This document shows positions 1-44,743 of a stretch of DNA of 44,743 nt, in pieces; position 1 is the first letter of the stretch, and every line of letters starts with the position of its first letter. The notes beneath the pieces are model-generated. The model was not told the origin of the DNA and ran no database searches. It saw only the letters and a list, made by a program, of their open reading frames with translations. The position numbers and the translations under genes were made by a program. The DNA comes from a virus: IMG/VR virus record IMGVR_UViG_3300018025_000008, positions 1 to 44,743 of that record. One strand, given 5' to 3'.

Positions 1-414
1 CAGGTAGCCGCCCACTCTGTCGGGCAGCTTGAAATTGTCCGGGACCGAGGTCAGGCCGCGGAGATCCAGGTAGCCGCCCACTCTGTCGGGCAGCTTGAAA
101 TTGTCCGGGACCGAGGTCAGGCCATCCAAGTTTATATTTTTTAATTTGAGGATTTGATCAATGCAAAACTTCAAACACGCCTTTCTGTTTGGATATTTGG
201 CAAGAATGGCCGATTTTAGTACATTGGGATTTTCTCCAGGCGCTGCGCGTACGGAAAGTGAACGGCCTTCATCATCGGAAGTCCACTCCCACTCCCGGTA
301 TTGTTCTGGTTTTAGACCAGAGCCGTTGACCGTGATTTCATGATGCAGTAAGTTGGTGCACAGAATTCGCGGATAATTTTCGATGGTAACAATGCCCGAT
401 AAAAAATTACACAT
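1..414 (-). CDS. Leucine-rich-repeat-like solenoid protein, N-terminal part (runs off window edge)
   Basis: The gene starts at ATG 414, eight bases after AGGAG, which overlaps the stop of the replication gene at 419, so the two are probably translationally coupled. The first ~95 residues are non-repetitive and contain several Trp and Cys. A 22-residue repeat with core LTSVPDNFKLPD then begins and runs off base 1 without a stop. Spacing of Leu, Val and Pro resembles short bacterial/phage leucine-rich repeats that build a solenoid, often for protein binding. The frame is kept across the window ends: the part at 44366-44743 has five more repeats and the C-terminus, giving about 262 residues and seven repeats in all. 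The two repeats here read DRV where the distal five read DSV. Function is unknown. Confidence 0.75.
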   Translation of the reverse strand, partial: MCNFLSGIVTIENYPRILCTNLLHHEITVNGSGLKPEQYREWEWTSDDEGRSLSVRAAPGENPNVLKSAILAKYPNRKACLKFCIDQILKLKNINLDGLTSVPDNFKLPDRVGGYLDLRGLTSVPDNFKLPDRVGGYL

Positions 415-418
415 TGTT

Positions 419-1363
419 TTAACTCCTGATAGGATTGCCCAGCGCGTTGACTATCGGCCTTGCTTGGCGTAAAAGAGCATTGAAATATTCGAACGCCCGC
501 TCGCTCGGGCATTTGTCGTAATACTCCGAGCATATATTGGCCAGCGTGTTCTTCAAGTAACCGGGTGGATTCGTCGAGGAAAACCTTTTTGTCGCCCTAA
601 TCGCCTTGTCGAGCCATTTATCTTCGAAGATCGTCTGAGACAGCAGTACGACTTGCATGATCAATTCGCGCGTTTCCTCGTCTAATGGATTTTGCCGGTG
701 GGGAAATAATTCGTTCGTCACTTCCTGGCAGCGCCGGAGAAACTTCACGCGCGCAGCCTTAGTACTCAAGAATGATTTGTCGACGACGTCGTCAGACAGA
801 CAGACACAAGAAGAGGAAGTTATTTCCTTATGGGGATGCTCTGGGAGAGCAGGGGGATGCTCTGTGGAAGCATGGGGGTGCTCTGGGAGAGCAGGGGGAT
901 GCTCTGTGGAAGCACCCGATCTCTCGTAATGTAATGATGATTCGTGTGATTGATTTATGTGACTGTGTGACTGAATGTGACTTGCCGGACGCGGCCGGAT
1001 AATGTGACTGACACCTATCCAATCGATCTGATAAGCATTCGCTTTTTGGCCGCCGCTCGTGTAGCGATTTTCGGCAATTGTGATCAGTCCGGCGTGCTTT
1101 GCCAGACCTACGGTGCTGCGCGCCTTAGCCGTCGAGCAGCACAAGCCCCAGGGAGCCAGGCTAAGATCCCTATAACTTTTTAAAAGTTCTCCGGATGTGC
1201 CTCCGTGTGTTACGTTGAAAACCCATTGAATGAAAATCGATAATTCCGCATCGCAGCCGATTTTTAAAAGGGCCAATCCAAGCTGGTTTTTCCGCTCGTT
1301 AAAAGATGCCTCGGCCAGGGCAAAGGGCAATTCGTTTTGTTGCGGATTCTTTCCCAAAACCAT
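419..1363 (-). CDS. Replication initiator-like protein with winged helix and internal iterons
   Basis: A 314-residue protein starting at ATG 1363 behind AAAGGA. Residues ~45-120 look like a winged helix: helical segments followed by a GLITIAENRYTSGGQKANAY hairpin, as in replication-initiator and DnaD/lambda-O-type N-terminal domains. A low-complexity His/Ser linker and two copies of a 14-residue Pro/His repeat (ASTEHPPALPEHPH) follow, then a helical C-terminus that in lambda-O-type proteins would contact the helicase loader. The linker DNA holds four palindromic repeats (832-915), as in lambda, where the origin lies inside gene O. The order integrase, small genes, this gene fits an early replication module. 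No residue proves the role; a plain regulator is the alternative. Confidence 0.6.
   Translation of the reverse strand: MVLGKNPQQNELPFALAEASFNERKNQLGLALLKIGCDAELSIFIQWVFNVTHGGTSGELLKSYRDLSLAPWGLCCSTAKARSTVGLAKHAGLITIAENRYTSGGQKANAYQIDWIGVSHIIRPRPASHIQSHSHINQSHESSLHYERSGASTEHPPALPEHPHASTEHPPALPEHPHKEITSSSCVCLSDDVVDKSFLSTKAARVKFLRRCQEVTNELFPHRQNPLDEETRELIMQVVLLSQTIFEDKWLDKAIRATKRFSSTNPPGYLKNTLANICSEYYDKCPSERAFEYFNALLRQARPIVNALGNPIRS
832..915. repeat. Four palindromic iterons inside the initiator-like gene (candidate origin)
   Basis: Four units of alternating 20, 22, 20 and 22 bp begin at 832, 852, 874 and 894. Each has a G-run followed by TGCTCTG...AGCA. The 20-bp units contain the perfect inverted repeat TGCTCT-GGG-AGAGCA; the 22-bp units contain TGCT...AGCA arms. 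The 42-bp period keeps the reading frame open and encodes the 14-residue repeat. Position inside the putative initiator gene parallels lambda-type origins. Origin function is inferred. Confidence 0.55.
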
Positions 1364-1397
1364 CCATGCAGATCCTTTTAAAATGCTCTCTCCATCC

Positions 1398-1598
1398 CTA
1401 ATTCAGGGAAACCGATTCGATGATGTTTTTCTTTTGCGCCCGGGCGCCGGCCAGGAAGCTCTTGCCGATGACTTCATTTTGAATCGCGGGGTCCAGCGAT
1501 TTTTGCATGATCTCCAAACCCTCGTCGGACAGCATATAATCCGCGACCGATTTGACCATCAGGTTTTCCTGCGTCGGCAGGGGAAATTTTAAAGTCAT
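1398..1598 (-). CDS. Small hypothetical protein (66 aa)
   Basis: It starts at ATG 1598 after AAGAGCG and ends 35 bases before the replication gene start at 1363, so both probably share a transcript. The protein is mostly helical by composition (segments such as VKSVADYMLSDEGLEIMQKS), with no Cys, no membrane segment and no recognised motif. Helix content, position upstream of an initiator and small size would fit an early accessory or regulatory protein, but I do not recognise the family. Confidence 0.6.
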   Translation of the reverse strand: MTLKFPLPTQENLMVKSVADYMLSDEGLEIMQKSLDPAIQNEVIGKSFLAGARAQKKNIIESVSLN

Positions 1599-1612
1599 GA
1601 TTCGCTCTTTTC

Positions 1613-1660
1613 GTATAAAAAAATGTGGCCGGTTCGTTCTTCATGAACCGCAGCCGGCCT
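1613..1660 (-). terminator. Rho-independent terminator
   Basis: Read on the minus strand, GGCCGG...CCGGCC (1627-1659) encloses inner arms GGTTC/GAAC around ATGAA, followed after two bases by a run of seven T. It lies after the 98-aa gene (1707-2003) and before the 66-aa gene, so it could terminate or attenuate transcription into the replication genes. Confidence 0.75.
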
Positions 1661-1706
1661 GTGAAGGCCGCGCCGCTCTCCTAATCGCGCGGCCTGTTGC
1701 AAATAA

Positions 1707-2003
1707 TCAAGATTCCTGCGCAGGTGGTGGATCGGCTACTACATCGACCGCAGCCGGCGGATCGGTTAATACATCGACAGGCTCGACCGTCAGCATGCCG
1801 ATGCTGCTGCGGTAAGAGTTTCCGGTATTGTTGTGTCCGTGTCCCTTGACCAATATCCCATTCCCGGCATTATTGCCAGGGTTTGGATCGTCGCAAACTT
1901 CAACGATCGCTTTTTTCACGCCGTCCGGGACCTCATTGCCGGCCTTTTGGACAGCGGCTTTGACGGCTGAACGGGTTCCGACTAAATTTAAACTCCAAGA
2001 CAT
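1707..2003 (-). CDS. Small hypothetical phage protein (98 aa)
   Basis: The start at ATG 2003 has a very strong ribosome site, AAGGAGG followed by TAAAA. The N-terminus (MSWSLNLVGTRSAVKAAVQK) is amphipathic and helical; the middle is Gly/Asn/His-rich (KGHGHNNTGNS) and the tail is acidic and Pro-rich. It is bracketed by two terminator-like hairpins (2016-2061 upstream, 1613-1660 downstream), so its expression may be set separately from the flanking genes. Short Gly/Asn-rich proteins of this form are common in phages, but I cannot give a function. Confidence 0.65.
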   Translation of the reverse strand: MSWSLNLVGTRSAVKAAVQKAGNEVPDGVKKAIVEVCDDPNPGNNAGNGILVKGHGHNNTGNSYRSSIGMLTVEPVDVLTDPPAAVDVVADPPPAQES

Positions 2004-2015
2004 TTTTACCTCCTT

Positions 2016-2061
2016 ATTAAAAGGCCCTCGCGCCCGGCTCCATGCCGGGCGTTATGCGAGG
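2016..2061 (-). terminator. GC-rich hairpin with T-run just downstream of the tRNA
   Basis: An inner stem CGCCCGGC/GCCGGGCG (2031-2038 with 2044-2051) with loop TCCAT is enclosed by CCTCGC/GCGAGG (2026-2031 with 2056-2061). On the minus strand it is followed by CCTTTTAA, only four bases before the AAGGAGG of the next gene. It probably ends the tRNA transcript or attenuates readthrough into the gene starting at 2003. Confidence 0.65.
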
Positions 2062-2079
2062 ACAACGCTCGATACCAAA

Positions 2080-2150
2080 GCGCCGAGGCGGACTCGAACC
2101 ACCTCCTTCCGCCAGGGCCAGCGGACATGCAGCCGTTACAACTTCGGCGC
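2080..2150 (-). tRNA. tRNA-like gene with 8-nt anticodon loop, identity unclear
   Basis: On the minus strand a perfect 7-bp acceptor (GCGCCGA with TCGGCGC) closes a cloverleaf. The T arm is canonical (GGTGG-TTCGAGT-CCGCC with one G-U pair). The anticodon stem is five perfect pairs (TCCGC/GCGGA) and the variable region is four bases (AGGA). The D arm is weak: TTGT-AACGGCT-GCAT, three usable pairs. The anticodon loop, TGGCCCTG, has eight bases instead of seven and lacks the usual U33, so the anticodon cannot be assigned (Gly or Ala readings are possible). No CCA is encoded and the discriminator would be T. It may be a real phage tRNA with an expanded loop, or a decaying one. Confidence 0.6.
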
Positions 2151-2640
2151 GGGCCGCGGCGGCCTCGATTTGCGTAATCTTCTCCATTAACCCGCCGCGG
2201 TTGTTCAGTGCTATCATCAATTCAACAAACCCAGGTCTCCTTTCTTGTAAAAGGTATAATTAAATTTCGCGACCCCGGCCGGCAGCCGGGTAAGATCGCA
2301 CCTGGCGTGGATACAATGGATACAAATGCCTGTCTCTCCAGGCTGTCACGCTCAGTTGTTTCAACGACATTCTCGAGGAACCATCGAAACGGACGGCGTT
2401 CTCCAGCTTCGATTTACCGAAGCCGCGTACCACCTCATGTGGATCCTTAAAATTCAAAAATCCGAGGGCCTGGGAGCTACGCCAGGCGGTGAATGACACC
2501 GGCAGCGAACGGCCGCAGCCGCAGGACTAATCCACGCTCCCCTTCCGGCCCCCGGTTCCATGGCGTAAAAAACGCCCGGGCCATACCTGCGGGGCTCATC
2601 CCCGGCACGGGCGTCCCGGTTCCGTAGCGCGACAAACAAA
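2151..2640. other. Non-coding stretch upstream of the tRNA
   Basis: No convincing gene is visible; the open frames lack plausible composition and start sites. It contains a 9-bp tandem direct repeat TGGATACAA (2308-2325) and an AT-rich patch (minus-strand AATTTAATTATACC near 2255-2270) that could hold a leftward promoter for the tRNA and early genes. Lying just beyond the 3' end of the integrase gene, it could also carry accessory recombination sites. Confidence 0.35.
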
Positions 2641-2650
2641 AGATTACAAA

Positions 2651-2709
2651 TTGTCAATTGCAAATTGCAAATTGCAAATTTTAAAATCCCGAACCCTGAA
2701 CCCTGAACC
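2651..2709. repeat. Short intergenic tandem repeats (ATTGCAA and GAACCCT units)
   Basis: Four near-identical 8-bp units of the form AATTGCAA at 2651-2682 are followed by GAACCCTGAACCCTGAACC at 2691-2709. The second motif is the reverse complement of the repeat at 15174-15225. It sits directly after the integrase stop at 2717. Such short units look like host intergenic repeats rather than phage coding DNA. Confidence 0.7.
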
Positions 2710-2716
2710 TTGACCA

Positions 2717-3778
2717 CTAAAACAAGGTCAGTTGCCTTTCGGACTCGATCACCCGCGGCTGCGGCAAAAGATCCAGATATGGAATCACGATCTCCGGATC
2801 GGTGTAAGAATCCCGGGTCACGTTCACCGAACGGTGCATTGCCACAATCGAGGCTACCATGGGATTTTCTCTGGTAAGCGTGGTAATTGTTGCTCGCCGC
2901 AAGCCATGCGGTCCGAAATGGCGTTCTTTTGGAATAGGCGTTTTCGCCAAAATTTTCCGCCTGCAACTTTGAAACCAACCCTGAGACTTTGGCCAACCGG
3001 CAAAAGGAAACAATCGTTTTTCGCCAGGTCGATGCAGAATTTCGATTGCCTCCCGGGCGAACCGGTTGAGATAACACATTTCGTAAATTTTGTGGCCTTT
3101 CAATATCGACGCTGGAATTGTTATCCAGTCTTTTTTGTTCTGATCGACCATCTCCCATTCCAATTGCATCACGCAATCGATTCTTAATGCCGTGTTGTAA
3201 ATAAAAATTGTGATGGATTTGTGAAATAAGCCTGCGTTTAAACTGTGAAGATTGGACGTGGGTTTTGCAAATCGGCAACTGCTCAGATAGATCCCGATTT
3301 CTTCCAGCGTGGGAATTACTCTCACTGGATTTTGCACCCGGTCCGGCCGTTCCAGATAGGGCACGTCCACGATCAGTTGGGCCGCGGAGCGGTTGCGCCT
3401 GGATTTCGGCCCGGCATAGTCCAGCATTTTTTGGCCGTGCGTGCACAGCTTGCGGACCGTATTGGGCGATAGATAGGGCTTTCCCTGTCCAGGCCGATCC
3501 TGGAGGCGTTGTACAAAATCCCTTACCGTCTCCTGGTCGATCAGGCAGAGCGCCGGATTCGAGGTCAAGAGTTCCCAGAGCTTTATGAACTGGAAATAGA
3601 GCTTTATCGTCCCCGGCCGGCGCCGTCGGAGTTGCAGGTAATTCGGCAGAAAGAAAAATTCCAAAAACTGCCGCATGGACCAATGCACCGTGGGCCGCAA
3701 GTCCGGCGGCTTTTCGTCTTGATGATCCTCGGCCTGGCTGGTATCGACAATAAACGACTCCTGGGATAAAAGGGACAT
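2717..3778 (-). CDS. int: Tyrosine recombinase / integrase
   Basis: A 353-residue site-specific recombinase that would join attP to a host attB. An N-terminal SAM-like core-binding domain spans ~30-100. The catalytic domain shows R199 (NTALR), K227 (SILKGHK), H291 and R294 (PHGLR), H315 (MHRS) and nucleophile Y325 (RDSYTD), a complete tyrosine recombinase set. I chose ATG 3778, ten bases after GGAG; an upstream TTG at 3856 behind GAGGGG would add 26 residues. A tRNA-Met 3'-half sequence at 5173-5245 is the likely attP core, 1.4 kb upstream. The ~150-residue region before R199 is longer than in minimal integrases. A temperate lifestyle follows. Confidence 0.93.
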   Translation of the reverse strand: MSLLSQESFIVDTSQAEDHQDEKPPDLRPTVHWSMRQFLEFFFLPNYLQLRRRRPGTIKLYFQFIKLWELLTSNPALCLIDQETVRDFVQRLQDRPGQGKPYLSPNTVRKLCTHGQKMLDYAGPKSRRNRSAAQLIVDVPYLERPDRVQNPVRVIPTLEEIGIYLSSCRFAKPTSNLHSLNAGLFHKSITIFIYNTALRIDCVMQLEWEMVDQNKKDWITIPASILKGHKIYEMCYLNRFAREAIEILHRPGEKRLFPFAGWPKSQGWFQSCRRKILAKTPIPKERHFGPHGLRRATITTLTRENPMVASIVAMHRSVNVTRDSYTDPEIVIPYLDLLPQPRVIESERQLTLF

Positions 3779-3923
3779 TTTTGAAAAACTCCTCGAAACA
3801 AACGATCCCTCGACTTCGTAGCGGACCCGCCTCTTCGAGCATTTCAGATCCGACAAGAAAAGCCCCTCTCAGGGCAAACATAGGTTGCGGATTTGGAGCA
3901 TCTTGCCGGCAATCACTGTATTT

Positions 3924-3945
3924 AAGCCCATTCCGCGGGCTTTTT
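3924..3945 (+). terminator. Short hairpin with T-run
   Basis: AAGCCC (3924-3929) pairs with GGGCTT (3937-3942) across a 7-base loop, with TTTTT at 3941-3945 on the plus strand. No plus-strand gene precedes it closely, so it might stop antisense transcripts before the integrase gene or act as a hairpin in the minus-strand leader of int. Confidence 0.4.
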
Positions 3946-3955
3946 ATGATGTTTT

Positions 3956-4213
3956 TCATGAATGTATTTTTCGTTTTTTAGTTTTAACGGCGGTCCGCTG
4001 CGGGAAAAATTTGTTGTGCAGGCGCACGGCTTTTAAAATCAGGTCGGCGTCTTCGATGAAAAAGCACTCACCTACTAGATTGCCCTTATTGTCGATCAGG
4101 TCGCAGACCGTTATCGGCGGCGAAGACTGCTCGAGTCGGCGGATGTTCGATTTTTTCCAGGGCCATGTTGTGTGCAAAGACTCCGGGAATGGCTGGGGCA
4201 TGGAAAATCGCAT
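3956..4213 (-). CDS. Small hypothetical protein (85 aa)
   Basis: It starts at ATG 4213 behind GAGGATTGATCC; the stop of the preceding gene (4217) lies inside this ribosome site, suggesting coupled translation. The core (ITVCDLIDNKGNLVGECFFIEDADLILKAVRLHN, residues ~34-67) alternates beta strands and a helix and reads like a small alpha/beta domain. The C-terminus is strongly basic (KTKKRKIHS), which may indicate nucleic-acid binding. It lies just upstream of int. I do not recognise the family. Confidence 0.65.
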   Translation of the reverse strand: MRFSMPQPFPESLHTTWPWKKSNIRRLEQSSPPITVCDLIDNKGNLVGECFFIEDADLILKAVRLHNKFFPQRTAVKTKKRKIHS

Positions 4214-4216
4214 GGA

Positions 4217-4489
4217 TCAATCCTCGCTTTTTTCAAAAGCTTCGATGCAGCGATCAAGCTCGGCAAAATCTCTTTCCCTGGCCGATGCCCAATAACGCTT
4301 AATTTGTTCTTCCAATAATCCGCTCAGGACACGGGCCGATTCCAGTTCCAGATCGAGCCCAAAGATCGTGCCGTGGGAGAGCGTAAATGCCACGCGGATG
4401 CTGCGCTTTTCAAGATCCACGGGCATGACGTGCCGCAGGCGCACGGGGCGGTAGGATTTTGGCGAAAGAACTTCCGTGTTGACGTCCAT
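4217..4489 (-). CDS. Small hypothetical protein (90 aa)
   Basis: The start at ATG 4489 follows TAAGC, directly after the stop of the upstream gene at 4492, with AGAGGA as ribosome site; an in-frame ATG at 4516 is less likely. The protein has a beta-rich N-terminal half (RPVRLRHVMPVDLEKRSI) and a helical C-terminal half (ARVLSGLLEEQIKRYWASARE). It belongs to a run of three overlapping small genes ahead of the integrase. Function unknown. Confidence 0.65.
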   Translation of the reverse strand: MDVNTEVLSPKSYRPVRLRHVMPVDLEKRSIRVAFTLSHGTIFGLDLELESARVLSGLLEEQIKRYWASARERDFAELDRCIEAFEKSED

Positions 4490-4491
4490 GC

Positions 4492-4698
4492 TTAATTTTC
4501 CTCTTGAAAATGACAAGCGAATTCGCCGCTTGTGTCCTTTGGATCGCCGAGCTGCTCGTCGATGGCGGTCAGGGCGTCCAAATAGCCTCGATGGTATTCC
4601 TCATTGCCGACAATATGCTTGGCGAATAAGTATCCCAGCCTGAAGCCGAAGCCGACCAAAGCAATAAGGGCGACGTTGATAATAAAAAAATCATCCAT
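4492..4698 (-). CDS. Small single-pass membrane protein (68 aa)
   Basis: From ATG 4698 the protein begins MDDFFIINVALIALVGFGF, a hydrophobic segment of ~22 residues after three polar residues, followed by a soluble helical tail (EEYHRGYLDALTAIDEQLG). No clear ribosome site precedes 4698; a GTG at 4755 would add 19 Cys-rich residues and seems less likely. First in the three-gene set leading to int, next to the proposed attP. It may be a membrane-acting accessory protein, but no family is recognised. Confidence 0.55.
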   Translation of the reverse strand: MDDFFIINVALIALVGFGFRLGYLFAKHIVGNEEYHRGYLDALTAIDEQLGDPKDTSGEFACHFQEEN

Positions 4699-5172
4699 TG
4701 CAGTATTAGCAGACGCGCAACCAGCAGCGCAAAGGGAGGGGCAGTCCAAGAACACTGCCGGTTGGCGCCGTCTGCCGTTAATGGGACTCGGGTTTGGCCG
4801 GTTGTCCTGAGCTTTTACTTGGTCAGGTCCGGTGGCTTTCGCTCAACCGCGGCCCCCAAGCCCGCAAGACGCGGGTTAAAGAGGTTTGGTAGAGTAAAAG
4901 CTTTTTACAACGATGGGGTCAAATTTACGCGCCCAGAAAAGCGCGTCAATAGGGGTTGGAAAAATTTTTCAAAAAAACGGCCGGACAAGAGAGTTATCGG
5001 GCGTAAAAAGCTTTCGGCCCCCGGCACCACCCGGGTTGCCTTTAGTTTGGCCCCGACGAGCCTCACGGCGCGTCGATTCTCCTGTCCGGCCGATGCCGCT
5101 TGCTCAGTGCAGCGGACTATGAATCCGCTGCACTACCTCCGTTTTTACCGGGAAAAACGAAGCTAGCATTTG
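4699..5172. other. Non-coding, palindrome-rich region beside the putative attP
   Basis: I see no convincing gene here; the one long plus-strand frame (4762-5166) is Arg/Lys-rich with no ribosome site. The stretch contains a 12-bp palindrome GAAAAATTTTTC (4959-4970), two HindIII-like motifs TAAAA(A)GCTTT (near 4891 and 5004), an ACGCGC/GCGCGT pair (near 4928-4946) and the hairpin at 5106-5134. This density fits integrase/IHF-type binding around an attP, but that is inference. Confidence 0.4.
5106..5134. repeat. Perfect 11-bp stem, 7-nt loop hairpin
   Basis: AGTGCAGCGGA (5106-5116) and TCCGCTGCACT (5124-5134) are perfect inverted arms around CTATGAA. The inner part resembles a tRNA-Met anticodon arm (minus strand GCGGA-TTCATAG-TCCGC) and is similar to the arm inside the putative attP 90 bp away, but no T arm or acceptor is present, so it is not a tRNA. 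Confidence 0.7.
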
Positions 5173-5245
5173 TAGCGGCGGAAGGACTCGGACCTTCGAC
5201 ACGCGGATTATGATTCCTCGCCTCACCCACCGGCCGGCTGGCAAA
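5173..5245 (-). other. Putative attP: 3' half of a tRNA-Met(CAT) gene
   Basis: On the minus strand the sequence contains an anticodon arm (GAGGA-ATCATAA-TCCGC, anticodon CAT at 5210-5212, U33 present), a 5-base variable loop, a perfect T arm (GAAGG-TCCGAGT-CCTTC) and a 3' acceptor strand CGCCGCT followed by ACA. The sequence 5' of the anticodon arm cannot form a D arm and acceptor to match (AGCGGCG is absent). This is the pattern of an attP core that restores the 3' end of a host tRNA after integration, and it fits the nearby integrase. Confidence 0.6.
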
Positions 5246-5268
5246 ATTATACTATACGACCATTCAGA

Positions 5269-5286
5269 TTTGTGGTTTTCCACAAA
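5269..5286. promoter_or_regulatory. Inverted repeat upstream of the plus-strand membrane gene
   Basis: TTTGTGG-TTTT-CCACAAA is a perfect 7-bp inverted repeat about 100 bp before ATG 5385. It could be an operator or transcript hairpin. A minus-strand TATAAT at about 5250-5255 lies beside it, but no matching -35 box is clear. Confidence 0.4.
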
Positions 5287-5384
5287 CCATTTTAAGGGGG
5301 GGCGAAATACGCCAAGATTTATTTTCCCGGGATGATTGCTGAGTACGGTTCCGGCATTTAGGATGACGTGGGAAGGTGATAATT

Positions 5385-5744
5385 ATGCACAATGGGAAAC
5401 GACGCGAAGAAGATATTTGGCCTGGAGCGTTCGATCTCATACCTCCTGTTGACGCGACGACTGAAAGCGTCGATGAAATTATCACTCCACCATCCCGCAC
5501 ATCGAAATCCGAGCGAGTTCAGGTCATTGAGTTGACCAGCAAGAAGTGGAAGGCTAAACAGGCAATCGGCTTTGTGGCAAGCGGGCTGTCCTTTTTTGCA
5601 TTCACGATTACCAGTGTACTCGCAGCTTCGTGTGAATCAAGGTTTGGGGGAGTAATTGCCGGTTTGTTACTGGTTTTTTTCTTTGTGCCTGCACTTTGTT
5701 ATTACATTTATGCCCGAATTGGCGCTTGGTGGGAACATGGATGA
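5385..5744 (+). CDS. Plus-strand membrane protein (119 aa), likely moron
   Basis: It starts at ATG 5385, eight bases after AAGG; a GTG at 5376 is an alternative. The first ~55 residues are soluble and acidic. Two hydrophobic segments follow (about 60-82 and 87-108, the second rich in Leu and Phe), ending in IGAWWEHG. It is one of four plus-strand genes in a genome otherwise read leftward and sits right beside the putative attP. Genes placed at att and reversed against the lytic operons are often expressed by the prophage, for example for superinfection exclusion; this role is inferred from position only. Family not recognised. Confidence 0.6.
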   Translation: MHNGKRREEDIWPGAFDLIPPVDATTESVDEIITPPSRTSKSERVQVIELTSKKWKAKQAIGFVASGLSFFAFTITSVLAASCESRFGGVIAGLLLVFFFVPALCYYIYARIGAWWEHG

Positions 5745-5756
5745 ACGCATTTCCAG

Positions 5757-6242
5757 TTAAGCGGGCGGAGTGGGCGGCGCGGGCTGGGCGCAATTTGAAA
5801 TAGCGGCTAAATGCTGGGTGAACTGCGGGCAGGCGACGATGTCCGGGACGCCGGGGGTGATGGTTGACAGACCGATGACGATCTTGGCCATCTTGATGCC
5901 GGCCTGGCTGTTGCAGTCCGGGCAAAAGGTTTTACAGTTCAGGCCGGTAAACGACGGGCAGGAGTCGCAGATCGCCAGGCGGCGGAGGGCTTCGGCCTCG
6001 CCCACCGTCTTTTTAGGATCTTCAGAGGCCTCATCAACGTTCAGGAGTGAATCGATCGTTTTCAGCAGCACCGCCCGGCGTTTGGCCTTTTCCTCGGTGC
6101 GAATGATGGGCGTTTTAGGCGCAGGCCTGGCCGGCGTGCAAGGTTTCTTGGGCAGATTCGGCCCAAAGGGCCGGTTTAGCTTGAACCCGCAAACCGAGCA
6201 TCGTGTTTTAGCGCCGTCGGGCTGCCATTGACAATAAGCCAT
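5757..6242 (-). CDS. Zinc-binding protein (161 aa), paralogue A
   Basis: The protein begins MAYCQWQPDGAKTRCSVCGF, identical in all but one position to the gene at 7728-8237, so the two are duplicates. Cys pairs at the N-terminus (C4, CSVC) and later (CDSCPSFTGLNCKTFCPDC) suggest two zinc sites; the second resembles ribbons of small phage and host proteins of unknown role. The intervening segment is Pro/Lys-rich. I start at ATG 6242 by comparison with the paralogue; ATG 6245 overlaps the stop of the excisionase-like gene (ATGA). Compared with the paralogue it lacks one of two tandem EDPKKTV copies and has a Pro-rich C-terminus. Confidence 0.75.
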   Translation of the reverse strand: MAYCQWQPDGAKTRCSVCGFKLNRPFGPNLPKKPCTPARPAPKTPIIRTEEKAKRRAVLLKTIDSLLNVDEASEDPKKTVGEAEALRRLAICDSCPSFTGLNCKTFCPDCNSQAGIKMAKIVIGLSTITPGVPDIVACPQFTQHLAAISNCAQPAPPTPPA

Positions 6243-6418
6243 CATCGATCCTTTTTCGGCCTGCCCACGCGCCGCTTTATTTTGCGGAATTTTTTCAACT
6301 CCGATTCCTCGATGAAAAAGTCCCGGCCGACTTTTTGCCCCAGGCGGCCCGATCGGCAAAACTGCTGGACGCGGCGAATCGAGACGCCGAGTTTAGCGGC
6401 AACTTCATTCGTGAGCAT
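6242..6418 (-). CDS. Excisionase/MerR-like helix-turn-helix protein (58 aa)
   Basis: ATG 6418 is seven bases after AGGA. The protein, starting MLTNEVAAKLGVSIRRVQQF, is a typical winged helix of the HTH_17/excisionase family: a helix-turn-helix at ~2-22, then GRLGQKVGRDFFIEESEL as the wing and final helix. Its tail is basic (KIKRRVGRPKKDR). Such proteins bind DNA as recombination directionality factors or small regulators. The stop overlaps the start region of the zinc gene, so they are co-translated. It could be the excisionase for the integrase 2.4 kb away or a local regulator. Confidence 0.8.
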   Translation of the reverse strand: MLTNEVAAKLGVSIRRVQQFCRSGRLGQKVGRDFFIEESELKKFRKIKRRVGRPKKDR

Positions 6419-6506
6419 TTTTTCATTCCTAAAAAGTTGCCTCTCCAGGCCGTGTATCCGAGCGGCTGACTAAGCCGCGCCGAGAGAGGCAGGAGTCGCA
6501 TGTTTC

Positions 6507-6887
6507 TTAATCATCTTCTTCGTTACAAACCAAATCGCCGACTCGCTCGGCGTGTGAAATTTCTTCTCGCAGTTTTGCCGCTTCTTCAGGATCGATTAAT
6601 TCGATTGCGATAATCACGGCTGGCGCATGACTTTCGGCCAAGCTTACTTCCAGCCATCGTTTCGGCGCTTGACATTTTAACGAGACACCTTCAAGCGTCG
6701 CAGCGTCGTCGAATTGCAACCAGACTTTGGTTTTTTGAACTTTATCGCCCTTGCGAATCTCGGCGGATTTTCCGAAATAAAATCGAGTTGCTTCATCAGT
6801 CGGACCCCACCAGGTACCTGCGAATCCTGCCGCGGCTAATCGCTCGGAAAGTTGCTCTTGTAATTTGGTTGTTATAAAGGTCTTCAT
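6507..6887 (-). CDS. Hypothetical protein (126 aa)
   Basis: Starts MKTFITTKLQEQLSERLAAA at ATG 6887. An N-terminal helix is followed by beta-rich sequence (residues ~25-95 with FYFGKSAEIRKGDKVQKTKV) and a helical, acidic end (DLVCNEEDD). No membrane segment is seen and only two Cys. It sits between the excisionase-like gene and a Cys-containing gene in the accessory region. I do not recognise it. Confidence 0.65.
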   Translation of the reverse strand: MKTFITTKLQEQLSERLAAAGFAGTWWGPTDEATRFYFGKSAEIRKGDKVQKTKVWLQFDDAATLEGVSLKCQAPKRWLEVSLAESHAPAVIIAIELIDPEEAAKLREEISHAERVGDLVCNEEDD

Positions 6888-7072
6888 TTTTTTCTCCCGG
6901 CCCGGTCAGGGGCCAAATGCTTTGGTTATCAATTTTTAGCTCCAAAAGGCTGCCGCCCGGATGCAAAGATTAAAGTGTATCCAATCCTTGCAGAGCCGAG
7001 CGGCAGGAGAACTACTTTAATCATCATCCGGGTAATCGTGGGATTCGCGCTCGGCCGGTGTGCGGCTGCGAT

Positions 7073-7381
7073 CTAGCCGGCACTCCTCACACTCGCATTT
7101 GATTTAAATTCGTTACTCCTTAGCCATTTTTCCGAAATTGCCCACATGAGGTAATGGGGATCAATGCCCAAATGGATCAGCGGGCCACTTTCGCAGGTGC
7201 AATCTTTCATGCCGCAGAAATGATCGGCAATTCGTTTAGCCTGGCCAGGTGAGATCGGGATTATTTTATCCGAATTTTCGCCGGCACAAATCTGTGCATC
7301 ATCCACGATTAAATCAATCGGGCCGGCGTTGTGAAAATTCCTTCTGCCCGATTCCATCTTAATTGTGATTTTACGTTTCAT
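7073..7381 (-). CDS. Cys-containing hypothetical protein (102 aa), possibly frameshifted at its 3' end
   Basis: ATG 7381 lies seven bases after GGAG; two in-frame codons upstream another ATG is too close to that site. A promoter lies at 7460-7487. The protein has CGMKDCTC (residues ~56-63) and a helix WAISEKWLRSNEF near the end. In its own frame it ends SNASVRSAG, but the -1 frame continues KCECEECRLDRSRTPAERE and an acidic tail to a stop at 7017, which looks like genuine protein. A one-base change or a programmed -1 shift near 7110-7120 would give a longer zinc-type protein. Confidence 0.6.
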   Translation of the reverse strand: MKRKITIKMESGRRNFHNAGPIDLIVDDAQICAGENSDKIIPISPGQAKRIADHFCGMKDCTCESGPLIHLGIDPHYLMWAISEKWLRSNEFKSNASVRSAG

Positions 7382-7459
7382 TTTCATTCTCCTTTGCCTG
7401 CCCCTGAATCTCCGGGGCCGAGTTGGCGGATCACTCGTCCGCCGTATCAATCTATATAT

Positions 7460-7487
7460 ATTATACGTCTAGGCGAATAGATTGCAA
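7460..7487 (-). promoter_or_regulatory. Sigma70-like promoter with inverted repeat
   Basis: Minus-strand TTGCAA (7487-7482), 16 bp, TATAAT (7465-7460), about 80 bases before ATG 7381. The arms CAATCTA (7448-7454) and TAGATTG (7478-7484) flank the -10 box and overlap the -35, as an operator would. It suggests the accessory genes 5757-7381 are transcribed apart from the tail operon. Confidence 0.65.
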
Positions 7488-7556
7488 GAGAAAAATCGTA
7501 ATTATTTCCAAATTAACCACATAGAGGGGGTAATGGTAAGATGGGTAAAATAGCCA

Positions 7557-7631
7557 TTATTCGCCGCTCCCTACAAAGCCAGATATTGTGGCTTGAACAT
7601 TTCGCCAATTCACCGCAACCGTAGTATCAAA
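7557..7631 (-). pseudogene. Remnant of the 3' end of the large tail gene
   Basis: This encodes DTTVAVNWRNVQATISGF then VGSGE and a stop, matching the C-terminus of the 1204-residue tail protein (8317-8391) with two conservative changes in 23 residues and about eight base differences in 76, mostly at third positions. The rest of that gene is absent here. It follows a duplication that also produced the two MAYCQW zinc genes. Confidence 0.85.
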
Positions 7632-7688
7632 CTGGGAATTGTAATATGATGGGTGGGGAAGTAGTTTGATAATCAGGAGGGTAAAATC

Positions 7689-7757
7689 ATGCGCTTAAAA
7701 AAGGAAGCCAAAAAGCCGCAAAAAGATTTAGTTCGTGTCGAACTCGGCGCAATTTGA
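7689..7757 (+). CDS. Short plus-strand reading frame with strong ribosome site
   Basis: ATG 7689 is eight bases after AGGAGG, and the 22-residue product is highly basic (MRLKKEAKKPQKDLVRVELG). It overlaps the 3' end of the zinc gene on the other strand. The good ribosome site and sudden end suggest the start of a gene cut off when the duplication formed, rather than a functional peptide. Confidence 0.25.
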   Translation: MRLKKEAKKPQKDLVRVELGAI

Positions 7758-8237
7758 AATAGCCACTAAATGCCTGGTGAATTTCGGGCATGGCGTAATA
7801 TCAGATACGCCGGGGGTAATGGTCGATAGGCCGAGGACGATCTTGGCCATCTTGATGCCGGCCTGGCTGTTGCAGTCCGGGCAAAGAGTTTTACAGTTCA
7901 GGCCTGTAAACGAAGGGCAGGCGTCGCAGATCGCAAGGCGGCGCATCGATTCGGCTTCGCCCACGGTCTTTTTTGGATCTTCAACGGTCTTTTTTGGATC
8001 TTCAGAGGACTCGGTAACGGCCAACAGGCTTTCAATTGTTTTCAAGAGCACCACTCGGCGCTTGGCCTTTTCCTCGGCCGGAATCGCCTCATTGCGGATT
8101 ACGGGCGTTTTTGGCGGAGGACTCGGCATGGTGCAAGGTTTCTTGGGCAGATTCGGCCCAAAGGGACGCTCCAAGGGAAACCCGCAGATCGAGCATCGTG
8201 TTTTAGCGCCGTCGGGTTGCCATTGACAATAAGCCAT
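7728..8237 (-). CDS. Zinc-binding protein (169 aa), paralogue B
   Basis: The product starts MAYCQWQPDGAKTRCSICGF at ATG 8237 and is close to the gene at 5757-6242 over nearly the whole length. The Cys sites are C4 with CSIC, and CDACPSFTGLNCKTLCPDC near residues 115-133. It carries two tandem EDPKKTV copies where paralogue A has one, a local in-frame duplication visible in the DNA at about 7970-8000. It follows the large tail gene by 79 bases, so it may be the last gene of the late operon. Function unknown; zinc binding is inferred from Cys spacing. Confidence 0.75.
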   Translation of the reverse strand: MAYCQWQPDGAKTRCSICGFPLERPFGPNLPKKPCTMPSPPPKTPVIRNEAIPAEEKAKRRVVLLKTIESLLAVTESSEDPKKTVEDPKKTVGEAESMRRLAICDACPSFTGLNCKTLCPDCNSQAGIKMAKIVLGLSTITPGVSDITPCPKFTRHLVAISNCAEFDTN

Positions 8238-8242
8238 TATTT

Positions 8243-8307
8243 TTTTACCTACTAAGTAAAACTTTTTTCTTAGGGGTATGATAAAAACTTTTTACCTGCT
8301 TGGTAAA
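8243..8307. repeat. Two AT-rich inverted repeats between tail gene and zinc gene
   Basis: TTTTAC/GTAAAA (8243-8261) and TTTACC/GGTAAA (8291-8307) are separate short palindromes sharing the motif TTTTTACCT. They lie in the 79-base gap upstream of ATG 8237. They may be an operator pair or a weak termination structure. Confidence 0.4.
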
Positions 8308-8316
8308 TAATTTTCA

Positions 8317-11300
8317 TTATTCGCCGCTCCCTATAAAACCTGCTATTGTGGCTTGAACATTTCGCCAATTCACAGCTACCGTAGTGTCGATTGTGGACGG
8401 ATCCCAAGCCATGGTTATAGGATTGTCTCCAGACCCAGCCTCGTAACCACCCAATAAATACTCGCCTACGCAAGGTCCGATTGTATGAACCGTGCCGGTC
8501 GGCACCCAGGGATTATTTACCCAACAATAAATCATAGGGCCGATAAATTCGATCTTGCCTCCATACGATTCGGATGGTGTATTTATCATGTCGGTGGCAT
8601 AGGAATAATCGCAGAGTGTGACTTTGATGCCATAAACTGTCCCCGATGTATTGATCGGGTCGCCAAATGTTAGTTCAATCGGCTCATCAAAAATGAGTTT
8701 ATAAACCGTCGCGCTCCAAGTCGATTCCAAGAGGTCTTTCTCGCAAAGGAAAGAACCGCTAAAACCATCACCGGCAAAAGACACCTCCACAAAATGATCC
8801 TCAGCGCCCTCGCTGCAAGAGTACGTTTTGGGATAAGCAGCGTCAATGATCGCGCACAACCAAACACTCTCGCCGCCGGTGGGCGGGTCTTGGGCGTTCT
8901 CGCTTTGCACGCGGATTGTAGCGTTGCCGTAATCGTCGGGATAATCGGCTTGGTCTGTAGTTGAAATTAGATCGGCGTTTGTAAATGTCACGTCGATGTC
9001 CGTCCCGATGTACGTCATGCTGCGCTGGTGCCAATTCGTATCGGTATAAGGCGCGGATTCCTGATAGGGTTGTGGTATCTGGTTTGATGCGACAACTTTT
9101 TTCCATGTCGCCCCGCCCGCCGCCGTGATTGCAACCGATAAAGTCACATTGAAAAGATGCGTACTGGCAATGGGATCAAGACCGTCACGATCAACCATTA
9201 CCGGATCGGCCCCCAGCGAAACCTCAGCCCCATAAAAACGCGCTCCCGTACCGCTGCCGCTGATGTCGCCGTTCATAAGTACGCATCCGCCGGCAGAGTC
9301 GCTTAAATTATGAAGATACGCTTCGATATCATGCCAAGTGCCGTCCCAGCAATTGGGATACCTGAAAGATTTTTTCCAACCGCCTGGGCCGATGCTGCCG
9401 AGGATCGTATTGCCGTTGCGACTACTGCGCGGATCGTAACCAGGCGAGACGCTTTGACAAGTGCTTCCCCGGACCACGCCGGAGATCGTGATCTTTATGC
9501 AACTGGACGTTATGCCACGAAAGACAAATTCCGAATATGGATTTGCCCCACCGCAACCCGGACTGACTTCTGTAATGGTTCCATAATCAGGAAATGAAGT
9601 CCAACTCCAATCGCGCGGGACGTTTTTATTCGCCACTTCGATGTGGCTCAAAACCTCCACGTCGCTGCTGATCGAGAGCGGGACGCCCTGCGTGGGAACG
9701 CCGACGACAAAAGGAGTTGTAAGGTCTTGGGCATTGTGACGAACGCGAACAACTATAGCGTCATCGCCCGGCTCGCGCCATTGGCTGAAATCAATCTTCT
9801 CCGGTGAACAAGGCGGACTATCAGTCCAGATATTTTGGAGATTAAAGTCGTAAGGATAGTTGACCTTATAGTCGATCTTGCCGTAATTAAGAGAATGCTC
9901 ATCATTGTTGATAAAATACTGCTGGTCGGTTCCGAAAGTATAATAAGCCCCGGGTATGCCGAGGCCCAGGGTGATCGTACCGGATGCGCTTGGGCTGGCG
10001 GTGTTCAACCAAAAAGAACCGGATAAAAGGCAATCGTAATTGCCTGGCGCCTCGATTGTGCCGATCGACTTGCGAAGCCGCGGTACGCCCGTCCAGCGAT
10101 AATCGTAAAGCATGGGATAATAATTCGGGGCATCATCCGGGTTTAAGTCCGACGTGAACCAGGGATAATAACCGGCCGTGGCGATGCAGGGATATTGAGC
10201 TTGATCTCCCGCGCCCGTAACGCCAAACCAGGGATTAGCCCACGCAAAGTATGGAATATAGGCCGCATAAAACGAGGCTTCGCTTGTCGGGTCAAGGTCT
10301 TTGCGGATTACGGTAGTTTGCAAAACATCAAAGCCGCCGAGCGTTTCGCCGCCGACCGTGTAGGTCGGGACTGAAATCCGATTAAGGTTTGTCTCGATCT
10401 CGGGGAACCAATAAAAGGGCGTCCATTTTCCAAGCATCACCTTGAGTGTATCGCTGCCGGCGGCGGGGAACGGCGAGCCATATCCTGCCTGGGTTTGAAA
10501 TAGGGCGATAATGTTTGATGATGATAGATCGTCGCCCATCAAGCCGGTGCGGGCTCCCATGTTTGAAATGCCACTCTCCGTTTCCTTCCACCAAACAAGA
10601 CTCAACAATGTAACGTTCAGGCCGCGATGCACTTTGTAATAATCCCAGGTCATCCACTGGGCGACCTCGTCCCACGGGCTTTGATTCGCGTTCTTGTTTG
10701 TTCCCACGTCCGGATCGAATCGGGCGTTGCCGATTTGGGTGTGATCTACGGTCGGGCCACCGGTATTGGTGGCGAAGACTTGCGACATGTTCGCGGCCGG
10801 CGTGGTGATCGTATACGAAGTTCCCGGCGTACCGGTCACGATAGAGTTGGCCGTTTCGGAAGACAATCCGCGAATCGCGGCCTGCAGGTCGGCCAGGGAT
10901 ACGTTGTAATGCAGCCATCCCGTATCGGCGGGGCCGTAGAATAAATCGAAATCATCGGTCGAGCCGATGGTGATGGTTTGAATATCTGCCTGCGGCGGGG
11001 ACCAGACTCCCTGGGCCCAGTCAATCGGCCAGAGTTTATTGGTGTCGTCCTTCTGCCATGTAAAACCGCCGATCGCGCTTAGGTCGGCATGGGCGGTTTT
11101 CGTGACAAGATCTTGCGGTGCGTATCCGTTTCCAAGATGCACCAAAAAGCCGTCGGCGGATATGTCCAAAACTTCGATGGCGGCCACTGTCCAAGAACCG
11201 CCGGCGTTGTAATTGCCGTCCGGGTCGGTGATGACGATCTTATCGCCGACCTGGACCATGTTGGGCTTGGTTGTAAGTATCCAAATATCCTTGACCAGGT

Positions 11301-11931
11301 CGTCGGTTACGTTTGTGAATCCGGCCACAACCACGCCGAATTCGGTCTCGGTGTGGTTGCACAAGACCTTTAGACACCTCATGTTGCCATCGGTGTAATA
11401 TGGATTGCCATCGGAGCGGGCCGATTCGTCCCAGGTAAGGCCGATCCCGCTTCCAAGGGTTCCGTCGTAAGCCGGATTGTCCGCGCCTGTATCATCGACC
11501 TCGCCCAGATTCGCGGGGATCGAGCGGTAATGCCGCTTGGGCTGGAAGGGAATGCCCTTTGGATAAGTTGGGTCGGAATAAGTAACCGGGCCGAGTGTGA
11601 ACCCGGAGCTGCCGACCTGGACGTGGTTGATCGTAAAGGCGCCGTCGGTGCTGTTTTCGACCCAATAGGCGAATGGGAGCGTTGTATTGGGAACCGTGAT
11701 TGTAAAGACATTGCCGGTTCGGGTTACGGTAGTATTAGCAAAATCGCTGCCGTAAGTAGCGCGGATCGTGGCTTGTAAATCGGCCGCCGTCGTGTCTTTA
11801 TCCAGGGAAGCCGTGCCCCAGGTCTCCATCCCATAGCGCAGGACCCAGTTGCCTGCAGTCACGCCGTTCATGGCGATGGTCTGTATATCGTCCTGAGCGG
11901 GGAAATTATAGGTGGGCGTGGTGTGAGACAT
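8317..11931 (-). CDS. Large tail tip / central fibre protein (1204 aa)
   Basis: The start, ATG 11931, is nine bases after AGGAG and two bases after the previous stop. The protein is beta-rich, with many Asn, Thr and Gly, few Lys, and no membrane segment. Residues ~14-107 and ~315-402 are copies of one domain: both begin DIQTI, have ADLQA(T/A)IR in the middle and end DHTQ or NHVQ. Its place downstream of the tape measure and two tail genes corresponds to baseplate/tip or central fibre genes of siphoviruses. Aromatic-rich segments from 400 to 700 could bind carbohydrate. A 3' fragment is duplicated at 7557. No enzymatic motif is recognised. Confidence 0.7.
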   Translation of the reverse strand: MSHTTPTYNFPAQDDIQTIAMNGVTAGNWVLRYGMETWGTASLDKDTTAADLQATIRATYGSDFANTTVTRTGNVFTITVPNTTLPFAYWVENSTDGAFTINHVQVGSSGFTLGPVTYSDPTYPKGIPFQPKRHYRSIPANLGEVDDTGADNPAYDGTLGSGIGLTWDESARSDGNPYYTDGNMRCLKVLCNHTETEFGVVVAGFTNVTDDLVKDIWILTTKPNMVQVGDKIVITDPDGNYNAGGSWTVAAIEVLDISADGFLVHLGNGYAPQDLVTKTAHADLSAIGGFTWQKDDTNKLWPIDWAQGVWSPPQADIQTITIGSTDDFDLFYGPADTGWLHYNVSLADLQAAIRGLSSETANSIVTGTPGTSYTITTPAANMSQVFATNTGGPTVDHTQIGNARFDPDVGTNKNANQSPWDEVAQWMTWDYYKVHRGLNVTLLSLVWWKETESGISNMGARTGLMGDDLSSSNIIALFQTQAGYGSPFPAAGSDTLKVMLGKWTPFYWFPEIETNLNRISVPTYTVGGETLGGFDVLQTTVIRKDLDPTSEASFYAAYIPYFAWANPWFGVTGAGDQAQYPCIATAGYYPWFTSDLNPDDAPNYYPMLYDYRWTGVPRLRKSIGTIEAPGNYDCLLSGSFWLNTASPSASGTITLGLGIPGAYYTFGTDQQYFINNDEHSLNYGKIDYKVNYPYDFNLQNIWTDSPPCSPEKIDFSQWREPGDDAIVVRVRHNAQDLTTPFVVGVPTQGVPLSISSDVEVLSHIEVANKNVPRDWSWTSFPDYGTITEVSPGCGGANPYSEFVFRGITSSCIKITISGVVRGSTCQSVSPGYDPRSSRNGNTILGSIGPGGWKKSFRYPNCWDGTWHDIEAYLHNLSDSAGGCVLMNGDISGSGTGARFYGAEVSLGADPVMVDRDGLDPIASTHLFNVTLSVAITAAGGATWKKVVASNQIPQPYQESAPYTDTNWHQRSMTYIGTDIDVTFTNADLISTTDQADYPDDYGNATIRVQSENAQDPPTGGESVWLCAIIDAAYPKTYSCSEGAEDHFVEVSFAGDGFSGSFLCEKDLLESTWSATVYKLIFDEPIELTFGDPINTSGTVYGIKVTLCDYSYATDMINTPSESYGGKIEFIGPMIYCWVNNPWVPTGTVHTIGPCVGEYLLGGYEAGSGDNPITMAWDPSTIDTTVAVNWRNVQATIAGFIGSGE

Positions 11932-11933
11932 TT

Positions 11934-12284
11934 TTACGTCTCCTGCGTCTGGCAGTCGCCACCGATAACAGAGGCTGAACCATGTGGAACAAGTACAACC
12001 TGGCCGATCTCATAATGCCCGGAGCGCTTTGTAAAATCTTGCAGAATCACCGGAGATCCGGTCGGTTGGGCGTCATCGCCTAAAAGAACCCCGTAGGCCC
12101 AGCCCTTGGCATGAAGCTGCTGGAGGAGAACGTAAGAGTCTATGCCGGCGCCGCCGCCGGAGGCCTGCGGGATGGGATAGTTGCGGTTGAAATTCGGGCC
12201 GCGAAGATGGCGACGGTCGTACTCTTCGACAACGTCCTGGATGCCGCGGCCCATGGCCTGGCTGATGCTGGTGTAATCGGGCAT
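11934..12284 (-). CDS. Minor tail protein, hypothetical (116 aa)
   Basis: ATG 12284 lies ten bases after GGAGG; an upstream in-frame start at 12380 would overlap the preceding gene. The product has a Gly-rich linker (PQASGGGAGIDSYVL) followed by a compact beta region rich in Gly and Val ending VVLVPHGSASVIGGD. It sits between two tail genes with two-base spacing to the next. Possibly a tail-tip or adaptor component; no family recognised. Confidence 0.65.
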   Translation of the reverse strand: MPDYTSISQAMGRGIQDVVEEYDRRHLRGPNFNRNYPIPQASGGGAGIDSYVLLQQLHAKGWAYGVLLGDDAQPTGSPVILQDFTKRSGHYEIGQVVLVPHGSASVIGGDCQTQET

Positions 12285-12298
12285 TTTTGTTGAACCTC

Positions 12299-13249
12299 CT
12301 ACGTCTGCTCTTGCCAGGGCGGGATGAGGTTCAGAGGGGCATAGGCCGTTTTGTTGACCGTGCGGAATTTGAGATAACAAAACGAAGGGATCGACACGCC
12401 CAAAGAATCTATAATCGAACCGTCCGGCTTAAGCCACAGGCGATAACCTTGCATGTCCAGCGGCGCAGGCTGTCCGGTATATACGCCGTCATCGTTGATG
12501 GGCTTTACAATCGTTTGGCCGGGGTGATCCGGATCGTCCTGCAGGCTTTTCGGGCCGGCGTTTAAAACCGGGCAGGGGTCCCAGCCGCCGATGACCTCGC
12601 CGTGATCCAAAACCACTTTGGGATTCACCAATATGCGATAGGTGTAAATGAACCAGTATGCGCCCTTCTCGTAGATTTCCTCGGCGTCGATGTCGTCGAT
12701 CAGGGCCGTGCTAGGCTCGGCATCGTACCAGGTGTCAGTGTTGGTGGCGTTGAGGAACTGCCTGTCGAACTGGCGGTCGCATTGGGCCTGCCAGCGGGTG
12801 ATGGTGATCTCATCCATCCAGATCGGGATGTTGGGGGCCGGGAGAAAGGGCGACCCGGCGGTGTCGAAAAAGGGCTTTCCGTCCAGGTCGTAAAATCGCT
12901 GCATCGGCGATTTCACGAATTTGTGGCGCCAGCGCGGGCGGCGCTGATCGAGTTGCTTTTGCATCTCGGTGGGATTCTCACCGCCGTGGACGGTGTTCCA
13001 CTCGCAGGTCGCTTCCCAGAGATATGGATTTTCCTTGTTCTGAACGGGGGTAACTTTGACACAGGTCGACAAGGCACAATCCGGATGCGGGGAACCGTAG
13101 ACCGGCAAGAGCCCGGATGCCAAAATGGCGATGCGGTTTTCCAGTGGCGTATCGGACTTGAGCGTGTAAACCGTGCGAAAGGATATCTCTCCGTGCGGGC
13201 CGGTGGACGCCTCATAACCCGTTTTTCGTCGAGACCAAAGAATGGCCAT
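12299..13249 (-). CDS. Tail tip / distal tail structural protein (316 aa)
   Basis: A soluble, aromatic-rich protein (many Trp and Tyr) starting MAILWSRRKTGYEAS, with mixed beta strands and a long middle region on helices (DAEEIYEKGAYWFIYTY). It follows the tape measure by two bases, the usual place of the distal tail or tail-tip protein in siphovirus operons. The sequence is not close to a tail protein family I know, so the assignment rests on position. Confidence 0.6.
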   Translation of the reverse strand: MAILWSRRKTGYEASTGPHGEISFRTVYTLKSDTPLENRIAILASGLLPVYGSPHPDCALSTCVKVTPVQNKENPYLWEATCEWNTVHGGENPTEMQKQLDQRRPRWRHKFVKSPMQRFYDLDGKPFFDTAGSPFLPAPNIPIWMDEITITRWQAQCDRQFDRQFLNATNTDTWYDAEPSTALIDDIDAEEIYEKGAYWFIYTYRILVNPKVVLDHGEVIGGWDPCPVLNAGPKSLQDDPDHPGQTIVKPINDDGVYTGQPAPLDMQGYRLWLKPDGSIIDSLGVSIPSFCYLKFRTVNKTAYAPLNLIPPWQEQT

Positions 13250-13251
13250 GA

Positions 13252-15159
13252 TTATCTCTTTTCCAAACGGTTGCCGATTGGCTGCTGCCTGGTGTTTTTT
13301 TCGATTTGATCCAGCTTGGCATTGGCGTCCTGAGCGATTTTAACCTTTGGATCGGCCAGCATGCTGTTGACGATCAGGGCGTGGGCCTCCATCGAACCGG
13401 CTTGCATAGCCCCCACGGGATGGACTTCGTGAAAATCATCTTTTTCAATTTCTTTAATCGTCTTGCTGCGGAGTTCTTTTCGCCGCTTGTTGAATTCGCC
13501 CTGCTCGATCAAGCCGGCGTCGAGCGCCTCGCGAAGATCCTTTAGCGAACGGCCGTAATCGCCCAGCGGATCGGAGATGCCCAATCTCTGCCGCTCCTTG
13601 AGCCGGTCGCGATCCTGGGCATTCATGGCTTCTTCAGTGGTCAAAGCGCCGCTCTCGGCCATATTTTGCAGCGTGGCCCGGCGAATTCTGAACCGCTCGA
13701 TGTCGGATTTGGCTTCTTCCTTGAGCTGCTTGGCGTCCAGGCCGGCCGCTTCCCGGTAATAATCCTGCTGGGCCTTCATCCGCATGGCCTGGTAGGTCTG
13801 CTCGTCCTGCATGCGGCCGTGGTGATATTCGTGCCATGTTTCCGCGTCGCCCATGGCCTGCCGATATTTATCCTCCGGACTCATCAGGGATGCGGCCGCG
13901 GAATTGGCGCGGGTCAACTGGCCGAGTTCAGTTCTGTGTTGCCGGAATAACCGCAGGTTCGCGGCAATGTCATCGCCGCCCATGCCCGATTCATATAGCT
14001 TTTGCAGATATTCGGATTCGCCCTTGGAATCCGGTTTTTGCGCGGCAGTCAACTCCTTGAATAATCCGCCGGCCATGGACTCCGCCTCTTTGGCGGCTTT
14101 TGCCTTATAGATTTTCAAACTCAAGTCGTCCCAGGCTTTTATTTGAAAATCCGTGGGTTTGAATTTTTCGATCCATTCCTGGCGGGAAAGCTGTTCTGAA
14201 GTGCCTTGCAGGCCGGCCAATTCGCGGTGCAATCCGCCCAGCCCCTGTTGAGCCTCTTGGATCTGCGTGGTCCGCATGGCCATGCCACGTTCCCATAACT
14301 TATTTTGTTCGTCGGATCTAGCGCTCTCGGCTATTTTGGAGACATCCGTATTCCCGAAAAAATCAACCACAGCACCAAAAGTTCCAGCCGCAAGTCCTTT
14401 ACCAAATTCTTTGGCCCCTTCCCATCCATGCATCGCTGTCAGGGCTCCGCCTTCCGTAGAGCGCGAATACTCCGGCAATCCCTTGCGTTTGACGTATTGA
14501 TCGTAAGTCTGACCCAGGGAATTGGCCTTTTCACGGGTTTCCGTGATTTTACGGCCCAGCGAGGCGGCGGCCATTTGCGATATCAATAGTCCGGCTGTAA
14601 AAAGGCCAAGACCCTTTGTCGCCATGGACATGTCCTCGATGGCCACGCCCATGGAAGATAGCGGGCGAAGCGGACCGCGGCCCAGGGCTGCAGTTCCCAC
14701 TCCCCGTAACGAACCAAAAAAACTGGGCGATCTGAGCTCCGCCTCGGCGCCGGCCAGCGATCTGATTACGGTTTGCTTGCTCGCGCCGATCGCGGCGGCC
14801 GTCTCGGCGGCTTCGCGGGTAAGTTCAACCCGCATGGAATTGCCCCAGGGGAGCATTTCTTTAAAACGCATCGAATTGCTTAGGCCCTGGTCTTTGCCGG
14901 CTGCGCCGGCGAGCATCAGATCCTGGGGGCTGAAGAGCGAATGATCCTTGTTAAGATCGACCATGGCCATTTTCCAGGCCCGGGTCTCGGCCAAAGACCG
15001 CTCCATGACCTGCTTTTGGGCGTCAAAGCTCCGCTGGAATTTTTTGAACTCGTCCTGGAAAGAACCGAAACCCTCGCGCCCGGCCTCGCGCATGTCGGCC
15101 TTGAACCGGGCGGCGTTGGCCAGGATGTCGATGCGGATCTGGGAGGCGACTGAGGGCAT
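13252..15159 (-). CDS. Tail tape measure protein (635 aa)
   Basis: A long, mostly helical protein with a hydrophobic central patch (GLGLFTAGLLISQMAAASLG, ~185-205) and extensive charged coiled-coil-like segments before and after it. This form, together with its position right after the frameshifted tail chaperone pair, is diagnostic of tape measure proteins, which set tail length and help DNA entry. Using about 1.5 angstrom per residue, the tail would be near 95 nm. The N-terminus (SQIRIDILANAARFKADM) matches the usual start of such proteins. No lysozyme or peptidase domain is obvious. Confidence 0.85.
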   Translation of the reverse strand: MPSVASQIRIDILANAARFKADMREAGREGFGSFQDEFKKFQRSFDAQKQVMERSLAETRAWKMAMVDLNKDHSLFSPQDLMLAGAAGKDQGLSNSMRFKEMLPWGNSMRVELTREAAETAAAIGASKQTVIRSLAGAEAELRSPSFFGSLRGVGTAALGRGPLRPLSSMGVAIEDMSMATKGLGLFTAGLLISQMAAASLGRKITETREKANSLGQTYDQYVKRKGLPEYSRSTEGGALTAMHGWEGAKEFGKGLAAGTFGAVVDFFGNTDVSKIAESARSDEQNKLWERGMAMRTTQIQEAQQGLGGLHRELAGLQGTSEQLSRQEWIEKFKPTDFQIKAWDDLSLKIYKAKAAKEAESMAGGLFKELTAAQKPDSKGESEYLQKLYESGMGGDDIAANLRLFRQHRTELGQLTRANSAAASLMSPEDKYRQAMGDAETWHEYHHGRMQDEQTYQAMRMKAQQDYYREAAGLDAKQLKEEAKSDIERFRIRRATLQNMAESGALTTEEAMNAQDRDRLKERQRLGISDPLGDYGRSLKDLREALDAGLIEQGEFNKRRKELRSKTIKEIEKDDFHEVHPVGAMQAGSMEAHALIVNSMLADPKVKIAQDANAKLDQIEKNTRQQPIGNRLEKR

Positions 15160-15173
15160 TTTAATATTCTAAT

Positions 15174-15225
15174 ATTCAGGGTTCAGGGTTCAGATAAGGC
15201 CAAAAAAAGTATTCAGGGTTCAGGA
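15174..15225. repeat. ATTCAGGGTTCAGG repeats between tail chaperone and tape measure
   Basis: ATTCAGGGTTCAGGGTTCAG at 15174-15193 and ATTCAGGGTTCAGGA at 15211-15225 share the motif found inverted at 2691-2709. The second copy supplies the stop codon and the last residues (NPEP) of the chaperone extension. Confidence 0.7.
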
Positions 15226-15922
15226 TTTTGTTTCTTGTCGGCGGCGGCCATGCGATCGCAGATCGCCTGCCAGGCGGCCTTCATGTCCGATTGACGCTGC
15301 GGCTTGGGTTTTTCCTTTTTCAAAAACGGCATGTATTCGACGGGCGGCCGGGGCTTGCCGCCGTGCGCGGCCGCGTTGTGCATGATGGCCGTGCCCGCGG
15401 CGAAATCGGCCCGCTCCTCGGCCCAGGGTTCCAGGTCGTACAAAACCCGCCACTCTTCGAATAGTTCAGGCGGGACCTCTTCTAAGAGCCGGTCGACGTC
15501 GAGTCCAAAACCTGTGTTGACTGTTCGGCACAGGAGGAAGGCGAACCACCGCCTCCCGTGCTCGGCGAGTTTTTTCTCCAACTCGTCCGGTTCTCTTCGG
15601 TCAGGCCGTTATGGAAGCGGCCGGCCCAATACAGACGCTCCACCATCGGCGTCAAGAGCTCGCAGGTCGTGAGCCAAAGGATGTCCTCATCCTGGAAGAT
15701 CCGCGAGCCGTCGGCGTCTGAGGCCGCCAGGACCGCGAATCTGGCGCGCTCGTCGAAATCCTCCTCATCCGCGCCTTCCAGCCAGAAATTGGCAAAGGCC
15801 CGGGGCGAGACGCGGCGGACGAAGATCTGGCCGTCCCATTGGGGCAGTTCGGGCGTCGGCACTGCCAGCACCGGAGGCTTGGTGTTTTGGGTAAAAGAGC
15901 GAATTTCGTCGCGAAGTCCCAT
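15213..15922 (-). CDS. Tail assembly chaperone fusion made by -1 frameshift (gpG-T type)
   Basis: The upstream frame (15482-15922) is read through AAC at 15571-15569, then the ribosome slips back one base and continues in the frame ending at 15213, giving about 236 residues. The extension contains KLAEHGRRWFAFLLCR and a basic, Pro-rich tail ending KKQNPEP. In lambda the equivalent gpG-T links the tape measure to the tail tube during assembly. The order tube, chaperone, frameshifted extension, tape measure is conserved here. Evidence is the canonical heptamer in the right frame and about 100 bp of frame overlap. Confidence 0.85.
15482..15922 (-). CDS. Tail assembly chaperone, unshifted product (gpG type, 146 aa)
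   Basis: Starts MGLRDEIRSFTQNTKPPVLA at ATG 15922. The body (QIFVRRVSPRAFANFWLEG, then ARFAVLAASDADGSRIFQDE) matches the form of phage tail assembly chaperones whose single-domain product coats the tape measure. The unshifted C-terminus is a low-complexity Ser/Thr/Gly tail (SPSTGGGGSPSS), typical of sequence read in a frame under weak constraint downstream of a slippery site. The tail-tube gene is upstream and the tape measure downstream. Confidence 0.8.
   Translation of the reverse strand: MGLRDEIRSFTQNTKPPVLAVPTPELPQWDGQIFVRRVSPRAFANFWLEGADEEDFDERARFAVLAASDADGSRIFQDEDILWLTTCELLTPMVERLYWAGRFHNGLTEENRTSWRKNSPSTGGGGSPSSCAEQSTQVLDSTSTGS
15569..15575 (-). promoter_or_regulatory. Programmed -1 ribosomal slippery site A AAA AAC
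   Basis: On the minus strand AAAAAAC is placed in frame as A-AAA-AAC within the chaperone frame (the AAC codon occupies 15571-15569). The downstream frame is exactly the -1 frame and stays open to 15213. This is one of the most efficient heptamers known in bacteria. Confidence 0.88.
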
Positions 15923-15933
15923 TGGTTTTATAT

Positions 15934-15953
15934 GGCGGGCAAAATCGCCCGCC
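15934..15953. repeat. Hairpin upstream of the chaperone gene
   Basis: GGCGGGC (15934-15940) and GCCCGCC (15947-15953) are perfect arms around a 6-base loop, 12 bases before ATG 15922 on the minus strand. No T-run follows, so a role in mRNA stability or partial polarity is more likely than termination. Confidence 0.5.
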
Positions 15954-15994
15954 CTCCTGTTTTCAAAATGGATGGTTTTGGTTGATTTGGTTGA

Positions 15995-16480
15995 TTAGGA
16001 TGCGTCTTCGTCGATTTCCAGTTCGCAAAAAACTCCGGTGGCCAGCGTTCCGGTCCCGATCGTGGCCGTGATGACCACCTCCAGCCAATCGCCGGCCGCC
16101 AGGGTAGTACTGGATATGGTACCGGCGACGGCGATCCGGGCCGTGTTGGCGTTGTTAAGCGTGATCACGGCCGATAGGATGCTCGTGCCGTTCTTCTTCA
16201 AGTCCAAGGTGACAGTCGCATTGCCGGCGCAGACGGTGATCGATCCGGCCTTGAAGGCCTTCACCGTGCCGGTCGTACCGATGACGACGTGCAAAGTCTT
16301 GGTTTCGGAAGCGGCCGCGGAAAGGGGCTGGCTGTAAGATTTGCGGTGCTTGTGCTCCATCTTGTTCGTTTGTAATCCGGCATCGGCGGCAACGTGCGCA
16401 TCTTTGATGCAATTCGGGCTGGGGTACATGTTGGAGAACCTGGCAGCGCCGCGAAAAAACACGTCTTCGGAAATATCCAT
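15995..16480 (-). CDS. Tail or virion decoration protein (161 aa)
   Basis: The N-terminal part (DISEDVFFRGAARFSNMYPS, then Lys/His-rich KMEHKHRKSYSQ) leads into a Thr/Ala/Val-rich beta-sandwich-like region from ~60 on with repeated strands such as TVKAFKAGSITVCAG and LAAGDWLEVVITATIGTG. It is soluble, lies between the tube-like gene and the tail chaperone, and should be a virion component. Possibly a second tube or decoration protein. No named family recognised. Confidence 0.65.
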   Translation of the reverse strand: MDISEDVFFRGAARFSNMYPSPNCIKDAHVAADAGLQTNKMEHKHRKSYSQPLSAAASETKTLHVVIGTTGTVKAFKAGSITVCAGNATVTLDLKKNGTSILSAVITLNNANTARIAVAGTISSTTLAAGDWLEVVITATIGTGTLATGVFCELEIDEDAS

Positions 16481-16581
16481 AAATCACCGTTTTGATATAT
16501 TTGTCAAACCCAGAATTTGTAATGCGAGCCGCCGCAGCGGGCCGGCGGTTCGCCGATATTTCAATTTAAAAAACGGCCGTT

Positions 16582-16944
16582 TTAGGAGGCGTCGGGTACT
16601 GTGGGCCGCAGCTCGGCCGTGCTGGTGATGGGGGCGTCCCAATCGCCGGTGCATTCCACCGGGCCGACCTGCCATGTGCCCGGGCAGGAAGAGCTCGAGC
16701 CGTCCGCCCAGACGATCGCCGCCACGCCCTTGGCTTTTGGGCTGAGCGACGTTCCGCCCTTGAATTTCAGGCGGACTTCGAGCTCGGTCTGGCCCTGCTC
16801 GAACAATTTGTTCAGGTCTTCGGGATAGGAGACATCGACCCAGGCCCCGCCTGCGCGGTAGGAAATTCCCACCAACTGCCCCACGGGCGTGCCGGAAAAG
16901 GTGAAGGTCGAGCCGTTGAACATTCGCGTCTTTGGAGTTGACAT
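16582..16944 (-). CDS. Tail tube-like protein (120 aa)
   Basis: A small beta-rich protein. GSTFTFSGTPVGQLVGISYR is followed by DVSYPEDLNKLFEQGQTELE and further strands, a pattern seen in siphovirus tube proteins of the lambda gpV fold (strand, short helix, strand). It comes after the HK97 gp10-like gene and before the tail chaperone, the expected position. It lacks the C-terminal Ig-like domain present in lambda gpV. The name rests on form and gene order. Confidence 0.65.
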   Translation of the reverse strand: MSTPKTRMFNGSTFTFSGTPVGQLVGISYRAGGAWVDVSYPEDLNKLFEQGQTELEVRLKFKGGTSLSPKAKGVAAIVWADGSSSSCPGTWQVGPVECTGDWDAPITSTAELRPTVPDAS

Positions 16945-16956
16945 GTTTATTGCCTT

Positions 16957-17613
16957 TCAAAATTTGATCAGTTGTTTGGCCTCGGCGATGATTCCCTCCT
17001 CGCCGCGGAGCGTGATGAAGTCGGCTATTTTTTGCTTGTTTGATTCGTAGGTCCGCTCGATGAAGGGATTGGGCGCGGCCGCGGCCACGCTGCGGCCGAA
17101 GAATTTGTCGCTTGCCGCTGAATACAGGACTTTGCTGGCCGGATTTCTCTCGGCGTCCGGTTCAATAAATCTGCCTCTAAGACCGCGCTCGGGACCCAAA
17201 TTGCCGTAATAAGATCCAGGGCGCGCTCCGGCAATAGATTCTTTTCTCCCGTGTTCCACCAGGCGCAGGTATTTGGCAGGGTCGCGTGCTGGGATATCGA
17301 TATTTGCCTCTGTAAACGCTTTGCTGCGGAATCGGAGTCCGCCGCGGCGGTTGACGGTCACTGCGCGGCGGAACCCGCGCCGCACGCCGGTTGTGATGAA
17401 GAGTTTTACGCCGTAATTTTTCAATTGCGTGTGGCCGAGCGAGGTTTGCAAGAGCCCGGACTCGCTGGGGGCTTCGCCTTTTTCGGCCTGGGCGATCATG
17501 TCTGAGGCCTCGATCATCAGCGGTTTTATGACCCGATCCTGCGCGGCATGGGGCAGATCCTCGAATGCGCGGATCAGTTTTTCGTCGTTGCTGATGGTGA
17601 AGGTGATTTCCAT
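16957..17613 (-). CDS. HK97 gp10-like minor tail / head-tail protein (218 aa)
   Basis: It begins MEITFTISNDEKLIRAFEDL with a long helix (residues ~10-45, RVIKPLMIEASDMIAQAEKG), then PSESGLLQTSLGH and a beta region with IPARDPAKYLRLVEHGRKE and the C-terminal NPFIERTYESNKQKIADFI. These features match HK97 gp10-family proteins, which sit at the neck and help join tail to head. The insert around 115-160 (GARPGSYYGNLGPERGLRG) is longer than usual. It is followed by the tail tube-like gene, as expected. Confidence 0.8.
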   Translation of the reverse strand: MEITFTISNDEKLIRAFEDLPHAAQDRVIKPLMIEASDMIAQAEKGEAPSESGLLQTSLGHTQLKNYGVKLFITTGVRRGFRRAVTVNRRGGLRFRSKAFTEANIDIPARDPAKYLRLVEHGRKESIAGARPGSYYGNLGPERGLRGRFIEPDAERNPASKVLYSAASDKFFGRSVAAAAPNPFIERTYESNKQKIADFITLRGEEGIIAEAKQLIKF

Positions 17614-17622
17614 GTCTTCGCT

Positions 17623-18111
17623 CTAAAGCACGGCCCGCCAATGGGTGCTGATTTCAGTGCGGAACAAGCCGTCGTCGTGGTAGGCCTGGATGTCGCGGGC
17701 CGGCTTGCGGTCGGTCTTGAAGCACACCGCCCCGTTGTCGTCGTCCAAGGCCAGAACCGCCTGGCGGCAAAAGGCCGTTATCTCGGCCACCAGTCCGGAT
17801 AGCTGCCGGCAGGCTGTTAGCCGGGCGGGGCCGGTGTCGTTTACTCCCAGTTTTCGCTGGAATACGACGGCCAAAATCCATTCGCCCAACGTCGCCGAGT
17901 GTTTGTCGGTCTCCAATAGTTCCGACATATCCACGATCCAGATCAGCGGCTTGTCCAGGTCGGGCTCCGTCAGGGCGGCGATGGGGTCGTCGTTCCATGC
18001 CACGCTGAATGAATCGGCGCTGTCGAAAGGCGCGGAAAAGGCCTTGTCGGCCGCGGCTGCGCTAATGGCGGTCGCAAGGTTGTCGGCCAGTGTTAGCAGT
18101 AAATCCGTCAT
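17623..18111 (-). CDS. Tail terminator/completion-like protein (162 aa)
   Basis: ATG 18111 overlaps the preceding stop (ATGA). Sequence TDLLLTLADNLATAISAA at the start and repeated strands and helices (LIWIVDMSELLETDK, TLGEWILAVVFQRK) fit the small alpha/beta fold of tail-terminator proteins (lambda gpU-like), which cap the tube. Its place between the head-closure-like gene and the gp10-like gene supports this. The sequence alone is not decisive. Confidence 0.6.
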   Translation of the reverse strand: MTDLLLTLADNLATAISAAAADKAFSAPFDSADSFSVAWNDDPIAALTEPDLDKPLIWIVDMSELLETDKHSATLGEWILAVVFQRKLGVNDTGPARLTACRQLSGLVAEITAFCRQAVLALDDDNGAVCFKTDRKPARDIQAYHDDGLFRTEISTHWRAVL

Positions 18112-18491
18112 GCCTGATCTTCCACGCGCTTGGTGTGTATCAAAATCACGCGGCCCAGGGGGTCCATGCGCTGAAAACACTCCTGTTTGCCCTTGGAGCG
18201 GACTTCATAATTTTCAAAACTCGCCGTAATCGCGTTGTAGCGCCTGATCCGTGCCCCGGGCTTTGGCTGGGCCATGTCGCCGCCTATGATCACGTCCGCG
18301 GCCACCATCATCCAATTCAGGTCGTCGTGTTCCAGCATGGGGCCGCCGGGGTCGTCGATGATCATCTCCGGCTTGCTGGCAATGGCCCAGGGGTATATGG
18401 TTTCTCCGTCCTGCGTGTATTCGATCTCCTCGCCGTTCTGCTGGACCTGGAGGGCCGCCATTTCGGTGATCGAGTTCAATAACGTGTTCAT
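18108..18491 (-). CDS. Head-closure / head-tail joining-like protein (127 aa)
   Basis: ATG 18491 overlaps the stop of the GH130-like gene (ATGA). A helix MNTLLNSITEMAALQVQQNG is followed by a beta-rich region (EEIEYTQDGETIYPWAIAS, RYNAITASFENYEVRSKG) ending with VILIHTKRVEDQA, comparable in size to lambda FII/SPP1 gp16-type stoppers. Overlaps at both ends indicate tight coupling within the neck genes. Assignment mainly by order. Confidence 0.6.
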   Translation of the reverse strand: MNTLLNSITEMAALQVQQNGEEIEYTQDGETIYPWAIASKPEMIIDDPGGPMLEHDDLNWMMVAADVIIGGDMAQPKPGARIRRYNAITASFENYEVRSKGKQECFQRMDPLGRVILIHTKRVEDQA

Positions 18492-19363
18492 GCCGCGCTC
18501 ATTACCTGGTCCAATTCCGCCTGGTCGAATGTCGCAATCCTCAGTTCGCTGTCCATATAGCCGTAGGACACGATCCACTTGTCGCCGCGGAGCATGGCCC
18601 CGCAGGGAAACACCGCGGATATGCGGTTCCCTTGTGACCAGGGCTCGCTATAAGTTTCCACATGGCCGGCCAGGATCGGCTGGCGGGTGATAGCCAGCAC
18701 GTTGTATTGGGCGTCCATTATGAAACATCCGGCGTAATACACCTTCACTTTCCCGGCCGAGCCATATTCCTCGCGCGACGAATGAAAAAAACAATACCAG
18801 CGGTTGCGAAACCACACCGGCGGGGCGCCGCCGCGGACCTCGCCGTATTTCCATTTCCAATTTACTTCATGGGCGTGATGCAAAAACCAGGAGCCGCCGG
18901 CGTAGCGCATGATCGAAAGCGGCTTGTATTCGTAAATGCAAAACAGCTTGTCGCGCCTCAAAAAAGGCACCCAATTTTTCTCGGCGGTCTTGATGTTCCT
19001 GTGCCAGCATGGAGATTTCCAAACCACGTTGTAGGCGCGGTCGATGCCGCCGTGGCACATCAAGGCCGCGCTGTCGTTGACCGCGTTCACTCCGGTCCAG
19101 GCCACGTACACGCGATCGCCGCGGACTATCGCCCTGGGGTCCTCCGGGATCAGCGTTTGATCGCTGAAATCCCAGAGCATCTGCGTGTAAACGGGCCGGA
19201 AGCGGTCGTCCAGTTCCGAGACCGCCAGGACCGAGTGCCGGCGATTGACGCGATAGATCGCCAGCAGGCGATTCCAGGCCGTGAGCACGCAGCCGTTAAA
19301 GGCGTGCGTGCCCAGCCTGGGATCGATGCAATCGATCCGGCCTTTGATCTTCAATTCGCTCAT
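18488..19363 (-). CDS. GH130-like five-bladed beta-propeller protein (291 aa)
   Basis: The protein follows the pattern of family GH130 (beta-mannoside phosphorylases/hydrolases): IPEDPRAIVRGDRVYVAWTG (EDPR motif, about 72-92), EKNWVPFL (KNW, ~128-136), RGGAPPVWFRNRWYCFFHSS (~178-197), a strand with ITRQPIL, and SAVFPCGAMLRGDKWIVSYG (~248-267) before a final strand. The fold is a beta-propeller and members act on mannosides. It lies inside the head-tail genes, between the decoration-like gene (19373) and the head-closure-like gene (18491, ATGA overlap), so it is expressed with virion proteins. Whether it is enzymatic or structural is unknown. Confidence 0.7.
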   Translation of the reverse strand: MSELKIKGRIDCIDPRLGTHAFNGCVLTAWNRLLAIYRVNRRHSVLAVSELDDRFRPVYTQMLWDFSDQTLIPEDPRAIVRGDRVYVAWTGVNAVNDSAALMCHGGIDRAYNVVWKSPCWHRNIKTAEKNWVPFLRRDKLFCIYEYKPLSIMRYAGGSWFLHHAHEVNWKWKYGEVRGGAPPVWFRNRWYCFFHSSREEYGSAGKVKVYYAGCFIMDAQYNVLAITRQPILAGHVETYSEPWSQGNRISAVFPCGAMLRGDKWIVSYGYMDSELRIATFDQAELDQVMSAA

Positions 19364-19372
19364 GCCTGGTCG

Positions 19373-19798
19373 CTAGCTTTGCGGCGTTACTCCGGGGTCG
19401 TTGAGGGCGAATTCGACCGTTGGGTCCGAAGCGCCCGCGGCCTTGGTGACTACGCCGCATTCCTTGTGGCCGGTGCTGACTCCGGTAAAGGCGCCGGTGC
19501 CGGCCGTTCCACCTACCGGATTGCCGGATGCGTCGTAATACAGCTTGGCGTTTACAGCCAAGACCTCGCCGGACTTCTTGGGACCGCACCAGCGGCCGTG
19601 CGTGCGGGCCAACGCGCCCGTGTGGGTGCCGTCCAGATCGCTGCCGGCGGCGTTGGGGATGTCTCGCGGGGCGATGAACACCCCGTTGTTGATCACGATC
19701 ACGTCCCCGCCGTAAACCTGCACGTCGGCGGCGGGCGTGTAATCGATGGTTTCGTAATCGCCTGCTACGAAGCAGGTCGGAACTTGTGTCTGTGACAT
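19373..19798 (-). CDS. Capsid decoration protein, DUF2190-like (141 aa)
   Basis: SQTQVPTCFVAGDYETIDYT begins the protein, followed by GDVIVINNGVFIAPRDI, then GALARTHGRW and KSGEVLAVNAKLYYDASGN. This series of short strands with Gly turns is the DUF2190/capsid cement protein pattern (small trimers on capsids). It follows the major capsid gene with 109 bases between, containing a strong palindrome at 19859-19884. The Thr/Gly-rich segment GGTAGTGAFTG is common for these proteins. Confidence 0.75.
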   Translation of the reverse strand: MSQTQVPTCFVAGDYETIDYTPAADVQVYGGDVIVINNGVFIAPRDIPNAAGSDLDGTHTGALARTHGRWCGPKKSGEVLAVNAKLYYDASGNPVGGTAGTGAFTGVSTGHKECGVVTKAAGASDPTVEFALNDPGVTPQS

Positions 19799-19858
19799 GG
19801 TATTTTTTCTCGGTTGGAGTTTTTTAGGATGAAATTCTGTTACGCGGGTCTATGAGAA

Positions 19859-19884
19859 CTTGCCGGCCCCGCGGGGCCGGCAAG
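19859..19884. repeat. 26-bp perfect palindrome after the capsid gene
   Basis: CTTGCCGGCCCC (19859-19870) and GGGGCCGGCAAG (19873-19884) are perfect arms around GC. It sits 24 bases beyond the capsid stop on the transcript. The following minus-strand bases (TTCTCAT) lack a proper T-run, so it may stabilise the capsid mRNA or lower downstream expression rather than end it. Confidence 0.75.
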
Positions 19885-19907
19885 GCTTTGGTTGTCGGGT
19901 TTTACGA

Positions 19908-22691
19908 TCAGGTCTTGGGGGTGGCCATCACGCCGCCGCGATATTCCTGCAAGGCCACGCCGTGGGCCCACCAGCCGCGGTGCTGGAAGCCGAGGACGTT
20001 GAAGTCGGCGTCCGAGCTTTGCACGGTGGGGGTTTGCTGGCCGTTGAGGAACAGGACTTCGATGATCGGCAGCACGGCCGGATCGGCCAGCAGCCAGCAG
20101 GCGTCGTCGTCCGCCCCGGTGATGCCGAAGGCCGTGGCCAGGTAGGAGCTGATGGCCAGCTTGAACAATCCGGCGTGCGGATTGTCGATGGGATACGTGG
20201 TGCCGGCCACGGTCGACCGCAATTCGCTGGACTGGATCAAGCGCTTGGCGAAGTCGGCCTGTTTGGGAGTGGTCAAGAGAACCTTCGGAGCTACGGCCAC
20301 CGGTTGGTTGTCCGGTTTCTTTTGCTCGAGGAAGGCCTGTTTCATGGCCGTCAGGGTTTGGATTCCGGCCTTGGGAGTGAGGCCATAATTGACGGTGACA
20401 GTCTCGTCGTCGTCGTTGGTGTAGCTGTAGGTGCCGGCCAGCAGGTTTTTGCGGGCCGAGGACCACATGGCCTCGCCCTGGGAATCGATGGCTGCCAGGA
20501 ATTTGGCCCAGAAGCACTGGTTCAGGTCGTAGGCCGCGCCCATGCCGATCAGGCGCGGGGTCTGGCTGATCGCGCCCAGGTCGTCGTTGATGATGTCCTC
20601 GTAGGTCGTGACGAACATCTTGGCCCGGGTCGAGACCTGGTTGGCGTATTTCAACTCGCCGACCTTGCCGTGCTTGATCTCGCCGGCTGCGCCCAGGCCC
20701 TCGAAGGTCATGTCTCCGTAGAAGCGGAAGCCGTAGTGCGGTTTGAAATCCTTGGCGTTGCCCACCGCGGCGATGTCCCGCCACACGGATTCGACGGCCC
20801 AAAATCCTTCCAGCAAAATCTTGTTTTGCAAGTTACTCAAGATCCCGGGCAGGGACAAGGTGGATGCGTCGGCGGCTTCCAAGCGCTCGCCGCCCGGGCA
20901 GTAATGGCCGGGCGAGGCGAAATTCATGACCTTTTTCACGTCCGCCGGGCCGCGCATGAAGCGCGTGGGGCAGCCATTGGCCCATGCCGCCTCGAGCATG
21001 AGCTGCTGCAGGCTGATTTGGCCGTGGAAGCGATCGTGCGAGGCCTGCAAGACCTCGGGTTTGAAATGCTTTTCGATGTTGGGCAGGTTGACCGCGATGC
21101 AGGCCGCGGCCTCGAGGACCTCGGCCTGGAGCGGCTGCTGGTCGTGGATGTGCAGGGCCGGCCCCACCGGGCGGGCCTGGCGCAAAAGCGCGATCTCGGC
21201 GTCGCGGGCGTCCCAGCCCTTGCCGATGGCCTCCAATTCGATTTTTTGCACGGCCTCGATGGTCTTGCCGTCGGCGTGGCCGCCGTAGCCGGCCAGGACA
21301 TCGGCCGTCATCTTGCGGATCCGCTGGATCCGCGTGGTCTCATCCAAGACCTGCTTGCGGACATCGAGCGCGGCCTCCAAGGGCGTCGCGGGCGGCGGCT
21401 GGACGGCCGCGGCCTGGAATTCGGCGTCGTACTCGGCGCGGAGCTCGGTTCGCTTCGCGGCCTCGAGCTGGTCCTTGTCCAGGCCCTTGGCCTTTAACCA
21501 GGCCTTGAACTTGGGCTTTGTTTGGGTTTGCGTTGTTGCGGGAATGACCGGTTGTGGCATTTGTAAAGACTCCTTTATGGATTGGGCCGCGGCCGGATTG
21601 GCCTGGGCCGCGATTGTGACTTGGGTGTCGTTGTCCGCGCCCGTGGTGACTAAAGAGCACTCGGCCAGCCGGGCGTTTTTGGCGTAGTACAGGGGCCCTT
21701 GAAAGCGCTGGCCATTGGCCTCGAGCGATTCGCCGGGCGAGTAATATTCGAAAAGCGCGTCTCCCATCGCGCAGCCGATGGAGGCCTTCCACTTGAAGCC
21801 GTTTTTGTGGTTGGCCAAAACCTCTTCGGATGCGGCGTTTACGCAGGAGATCACGCCGCTAAGGCGGAGATTCGTGGGGGACTTGATCAGGTCGGCGTGG
21901 CCCACGCGATTGGGCCCGGCGTGATCGGTGATGATCGGCGTCTGGTCCGCGTCGGCCCGCAGCGTGGGGATGTCGACCACGACCGGCAGGTCGTAGCCTT
22001 TCACGCTCAAAGGCCCGCCGTTGTAGGCCAGGATGTCGATCGAGGGGAGTTTTTCCGACTGGGTAGGCTGGGATTCCAGGGCCGCGAATTCGGCCTCGAA
22101 GCGGAGGTCAGCGCCGCAGGTCATTTTGGGATATTGCACGTCCTTGGCCGGCTCGAGCTTGGTGGCCTGGATATTTTTATTCGAGAGCCAGCGCTGCACA
22201 TCGGCGATGGAGGCAAAGACCCGCTTGTCGAAGTGGTAGGCCTGGGGCTTCATCGAGCCGTCGCCGTCCTTGAGCGCGGCCGAGATGCAGCGGATCCCGG
22301 GCTCGATGTCGTCGGCGCGGAAGGTTTCGTGATTGAAATCCTCGGGCTCTGCCACGCGGGCCCAGTGCTCTCCGATCTTGGGCAGGAATTCGTTCATGAC
22401 CAGGTTGGCCTGGTCCCCGGCCTCGGCCGCCAGAATTTTGTATGGGGCGCCGATTTTAGGAATGCCGCCGGCGAAGACCGGGCCTTGGGGGATTTCCGCC
22501 GTTTTGTTGATCACCCGCCCCGCGGCCTGGTTGGCGGCGTCGATGGCCAGCTTCTTGGCCTCGTCCGCATCCACGCCGTGATCCAAATGATTTTGCAGCG
22601 TGTCATTGGCGACCTGGGCCCAGAGCCGGGCGATCTTTTTCTTTTTGATCGCCGGATTTATGTCGTATGCGTCTTTGGGTTTCCAAGACAT
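19908..22691 (-). CDS. Prohead protease fused to major capsid protein (927 aa)
   Basis: ATG 22691 lies eight bases after GGAG. A helical N-terminus (~1-60) is followed by a prohead-protease-type domain (~120-365) with a His at 257 (ITDHAGPNRVGH) and a Ser at 304 (GFKWKASIG), the usual His/Ser layout of S78/U35-type assembly proteases. A Gln/Ala/Pro-rich, coiled helical linker (~370-470, TKPKFKAWLKAKGLDKDQLE) resembles a scaffold or delta domain. The rest (~475-927) is an HK97-fold capsid: YGDMTFEGLGAAGEI, a long spine helix, and GITGADDDACWLLADPAVLP near the end. No separate protease or scaffold gene exists here. A processed polyprotein is the likely route. Confidence 0.85.
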   Translation of the reverse strand: MSWKPKDAYDINPAIKKKKIARLWAQVANDTLQNHLDHGVDADEAKKLAIDAANQAAGRVINKTAEIPQGPVFAGGIPKIGAPYKILAAEAGDQANLVMNEFLPKIGEHWARVAEPEDFNHETFRADDIEPGIRCISAALKDGDGSMKPQAYHFDKRVFASIADVQRWLSNKNIQATKLEPAKDVQYPKMTCGADLRFEAEFAALESQPTQSEKLPSIDILAYNGGPLSVKGYDLPVVVDIPTLRADADQTPIITDHAGPNRVGHADLIKSPTNLRLSGVISCVNAASEEVLANHKNGFKWKASIGCAMGDALFEYYSPGESLEANGQRFQGPLYYAKNARLAECSLVTTGADNDTQVTIAAQANPAAAQSIKESLQMPQPVIPATTQTQTKPKFKAWLKAKGLDKDQLEAAKRTELRAEYDAEFQAAAVQPPPATPLEAALDVRKQVLDETTRIQRIRKMTADVLAGYGGHADGKTIEAVQKIELEAIGKGWDARDAEIALLRQARPVGPALHIHDQQPLQAEVLEAAACIAVNLPNIEKHFKPEVLQASHDRFHGQISLQQLMLEAAWANGCPTRFMRGPADVKKVMNFASPGHYCPGGERLEAADASTLSLPGILSNLQNKILLEGFWAVESVWRDIAAVGNAKDFKPHYGFRFYGDMTFEGLGAAGEIKHGKVGELKYANQVSTRAKMFVTTYEDIINDDLGAISQTPRLIGMGAAYDLNQCFWAKFLAAIDSQGEAMWSSARKNLLAGTYSYTNDDDETVTVNYGLTPKAGIQTLTAMKQAFLEQKKPDNQPVAVAPKVLLTTPKQADFAKRLIQSSELRSTVAGTTYPIDNPHAGLFKLAISSYLATAFGITGADDDACWLLADPAVLPIIEVLFLNGQQTPTVQSSDADFNVLGFQHRGWWAHGVALQEYRGGVMATPKT

Positions 22692-22702
22692 ATTCAAAAC
22701 TC

Positions 22703-24343
22703 CTAAACTGCGCTTCCCAGGGCCATCGCACCGCGGGCCCAAGCGGCGATCGCCCGGCGGGTGTCGGGCGAGGCGGTTTCCAGGATGTGGGCCATGGCGG
22801 CCACGTCGGCCTTGGTTTGGGCCACGTCGGCGTCGGTTGGATCTTGTTTTTCCAAAACCGGCTCGGGGGTGCGATTTTGACCGCCGAACTTGGCCGAAAT
22901 ATTCGCCCGCACCCAGGCCAGGTATTCGGGCACGGTGTCAAACCCCAGATCCTCGGCCGCTTTTTTGTGAACGGCCTTGGCATCCTGGCCGCGGGCGGTG
23001 AGCACGGCAGAATGCGAGGCTATGCCGATGGCCAGCTCGGTGCCGATGGAATTGGCCTCGGCCTCGGGGTCGCAGTACTCCGGTTCCACCCAGTGCCAGG
23101 TATGCGGCGGCGCCGGGGAATCGGGGACCGACCACTTGTAAACGCGGCAGGCCTCTTTGAACCATTCGCGAAAGACACGCGTGCAGACCGTGCGGGCGAT
23201 GAGCCGCTGGTTCACGCGGACCATGGAAAAATACGTCTGGTGGTCGAGCCGGCCCGAGGAAAAATTCGTTTGGCTGGAATCGCAGGCGGCGATGGCATAG
23301 GGCATGTTGAAGGTCATGGCGATGGCCGTGATCAGGCGGCGATCGAACATCTCGAAGGTCGTGGCCGGCTGCTCGGCCTTGAACCCGCTGGCCTTGTATC
23401 CCCAGGGCAACGCGGCCACCATATTCTGCGGGATCTCGGCCGCGCCGATGGCCTCGGCCGGCGTTGTTTCCTCCAATCCAGGCGGAGACTGGGTTTCCAA
23501 AAGGATGCTGATATTGGCGTGGGTCTCGGCGGCCTTGATCACGGCCTCGAGGAACCGCTTCCGCTCGGCGAAGAGCCGCATCGCTGCGGTGAATTCGGAC
23601 ATGCCGCGGTGCTGGTTGGGCCGCTCGCGGCGCATGAGCTGCACGATGTATTGCGCAGGAACGGTGTCGTAGAGCCATGTCCAATATGGAAACACGCCGC
23701 CCGGGTGCCAGCGCAGCACGTCGTAAAAAGTGGGATTGCCCCAATCGTCGAACCATACGCCGTCGATGCGGTTGGGAACGGCCCAGGGGAGCCAGGGCGT
23801 GAAGATCTGATCGGTCTCGAGGAGCTTGATGTCGAGCTTTACGTCGCAGTCCAGATTGGGATTCGATCCCAGAAGCGCAAAACACTCGCCGTCGATCACG
23901 CGGGACTGGACCATGGTGTGCAGCTTTTCCCCGAAGCCGGTGGCCATCGTCCATTCGTCCCAGCGCTGCTGGACCATGGCGTTGAAGGCGTCGCTCTTGG
24001 TCAAAAGCTGCAGGCCCGGGCCGCAGCCGACCTCGTGGTTGGCCATGGTGCGGACTATGCCGCGGGCCAGGGAATCATTGGCAACCAGCCAGCGGGCCCG
24101 TTTGCGGGTCTGCTGGCGGACCATTTGGGTATTGGAGCGGTCGGCGTCGAAATCATCGGCGCCGGGCCAGTAATAAGCGGTGGTAGGAGTGCTAGCAGCG
24201 GCGTCATATAAAGCGCGGAGGGCCGGCCTGAGCTGCACGGCCGGCTGCATCGATTGCCGCTGCGATTCGCCGTTTGCGCGGGCGTCGCCGTTCGTGCCGG
24301 CGCGCAGCGGGGAACCGTACCTGTCCAAAAGGCGATTGGCCAT
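22703..24343 (-). CDS. Portal protein, lambda gpB family (546 aa)
   Basis: Signature stretches include the N-terminal ANRLLDRYGSPLRAG, RKRARWLVANDSLARGIVRT (~75-95), FNAMVQQRWDEWTMATGFGE and PYAIAACDSSQTNFSSGRLD, all typical of lambda-type portals that form the dodecameric DNA channel. Length agrees with the family (~500-550). It lies between the small joining-like gene and the protease-capsid fusion, the standard order. The C-terminus (SPDTRRAIAAWARGAMALGS) is helical, as expected for the crown region. Confidence 0.92.
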   Translation of the reverse strand: MANRLLDRYGSPLRAGTNGDARANGESQRQSMQPAVQLRPALRALYDAAASTPTTAYYWPGADDFDADRSNTQMVRQQTRKRARWLVANDSLARGIVRTMANHEVGCGPGLQLLTKSDAFNAMVQQRWDEWTMATGFGEKLHTMVQSRVIDGECFALLGSNPNLDCDVKLDIKLLETDQIFTPWLPWAVPNRIDGVWFDDWGNPTFYDVLRWHPGGVFPYWTWLYDTVPAQYIVQLMRRERPNQHRGMSEFTAAMRLFAERKRFLEAVIKAAETHANISILLETQSPPGLEETTPAEAIGAAEIPQNMVAALPWGYKASGFKAEQPATTFEMFDRRLITAIAMTFNMPYAIAACDSSQTNFSSGRLDHQTYFSMVRVNQRLIARTVCTRVFREWFKEACRVYKWSVPDSPAPPHTWHWVEPEYCDPEAEANSIGTELAIGIASHSAVLTARGQDAKAVHKKAAEDLGFDTVPEYLAWVRANISAKFGGQNRTPEPVLEKQDPTDADVAQTKADVAAMAHILETASPDTRRAIAAWARGAMALGSAV

Positions 24344-24375
24344 GTTCTGATCAGAGTTGTCTTATCGAAGATGCG

Positions 24376-24588
24376 TCACAGCGATCTGCCGGGAATAATG
24401 GGAATCAACCGTACGCCGAACAGAGGATGCCTGGCGGCCTTGCGCGCGGCCAGGTGCCGGTCGGCGGCGATCTGCTGGCCGATGGGCAAGGCCGATCCGC
24501 CCATGCCCTCGATCTCGAAGCGGTCAACGCCGCGGGCCGCGGTCTGGGCGATGGTTTTGGCGATCTGTTCGGACTCGCGATCTTGCAT
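24376..24588 (-). CDS. Small head-tail joining/connector-like protein (70 aa)
   Basis: MQDRESEQIAKTIAQTAARG begins a short protein that continues with GMGGSALPIGQQIAADRHLA and ends FGVRLIPIIPGRS. Small proteins with a DQIAADKYLA-type helix and a final G-L-R-x-x-x-x-x-P pattern are frequent upstream of lambda-type portals, where gpW-like joining proteins also occur. I start at ATG 24588; there is no strong ribosome site and the open frame extends upstream to 24762. It is cut off from the terminase genes by a plus-strand cassette. Confidence 0.6.
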   Translation of the reverse strand: MQDRESEQIAKTIAQTAARGVDRFEIEGMGGSALPIGQQIAADRHLAARKAARHPLFGVRLIPIIPGRSL

Positions 24589-24704
24589 GTCATGAGTAAA
24601 CAGGACCGCCTGGCCCAATTTCCAGGGCAGTTTCGCTTTTGCCAAAGAATCGCCACTAATGCGGCAAAAATAACCCGCTGGTGGTATTTTTAACGGCGGT
24701 GTTA

Positions 24705-24733
24705 TTGAAATGGCCGGCGCCAAGAGATATAAT
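24705..24733 (+). promoter_or_regulatory. Sigma70-type promoter of plus-strand cassette
   Basis: TTGAAA (24705-24710), 17 bp, TATAAT (24728-24733), about 56 bases before ATG 24789. A consensus -10, near-consensus -35 and ideal spacing make this one of the best promoters visible in the window. Confidence 0.8.
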
Positions 24734-24788
24734 CGCTTAAGTCGCGGGCGGTCGAAATTCAAAAGGAATTTTTTGAAAAAGGTGTTTT

Positions 24789-25496
24789 ATGATCACTGAT
24801 GCATTCGTAATTGATGATCCAACAATCATCGAAAGCAGACCCGATCTTTTTGATACGGAAGGCCGAGCAATGTCGGCGGACGAGTACGCCGGGAATATGT
24901 CCGCTGCCTTGAAAATGTCGAGAACTGAAATGGGGCTATTGATTCCGGATCACGTTACTACTATGGACCCAAATCAGGCCGGAATCGCGCTCGATGATTA
25001 CACCAATGCATTTGTAGGCGTGGAAAGCGGCGAGCGGAACGCCGAGGAGCCGGTCGAATTGAAGCGGATGGACAAGACGGCGCGCGAGCCTTTGGAAGAC
25101 GTCGTAGATCGGGCGGCAAAAATTCTCGGCTACGGCCTGGGCGTCCTGGAGCGGTTCATGCAGGCCTGCCGGGAAATCGATATCATGCCCTTCGATCCGG
25201 AAACCGTGGATAAATACAAATACCACGAAAAGACAAAAAAATACCATCATCCCAGCGGTTATCCGCACTTCTTGAGATGGGTTGCCGTTTCAATCAAAAA
25301 ATTCAAAAAGCCGGTGCCCGAATTCGCCCTGCAAACCGCCCTGGACATCAAAGAGCGGTGCCCGGAAATCGAGTTTGAAATCGAGGAACTCACGCCCACG
25401 CCCTGCCCTTTCCTGGTCGCCGTGCTGCCGGACGGCAGCCGCTATCACCTCGAGGTCTGGAACGAGCCGGATTTCAAAAAACCCCGGACGGTCTGA
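24789..25496 (+). CDS. Hypothetical protein of inserted plus-strand cassette (235 aa)
   Basis: ATG 24789 lies six bases after AGGTG, downstream of a strong promoter. The protein is soluble, acidic at first and mixed later: EDVVDRAAKILGYGLGVLER (~95-115) and YPHFLRWVAVSIKKFKKP (~155-172) look helical, followed by PFLVAVLPDGSRYHLEVW in strands. It is the first gene of three on the plus strand placed among leftward head genes, a moron-like position. No motif identifies it. Confidence 0.65.
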   Translation: MITDAFVIDDPTIIESRPDLFDTEGRAMSADEYAGNMSAALKMSRTEMGLLIPDHVTTMDPNQAGIALDDYTNAFVGVESGERNAEEPVELKRMDKTAREPLEDVVDRAAKILGYGLGVLERFMQACREIDIMPFDPETVDKYKYHEKTKKYHHPSGYPHFLRWVAVSIKKFKKPVPEFALQTALDIKERCPEIEFEIEELTPTPCPFLVAVLPDGSRYHLEVWNEPDFKKPRTV

Positions 25497-25499
25497 AAG

Positions 25500-25757
25500 A
25501 TGGAAATTAAAAGAACGGAAACGATTGCCGAACAGCGTACTTTTATTGATAAAATTATCTGTGACATCTGCGGGCATGTCATCCGGGAGCATCAGAGTAA
25601 ATTTTTCATCAGATCCGAAACTTGCTGCGGGAAAATCGATTATTATTATCCGCCCTTAATAATCCCGGTTCATTGGGATATCTGCGAAGAATGCCTGGAA
25701 ACTAAACTCCGCCCTTTTTTAAAAACCCTTGCCAAAGAACCGAGGCCAGTCAGTTAG
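25500..25757 (+). CDS. Zinc-binding small protein (85 aa)
   Basis: It begins three bases after the preceding stop, so translation is likely coupled. Cys pairs CDIC (residues ~21-24) and CEEC (~62-65), with an intermediate ETCCGK, suggest one zinc site of treble-clef or ribbon type. The rest is a short beta region (KFFIRSETCCGKIDYYYPPL) and a helix at the C-terminus. Small zinc proteins expressed from moron cassettes can be anti-defence or regulatory factors, but nothing here decides the role. Confidence 0.65.
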   Translation: MEIKRTETIAEQRTFIDKIICDICGHVIREHQSKFFIRSETCCGKIDYYYPPLIIPVHWDICEECLETKLRPFLKTLAKEPRPVS

Positions 25758-25769
25758 AACAAGAGCATC

Positions 25770-25961
25770 ATGATAGTACTTCCAAATAGTAATTACGCTT
25801 TAAAAATTTGCAGATGCCAGCAATGCAAAAGGATAATCTGGCCCTGGCAGCGAATCTACCTTGGCTCACAAAAGAATTATCATATAAAATGTGTGAAAGC
25901 AAAATTGGAAGCTTTCCGCGAATGTTTTATCGCAATGTCTGGTCAAAAAGAATATAAATAA
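25770..25961 (+). CDS. Zinc-binding small protein (63 aa)
   Basis: ATG 25770 follows AAGAGCATC. The product has CRCQQCKRIIWPWQRIYLGS with HIKCVKAKLEAF downstream; C-x-C-x2-C and H-x2-C may form a single zinc site. A helical tail ends the protein. It is the third gene of the plus-strand cassette and ends 18 bases before the convergent glycosyltransferase gene stop at 25980. Function unknown. Confidence 0.6.
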   Translation: MIVLPNSNYALKICRCQQCKRIIWPWQRIYLGSQKNYHIKCVKAKLEAFRECFIAMSGQKEYK

Positions 25962-25979
25962 TGTTGCGCGAGATTTTTA

Positions 25980-26648
25980 TTATACGCCCAGCAACGGATG
26001 GACGTGATCCCAGCTTGTAGTCACCAGGCCCTGCATGGGCGTGAGCACGCTGGCCGACCAGGGCAGGAAATTTCGCGGCTGCGACGGCCCCAGATCAAAG
26101 GCCGGCGGCAATTCGGGCAAAGCTCTCAGATATTTCGCACCGCCGTGCAGGCCCAACCGCCACTTGTTTTTAAAATGCTCGAATGATTTTGCCCAGGTCC
26201 AGGCGCTGCCGGCGTCCAGGTACTCCAGTTCTTCGGCCTCGTAATACGAGAGGTTCGCCTCCTGCAGGCGGAGGATGACGTCGTTGTCCTCGAACCAGCC
26301 GCCCACGAAGCGCTCGTCGAAAAGCCCGATCCTGCGCAGAACCTCCTTGTAAAAGCCGAAAAAGCCGAAATGGTGCAGGCCGACTATGCCGTGGCCGGCG
26401 TCGAGCAATTCCAGCAGCCGATTCACGTTGGCCCGCGTGGGCCGGGCCTTCTGGTTACAAATGATCACGATCTCGGTGGGACATTTTTCGACGCAACGAT
26501 TCCAGAGCGCCGTACAAGACGGGTCCAATAATCCGCACACCGGCGTGTGCGGAAGGTCTTGTTCTTCGAGTTTGGCGATGCACTGCTTTGCAATATCGGT
26601 AAGGTGCCAGGCCAGCATGATCCTATATGTGTGGGTTGAGTTTTCCAT
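25980..26648 (-). CDS. Glycosyltransferase family 2-like protein (222 aa)
   Basis: ATG 26648 is seven bases after GAGG and lies 26 bases inside the end of the methyltransferase gene. EIVIICNQKARPTRANVNRL (~69-88) and FGFYKEVLRRIGLFDERFVG followed by GWFEDNDVILRL (~107-140) match the acceptor/metal region of GT-A enzymes (F-D-E-x-F plus E-D-x-D). The usual N-terminal nucleotide-binding strand is not obvious, so the enzyme may be shortened. Together with the adjacent methyltransferase it could modify a virion protein, DNA base or host surface sugar; the sequence does not say which. Confidence 0.75.
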   Translation of the reverse strand: MENSTHTYRIMLAWHLTDIAKQCIAKLEEQDLPHTPVCGLLDPSCTALWNRCVEKCPTEIVIICNQKARPTRANVNRLLELLDAGHGIVGLHHFGFFGFYKEVLRRIGLFDERFVGGWFEDNDVILRLQEANLSYYEAEELEYLDAGSAWTWAKSFEHFKNKWRLGLHGGAKYLRALPELPPAFDLGPSQPRNFLPWSASVLTPMQGLVTTSWDHVHPLLGV

Positions 26649-27201
26649 ATAATGCCTCAAAGTTGAATAAATTATTAAAAAGCTCAAAACTCATGTTCAC
26701 ATAATTCGCAAGTCGCTCTTCTGGTGCGGATCTCAAAGGTTGATTCGAATTTGGGTTTTTAAATACAGTCAAACCAAAATCATTCATATAAAGCGAACGT
26801 AAATCATCAATGCGTTCTTCAATGAAATATGCCAGTAACTTGTAACCGTCCCCGCATAAATCTCTGGCTGTGTGACTTTCATCTGGAGGAAGAAGGTCGT
26901 GAACCAGGATATAACCGCCCATGCTCAGGTGTTCTACCGAGTTGTTGAAATCGTGGACGACGTTGGCGAAATCGTGGCCGGCGTCGATGAAGATCACGTC
27001 GAAAAGGACGTTTTCCGACAAGATGGCGAAAAACTCGTCCGTCGACATGCGAAACATGGGACTGTATTGTATATCGACGGACATTTTCGATCTTGCCCGC
27101 ACGGCGTTGAAAGTCTCGCCGCGGCCCAGGCCCAGCTCGAGGTAGCGCTTGTTTTCGATGCCGGGGATGGCGTTGATGATGTCTTTTGCGAGCTTGCTCA
27201 T
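26623..27201 (-). CDS. Class I SAM-dependent methyltransferase (192 aa)
   Basis: The start at ATG 27201 follows AAGAAGGG by nine bases; ATG 27210 is too near that site. Motif I is KRYLELGLGRGETFNAV (~17-33), the acidic strand end is MSVDIQYS (~40-47), FDVIFIDAGHDFANVV (~67-82) is motif II with a DAGHD, and GGYILVHDLLPPDES (~95-109) follows. This pattern fits Methyltransf_24 enzymes, which often act on sugars or small molecules in polysaccharide pathways. Its pairing with a glycosyltransferase supports glycan modification, though protein or DNA targets remain possible. Confidence 0.85.
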   Translation of the reverse strand: MSKLAKDIINAIPGIENKRYLELGLGRGETFNAVRARSKMSVDIQYSPMFRMSTDEFFAILSENVLFDVIFIDAGHDFANVVHDFNNSVEHLSMGGYILVHDLLPPDESHTARDLCGDGYKLLAYFIEERIDDLRSLYMNDFGLTVFKNPNSNQPLRSAPEERLANYVNMSFELFNNLFNFEALYGKLNPHI

Positions 27202-27202
27202 T

Positions 27203-27439
27203 TTAAACATCCCTTCTTTGAAAATACGCCTTTAAAGGCACAGGGTGGATCTTGGCGTCGGGAAAGGACTCGAATTCAAAGGTTTCGATCAGGGCATCGC
27301 AGCGGCAACAGCGGCGGACGCGGCGGATCCCGCCGCCCTTTTCCAGCGGGATAGGATCCGTGCGGAGCACGACCCAAAGATTTCCCAGGCAGCCGGGCGT
27401 GGGGCAGTTGTACGATTTTACCGGTTCCGATCCGCTCAT
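27203..27439 (-). CDS. Zinc-ribbon protein (78 aa)
   Basis: ATG 27439 overlaps the terminase stop (ATGA). CPTPGC (residues ~12-17) and RRCCRCDALIETFEFE (~43-58) form a two-part Cys site with a basic strand between, similar in spacing to NrdR or Ogr/Delta-like ribbons, which bind nucleic acids. In P2-like phages Ogr activates late genes; here the gene directly follows the terminase, so a late regulator or a packaging accessory is possible. Not proven by sequence. Confidence 0.7.
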   Translation of the reverse strand: MSGSEPVKSYNCPTPGCLGNLWVVLRTDPIPLEKGGGIRRVRRCCRCDALIETFEFESFPDAKIHPVPLKAYFQRRDV

Positions 27440-29718
27440 GATTTTTTCCACATGCTGTTGAGTGATATTTTCTGCGCACGCCGGCGGGGCCTAAAATCGC
27501 CCCATTCGGGCAAACGGCAACCAAGACTGGACGCGGCCGCGGCGCAGCCCACGGCCGTGTCGTGAAGGTGATCGTCAAAATGCTCCGGGCGCTGCATCCA
27601 TACGTCAACCCAGCGGCCGCGGCCGAATGTCCGCTCGGAGATCTGCGAGCACCAGTGATCGGCCAGCAATTGATGCCTGTGCGGTGAGCTTCCGAACAAT
27701 GAAAAACAGCCGGCGTCGCCCAGGGGAGTGGCCAGCCGGTCGGCAAAAAAGCTCTTCCAATAATTCACGTCGATAAAGAGCGTGCGCATCTTGATCGCCG
27801 GGGCCGGGGCGATCCGCCAGTGATGGCCGATCACCGCCCCGGCCTCGGGCTTGTATTCGGCAAACGGTTTTCCCTCGGCCTTTATCGAAAATCCGCGCGA
27901 CGGCATGACTACCGGATTGTTGATCAGGCGGATCACGTTGCCCACGACCGTGGGCACATACCCGGTATCTACGAGCAGGCGCTCGAGCTGCATTTCAGCG
28001 CCGTCGTCGCGCTTGAAGCGCTCGGCCAATAATCGTTTTATAAGCTCTTCCAGCCCCGCGAAGATCAGGCCGTCCTTTCCACGGCCGGGATACAAGTCGG
28101 CCAGGCCCTGGGGCGCGTTGTGCAGGGTGAAATATGCCAAGGGCTGCTCGGGCCAGGTGCCGTAAATGCACAAGCCGCCGTCGAAATTCTCCTCCCAATG
28201 GCAAACCGTGTAATACAAGAGGCGGTCATGAACGTCGATCATGCCCGTTACATGCGAGCATTTGGCCGGTATATCCCGGTCCTTGCGCCCGTTGAGCTTC
28301 ATGCAGATCTCGAAGGCCGTCAGGCGGTTGACAAGGTTCAGGTTTTCCTGCGCCGGCTCGTTCTGGCACTCGGAAAGGAACTGCTTTTCATCGCGGATCT
28401 TCCAGTTCATAGCGTGCTGCAGGCCGGAGATCTCCTGTTGTTCAAAGCGCTCCTGCCAGGCGACTTCCGCGCCTTCGTTCATCTCGTCGAAGTGCCGGCG
28501 ATAAAACTCGGTCGCCGCGCTGCCGTCGCCGTCGCCGGTCAGGCTGTCGCGGAGAATCTGGGCATACTGGTCCCACAACTCGACCCGCTTTGGAAACGCA
28601 TACACCATTTTCATCCGCTCCCCTTGCCATTCGGGGTGCTTTTTGCGGTCCACCAGGCGGTCAGCCAGGTCGTCGGGCCTAATAATAGTGACGCAAGCCA
28701 TAGCTGCCAGATTGTGGCCAGGGCCGGCCATACCCAAAACATCTCCTGCTATAATTGCTTCTCGCTGGCGGCATTGCAGCTCGGACCAGGCAGATTCGCG
28801 GGTCTGCGGATCGTCAAGCAAAACCAGGTCCGGGCGAATGGCTTCTCCGCTAGATAAGGCATGGACCTGGCCGCGAATATCTGATCCCTTCAAACCACAG
28901 GTCATCACTATCGAGCCGCTCGAAGGATTGCCGGGAATCGTGGGAAAAACGATTTTGTCAGCGCTCCACTCAATTCTTGTCGGTTCGCCGTTATAGAGCT
29001 GTCCCTTCAATCTGCCCGCGATTCTTTCCAGTTTTCTAATGGCATAAATCGCCTCGGGAAAATCAGCGGCCAATTCTTCGCGGGTCTCGATCCATGTTTT
29101 CAAAAAATCTAATAATTGTTCGCCTTTTTCGGCCTTTGAGGCAACGATCGATACAAAGCGGCGATATCCATATAAAATTGCCCATAAACTGGCAGCTAAA
29201 CAAAGCATTGTTTTGCCGCTGCCGCGGGGCATGGCCTGGGCCAGTTTGCCGCTGCCGCGAATGATCCGCTCCAACTTCGCTATGATCTTCCGGTGGTCTT
29301 TGGACCAGGGCAAAAAGAAAATCAGGGGCAAATACGCCTTGCAAAAAAAGGCCAGACTCTCGCCGCCCTTGGCCTTGCGATCGGGATCGCGGACCGCCGG
29401 CAGTTCGCCGATGTCGCGGCCTTTTTTGCTGGTCTCGGCGTTCCGCTCGCGGGCGTTCTCTTTGATCGTTTCGTAATCGGCGGATGAGTCTTTTTGTTTT
29501 TTCTTTTTAGACTCGGCCCACTTGTGAATGGGCAACTGACCGCGCAGCCAACAGGCGTATTTTAAGAGGTCGATGCGGCCATGGGCGCCGATGTTGGGAC
29601 CGGCGGCGTCGCGATGTTTTTTTACGACTCTTTCTTCGATTCTTCCGACCGTGGAAGATTTGTTTAGAAGGCGGCAAAGATTGCCGATGCACAGGCGTGT
29701 GAAATCATTTTTTGCCAT
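27436..29718 (-). CDS. Terminase large subunit with N-terminal winged-helix domain (760 aa)
   Basis: The packaging motor. Walker A is AMPRGSGKTM (~162-171) and Walker B is DLVLLDDPQ (~297-305). Nuclease-domain acids appear in GMIDVHDRL (D495), LLVDTGYVP (D584) and FDDHLHDTA (~714-722). Residues 1-70 (LCIGNLCRLLNKSS, then GRIDLLKYACWL) resemble small-terminase (Nu1-type) winged helices normally on a separate subunit, and the preceding 60-residue gene looks like a second copy. The N-terminus is therefore unusual for length (~760 versus about 500-650). Confidence 0.92.
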   Translation of the reverse strand: MAKNDFTRLCIGNLCRLLNKSSTVGRIEERVVKKHRDAAGPNIGAHGRIDLLKYACWLRGQLPIHKWAESKKKKQKDSSADYETIKENARERNAETSKKGRDIGELPAVRDPDRKAKGGESLAFFCKAYLPLIFFLPWSKDHRKIIAKLERIIRGSGKLAQAMPRGSGKTMLCLAASLWAILYGYRRFVSIVASKAEKGEQLLDFLKTWIETREELAADFPEAIYAIRKLERIAGRLKGQLYNGEPTRIEWSADKIVFPTIPGNPSSGSIVMTCGLKGSDIRGQVHALSSGEAIRPDLVLLDDPQTRESAWSELQCRQREAIIAGDVLGMAGPGHNLAAMACVTIIRPDDLADRLVDRKKHPEWQGERMKMVYAFPKRVELWDQYAQILRDSLTGDGDGSAATEFYRRHFDEMNEGAEVAWQERFEQQEISGLQHAMNWKIRDEKQFLSECQNEPAQENLNLVNRLTAFEICMKLNGRKDRDIPAKCSHVTGMIDVHDRLLYYTVCHWEENFDGGLCIYGTWPEQPLAYFTLHNAPQGLADLYPGRGKDGLIFAGLEELIKRLLAERFKRDDGAEMQLERLLVDTGYVPTVVGNVIRLINNPVVMPSRGFSIKAEGKPFAEYKPEAGAVIGHHWRIAPAPAIKMRTLFIDVNYWKSFFADRLATPLGDAGCFSLFGSSPHRHQLLADHWCSQISERTFGRGRWVDVWMQRPEHFDDHLHDTAVGCAAAASSLGCRLPEWGDFRPRRRAQKISLNSMWKKS

Positions 29719-29887
29719 TATCGACCCGCTTGATCAGCCAGGCGACGTATGCAAGCAATGATAGTTTCCCATTTTTCGCCGGAGCCCCATTTTGAATATC
29801 TTCTTCGATGTCCTTAGATGTGACATCTAGCCCAGAGTCGCAAAGTAAGTCTGCTAACTCCTGGGATGTCAGACCTTCGTAAATCAT
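29705..29887 (-). CDS. Small-terminase-like winged-helix protein (60 aa)
   Basis: It ends 14 bases inside the terminase gene. The protein (LTSQELADLLCDSGLDVTSK, then GKLSLLAYVAWLIKRVD) lines up with the terminase N-terminus at LxxLL, a charged helix, and (K/R)(L/I)xLLxYxxWL. Nu1-type small terminase domains bind cos/pac DNA. At 60 residues it is too short to include an oligomerisation helix. It could be a DNA-recognition partner or a remnant. An AT-rich TATAAAATTTT lies on the minus strand at about 29957-29967, a possible promoter element. Confidence 0.65.
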   Translation of the reverse strand: MIYEGLTSQELADLLCDSGLDVTSKDIEEDIQNGAPAKNGKLSLLAYVAWLIKRVDNGKK

Positions 29888-29991
29888 GAAACAAACTCAC
29901 TGAGATCGCTGCTGCATCGCCCAAACCGTCCATGTTGGAGGGTCGGCGAAGGACCCAAAATTTTATAGGAAGATTTTTGCACTTAACATTG

Positions 29992-31218
29992 CTACTTAAC
30001 TATCAATGGACCTAACAAGATGGTGAACATCCCGGCGTCGTAATGATATTTCACGGCCCATTGATAATGGCCGATGCCGGTTCTTTTCAGAAGAGAAGTC
30101 TGGGCCTGGGACGGATTAAAATTATATCGTTCTTTCTCGGCATCAGCCGAGCCATCGATGATAACGATATCCTTTTCCGACTCCAAATCCAGACAGTGCA
30201 GTTTTATATTGGCGCCGGTCGGATCGATCCAAACATCCGGGGGGATGGTGATTGTCCGATCTTTGTCCGCGAGGTAATCGTCGTCTTTAACAATAACCAA
30301 AACTTTCCCTGCCAGGAATGGATTGATAATGCTCAATTTACCACTGGAGATCAGCAATGCCTGGGTAAGGATGGTGTTCAGTTTCGCGGCATCTTGTTCA
30401 GACAGTCCGCCGGCGTTAGCCACCACGGGCGCGGGAAAGACGCCGGTGGCCGCGGATGCGTTCAAGGCCGGCACGTCGGCGGGGGCCATGCCTTTCATGG
30501 GATAAACGCCGGCGAGCGTCGCGCCGGGTTCGTCGTCGCCTTCGAGATTCACGTAATCGCCGATCGGGCTGGCGTCGAACCGGCTCCATTCGGCGTCGCT
30601 TTTTGGATCAAAATGCCCTGGTGAGCCGCCGCCCGCATACCATGTATTTGTGCCGTCCCACCATACGTGCCAGGCGTCGGCAGCATCGCCGTAATATTCC
30701 TTGCCCTTTAGATATCCGGCGAAAGTCAGTGTATGCGAAACCGGCGGATCGCCGCCATCGGTGAGCGTCAATTCCGGCTGGGGCGACGTATAAGCCGCGC
30801 CGGCCAGGCGACTGGATACAGACGCATCCAGATTTGCCAACCGCGCGTCACCGATAGCCGTCAAACCCGCTCCCGCCGTGCCGAGTTGCGTGGCGATGCC
30901 GGAAATACTTGACTCGGTGGCAAGACCTTCTTGGAAATCGGATTTAGTTTCAAGATCGCTCTTTAATGGGTAATCCGAAATAAGCATCTGTTGGGTGATT
31001 TCATCAACCATATAGCCATCTGGCGGAGTAGATACACCATCGTAAGCCAATACGGCATAATTGGCGATCGACGGAACAGTAATATCAACGAAATAGCACC
31101 CGGATGAACCGAGTTCCGTAACAGTGCCAATGCTTACTCCACTCGATGGAGTAACCGAACATGTTGGCGTCAAACCAGAGACACCAAAAGGCAGCGTTTT
31201 ACGTATTGTGATTGACAT
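29992..31218 (-). CDS. Tail fibre/baseplate structural protein (408 aa)
   Basis: The start MSITIRKTLPFGVSGLTPTC follows AAGGATAAATAAAA. The first ~100 residues form strands with Ser/Thr/Gly (like N-terminal adaptor modules of receptor-binding proteins), a middle region includes LKSDLETKSDFQEG and a helical SGIATQLGTAG segment, and the C-terminal ~110 residues (IPPDVWIDPTGANIKLHCLD and after) look like a beta-sandwich. It follows the spike gene by 12 bases on the same transcript. It may serve as a fibre chaperone or accessory receptor-binding protein. Confidence 0.6.
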   Translation of the reverse strand: MSITIRKTLPFGVSGLTPTCSVTPSSGVSIGTVTELGSSGCYFVDITVPSIANYAVLAYDGVSTPPDGYMVDEITQQMLISDYPLKSDLETKSDFQEGLATESSISGIATQLGTAGAGLTAIGDARLANLDASVSSRLAGAAYTSPQPELTLTDGGDPPVSHTLTFAGYLKGKEYYGDAADAWHVWWDGTNTWYAGGGSPGHFDPKSDAEWSRFDASPIGDYVNLEGDDEPGATLAGVYPMKGMAPADVPALNASAATGVFPAPVVANAGGLSEQDAAKLNTILTQALLISSGKLSIINPFLAGKVLVIVKDDDYLADKDRTITIPPDVWIDPTGANIKLHCLDLESEKDIVIIDGSADAEKERYNFNPSQAQTSLLKRTGIGHYQWAVKYHYDAGMFTILLGPLIVK

Positions 31219-31230
31219 TTTTATTTATCC

Positions 31231-33873
31231 TTATCCGACGACTATCAAGGCGCAGGCATGGCTCGCTAAATTCGTGGCCGTATAACTCGATGCGTTTGCC
31301 GGATTACTTACGTTCCAAATATCGCGGATCGGCTGACTGCCGGTGAGCGTATAATCGGGATAACCAACCGTTGGATTTGCCTTTCGATATGCACGGATGG
31401 CAGTTTGAATCGTGGCCCATGTGATTGTAATTGAATGAGCCGAAGCCCCGCGGTTAAATAATCCCACGGCCCATTTGCCATTGCTTAAAGGCTTGGCCCA
31501 TACTTCTGCGTAAGAATCCGCACCCGAATTAGCGGCCTTCTGAACTTGGAGGGCCATAAGACTGAGAGAATCCTGATTGATGGCCATCGCCTCGGTATTT
31601 GTTAGTGTTGCAAAATTTGTCGCATCTTTTGTAACTGGAGAGCCATTGTTCCAGGCCGCGGCAACATCATAGCTGATTTGCAATTGAAACGCCAACAAAC
31701 AGGCTTGGGTAAATTCAGTGCGGATTTCAGTAGCGGAAAAAATGGTTGATCCTACATGCAGTAAAGCAGGATCATAATAAAATCCAGGCTTTGCAAATTG
31801 CGCGCGGATAGTATGTGCCGTGCCGTTTGTTTCCGGCGTAAGAGGCGCAAACAATATCGCTTCCGCAACTGACCAAGCATCAGTTAAGCCAGTATCGCCA
31901 CTGAACCGGAAGCCATTGCAGCCAGCTTGCTTGGCAAGCTTTTCTGCCGCGTCCGACATGTGGTTGTCAGACCAGCCGCAAATATTGAAAAACACATCCT
32001 GGCTCTGCGCCAACAGAGCTGTCCCCATGCGGCTGAAATACTCAGCCTGAATGTCTTCTGGCCAAATTGACCATTGTTTTGTGTAACCGTATGGCCACGT
32101 TACTGCATCGAGTTCCACAAACACAGCGCCATGAGAGATCGCGAAATGGGCATCTTCCCAATCGAAACCAAAACACCCCAGCCCATTAACGCTTGCCGCT
32201 TGATTGCCCACGGACGTGTAGAATCCGTAGGTCATTCCATTAGCGGTTATATAGGTCAAAACCTCGCTGATTCCGTTGGGAAAATTCGTGGGATTTGCCA
32301 CAAGCTGATTTGCCGCATCCCTCGTTGTATAAGCGAAGGCGTCGATCTCGATCATGTTCCAGCCGGCGCCCTTTAAGCCCGACGCCACCATGGCATCGAC
32401 TACTCCCTTTAACCCTGTTGTATTTGGGGCTGTGCCAAACAATCCCCAAGAGCAAAAATAGGGCGTATTCGGTTTATTGCAATTATTTGCCGGCAGCGCC
32501 GTGATAAGCGGTGGGACGGAAACGCCGATATCGATCCACTTGGAGAGAAGATTATAATACATCAGCGCAAATGCCTGCCGCATTTCAGTGCGTGATAATA
32601 TGGCGTTGCAGAACATAACTTCGTGGCTTGTTTCGCCCGAATTCACGCCTTCATCTATTGCCCGGGCCGCGATGCAAAGCCGTCCCCGCGATGTGTCCCA
32701 AGCCGCCGCGCCATTTGTTGCCAGTACATAATTATTTAACTTAACTCCGGAAGCGGTAGATTCCAGGGCATAAAGCATCGGACTCGACGAGCCTACGGTA
32801 TGTCCATTCGCATCCTGGTAACCGTCGGCGTTTAAGGATGCGTTGATCCCCACAGTCTGAACATCGATGCGGTGATTCGCCCCGGAGATTTCACCAACGG
32901 AAAATAGAATTCGCGTGCTGCCATCGGTATTATTGTTGGTGATGACTGCCAGAACCGTCCAATTGCCGTTCAAAATGCAAAAGGGATTGGTAACGGCGCA
33001 TTGATTGGTGCCATTGAAAGTTACGCCATTGGCCGCGATGGTCGGCGAGCCTACCAATGTCAAATCCCCATAAGGTGTTTGCTCGTAAGGCAGCGCCGAA
33101 CCTCCGGCGTTTATCATCCAAAGCGTTACGGAAAATGATTTTGCCCCTGGCGCATACATTTGCCAGGTCGCGTCCGCGCCGCTCCCGTTAACTGCAAAGG
33201 TAAGCCTGTAGCAATTCATAACTGACGGCACGGCCGTGATTGTCGCGGCCCGCGCCACGCCGTTATAGGCGAAAACTATATCGCTATTAATAACCGGCAC
33301 GCCGGCCGAATCCATCACAACGTAGATGCTGAGGGTAACGGAAGTCGCCGGGATGTTTACATACTGCCTGACTTCTGCGGAGGATGGAATGTGAATTGCC
33401 GGAACGGCAGTAAACGTATAGCCTAAAAGTCCGGAAAGATTTAAAGTTATATTTGCCGCGCCGCCAGACGAAGCGTAAACATCCTTGATTCGTGGTTCTG
33501 AAAAACCGGTTTTATTGGCTGAAGCGCAACCATAGGTTTCCAATAGATTGTTTCTGCCGGTTGTTGCTGATGCTTTATTAACGACCGTAGTAGCATTGGC
33601 ATTCAAACCGGTGAAATCCCAATGCCCGATTAAACTGGCCGGCGATTTCGGGGCAGGCAATTCAAACTGTCTGAAAAGATGATGAAAGTATTGCTGGTTT
33701 GGAAGGGAGTTGATCTGCTGGCCTGTAGCCGTTAATGCTAGACCACCGATCTTTGGCATGGTAATATCGAGCGTATTGATTTTGGAATTGGCATCCAGCA
33801 CCACGGCCTTATTTGCAGCGGCTTGGCCTTTAGTTATGTTTCTCACATAAGATGGAACTGGCGCTTGCATCAT
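31231..33873 (-). CDS. Tail spike with GH27 alpha-galactosidase-like catalytic domain (880 aa)
   Basis: ATG 33873 overlaps the stop of the preceding gene (ATGA); a start at 33945 would lie inside it. Residues ~1-75 look like a tail-attachment part, ~265-435 a LamG/concanavalin-like sandwich (NGVTFNGTNQCAV, NWTVLAVITNNN). From ~473 the sequence follows GH27: FCSWGLFG, GLKGAGWNMIEID, FPNGISEVLTYITANGMTYG, GAVFVELDAVTWP with nucleophile D589, FNICGWS, GFRFSGDTG with acid/base D660, FYYDPALLHVG, LTNTEAMAINQDSL and EVWAKPLSNGKWAVGLFNRG. It should cut alpha-galactosides, or related alpha-sugars, on the host surface during adsorption. Confidence 0.85.
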   Translation of the reverse strand: MMQAPVPSYVRNITKGQAAANKAVVLDANSKINTLDITMPKIGGLALTATGQQINSLPNQQYFHHLFRQFELPAPKSPASLIGHWDFTGLNANATTVVNKASATTGRNNLLETYGCASANKTGFSEPRIKDVYASSGGAANITLNLSGLLGYTFTAVPAIHIPSSAEVRQYVNIPATSVTLSIYVVMDSAGVPVINSDIVFAYNGVARAATITAVPSVMNCYRLTFAVNGSGADATWQMYAPGAKSFSVTLWMINAGGSALPYEQTPYGDLTLVGSPTIAANGVTFNGTNQCAVTNPFCILNGNWTVLAVITNNNTDGSTRILFSVGEISGANHRIDVQTVGINASLNADGYQDANGHTVGSSSPMLYALESTASGVKLNNYVLATNGAAAWDTSRGRLCIAARAIDEGVNSGETSHEVMFCNAILSRTEMRQAFALMYYNLLSKWIDIGVSVPPLITALPANNCNKPNTPYFCSWGLFGTAPNTTGLKGVVDAMVASGLKGAGWNMIEIDAFAYTTRDAANQLVANPTNFPNGISEVLTYITANGMTYGFYTSVGNQAASVNGLGCFGFDWEDAHFAISHGAVFVELDAVTWPYGYTKQWSIWPEDIQAEYFSRMGTALLAQSQDVFFNICGWSDNHMSDAAEKLAKQAGCNGFRFSGDTGLTDAWSVAEAILFAPLTPETNGTAHTIRAQFAKPGFYYDPALLHVGSTIFSATEIRTEFTQACLLAFQLQISYDVAAAWNNGSPVTKDATNFATLTNTEAMAINQDSLSLMALQVQKAANSGADSYAEVWAKPLSNGKWAVGLFNRGASAHSITITWATIQTAIRAYRKANPTVGYPDYTLTGSQPIRDIWNVSNPANASSYTATNLASHACALIVVG

Positions 33874-34055
33874 GTCCTCGATTTCAAAATCATCACTAAG
33901 TTTCCGGCAACAGGGATTTTTAAAGTCCTGTTTTGGTATTCCCAAATCGCCTTTGCAATTCGATCAGCCCATGTGGCCGGTTCGCTCGGAGTTCCTATAT
34001 GTAATGTTCGATTCGCGTAATCCCAAATCGCTTGTCCGACTGTGTTGACATTCAT
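33870..34055 (-). CDS. Small fibre-associated protein with two W-x-Y-x-x-R-x-L motifs (61 aa)
   Basis: It overlaps the fibre gene and the spike gene by four bases each (ATGA). Two copies of an AIW(D/E)Y-x-NRTL motif occur (IWDYANRTL, IWEYQNRTL), separated by ~27 residues. The same motif ends the fibre gene (ACWAYGDRELTA). Such motifs are common in phage tail fibres, where short repeats of this kind may link fibre domains. It is probably a spacer or adaptor. Confidence 0.7.
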   Translation of the reverse strand: MNVNTVGQAIWDYANRTLHIGTPSEPATWADRIAKAIWEYQNRTLKIPVAGNLVMILKSRT

Positions 34056-36736
34056 GCCGTCAACTCCCTGTCACCATAAGCCCAGCATGCGGCTGCGATG
34101 TCAGCATCGCTTGGGATAGTTGATGCAAGAGTATAATCAGCCATTTCTATAGAGCCATGATAATCGTTGCCATTTGGCCCATAGTTTGGTTCATCGGTTG
34201 TAACGTGATTTTCTGACGGATAGACAGCATTTTCCCCGCCTCCCGGAGCCGTGCCTGTTACGCCAAATTCCGATTGTATGTTCGTGTCGCCGGGGATAAT
34301 CTCGGCTTTGTGCGTATTAAGGAAAGTAGCATCAGTAGAATGTTGGGCCGCCTGTGTTGCGGCCGTGGTTGGATAAGCCGGATGCTTGGCAGTCCCGCCA
34401 TGAATATAATAATCAGACGTTCCAGCCGCGACGTTTGCCGCGCCCGGATCGGTATTGCGACTATTTTCCAAACTGACGTATGCCGAATCCGTTGCCAGCA
34501 ATCCAGACAAATCGCCGGTGTGACTCAGACCATAAGCAACCGGACGTACGTTTGCATCAGTTAGGTTGTCATCATTGTAATTTCCGCCAGCCGACTTTAG
34601 AACTTGGTTTGCGGTATGCGCCTCAAGTGTTGCAGCCCCGGTGATCGTTGTATTTCTAATCTTGGGATTTTTGCCAGTGACTACATCCGCGCCCGTTGTT
34701 CCTCCTGCATCATTGCGAGAGTTCTCTAGCGTTACATAAGCTGAATCTGTTGCAACCAAATTTGCCAATGTACCTGTCTGAGAAAGTCCAAATGCCACAG
34801 CTCGGATGTTGCCGGCTACCAAGTTGTCATCGTTGTAATTTCCGCTAGCCGACTTTAGAACTTGGTTTGCGGTATGCGCCTCGGCCGCAGTTATCCCCGT
34901 ATGGCTTCCAGCCTGGTCGGCGTCATACCAAGTATTTGAGGCAACAACCATCGCGGTTGTCAGTCCGGTCGTTGTGTGAATCGTGTTGTTTGTTCCCGCG
35001 AACACGCCGCTTGCCGCATACGTGGGCGTCGTATTCAGGATTCCAGAAGCCGAAACCGTTCCGCTGTCATGTACGATTCCTGTGAGCGTCCTGGTATAAT
35101 CGTTCGCAACCGCCCCATATTGATACCAGACATTATTTTTGTCGATGATGCCCTGGGCGTGATACGTCGATCCATCCCAAACACCTGACGCATATTGCGA
35201 AGTGCCGTTGAAAATGCCGTTTGTGTATTCATAAGTGCCGTCGAAAATACCGCTGGTATATTTATTGCCCGCGCTTGCAATACCCGCTATTAGCCACGCA
35301 TAGCTGCTATCCAGGACTCCGTAGGCGTGATAGGCCGCACCCGTGGCAAGAATACCATTAGCGTTGTAGGCCGAGCTTGTGTCGATAATTCCGTTGGCAT
35401 GATAGACACTGCTCACGTCCATCGTGCCGCTGGCGTGATAGGTTCCGCTTGAAGTAGATTCAAGGATGCCGTAATTGTTGTAGGCAGCGGTATGATCTAC
35501 TATTCCGGCGCCCGCGTATGAATACGTGCCGGTGCCGTACACGATGCCCAAAGCATTGTAAGTCGTGTTGCCGGTCAGCGTGCCGTTGGCATTGTAATTC
35601 GTGCCGTCGAAAATTCCGGTCGCATAATAATGCGTCGAGTCTTTTAGGATTCCGGTCGATGCCGACGTGCCGGAACTGTAGATGATGCCCGATGCTGCCC
35701 AGGCTTGCGTACTGCTGCATGTACCATAATTATGTTGCGTGCCGCCCGAATCGATAACGCCAACAAGCGAACCAGCAACATTCCCGCCGCCACTCACCGC
35801 TGCACCACTATCATTAGGATAACCGCGAGCCACGCCGGATCGAACATCCGTGGCTGCTGGAACGGTCGGGCCTGTAACAGTAAAAGCAGTCATACCAAAA
35901 CACGCAGCCTGCCCCACAGCCGTTTGATTCACTACTGAAAAATTGGATTGGTTAAAAGTAGTACCGACCACACTATTTCTTATTGTAAAGCTTCCGCTAT
36001 TATTAAGCGTTACGCCTGTTAGCGTTAGGGTATGGGTTCCAGACCAAATATAAATATAACACTCCAATCCCGTTGCTAAAGTATAGGTTTTGCTAGTGCC
36101 TGTGCCCCATTGAAAGCTTGTTGTGCCGGTAACCAACTCTACAGCGTATGTCCCAGACGGCGTACCATTTGAACCACAAGACAAATTTCCATCTAGTGAT
36201 AATTTTCCGTAGTCTATATAAAGAAGCGCACCATTATTAACCGTCGCGGTTGGGCCTGTAACATTGCCGACTATTGTGGAAAAGGAAGGAGAGATTGACG
36301 ATAAATATAATCCTCTGCTTGATCCTGTCCAGTTTAATGCCGTGCCACCGGAATTAGATAGGTTTATTCTCCCGGTTCCGCTAACATAAATTCCCCAGCC
36401 CGAGCCAGTGATACTAATGAGCGTACCCGAACCTGGACCGGTGATTGTAAGCACTCCGCCGGTATAAACCTGCACGCCGCCATGCGCAACATCTGTTCCA
36501 GAGTACGTTAATCCTGGGTTGCCGCTAAGCGTTATGGTGCGTGTGCTCGTGCAATATAGATAGCCTGTCGAAAATGCAATACTTGTAAGCGTCGGGCTGG
36601 TGTCAACCGTTACGGTGTAGCCCGCGAGAGAAGTTATGGTGTCAGCGGGGTCGGTACCGGGTACACCGGAAGGCGACCATGTTCCTGTGGCACTCCAATT
36701 ACCAGATGCAGCAGCGGTATAGGCAGTTCCGGACAT
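34052..36736 (-). CDS. Tail fibre with beta-solenoid and repeat regions (894 aa)
   Basis: Residues ~1-310 are Ser/Thr/Gly-rich strands consistent with a beta-helix (GNPGLTYSGTDVAHGGVQVY). Residues ~340-590 contain about 17 short repeats of 13-15 residues with a G-(I/V)-x-D or A-x-G-I core, for example YHANGIIDTSSAYNANGI. An 86-residue repeat follows, with AEAHTANQVLKSASGNYNDD at ~619 and again at ~705. The DNA has ~60 bp of near identity at 34561-34626 and 34817-34882. The C-terminus has the W-x-Y motif shared with the next gene. It is probably a trimeric fibre; repeats may recombine to change length. Confidence 0.8.
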   Translation of the reverse strand: MSGTAYTAAASGNWSATGTWSPSGVPGTDPADTITSLAGYTVTVDTSPTLTSIAFSTGYLYCTSTRTITLSGNPGLTYSGTDVAHGGVQVYTGGVLTITGPGSGTLISITGSGWGIYVSGTGRINLSNSGGTALNWTGSSRGLYLSSISPSFSTIVGNVTGPTATVNNGALLYIDYGKLSLDGNLSCGSNGTPSGTYAVELVTGTTSFQWGTGTSKTYTLATGLECYIYIWSGTHTLTLTGVTLNNSGSFTIRNSVVGTTFNQSNFSVVNQTAVGQAACFGMTAFTVTGPTVPAATDVRSGVARGYPNDSGAAVSGGGNVAGSLVGVIDSGGTQHNYGTCSSTQAWAASGIIYSSGTSASTGILKDSTHYYATGIFDGTNYNANGTLTGNTTYNALGIVYGTGTYSYAGAGIVDHTAAYNNYGILESTSSGTYHASGTMDVSSVYHANGIIDTSSAYNANGILATGAAYHAYGVLDSSYAWLIAGIASAGNKYTSGIFDGTYEYTNGIFNGTSQYASGVWDGSTYHAQGIIDKNNVWYQYGAVANDYTRTLTGIVHDSGTVSASGILNTTPTYAASGVFAGTNNTIHTTTGLTTAMVVASNTWYDADQAGSHTGITAAEAHTANQVLKSASGNYNDDNLVAGNIRAVAFGLSQTGTLANLVATDSAYVTLENSRNDAGGTTGADVVTGKNPKIRNTTITGAATLEAHTANQVLKSAGGNYNDDNLTDANVRPVAYGLSHTGDLSGLLATDSAYVSLENSRNTDPGAANVAAGTSDYYIHGGTAKHPAYPTTAATQAAQHSTDATFLNTHKAEIIPGDTNIQSEFGVTGTAPGGGENAVYPSENHVTTDEPNYGPNGNDYHGSIEMADYTLASTIPSDADIAAACWAYGDRELTA

Positions 36737-36783
36737 TACTCAATCACTCTTTACCCGATCTCGCGGATCGGTCTAACCTTTTT

Positions 36784-36978
36784 TCACTCGCCTTTCAATG
36801 TTTTATCGATTCGCTCGATCATCTCTTCTGGATCGAGCCAGACTGCGCCGCGGACGCCCGCCAGGAACCAGCGGACGTTGTTTAAAAGCGCCTGCGTCCG
36901 CTTCAGCTCCTCGCGCAACTCCGCCGGCGATCGCTCATCGATCACGGGCACTGATTTCTGTGCAAAAGGCGGCGTCAT
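36784..36978 (-). CDS. Small hypothetical protein (64 aa)
   Basis: ATG 36978 lies nine bases after GAGG. The product is helical (SPAELREELKRTQALLNNVR) with a hydrophobic/aromatic middle (WFLAGVRGAVWLDP) and an acidic and basic end. It comes just before the fibre gene with 47 bases between. May be a fibre chaperone by position. Not recognised. Confidence 0.6.
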   Translation of the reverse strand: MTPPFAQKSVPVIDERSPAELREELKRTQALLNNVRWFLAGVRGAVWLDPEEMIERIDKTLKGE

Positions 36979-37017
36979 TTCTGTTTCCTCGATCTCGATC
37001 TACAAAATGTCGATCAT

Positions 37018-37116
37018 CTACGCATGGCCCAATCCGGCGTAAATCGCATAGGCGACAATCGCCAGCCAAAAAATCAATCGTTTCCAGATTTTCCCGCTCT
37101 TATGGGTTGTATCCAT
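37018..37116 (-). CDS. 32-residue membrane peptide
   Basis: ATG 37116 to TAG 37018 gives MDTTHKSGKIWKRLIFWLAI and VAYAIYAGLGHA: a basic N-terminus and a single hydrophobic segment. No good ribosome site is seen (AAATTC). It may be a small membrane peptide of the late region, but could be chance. Confidence 0.35.
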   Translation of the reverse strand: MDTTHKSGKIWKRLIFWLAIVAYAIYAGLGHA

Positions 37117-37161
37117 TTGAATTTACCAAAAATGGCAGCCGTAAAATCGCTCCATTTGCGT

Positions 37162-37296
37162 TCAAACACGTTTCGATGACTTCCGGGTTCCGGGCTGTCC
37201 GCGCTCTTCCTCGCGGGTCTTGTATGGCCTCCGAGGTCGTTTTACAGGCTTCACCCGTTTCGGGTTTGGCGTGATAATCGGGTCCAATCCGGCCAT
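37162..37296 (-). CDS. Small basic protein (44 aa)
   Basis: ATG 37296 follows GGAGG by eight bases, a near-optimal site. The protein (MAGLDPIITPNPKRVKPVKR, then a tail ending GTRKSSKRV) is extremely basic and Pro-rich, with no hydrophobic core, so it is probably disordered. It could bind nucleic acid. Missed by length cutoffs, but the ribosome site and amino-acid bias support it. Confidence 0.55.
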   Translation of the reverse strand: MAGLDPIITPNPKRVKPVKRPRRPYKTREEERGQPGTRKSSKRV

Positions 37297-37407
37297 GTTA
37301 AATGCCTCCGTCCAAAAGTCTTTCCTTAAAATCAAAACCCGGCAGATACATTAGTTGCAGTTTCACGGATGTGTTTTATCTGCCGGGATTTTGAGGAGAG
37401 CTTACGT

Positions 37408-37740
37408 TCACTGATTATCTGCCTGAGCCGGGACGTCGGCCACGGCGGTAACGGTTATCACCGGCGTCGCCGGCTGGTCCGCCGGGAGTGCCGAGGCGTC
37501 CAAAACGGTCGTGGTCACAGCCGGATCAGTCCAGGTCCCCACAATGTTGCAATCGCGAATCGCGGCCGTAACCGTAGTGCCGTCCGGGGCGGTCATCGCC
37601 GGCAGGGCGGTCTGGGCCAGGTCGGTGATCTCCTGGACAATCGGCGGATTGGCTCCGATGGTTACGGTGATTTCCCGCTTTGCGACTTTCAGCGGGTTGG
37701 TCGGAACCGACCAACTTGCTACAAACGTGTCATATTTCAT
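37408..37740 (-). CDS. Tail-associated Ig-like protein, hypothetical (110 aa)
   Basis: ATG 37740 is eight bases after GGAG. The sequence begins MKYDTFVASWSVPTNPLKVA, continues with KREITVTIGANPPIVQEITD and strands rich in Thr and Val, and ends in a flexible tail (VADVPAQADNQ). This suggests one Ig-like or beta-sandwich module. The same frame is open 49 codons further up to ATG 37887, whose upstream part contains CRECRYF; that extension also has a ribosome site (GAGGGG) overlapping the stop of the holin-like gene, so either start may be used. Confidence 0.6.
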   Translation of the reverse strand: MKYDTFVASWSVPTNPLKVAKREITVTIGANPPIVQEITDLAQTALPAMTAPDGTTVTAAIRDCNIVGTWTDPAVTTTVLDASALPADQPATPVITVTAVADVPAQADNQ

Positions 37741-37887
37741 GGCGTTTACTCCTAAAAGCGTGATGCCCGGGCTGGATGGCCGGTCCAGTTCGAGCCATTT
37801 TTGCAAAATCCTAAAATACCTGCACTCGCGGCACGGTTTTCCATCCTCGATCTCGCGGCGAAAATATTTGGGGAAGAAAAAATACAT

Positions 37888-38223
37888 TTACCCCTCGGGA
37901 TCGGCATTATTATGCGAATGTATATTTCTACGTTTTCGCTTTCGTGCAGCCGATTTGGCCGCATAAGGGGCCAGAACTTCAGAGCAATGATTTTTTAAAT
38001 CGCCAAACCCTTTGAACGCCGCTGCGTGTTGCGCCAGGAGTTTATCGTTGAAATTATTATTCGATTTTTCCCGCCGATCGGCTTGCCAATATTGCAAAAG
38101 GATCGAGAGAAATAAAATTCCCAATGCACCATATTGCAGATAATCGCCGACCTTCGTGGATACAGGCAATTCTCCGGCTCCAAGTAATAACAGTCCTAAT
38201 CCCAATCCTATTTTCCAAAACAT
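37888..38223 (-). CDS. Holin-like membrane protein with two hydrophobic segments (111 aa)
   Basis: The product starts MFWKIGLGLGLLLLGAGELP (segment 1) and has a second hydrophobic segment YLQYGALGILFLSILLQYWQ (~28-47), then a long basic cytoplasmic-type tail (AAKSAARKRKRRNIHSHNN). A short loop, two transmembrane segments and a basic tail are usual for class II holins. It follows the papain-like peptidase gene by 12 bases. A spanin-like or other membrane role is possible, as I cannot identify a family. Confidence 0.6.
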   Translation of the reverse strand: MFWKIGLGLGLLLLGAGELPVSTKVGDYLQYGALGILFLSILLQYWQADRREKSNNNFNDKLLAQHAAAFKGFGDLKNHCSEVLAPYAAKSAARKRKRRNIHSHNNADPEG

Positions 38224-38235
38224 TTTTCGGCGTTC

Positions 38236-39030
38236 CTAATTCTGGCAATACGTAATCACTCGCGGGATGTAAAGTTCATCGGGCACCTTTTTCTTGCCCT
38301 TCAGCGTCCAGGCCTGGCCCGGGCCCCAAGTATTGGGAGTGTAGGTGCAAATCTCACCGCTGGGATCGAGGATCAACTTGCTGCCGATCATGGCGTGCCC
38401 AGCCCAGTTGTAGGCTATATAGGGCGGATACCCGGATAGAAGCGCGGTAACGAATTCGGCCCACAAATCCTGGCTGCCGCCGTCCCAGACTGCATCCTCG
38501 AGGGGCCGATAATTCAGCGCATCTTGTTCCCAGCCGGTTTTGAATTTGGAAGGATCGCGGCATAGGGCCGGAATGAAATCCGCCCGGCAAATGCCGTGCT
38601 TGATGGCATAGGCCAGGGCTACATCCAGCGAATTGCCCTGGTTTTTATATCCCACCGAACCGCCCAAGCTCTCGGCGGCCAGGGGAACGTGCCTTTCGCC
38701 TGCGCAAACGCGTGTATACATCACGCATTCTGTAAGCGAGAAGGCCCAGCACCATTCCAGCCCGTCCTGGTTGCTGTCCTTGCCGCCGGCGGCCTCGTAC
38801 TTGTCCTGCGGCCAGAGTTTCTTGGCCGTCATCTCCTTGATTCGTTCCGGCCACTCCTTTTCATCGATCAGCGGCATCTTGTCGGCCAGTAGCAGCGCGC
38901 ATCTGCCCGGCGAGGTTTCCAGTTCGCCCACCCGCGAAACGCGGGGCAGGCAGCCGAAACCGTGGCCCTGCTCGCGGTGCCATGCTGCAACTTCTCGGTA
39001 ATTGGAGTCGTCTATGATGATCGGCGGCAT
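38236..39030 (-). CDS. Papain-like (C1-type) cysteine peptidase (264 aa)
   Basis: Three regions match papain: NQDGLEWCWAFSLTECVMY with oxyanion Gln88 and nucleophile Cys94 (papain Q...CWAFS), YNWAGHAMIGSKLI with His212, and YTPNTWGPGQAW with Asn233 (papain N-S-W-G). All four catalytic positions are present. There is no signal peptide. Length agrees with a catalytic domain without a long propeptide. It lies two bases after the thioredoxin gene and before the holin-like gene. It might act as an endolysin that cuts peptide stems, a virion maturation peptidase or a host-protein protease; the context suggests the first. Confidence 0.85.
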   Translation of the reverse strand: MPPIIIDDSNYREVAAWHREQGHGFGCLPRVSRVGELETSPGRCALLLADKMPLIDEKEWPERIKEMTAKKLWPQDKYEAAGGKDSNQDGLEWCWAFSLTECVMYTRVCAGERHVPLAAESLGGSVGYKNQGNSLDVALAYAIKHGICRADFIPALCRDPSKFKTGWEQDALNYRPLEDAVWDGGSQDLWAEFVTALLSGYPPYIAYNWAGHAMIGSKLILDPSGEICTYTPNTWGPGQAWTLKGKKKVPDELYIPRVITYCQN

Positions 39031-39031
39031 G

Positions 39032-39664
39032 TTATTTTCTCTGGCAGTACCACTGGACGAATTGTTCGACGTTCATGCCGCCGACGTGCTCGGCAAGGGT
39101 TCGCGAATCGCCCTCTTTCGCGCCCGGATCGATCAGCACGAGCGTGGGAACACGATTGCTCACCACCGGGTCCGGCACTTCCTTGACTGCGGCCGCTTCC
39201 GGCAAGTGCAAAGGCAATAAAACGTCTTTTCCCAAAATCGCCTTCACGCGTGGATCCGGCAGCACGGTTTTCTTTAGATACGCGCAGGGCTGGCAGCCGT
39301 CTCCGTAAAAAAAAAGCAAGAGTTTTGCCTTTTGGGCCCGGGCCTTGTACAGGGCGTCGTAATAATCGCCCATCGCGCCTTCGACTTTCGGCTTGGCATC
39401 GGCAACCGCCGCTACGACGTTCAACTCAGTTACGCTCGATTTTTCGGGAACATCGGCGATTTTAATGGGCTGGGGATTTTCGTCGGGTTTTGGCGGATCG
39501 ATTGCCGGTGCGATCACGGGTTTCTGAACGTCGGTCGCGGGTAGAACGATTTGCGGGGCCGGCAAGATTTTTTTAGGCTGCTGTGGATTGCTCAATAGAA
39601 ATAAGGCCAGCAAGCCCATTATAGGCAGAAGTAAAGCGATAAAATTGGTGCGCGTGAATTTCAT
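39032..39664 (-). CDS. Membrane-anchored thioredoxin-like protein with CQPC (210 aa)
   Basis: MKFTRTNFIALLLPIMGLLA gives an N-terminal membrane segment (~8-25), followed by a Pro/Lys-rich linker (~27-80) and a thioredoxin domain. The redox motif is C124-Q-P-C127 within LLFFYGDGCQPCAYLKKTVL, and the cis-Pro is P173 (NRVPTLVLID). This orientation puts the domain outside the inner membrane. Such proteins reduce or form disulfides in the periplasm. The adjacent gene (39672) is a second possible thioredoxin-fold protein without CxxC. An extracytoplasmic thioredoxin in a phage late module is uncommon. Confidence 0.85.
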   Translation of the reverse strand: MKFTRTNFIALLLPIMGLLALFLLSNPQQPKKILPAPQIVLPATDVQKPVIAPAIDPPKPDENPQPIKIADVPEKSSVTELNVVAAVADAKPKVEGAMGDYYDALYKARAQKAKLLLFFYGDGCQPCAYLKKTVLPDPRVKAILGKDVLLPLHLPEAAAVKEVPDPVVSNRVPTLVLIDPGAKEGDSRTLAEHVGGMNVEQFVQWYCQRK

Positions 39665-39671
39665 TTGTTTC

Positions 39672-40112
39672 TCACTTTCCCGTGTATTTTTGGATAAAGG
39701 ATAATTCAGTTGTTTCGTCAGCCGGTAGAGGCTCGCCGGCGAGCAGCTTGCCGTCCTTGGCGGTAATGAATAAATACGGCGGCTGTTTGCCGGTCATGGC
39801 GGCGATGGCCGGGGCGAAGCGGGCCGGGACCGCGCCGCTATAATCCTTGATGTCGTTTGGATCGATCCTTTGCACCGGATCATCGCCCTTTGCGGTCAGA
39901 AAGGCGTCTATGGCAGATGAATTCATGGCCTCGATCTGCGCGGCCGGCATTTTCGGGTCGTCGGCCGTTTTATGGACGATTACGACCTGGATCTGTTGCG
40001 GAGTCGGGTGGGGCATCCAATCCGGCAGTGTTACGGCCGGATTCCAAATAAAACCGGCTGCGCACAAGCCCAGCAAAATCACGACCAGCAGGTTTTTGTT
40101 TTGTTGCGTCAT
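39672..40112 (-). CDS. Membrane-anchored protein, possibly thioredoxin-like without CxxC (146 aa)
   Basis: The start overlaps the preceding stop (ATGA). NLLVVILLGLCAAGFIW is a membrane segment at ~7-23, followed by a strand QIQVVIVHKTAD, a helix, and PPYLFITAKDGKLLAGEPLP near the end. Strand-helix-strand with a Pro before the final strand recalls the thioredoxin fold, but there is no Cys pair. It is placed immediately before the CQPC protein, so they may work together. A fold prediction would be needed to confirm. Confidence 0.6.
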   Translation of the reverse strand: MTQQNKNLLVVILLGLCAAGFIWNPAVTLPDWMPHPTPQQIQVVIVHKTADDPKMPAAQIEAMNSSAIDAFLTAKGDDPVQRIDPNDIKDYSGAVPARFAPAIAAMTGKQPPYLFITAKDGKLLAGEPLPADETTELSFIQKYTGK

Positions 40113-40300
40113 GTCTTTTTCACGATCTCAATCGCCTTTTGCCGCGCTTCCCGCAGGATCTTCAGGCCTTTTTCAAAACGCGCCCCGGCGATTTCCACGC
40201 CGTCCGTATCCGCGTTGATGAACATAGTTTGGAACATGCCACTCAGTTCGGCGGTATAACCGGTGTCAATCGCGGCCAGTTCACGTTCCTCGTCGCTCAT
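40109..40300 (-). CDS. Small hypothetical protein (63 aa)
   Basis: ATG 40300 overlaps the stop of the upstream gene (ATGA) and its stop overlaps the next start (ATGA). The product, starting MSDEERELAAIDTGYTAELS, is acidic at first and then basic and helical (ARFEKGLKILREARQKAIEI). No membrane segment. The longer frame to 40471 runs through another gene and is not used. Role unknown. Confidence 0.65.
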   Translation of the reverse strand: MSDEERELAAIDTGYTAELSGMFQTMFINADTDGVEIAGARFEKGLKILREARQKAIEIVKKT

Positions 40301-40530
40301 GTCTTCGCCTGTTTGATCGCTAGCCAAACCTTGTCGGCAAGGCCGTCCTCGGTTAGGTACGCTGCGATCACCTGGTAAGCGGCTACCGCGGTTTGCAGCG
40401 AGCCGGTTGCCGGCGGCGCGGCCGGTGGGTTCGTAGCCGTCGGCGCGGCGGCCGTGTTCGAGCGCAGCCACCAGATCACGCCCAGGCCGGCGGCGATCAG
40501 CAATCCGATTTGTAAAAGCGATAAATTCAC
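40297..40530 (-). CDS. Single-pass membrane protein (77 aa)
   Basis: LLQIGLLIAAGLGVIWWLRS at residues ~5-24 is one membrane helix; a Pro/Ala/Thr-rich linker (TAAAPTATNPPAAPPATGS) follows, then a helix to the C-terminus (LADKVWLAIKQAK). N-terminal anchor plus linker plus helix resembles small spanin-like or envelope tethers. Overlaps the next start by four bases. Family not recognised. Confidence 0.65.
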   Translation of the reverse strand: MNLSLLQIGLLIAAGLGVIWWLRSNTAAAPTATNPPAAPPATGSLQTAVAAYQVIAAYLTEDGLADKVWLAIKQAKT

Positions 40531-40531
40531 G

Positions 40532-40870
40532 TTATTTGCCCCCCATAATTTTGGAGGCGGCCGCCGGCGAGGAGGTTGCGACCGGCTGGGATGTAGTCGC
40601 AGGTGCGTTCATAATCATGCCCAAAAGATATTGCACCGCCTCGACGGCCTTTGGATCGGCCTGGATTTGCTCGAGCTTGGCGATCACCACCAAGGCCTCG
40701 TAGGCCGTGTAGTTTTCGCCGCTTACAACCGTTGTCCCCACCGCTGAGGATTTTAACGTCGGCCAGAATTTCACGGCCAGGTTATATGCAATCACGATGG
40801 CAATCGCGCCTAAAACGAGCATGCCCACCAGGTTCGACGCCGTGCCGGAATATATCGCCTCGGCAATCAT
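40532..40870 (-). CDS. Single-pass membrane protein (112 aa)
   Basis: ATG 40870 follows GGAGG and overlaps the stop of the nuclease-fold gene (ATGA); an earlier start at 40921 is not needed. SNLVGMLVLGAIAIVIAYNLAV provides a membrane segment at ~12-33, then a soluble helix (AYEALVVIAKLEQIQADPKA) and a Ser/Ala/Pro/Thr-rich tail. Similar layout to the next gene (anchor, helix, Pro/Ala stretch). Function unknown. Confidence 0.65.
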   Translation of the reverse strand: MIAEAIYSGTASNLVGMLVLGAIAIVIAYNLAVKFWPTLKSSAVGTTVVSGENYTAYEALVVIAKLEQIQADPKAVEAVQYLLGMIMNAPATTSQPVATSSPAAASKIMGGK

Positions 40871-41475
40871 TGTATGGCCTCCAAAATTTTCTCGTTGCTT
40901 CGTCCCAGTGGAACGTTCCACCAGTGTTCTTTTTTATCGCCGGCCCACATTCCCAGATTTTGTTTTTGGGCGGCCGTCTGGGCGGCCAGCCAGTCCTTGG
41001 GCGCATCGGAGTTGCACACGGCCAGGCCGGCCTTGACTTGCTCGATGTTGAGCAATTTTCCACCACTGGAAACCAGCCCGGAAATATCCCCGTCCCCGAT
41101 TGCGCATCCTTCCTCGATCAGGGCCGAAACCTTGTCTCCGGCCATGCCCTTTAAAGATGCCTGCGAATCGGCCCCAAACGGTTCGGACAGGCCCGGGGCC
41201 TCGATCCCGGCCAGGCGCAGAGTGCGCTCTTTGCGTCCCAGCAATCCGGCTCGAGCCGTCAGCGTCGCCCCGTCCAGCACGTCGGTTATATCGCAAGAGA
41301 TGGTTTGCGTGCGAATGGGCTTATCCCGTCGGCAGCCGCAGCCTTTGCTTGTAATCATGAGCGTGATAATCACCGTGCCAGCGATGATCCAAAAATACTG
41401 GTTGCCAACAAGCGCGGACAGAAGGGGTTTAAAAAACCCCCAGACTTCAGCCAGTATTGCCAGCAATGCCGCCAT
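40867..41475 (-). CDS. Membrane-anchored SNase-fold protein with degenerate active site (202 aa)
   Basis: A hydrophobic N-terminus (QYFWIIAGTVIITLMITS, ~26-43) is followed by a staphylococcal-nuclease fold: CDITDVLDGATLTARAG (SNase V-D-G-D-T), RTLRLAGIEAPGLSEPFGAD (R-x-x-x-V-D-T-P-E), the DISGLVSSGG loop, and VKAGLAVCNSDAPKDWLAAQ with QKQNLGMWAG at the end. Arg87 is kept, but the equivalents of Asp21, Asp40, Glu43 and Arg87 of SNase are A70, E92, G95 and S132, so nuclease activity is unlikely. It may bind DNA or proteins at the membrane. Confidence 0.8.
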   Translation of the reverse strand: MAALLAILAEVWGFFKPLLSALVGNQYFWIIAGTVIITLMITSKGCGCRRDKPIRTQTISCDITDVLDGATLTARAGLLGRKERTLRLAGIEAPGLSEPFGADSQASLKGMAGDKVSALIEEGCAIGDGDISGLVSSGGKLLNIEQVKAGLAVCNSDAPKDWLAAQTAAQKQNLGMWAGDKKEHWWNVPLGRSNEKILEAIQ

Positions 41476-41493
41476 CGTAAATCTCTTTTTTAC

Positions 41494-41940
41494 TTAAATA
41501 ATTTCCCATTTTTGCACAGTGTAAGACGTGCTGACCGTTCCTTTTACGTTCTGTTGGATTTTGGCCCGCAGGCGCTGCAGGAGCTGCTCAGCCGCTTCCA
41601 CCAGGCCGGCGTCGATGTCGGGCAACAAATTGCCGGCGGCGGCGAATTTTTCCGGCAGTTCCTTCAATAGCATTTCCCGGTTGCGCTTGGTCAAAAGCGA
41701 TAAAATATAGCCGATAAGCTGCGCTTGCGGCGGGGCCCACGAAGCCAACCGCGTGCTGTCATGATTCACGGCGACGTGAGCCTCCGATTGCATGCGCAGG
41801 GTTTTTTTGCCGACTGAAGCCTCGATTTTCAGGAACACGTCGTTTTCCGACCCGGCGGTAAGCACATCGCGCCGCCCCTCTTTTTTGGCGACCAATTCCA
41901 GGGCGGCCAGGCAGACGGACTTGAATTCGACGTTATTCAT
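41494..41940 (-). CDS. Hypothetical protein (148 aa)
   Basis: Start MNNVEFKSVCLAALELVAKK at ATG 41940, three bases after the regulator stop. It has a helix, a strand region (DVFLKIEASVGKKTLRMQSE) and a long helical part (LLPDIDAGLVEAAEQLLQRL). No membrane segment and one Cys. It separates the regulator from the membrane cassette and is probably co-transcribed. Not recognised. Confidence 0.65.
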   Translation of the reverse strand: MNNVEFKSVCLAALELVAKKEGRRDVLTAGSENDVFLKIEASVGKKTLRMQSEAHVAVNHDSTRLASWAPPQAQLIGYILSLLTKRNREMLLKELPEKFAAAGNLLPDIDAGLVEAAEQLLQRLRAKIQQNVKGTVSTSYTVQKWEII

Positions 41941-41943
41941 GAT

Positions 41944-42342
41944 TCAACTCACAAAAGATAAGATCATTTCCTGCCGGGAGCGCCCGCGCCGCACGTCTTC
42001 GTATCGCTCCTGGTGATCCGGTTTCAATTCCAGGCTGAGTTTCAAATCCGGTTGGTTTTGCGGTTTTTTTATAGCCTTTTTCAAAATTGCAAGAGCCCGG
42101 CCTTTACATAGCCGGCAGGGCATGCTCACCATGCCGCCGCAGCCGCCGCAGTGGGTTTTGGGGCCCGAATTTTCGATGGGTTCTTCAAGGATCCGATCAA
42201 AATGATCTCGGCGCCGGCCGGTGGCCACGTGGTTGACCGTGCCTCGGCTGATGCCCACGGCTTTGGCGATCTTCCGCTGGCTTAGCTTGCCCCTGGCCAG
42301 CAGCCTTTTGACCTCATCTATGCGAAACTGCTCAATCACCAT
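41944..42342 (-). CDS. Helix-turn-helix / zinc-ribbon regulator (132 aa)
   Basis: ATG 42342 lies six bases after GGAGA; the longer frame to 42417 runs into the operator-like repeats. Residues ~19-41 (KLSQRKIAKAVGISRGTVNH) are a resolvase/Hin-type helix-turn-helix. C65, C68, C76 and C79 (CGGC, CRLC) form a small zinc knuckle. The rest is basic and charged. It is the first gene after a 480-base non-coding stretch that carries three GGCAACATC motifs, the expected layout of an autoregulated repressor or activator for the envelope/late genes. Confidence 0.75.
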   Translation of the reverse strand: MVIEQFRIDEVKRLLARGKLSQRKIAKAVGISRGTVNHVATGRRRDHFDRILEEPIENSGPKTHCGGCGGMVSMPCRLCKGRALAILKKAIKKPQNQPDLKLSLELKPDHQERYEDVRRGRSRQEMILSFVS

Positions 42343-42389
42343 GTGCTCTCCGGGCCATTTCAAACCCGGCGCATGCCGCAAAAAGAAGC

Positions 42390-42569
42390 GGCAACATCGC
42401 GGGCTCAAAAAAACCAAGAGATGTTGCCAGGGGTTAATCTAATCCCGGGGTGGCCAAAAAACCAGCATTTTCAGGAAAATGGGGAAGATAAGGAGTTTCC
42501 CGATAAGGAGTTAGGCAGAAAATAAAAAAGCCGGCAGGGTTTGGCAACATCTCAAATTCATCTTGAGAT
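42390..42569. promoter_or_regulatory. Operator-like region: three GGCAACATC sites and a hairpin
   Basis: GGCAACATC occurs at 42390-42398 (plus), 42429-42418 (minus, TGGCAACATCTC) and 42542-42553 (plus, TGGCAACATCTC; 12 of 12 bases identical to the second). The first two form an inverted repeat across about 20 bp. The third overlaps a 7-bp hairpin ATCTCAA/TTGAGAT (42549-42569). Positions upstream of ATG 42342 suggest operators for the regulator. Confidence 0.6.
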
Positions 42570-42759
42570 TCCCGGCCGGCGGCGGATCGATCGTGAGACC
42601 GATTATAACACGCCGACCGGCAAAAATAACCAGCAAAATTCGCCATAACTCCTTGTCCAGCTTAACAATAAGCTGCTAGCAGGCGGAGTTCAGTTATAAC
42701 TTAACTCGCGAGGATTTCACCAAAGAGGGCACGAAGTGCAAAGAATCAGAATGCTAATC

Positions 42760-42800
42760 TTAGGCATTGATATACTTAACGCACCAATATTGTGTGTCAA
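42760..42800 (-). promoter_or_regulatory. Possible leftward promoter
   Basis: Minus-strand TTGACA at 42800-42795 is followed 16-20 bp later by TAAGTATATC, which offers imperfect -10 boxes. The 42570-42823 stretch otherwise shows no gene, and contains CTGCTAGCAG and GTTATAAC palindromes near 42673 and 42713. Confidence 0.4.
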
Positions 42801-42823
42801 GTAAGTCGTTGCCTTACCATTTA

Positions 42824-43057
42824 CTAAGGGGGCTGGAATAATTTTTGGAATAATTTCCCGGTTATTTCACGAATTAATCCAGGCTGAGTTTTGCCGGCAG
42901 TTTGTAATAGATTATCACTTTTTTGTGATAAAGTGAGCCGTTTTGGCAATAAATGAGCCGATTTATGTGATAATTGAATCGATTTGCCCATTGCCGGCAG
43001 TTCGATGGGCAAGGAGAATTTTTCGCCGGATTCGGTTTTTCCCAAAAAAATACTCAT
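42824..43057 (-). CDS. Small hypothetical protein (77 aa)
   Basis: The start overlaps the preceding stop (TAATG). The protein starts MSIFLGKTESGEKFSLPIEL, then contains Ser/Lys/Leu-rich stretches (IQLSHKSAHLLPKRLTLSQK) that come from DNA with short direct repeats (GTGATAA, TGAGCCG). It is basic overall. The first ~20 residues resemble starts of small domains in ATPase-type proteins, but no motif follows. May be truncated. Not recognised. Confidence 0.5.
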   Translation of the reverse strand: MSIFLGKTESGEKFSLPIELPAMGKSIQLSHKSAHLLPKRLTLSQKSDNLLQTAGKTQPGLIREITGKLFQKLFQPP

Positions 43058-43467
43058 TACAACTCTTTCACCAATTGCAGGTTTTTCGCCTTTTTTTTAC
43101 TGGTGGCAAAACCCTTGAACCATGCGCGAAGATTATCTTCACCGATCTGATACACGGCCCACTTTGAACGATCGACGTGGACGGGGATCACCTCGCCGAT
43201 CTGAAAAGAAATTCTTCGCAAAAGACATCGTTTGCCGTTTACAGGTCCGCCGATATAAATTTCCAGCGATTTTTTCCGTTCCAGTTGCAAATACATACTT
43301 ATGGCATCCCGATATTCATCTAGTGCATTGTAAAGATCATGCGCGAAAATACTCGATCCTTTAATTGTGATTTCCGTAAACTCCGGATTGTCGAACTCGA
43401 AGCGAAAACTGAAATGTTTACGCAGGAAATCGATTATGTCGGGGACATATGTGGAAGTTCTGTTCAT
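43057..43467 (-). CDS. Hypothetical protein (136 aa)
   Basis: Starts MNRTSTYVPDIIDFLRKHFS at ATG 43467, three bases after the repeat gene stop. Strand-helix alternation is clear: SFRFEFDNPEFTEITIKGSS, a helix AHDLYNALDEYRDAISMYLQ, then KKSLEIYIGGPVNGKRCLLR, and a basic helix near the end (WFKGFATSKKKAKNLQLVKE). A small alpha/beta domain. Co-transcribed with the next gene. I do not recognise it. Confidence 0.65.
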   Translation of the reverse strand: MNRTSTYVPDIIDFLRKHFSFRFEFDNPEFTEITIKGSSIFAHDLYNALDEYRDAISMYLQLERKKSLEIYIGGPVNGKRCLLRRISFQIGEVIPVHVDRSKWAVYQIGEDNLRAWFKGFATSKKKAKNLQLVKEL

Positions 43468-43470
43468 ATC

Positions 43471-44358
43471 CTAAATAAGAACTAATTGGCTGCGCGAGAA
43501 CTTTTGCAGATCGGCGACTTTTTCCCGGTTCGCCGCGTAGTACCGGCGATTGGTCTCGGCGACTTTTTCCCGGTTTGCCGCTCTGTACTGGCGATTGATC
43601 TCGGCGATTTTTTCCCGATTCGCCGCTCTATACAGGCGATTGGCCTCGGCGACTTTTTCCCGGTTCGCCGCGTAGTACCGGCGATTGGCCTCGGCGACTT
43701 TTTCCCGATTCGCCGCTCTGTACCGGCGCTTAATCTCGGCGACTTTTTCCCGATTCGCCGCTCTGTACCGGCGATTGGCCTCGGTGACTTTTTCCCGGTT
43801 CGCCGCGTAGTACCGGCGCTTAATCTCGGCGACTTTTTCCCGATTCGCCGCTCTGTACCGGCGATTGGCCTCGGTGACTTTTTCCCGGTTCGCCGCGTAG
43901 TACCGGCGATGGGTCTCGGCGACTTTTTCCCGATTCGCCGCTATGTACCGGCGATTGATCTCGGCGATTTTTTCCCGATTCGCCGCTCTGTACCGGCGAT
44001 TGGCCTCGGCGACTTTTTCCCGGTTCGCCGCGTAGTACCGGCGCTTGATCTCGGCGATTTTTTCCCGGTTCGCCGCTCTGTACCGGCGATTGGCCTCGGC
44101 GACTTTTTCCCGGTTCGCCGCGTAGTACCGGCGCTTGATCTCGGCGACTTTTTCCCGGTTCGCCGCTGTGTACCGGCGATGGGTCTCGGCGACTTTTTCC
44201 CGATTCGCCGCGTGATTAATTTGATTGGGGATATTTATATTTAATCGTTTTTTCGCGATGCAAGCAGGGCAAGGTTCAATGAAGATGCAGGCCTGACAAC
44301 CATCGCAACGGTATTTTTTTACAGTTTTAAATTTAATTGTTGAAGACTGAGCGATCAT
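43471..44358 (-). CDS. 15-residue tandem-repeat protein with N-terminal zinc knuckle (295 aa)
   Basis: The N-terminus has CDGCQACIFIEPCPAC (~18-33), four or five Cys suited to one or two zinc sites. Sixteen copies of a 15-residue unit (consensus AANREKVAEANRRYR) follow from ~48 to ~285, and the protein ends QKFSRSQLVLI. Units are helical, highly charged and alternate in a higher-order pattern (ANR with IKR or INR). Phage proteins with similar N-R-E-K-type units occur next to HNH or Vsr-like domains, but no nuclease motif is seen here. It lies seven bases after the solenoid gene. It may bind nucleic acid via the basic repeats. Confidence 0.75.
   Translation of the reverse strand: MIAQSSTIKFKTVKKYRCDGCQACIFIEPCPACIAKKRLNINIPNQINHAANREKVAETHRRYTAANREKVAEIKRRYYAANREKVAEANRRYRAANREKIAEIKRRYYAANREKVAEANRRYRAANREKIAEINRRYIAANREKVAETHRRYYAANREKVTEANRRYRAANREKVAEIKRRYYAANREKVTEANRRYRAANREKVAEIKRRYRAANREKVAEANRRYYAANREKVAEANRLYRAANREKIAEINRQYRAANREKVAETNRRYYAANREKVADLQKFSRSQLVLI
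43497..44220. repeat. 16 x 45-bp coding tandem repeat
   Basis: A 45-bp unit encoding the 15-residue repeat, with a partial 90-bp higher-order pattern (alternating CGCGTAG and CGCTCTG ends). Variation is mostly in the last three codons. The complementary strand also stays open (43486-44244), as a by-product of the repeat. Copy number is likely to vary. Confidence 0.9.
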
Positions 44359-44365
44359 GATATAA

Positions 44366-44743
44366 TTAGTGTTTGTTGCGTTTAATTTTTTTGATAATTG
44401 AATCCAGCATATAAACTCCGCCCACGCTGTCGGGCAGCTTGAAATTGTCCGGGACCGAGGTCAGGCCGCGGAGATCCAGGGAGCCGCCCACGCTGTCGGG
44501 CAGCTTGAAATTGTCCGGGACCGAGGTCAGGCCGCCGAGATCCAGGGAGCCGCCCACGCTGTCGGGCAGCTTGAAATTGTCCGGGACCGAGGTCAGGCCG
44601 CCGAGATCCAGGTCGCAGCCCACGCTGTCGGGCAGCTTGAAATTGTCCGGGACCGAGGTCAGGCCGCGGAGATCCAGGGAGCTGCCCACGCTGTCGGGCA
44701 GCTTGAAATTGTCCGGGACCGAGGTCAGGCCGCGGAGATCCAG
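44366..44743 (-). CDS. Leucine-rich-repeat-like solenoid protein, C-terminal part
   Basis: The frame is open to the right edge and carries five copies of the 22-residue unit LTSVPDNFKLPDSVGG(S/C)LDL, then the C-terminus VYMLDSIIKKIKRNKH. The unit length of 66 bp and sequence match the part at 1-414, which supplies the start, so this is one gene interrupted by the window ends. At the junction the contig reads CTG-CTG where normal units have a single CTG, so a three-base overlap (CAG) must be removed. The apparent GTG start at 44689 is not real. Confidence 0.75.
   Translation of the reverse strand: MDLRGLTSVPDNFKLPDSVGSSLDLRGLTSVPDNFKLPDSVGCDLDLGGLTSVPDNFKLPDSVGGSLDLGGLTSVPDNFKLPDSVGGSLDLRGLTSVPDNFKLPDSVGGVYMLDSIIKKIKRNKH

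What the first reader, a model, noticed from the sequence alone, without database searches (positions are those of the whole stretch)
832..915. Palindromic iterons within the initiator-like gene
Seen: four G-rich units with TGCTCT-GGG-AGAGCA-type palindromes in a linker of a winged-helix protein. Known: lambda ori lies inside gene O as iterons bound by O. Inference: this is the phage replication origin.
Basis: partly seen in the sequence, partly recalled or inferred. Interest (0 to 1): 0.6.

Follow-up and report, generated by a model that had tools for sequence, protein, structure and literature searches.

The report
Phage replication origin inside initiator gene
Four 21-letter repeats inside one early gene of an uncultivated phage are most likely the phage's replication origin, embedded in the gene of the protein that would bind it, as in phage lambda; related phages carry differently spelled repeats in the same place.

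Summary
In detail: four 21-bp units (cores 837-851, 858-872, 879-893, 900-914) lie mid-gene in ORF 419-1363 (-). Two of the four palindromes are perfect, two imperfect. On its own the array is ambiguous: 21 bp is seven codons, this genome has other in-frame protein repeats, and the palindrome is only modestly beyond chance (P about 0.02-0.03).

Comparison settles most of it. A 22%-identical homolog in a related phage has five 21-bp units of unrelated sequence at the same place. Four more initiator genes of terminase-related phages, recognised as replication initiation/O-like proteins, also carry linker repeats; two have 22-bp spacing, out of reading frame. That is 6 of 6 initiator genes against 5 of 152 other ORFs.

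It overlaps the locally least stable DNA (918-977), next to the array.

Best reading: a lambda-type in-gene iteron origin in an undescribed initiator family; a new member of a known kind. Binding and origin activity are untested. P0001 itself matches no curated family, and GC skew is uninformative.

The parts
419..1363 (-). Putative replication initiator gene (P0001, 314 aa): N-terminal helical, HTH-like region (about residues 7-102), linker (about 103-195), C-terminal helical domain (about 196-309)
   Evidence: ORF; helix layout from a low-confidence model; homolog in G015 aligned over both domains at 22% identity, BLASTP E 8e-8. No Pfam/PHROG hit of its own.
830..914 (.). Array of four 21-bp iteron-like units; 15-bp cores at 837-851, 858-872, 879-893, 900-914, units 1 and 3 perfectly palindromic (TGCTCT-GGG-AGAGCA)
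   Evidence: same-position arrays in five related initiator genes
945..1009 (.). Second cluster of short direct repeats, TGTGAYT at 945, 958, 966, 976, 1003, in two reading frames
   Evidence: Only 7-mer in the genome found 4 or more times within 60 bp; 0/200 simulated genomes; P < 5e-5 under synonymous recoding
918..977 (.). Candidate unwinding segment: least stable 60 bp of 700-1200, 98th percentile of the genome, up to 70% A+T, abutting the array on the gene-upstream side
782..820 (-). Perfect 12-bp palindrome GACGACGTCGTC (782-793) next to a pyrimidine-rich tract on the gene strand; a similar element (pyrimidine tract plus GTCGTCGACGAC) lies downstream of the array in G015
   Evidence: marginal by itself (E 0.06-0.17 within the gene pair); role unknown

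Best explanation
The segment 782-1009, with the 21-bp array 830-914 at its heart, is the replication origin of this temperate-looking phage, lying inside the gene of its initiator. Proposed mechanism: the initiator (P0001), made from the early minus-strand operon that follows the integrase gene, binds the palindromic 21-bp units through its N-terminal domain, one dimer per unit, all on one face of the helix because 21 bp is two turns. The resulting complex bends and strains the DNA so that the flanking low-stability, TGTGAYT-bearing segment (918-977) opens; the C-terminal domain then recruits host helicase or its loader, since no phage helicase or polymerase was recognised among the ORFs scanned. 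Shown here: the repeats, their position, the conserved architecture with changed sequence in relatives, out-of-frame spacing in relatives, frame-independent short repeats, low duplex stability. Inferred: DNA binding, dimerisation, unwinding, helicase recruitment, origin activity.
For: (1) Array real, 21-bp phasing. (2) A 22%-identical homolog in related phage G015, also downstream of an integrase and 9 nt after a 5'-3' exonuclease gene, has 4.9 perfect copies of an unrelated 21-bp unit in the same linker, preceded by a 16-bp-arm inverted repeat. (3) Related phages' initiators, identified by PHROG families of replication initiation/O-like proteins (G006, G007, G011, G012), all carry linker repeats with lags 21/42, 22/44, 33/66 and 22/42/64; the 22-bp lags cannot be protein repeats. 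(4) 6/6 initiator genes against 5/152 other ORFs pass one repeat threshold that lambda O itself would miss, Fisher P 2e-8. (5) TGTGAYT cluster selected at DNA level. (6) Low-stability segment adjacent. (7) Lambda layout for comparison: four iterons 20-24 bp apart at 39-48% of gene O, AT-rich tract alongside. (8) No rival initiator, helicase or polymerase recognised in the ORFs scanned.
Against: The array is a multiple of three and encodes clean heptads, as a plain protein repeat would; the same genome has in-frame arrays in other genes (45 bp at 43511-44213, 66 bp at the contig ends, 21 bp x2 at 7963-8004). P0001 matches no curated family and its structure model is poor. Two of four palindromes are imperfect and the palindrome P is only 0.02-0.03. 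The array itself is GC-rich (37% A+T) and the AT-rich flank lies on the opposite side from lambda's. GC skew minimum is at 3191. Three of the five comparison genes were first noticed because of their repeats, although the family searches then found them independently.
Confidence: 0.78

Rival explanations
1. Plain coding minisatellite: the 21-bp units are only an in-frame tandem duplication encoding a flexible Pro/His-rich linker, with no role as DNA sites.
For: Period is seven codons; 42-bp dimer duplicated at 97%, typical of recent slippage; other in-frame repeat genes in the same genome; two palindromes imperfect.
Against: Linker repeats recur in every initiator gene found in the clade, with unrelated sequences and out-of-frame 22-bp lags in two; the adjacent TGTGAYT cluster is frame-independent and not explained by coding.
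Confidence: 0.13
2. The repeats are operator sites for autoregulation: the protein is a transcription factor or the initiator represses its own gene, and replication starts elsewhere.
For: HTH-like N-terminal region; palindromic sites are typical of dimeric regulators; many iterons also serve in autoregulation (general knowledge).
Against: Sites lie mid-gene rather than at a promoter; linker position is conserved across phages and in four of them the protein is recognised as a replication initiation protein. Not exclusive with the origin reading.
Confidence: 0.05
3. The true origin is the AT-rich, largely non-coding stretch about 42434-43057, which carries a degenerate 21-bp repeat (42920-42985) and an inverted repeat TTATCAC-N6-GTGATAA (42912-42931); the gene array is incidental or auxiliary.
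For: GC falls to 0.425 there; repeats of period 21, 73% match; conserved in G001.
Against: Repeats are more degenerate, they overlap a small ORF (42824-43057), and nothing ties them to an initiator; they could equally be operator or promoter DNA.
Confidence: 0.06

Closest known systems
Phage lambda gene O / ori-lambda (four iterons in gene O)
   Same: Four repeats near the middle of the initiator gene, about two helical turns apart, each an inverted repeat, next to a low-stability segment (PMC7466680)
   Different: Iteron sequence unrelated; spacing exactly 21 bp and in frame (lambda 20, 24, 23); unstable segment on the gene-upstream side; initiator not detectably homologous; no recognised P-like loader
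Lactococcal phages TP901-1 (ORF13) and Tuc2009 (Rep2009) replisome organizers with in-gene origin
   Same: Initiator binds a direct-repeat region inside its own gene that serves as origin (PMC8965321)
   Different: Host group and protein family differ; sequences not compared here
O-like initiators of the terminase-related phages G006, G007, G011, G012 (PHROG 270, 678, 9474, 391)
   Same: Same phage clade by terminase; repeats in the linker of the initiator
   Different: Their proteins are recognised initiators; P0001 and its G015 homolog are not recognised and appear to be a separate initiator lineage

Membership tests
In-gene iteron origin (lambda ori type) | Array of directly repeated sites inside the initiator gene | tested here: met
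   four units at 830-914 in ORF 419-1363
In-gene iteron origin (lambda ori type) | Each site an inverted repeat | tested here: inconclusive
   Units 1 and 3 perfect, units 2 and 4 imperfect; P 0.02-0.03
In-gene iteron origin (lambda ori type) | Repeats under DNA-level rather than protein-level constraint | tested here: met
   Not shown by the in-frame 21-bp array alone; met by the TGTGAYT cluster in two frames and by 22-bp lags in relatives G007 and G012
In-gene iteron origin (lambda ori type) | Easily unwound AT-rich tract adjacent | tested here: met
   918-977 least stable locally, 98th percentile; weaker than lambda (70% against 80% A+T over 40 bp) and on the other side
In-gene iteron origin (lambda ori type) | Encoded protein binds the repeats; segment drives replication | not testable with these tools
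   needs binding and plasmid replication assays
Phage replication initiation protein, O-like families (PHROG 270/391/678, Pfam HTH_36) | Sequence match to a family profile | tested here: not met
   P0001: no hit. Its homolog reaches only E 0.002-0.03 to O-like/primosomal families. Hence not filed as a family member; it works like one
Phage replication initiation protein, O-like families (PHROG 270/391/678, Pfam HTH_36) | N-terminal winged helix, linker, C-terminal loader-contact domain | tested here: inconclusive
   Helical N-terminal region, low-confidence linker, helical C-terminal domain, but mean pLDDT 52.7 and no PDB match

The most novel reading that the evidence does not exclude
This is a new, sequence-unrecognisable family of phage initiators whose in-gene origin has two different repeat systems: the palindromic 21-bp units for the phage initiator and the TGTGAYT cluster in the opening segment for a second factor (a host protein such as DnaA, or single-strand-specific contacts of the initiator), within a phage clade that has repeatedly re-coined its iterons at one fixed place in non-homologous initiator genes.
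Probability: 0.3. Interest if true: 0.5.

Novelty: new member of a known kind. Interest (0 to 1): 0.36.

Why it matters
It gives a testable origin for an uncultivated phage group with no described replication system. It also shows that the lambda arrangement (origin inside the initiator's linker) recurs in initiators too diverged to be recognised by sequence. An in-gene palindromic array with about 21-bp phasing can therefore serve to recognise initiator genes that profile searches miss.

Tried and rejected
Direct family assignment of P0001 (Pfam, PHROGs, PDB by sequence): nothing. Close relatives in IMG/VR, GTDB genomes, phage and plasmid collections: only the same phage. AlphaFold with a two-sequence alignment: low confidence; Foldseek hits are meaningless helical proteins. 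GC skew: minimum at 3191, shallow; in G015 it does not point to its array either. Whole-gene maximum inverted repeat: not significant for the window (142 of 300 shuffles as long), significant for G015 and G012. E. coli-type DnaA boxes: none in the gene. G010 hit of PHROG 678: lies in a protease/capsid-like ORF by its own sequence, so it was not counted. Rfam: no match. G-quadruplex reading: G runs are present but interrupted by a 17-nt loop; not pursued.

Full report
WHAT IS THERE. The window is a 44,743-base virus record, apparently a circular tailed-phage genome cut inside a 66-bp repeat, since the same 66-bp unit is at both ends. Nearly all genes are on the minus strand. Downstream of an integrase gene (2717-3856; PF00589 and PHROG 1) come two small ORFs and then ORF 419-1363 (314 aa, P0001). 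At 48-57% of that gene lie four 21-bp units. Their 15-bp cores begin at 837, 858, 879 and 900. Cores 1 and 3 are TGCTCT-GGG-AGAGCA; cores 2 and 4 are TGCTCTGTGGAAGCA, palindromic only in the outer four bases.

IS IT MORE THAN A PROTEIN REPEAT? Taken alone, this is not certain. Twenty-one bases are seven codons, the encoded heptads ASTEHPP/ALPEHPH are clean, and this genome has other in-frame repeat genes. The palindrome beats synonymous recoding and shuffling only at P 0.030 and 0.019, although the strand folds better than shuffles (z -3.8). The direct repeats exceed every synonymous-codon shuffle, but recent duplication would also give that.

COMPARATIVE EVIDENCE. Searching P0001 finds only the same phage in other contigs (identical over this region). 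Relatives were therefore reached through the terminase and portal genes, and their whole records were searched. One record, G015 (IMGVR_UViG_3300041809_001881), has a homolog of both the N- and C-terminal parts (22% identity, pairwise E 8e-8). It also stands downstream of an integrase and directly after a 5'-3' exonuclease gene. Between its two domains are 4.9 perfect copies of TTCAGATACCCAGGGTGGAGC. The period is again 21 and the place is the same, but the sequence is unrelated. A perfect inverted repeat with 16-bp arms precedes them.

Independent PHROG searches over 21 records identify replication initiation/O-like proteins in G006, G007, G011 and G012. All four carry repeats in the linker: 21-bp in G006, 22-bp in G007, 33-bp with 10-bp-arm palindromes in G011, and 42/22-bp with a 12-bp-arm palindrome in G012. 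A 22-bp lag shifts the reading frame, so in G007 and G012 it is DNA, not protein, that repeats. With one common threshold 6 of 6 initiator genes, but 5 of 152 other ORFs of the same phages, contain such repeats (Fisher P 2e-8). Lambda O would score 9 on this scale, below the threshold of 14. Caveat: G006, G007 and G011 were first noticed through their repeats and only then recovered by the family searches; G012 and G015 were found without regard to repeats.

Immediately gene-upstream of the array, TGTGAYT occurs at 945, 958, 966, 976 and 1003. TGTGACT is the only 7-mer of the genome present four times within 60 bp; none of 200 simulated genomes has such a cluster. Synonymous recoding never reproduces five copies in 20,000 trials. 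The copies fall in two reading frames, so they are constrained as DNA. The same stretch (918-977) is the least stable 60 bp of 700-1200, in the 98th percentile of the genome. On the other side, a pyrimidine tract and a 12-bp palindrome GACGACGTCGTC (782-793) resemble a tract with GTCGTCGACGAC at the same place in G015. This last element is suggestive only.

MECHANISM. In lambda, O binds four iterons in the middle of gene O, each an imperfect 19-bp inverted repeat, and an adjacent AT-rich tract opens (PMC7466680; coordinates: spacings 20, 24, 23 bp). The window has the same parts: phased palindromic sites, an easily opened flank, and a gene with DNA-binding-like and C-terminal domains in an early operon. 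No other initiator, helicase or polymerase was recognised among the ORFs scanned. The most likely mechanism is binding of P0001 to the units, strain-driven opening of 918-977, and recruitment of the host helicase through the C-terminal domain. All three steps are inferred.

WHAT IS NOT SUPPORTED. P0001 has no curated family match, its model is of low confidence (mean pLDDT 52.7), and structure search finds nothing. Hence 'winged helix' is an inference from its homolog's weak matches. GC skew has its minimum at 3191, is shallow, and cannot decide. The AT-rich flank lies on the opposite side from lambda's.

RIVALS. The main ones are a coding minisatellite (0.13), an operator (0.05), and an origin in the AT-rich stretch 42434-43057, which has a degenerate 21-bp repeat of its own (0.06).

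NOVELTY. In-gene origins are known for lambdoid phages and for lactococcal TP901-1 and Tuc2009 (PMC8965321). This is a new member of that kind, in an initiator lineage that profile searches do not recognise.

Noticed in passing
window 44418-44743 and 1-132: A 66-bp coding repeat (LDLRGLTSVPDNFKLPDSVGG, leucine-rich-like) spans both contig ends, so the record is probably a circular genome cut inside the array; contigs of the same phage (L002, G001) also break in repeat arrays.
   Followed up: partly
window 43471-44358 (-): Gene made of about 16 copies of a 15-residue repeat (AANREKVAEANRRYR); next to the other repeat gene.
   Followed up: no
window 42912-42985: AT-rich inverted repeat TTATCAC-N6-GTGATAA followed by degenerate 21-bp repeats, largely intergenic; possible operator or auxiliary origin.
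   Followed up: partly
L032:3531-3575 (G015): Perfect inverted repeat with 16-bp arms and 12-nt loop, followed by TTTT, inside the initiator gene just before its iterons; looks like an intrinsic terminator within a coding region.
   Followed up: no
window 5757-6359 and 7728-8237 (-): Two paralogous small cysteine-rich ORFs (CSVCGF...CPDCNSQAG), apparently duplicated within the phage; weak match to a zinc-ribbon-like output domain.
   Followed up: no
window 39032-39664 (-): Thioredoxin-like protein (PF13899) encoded by the phage.
   Followed up: no
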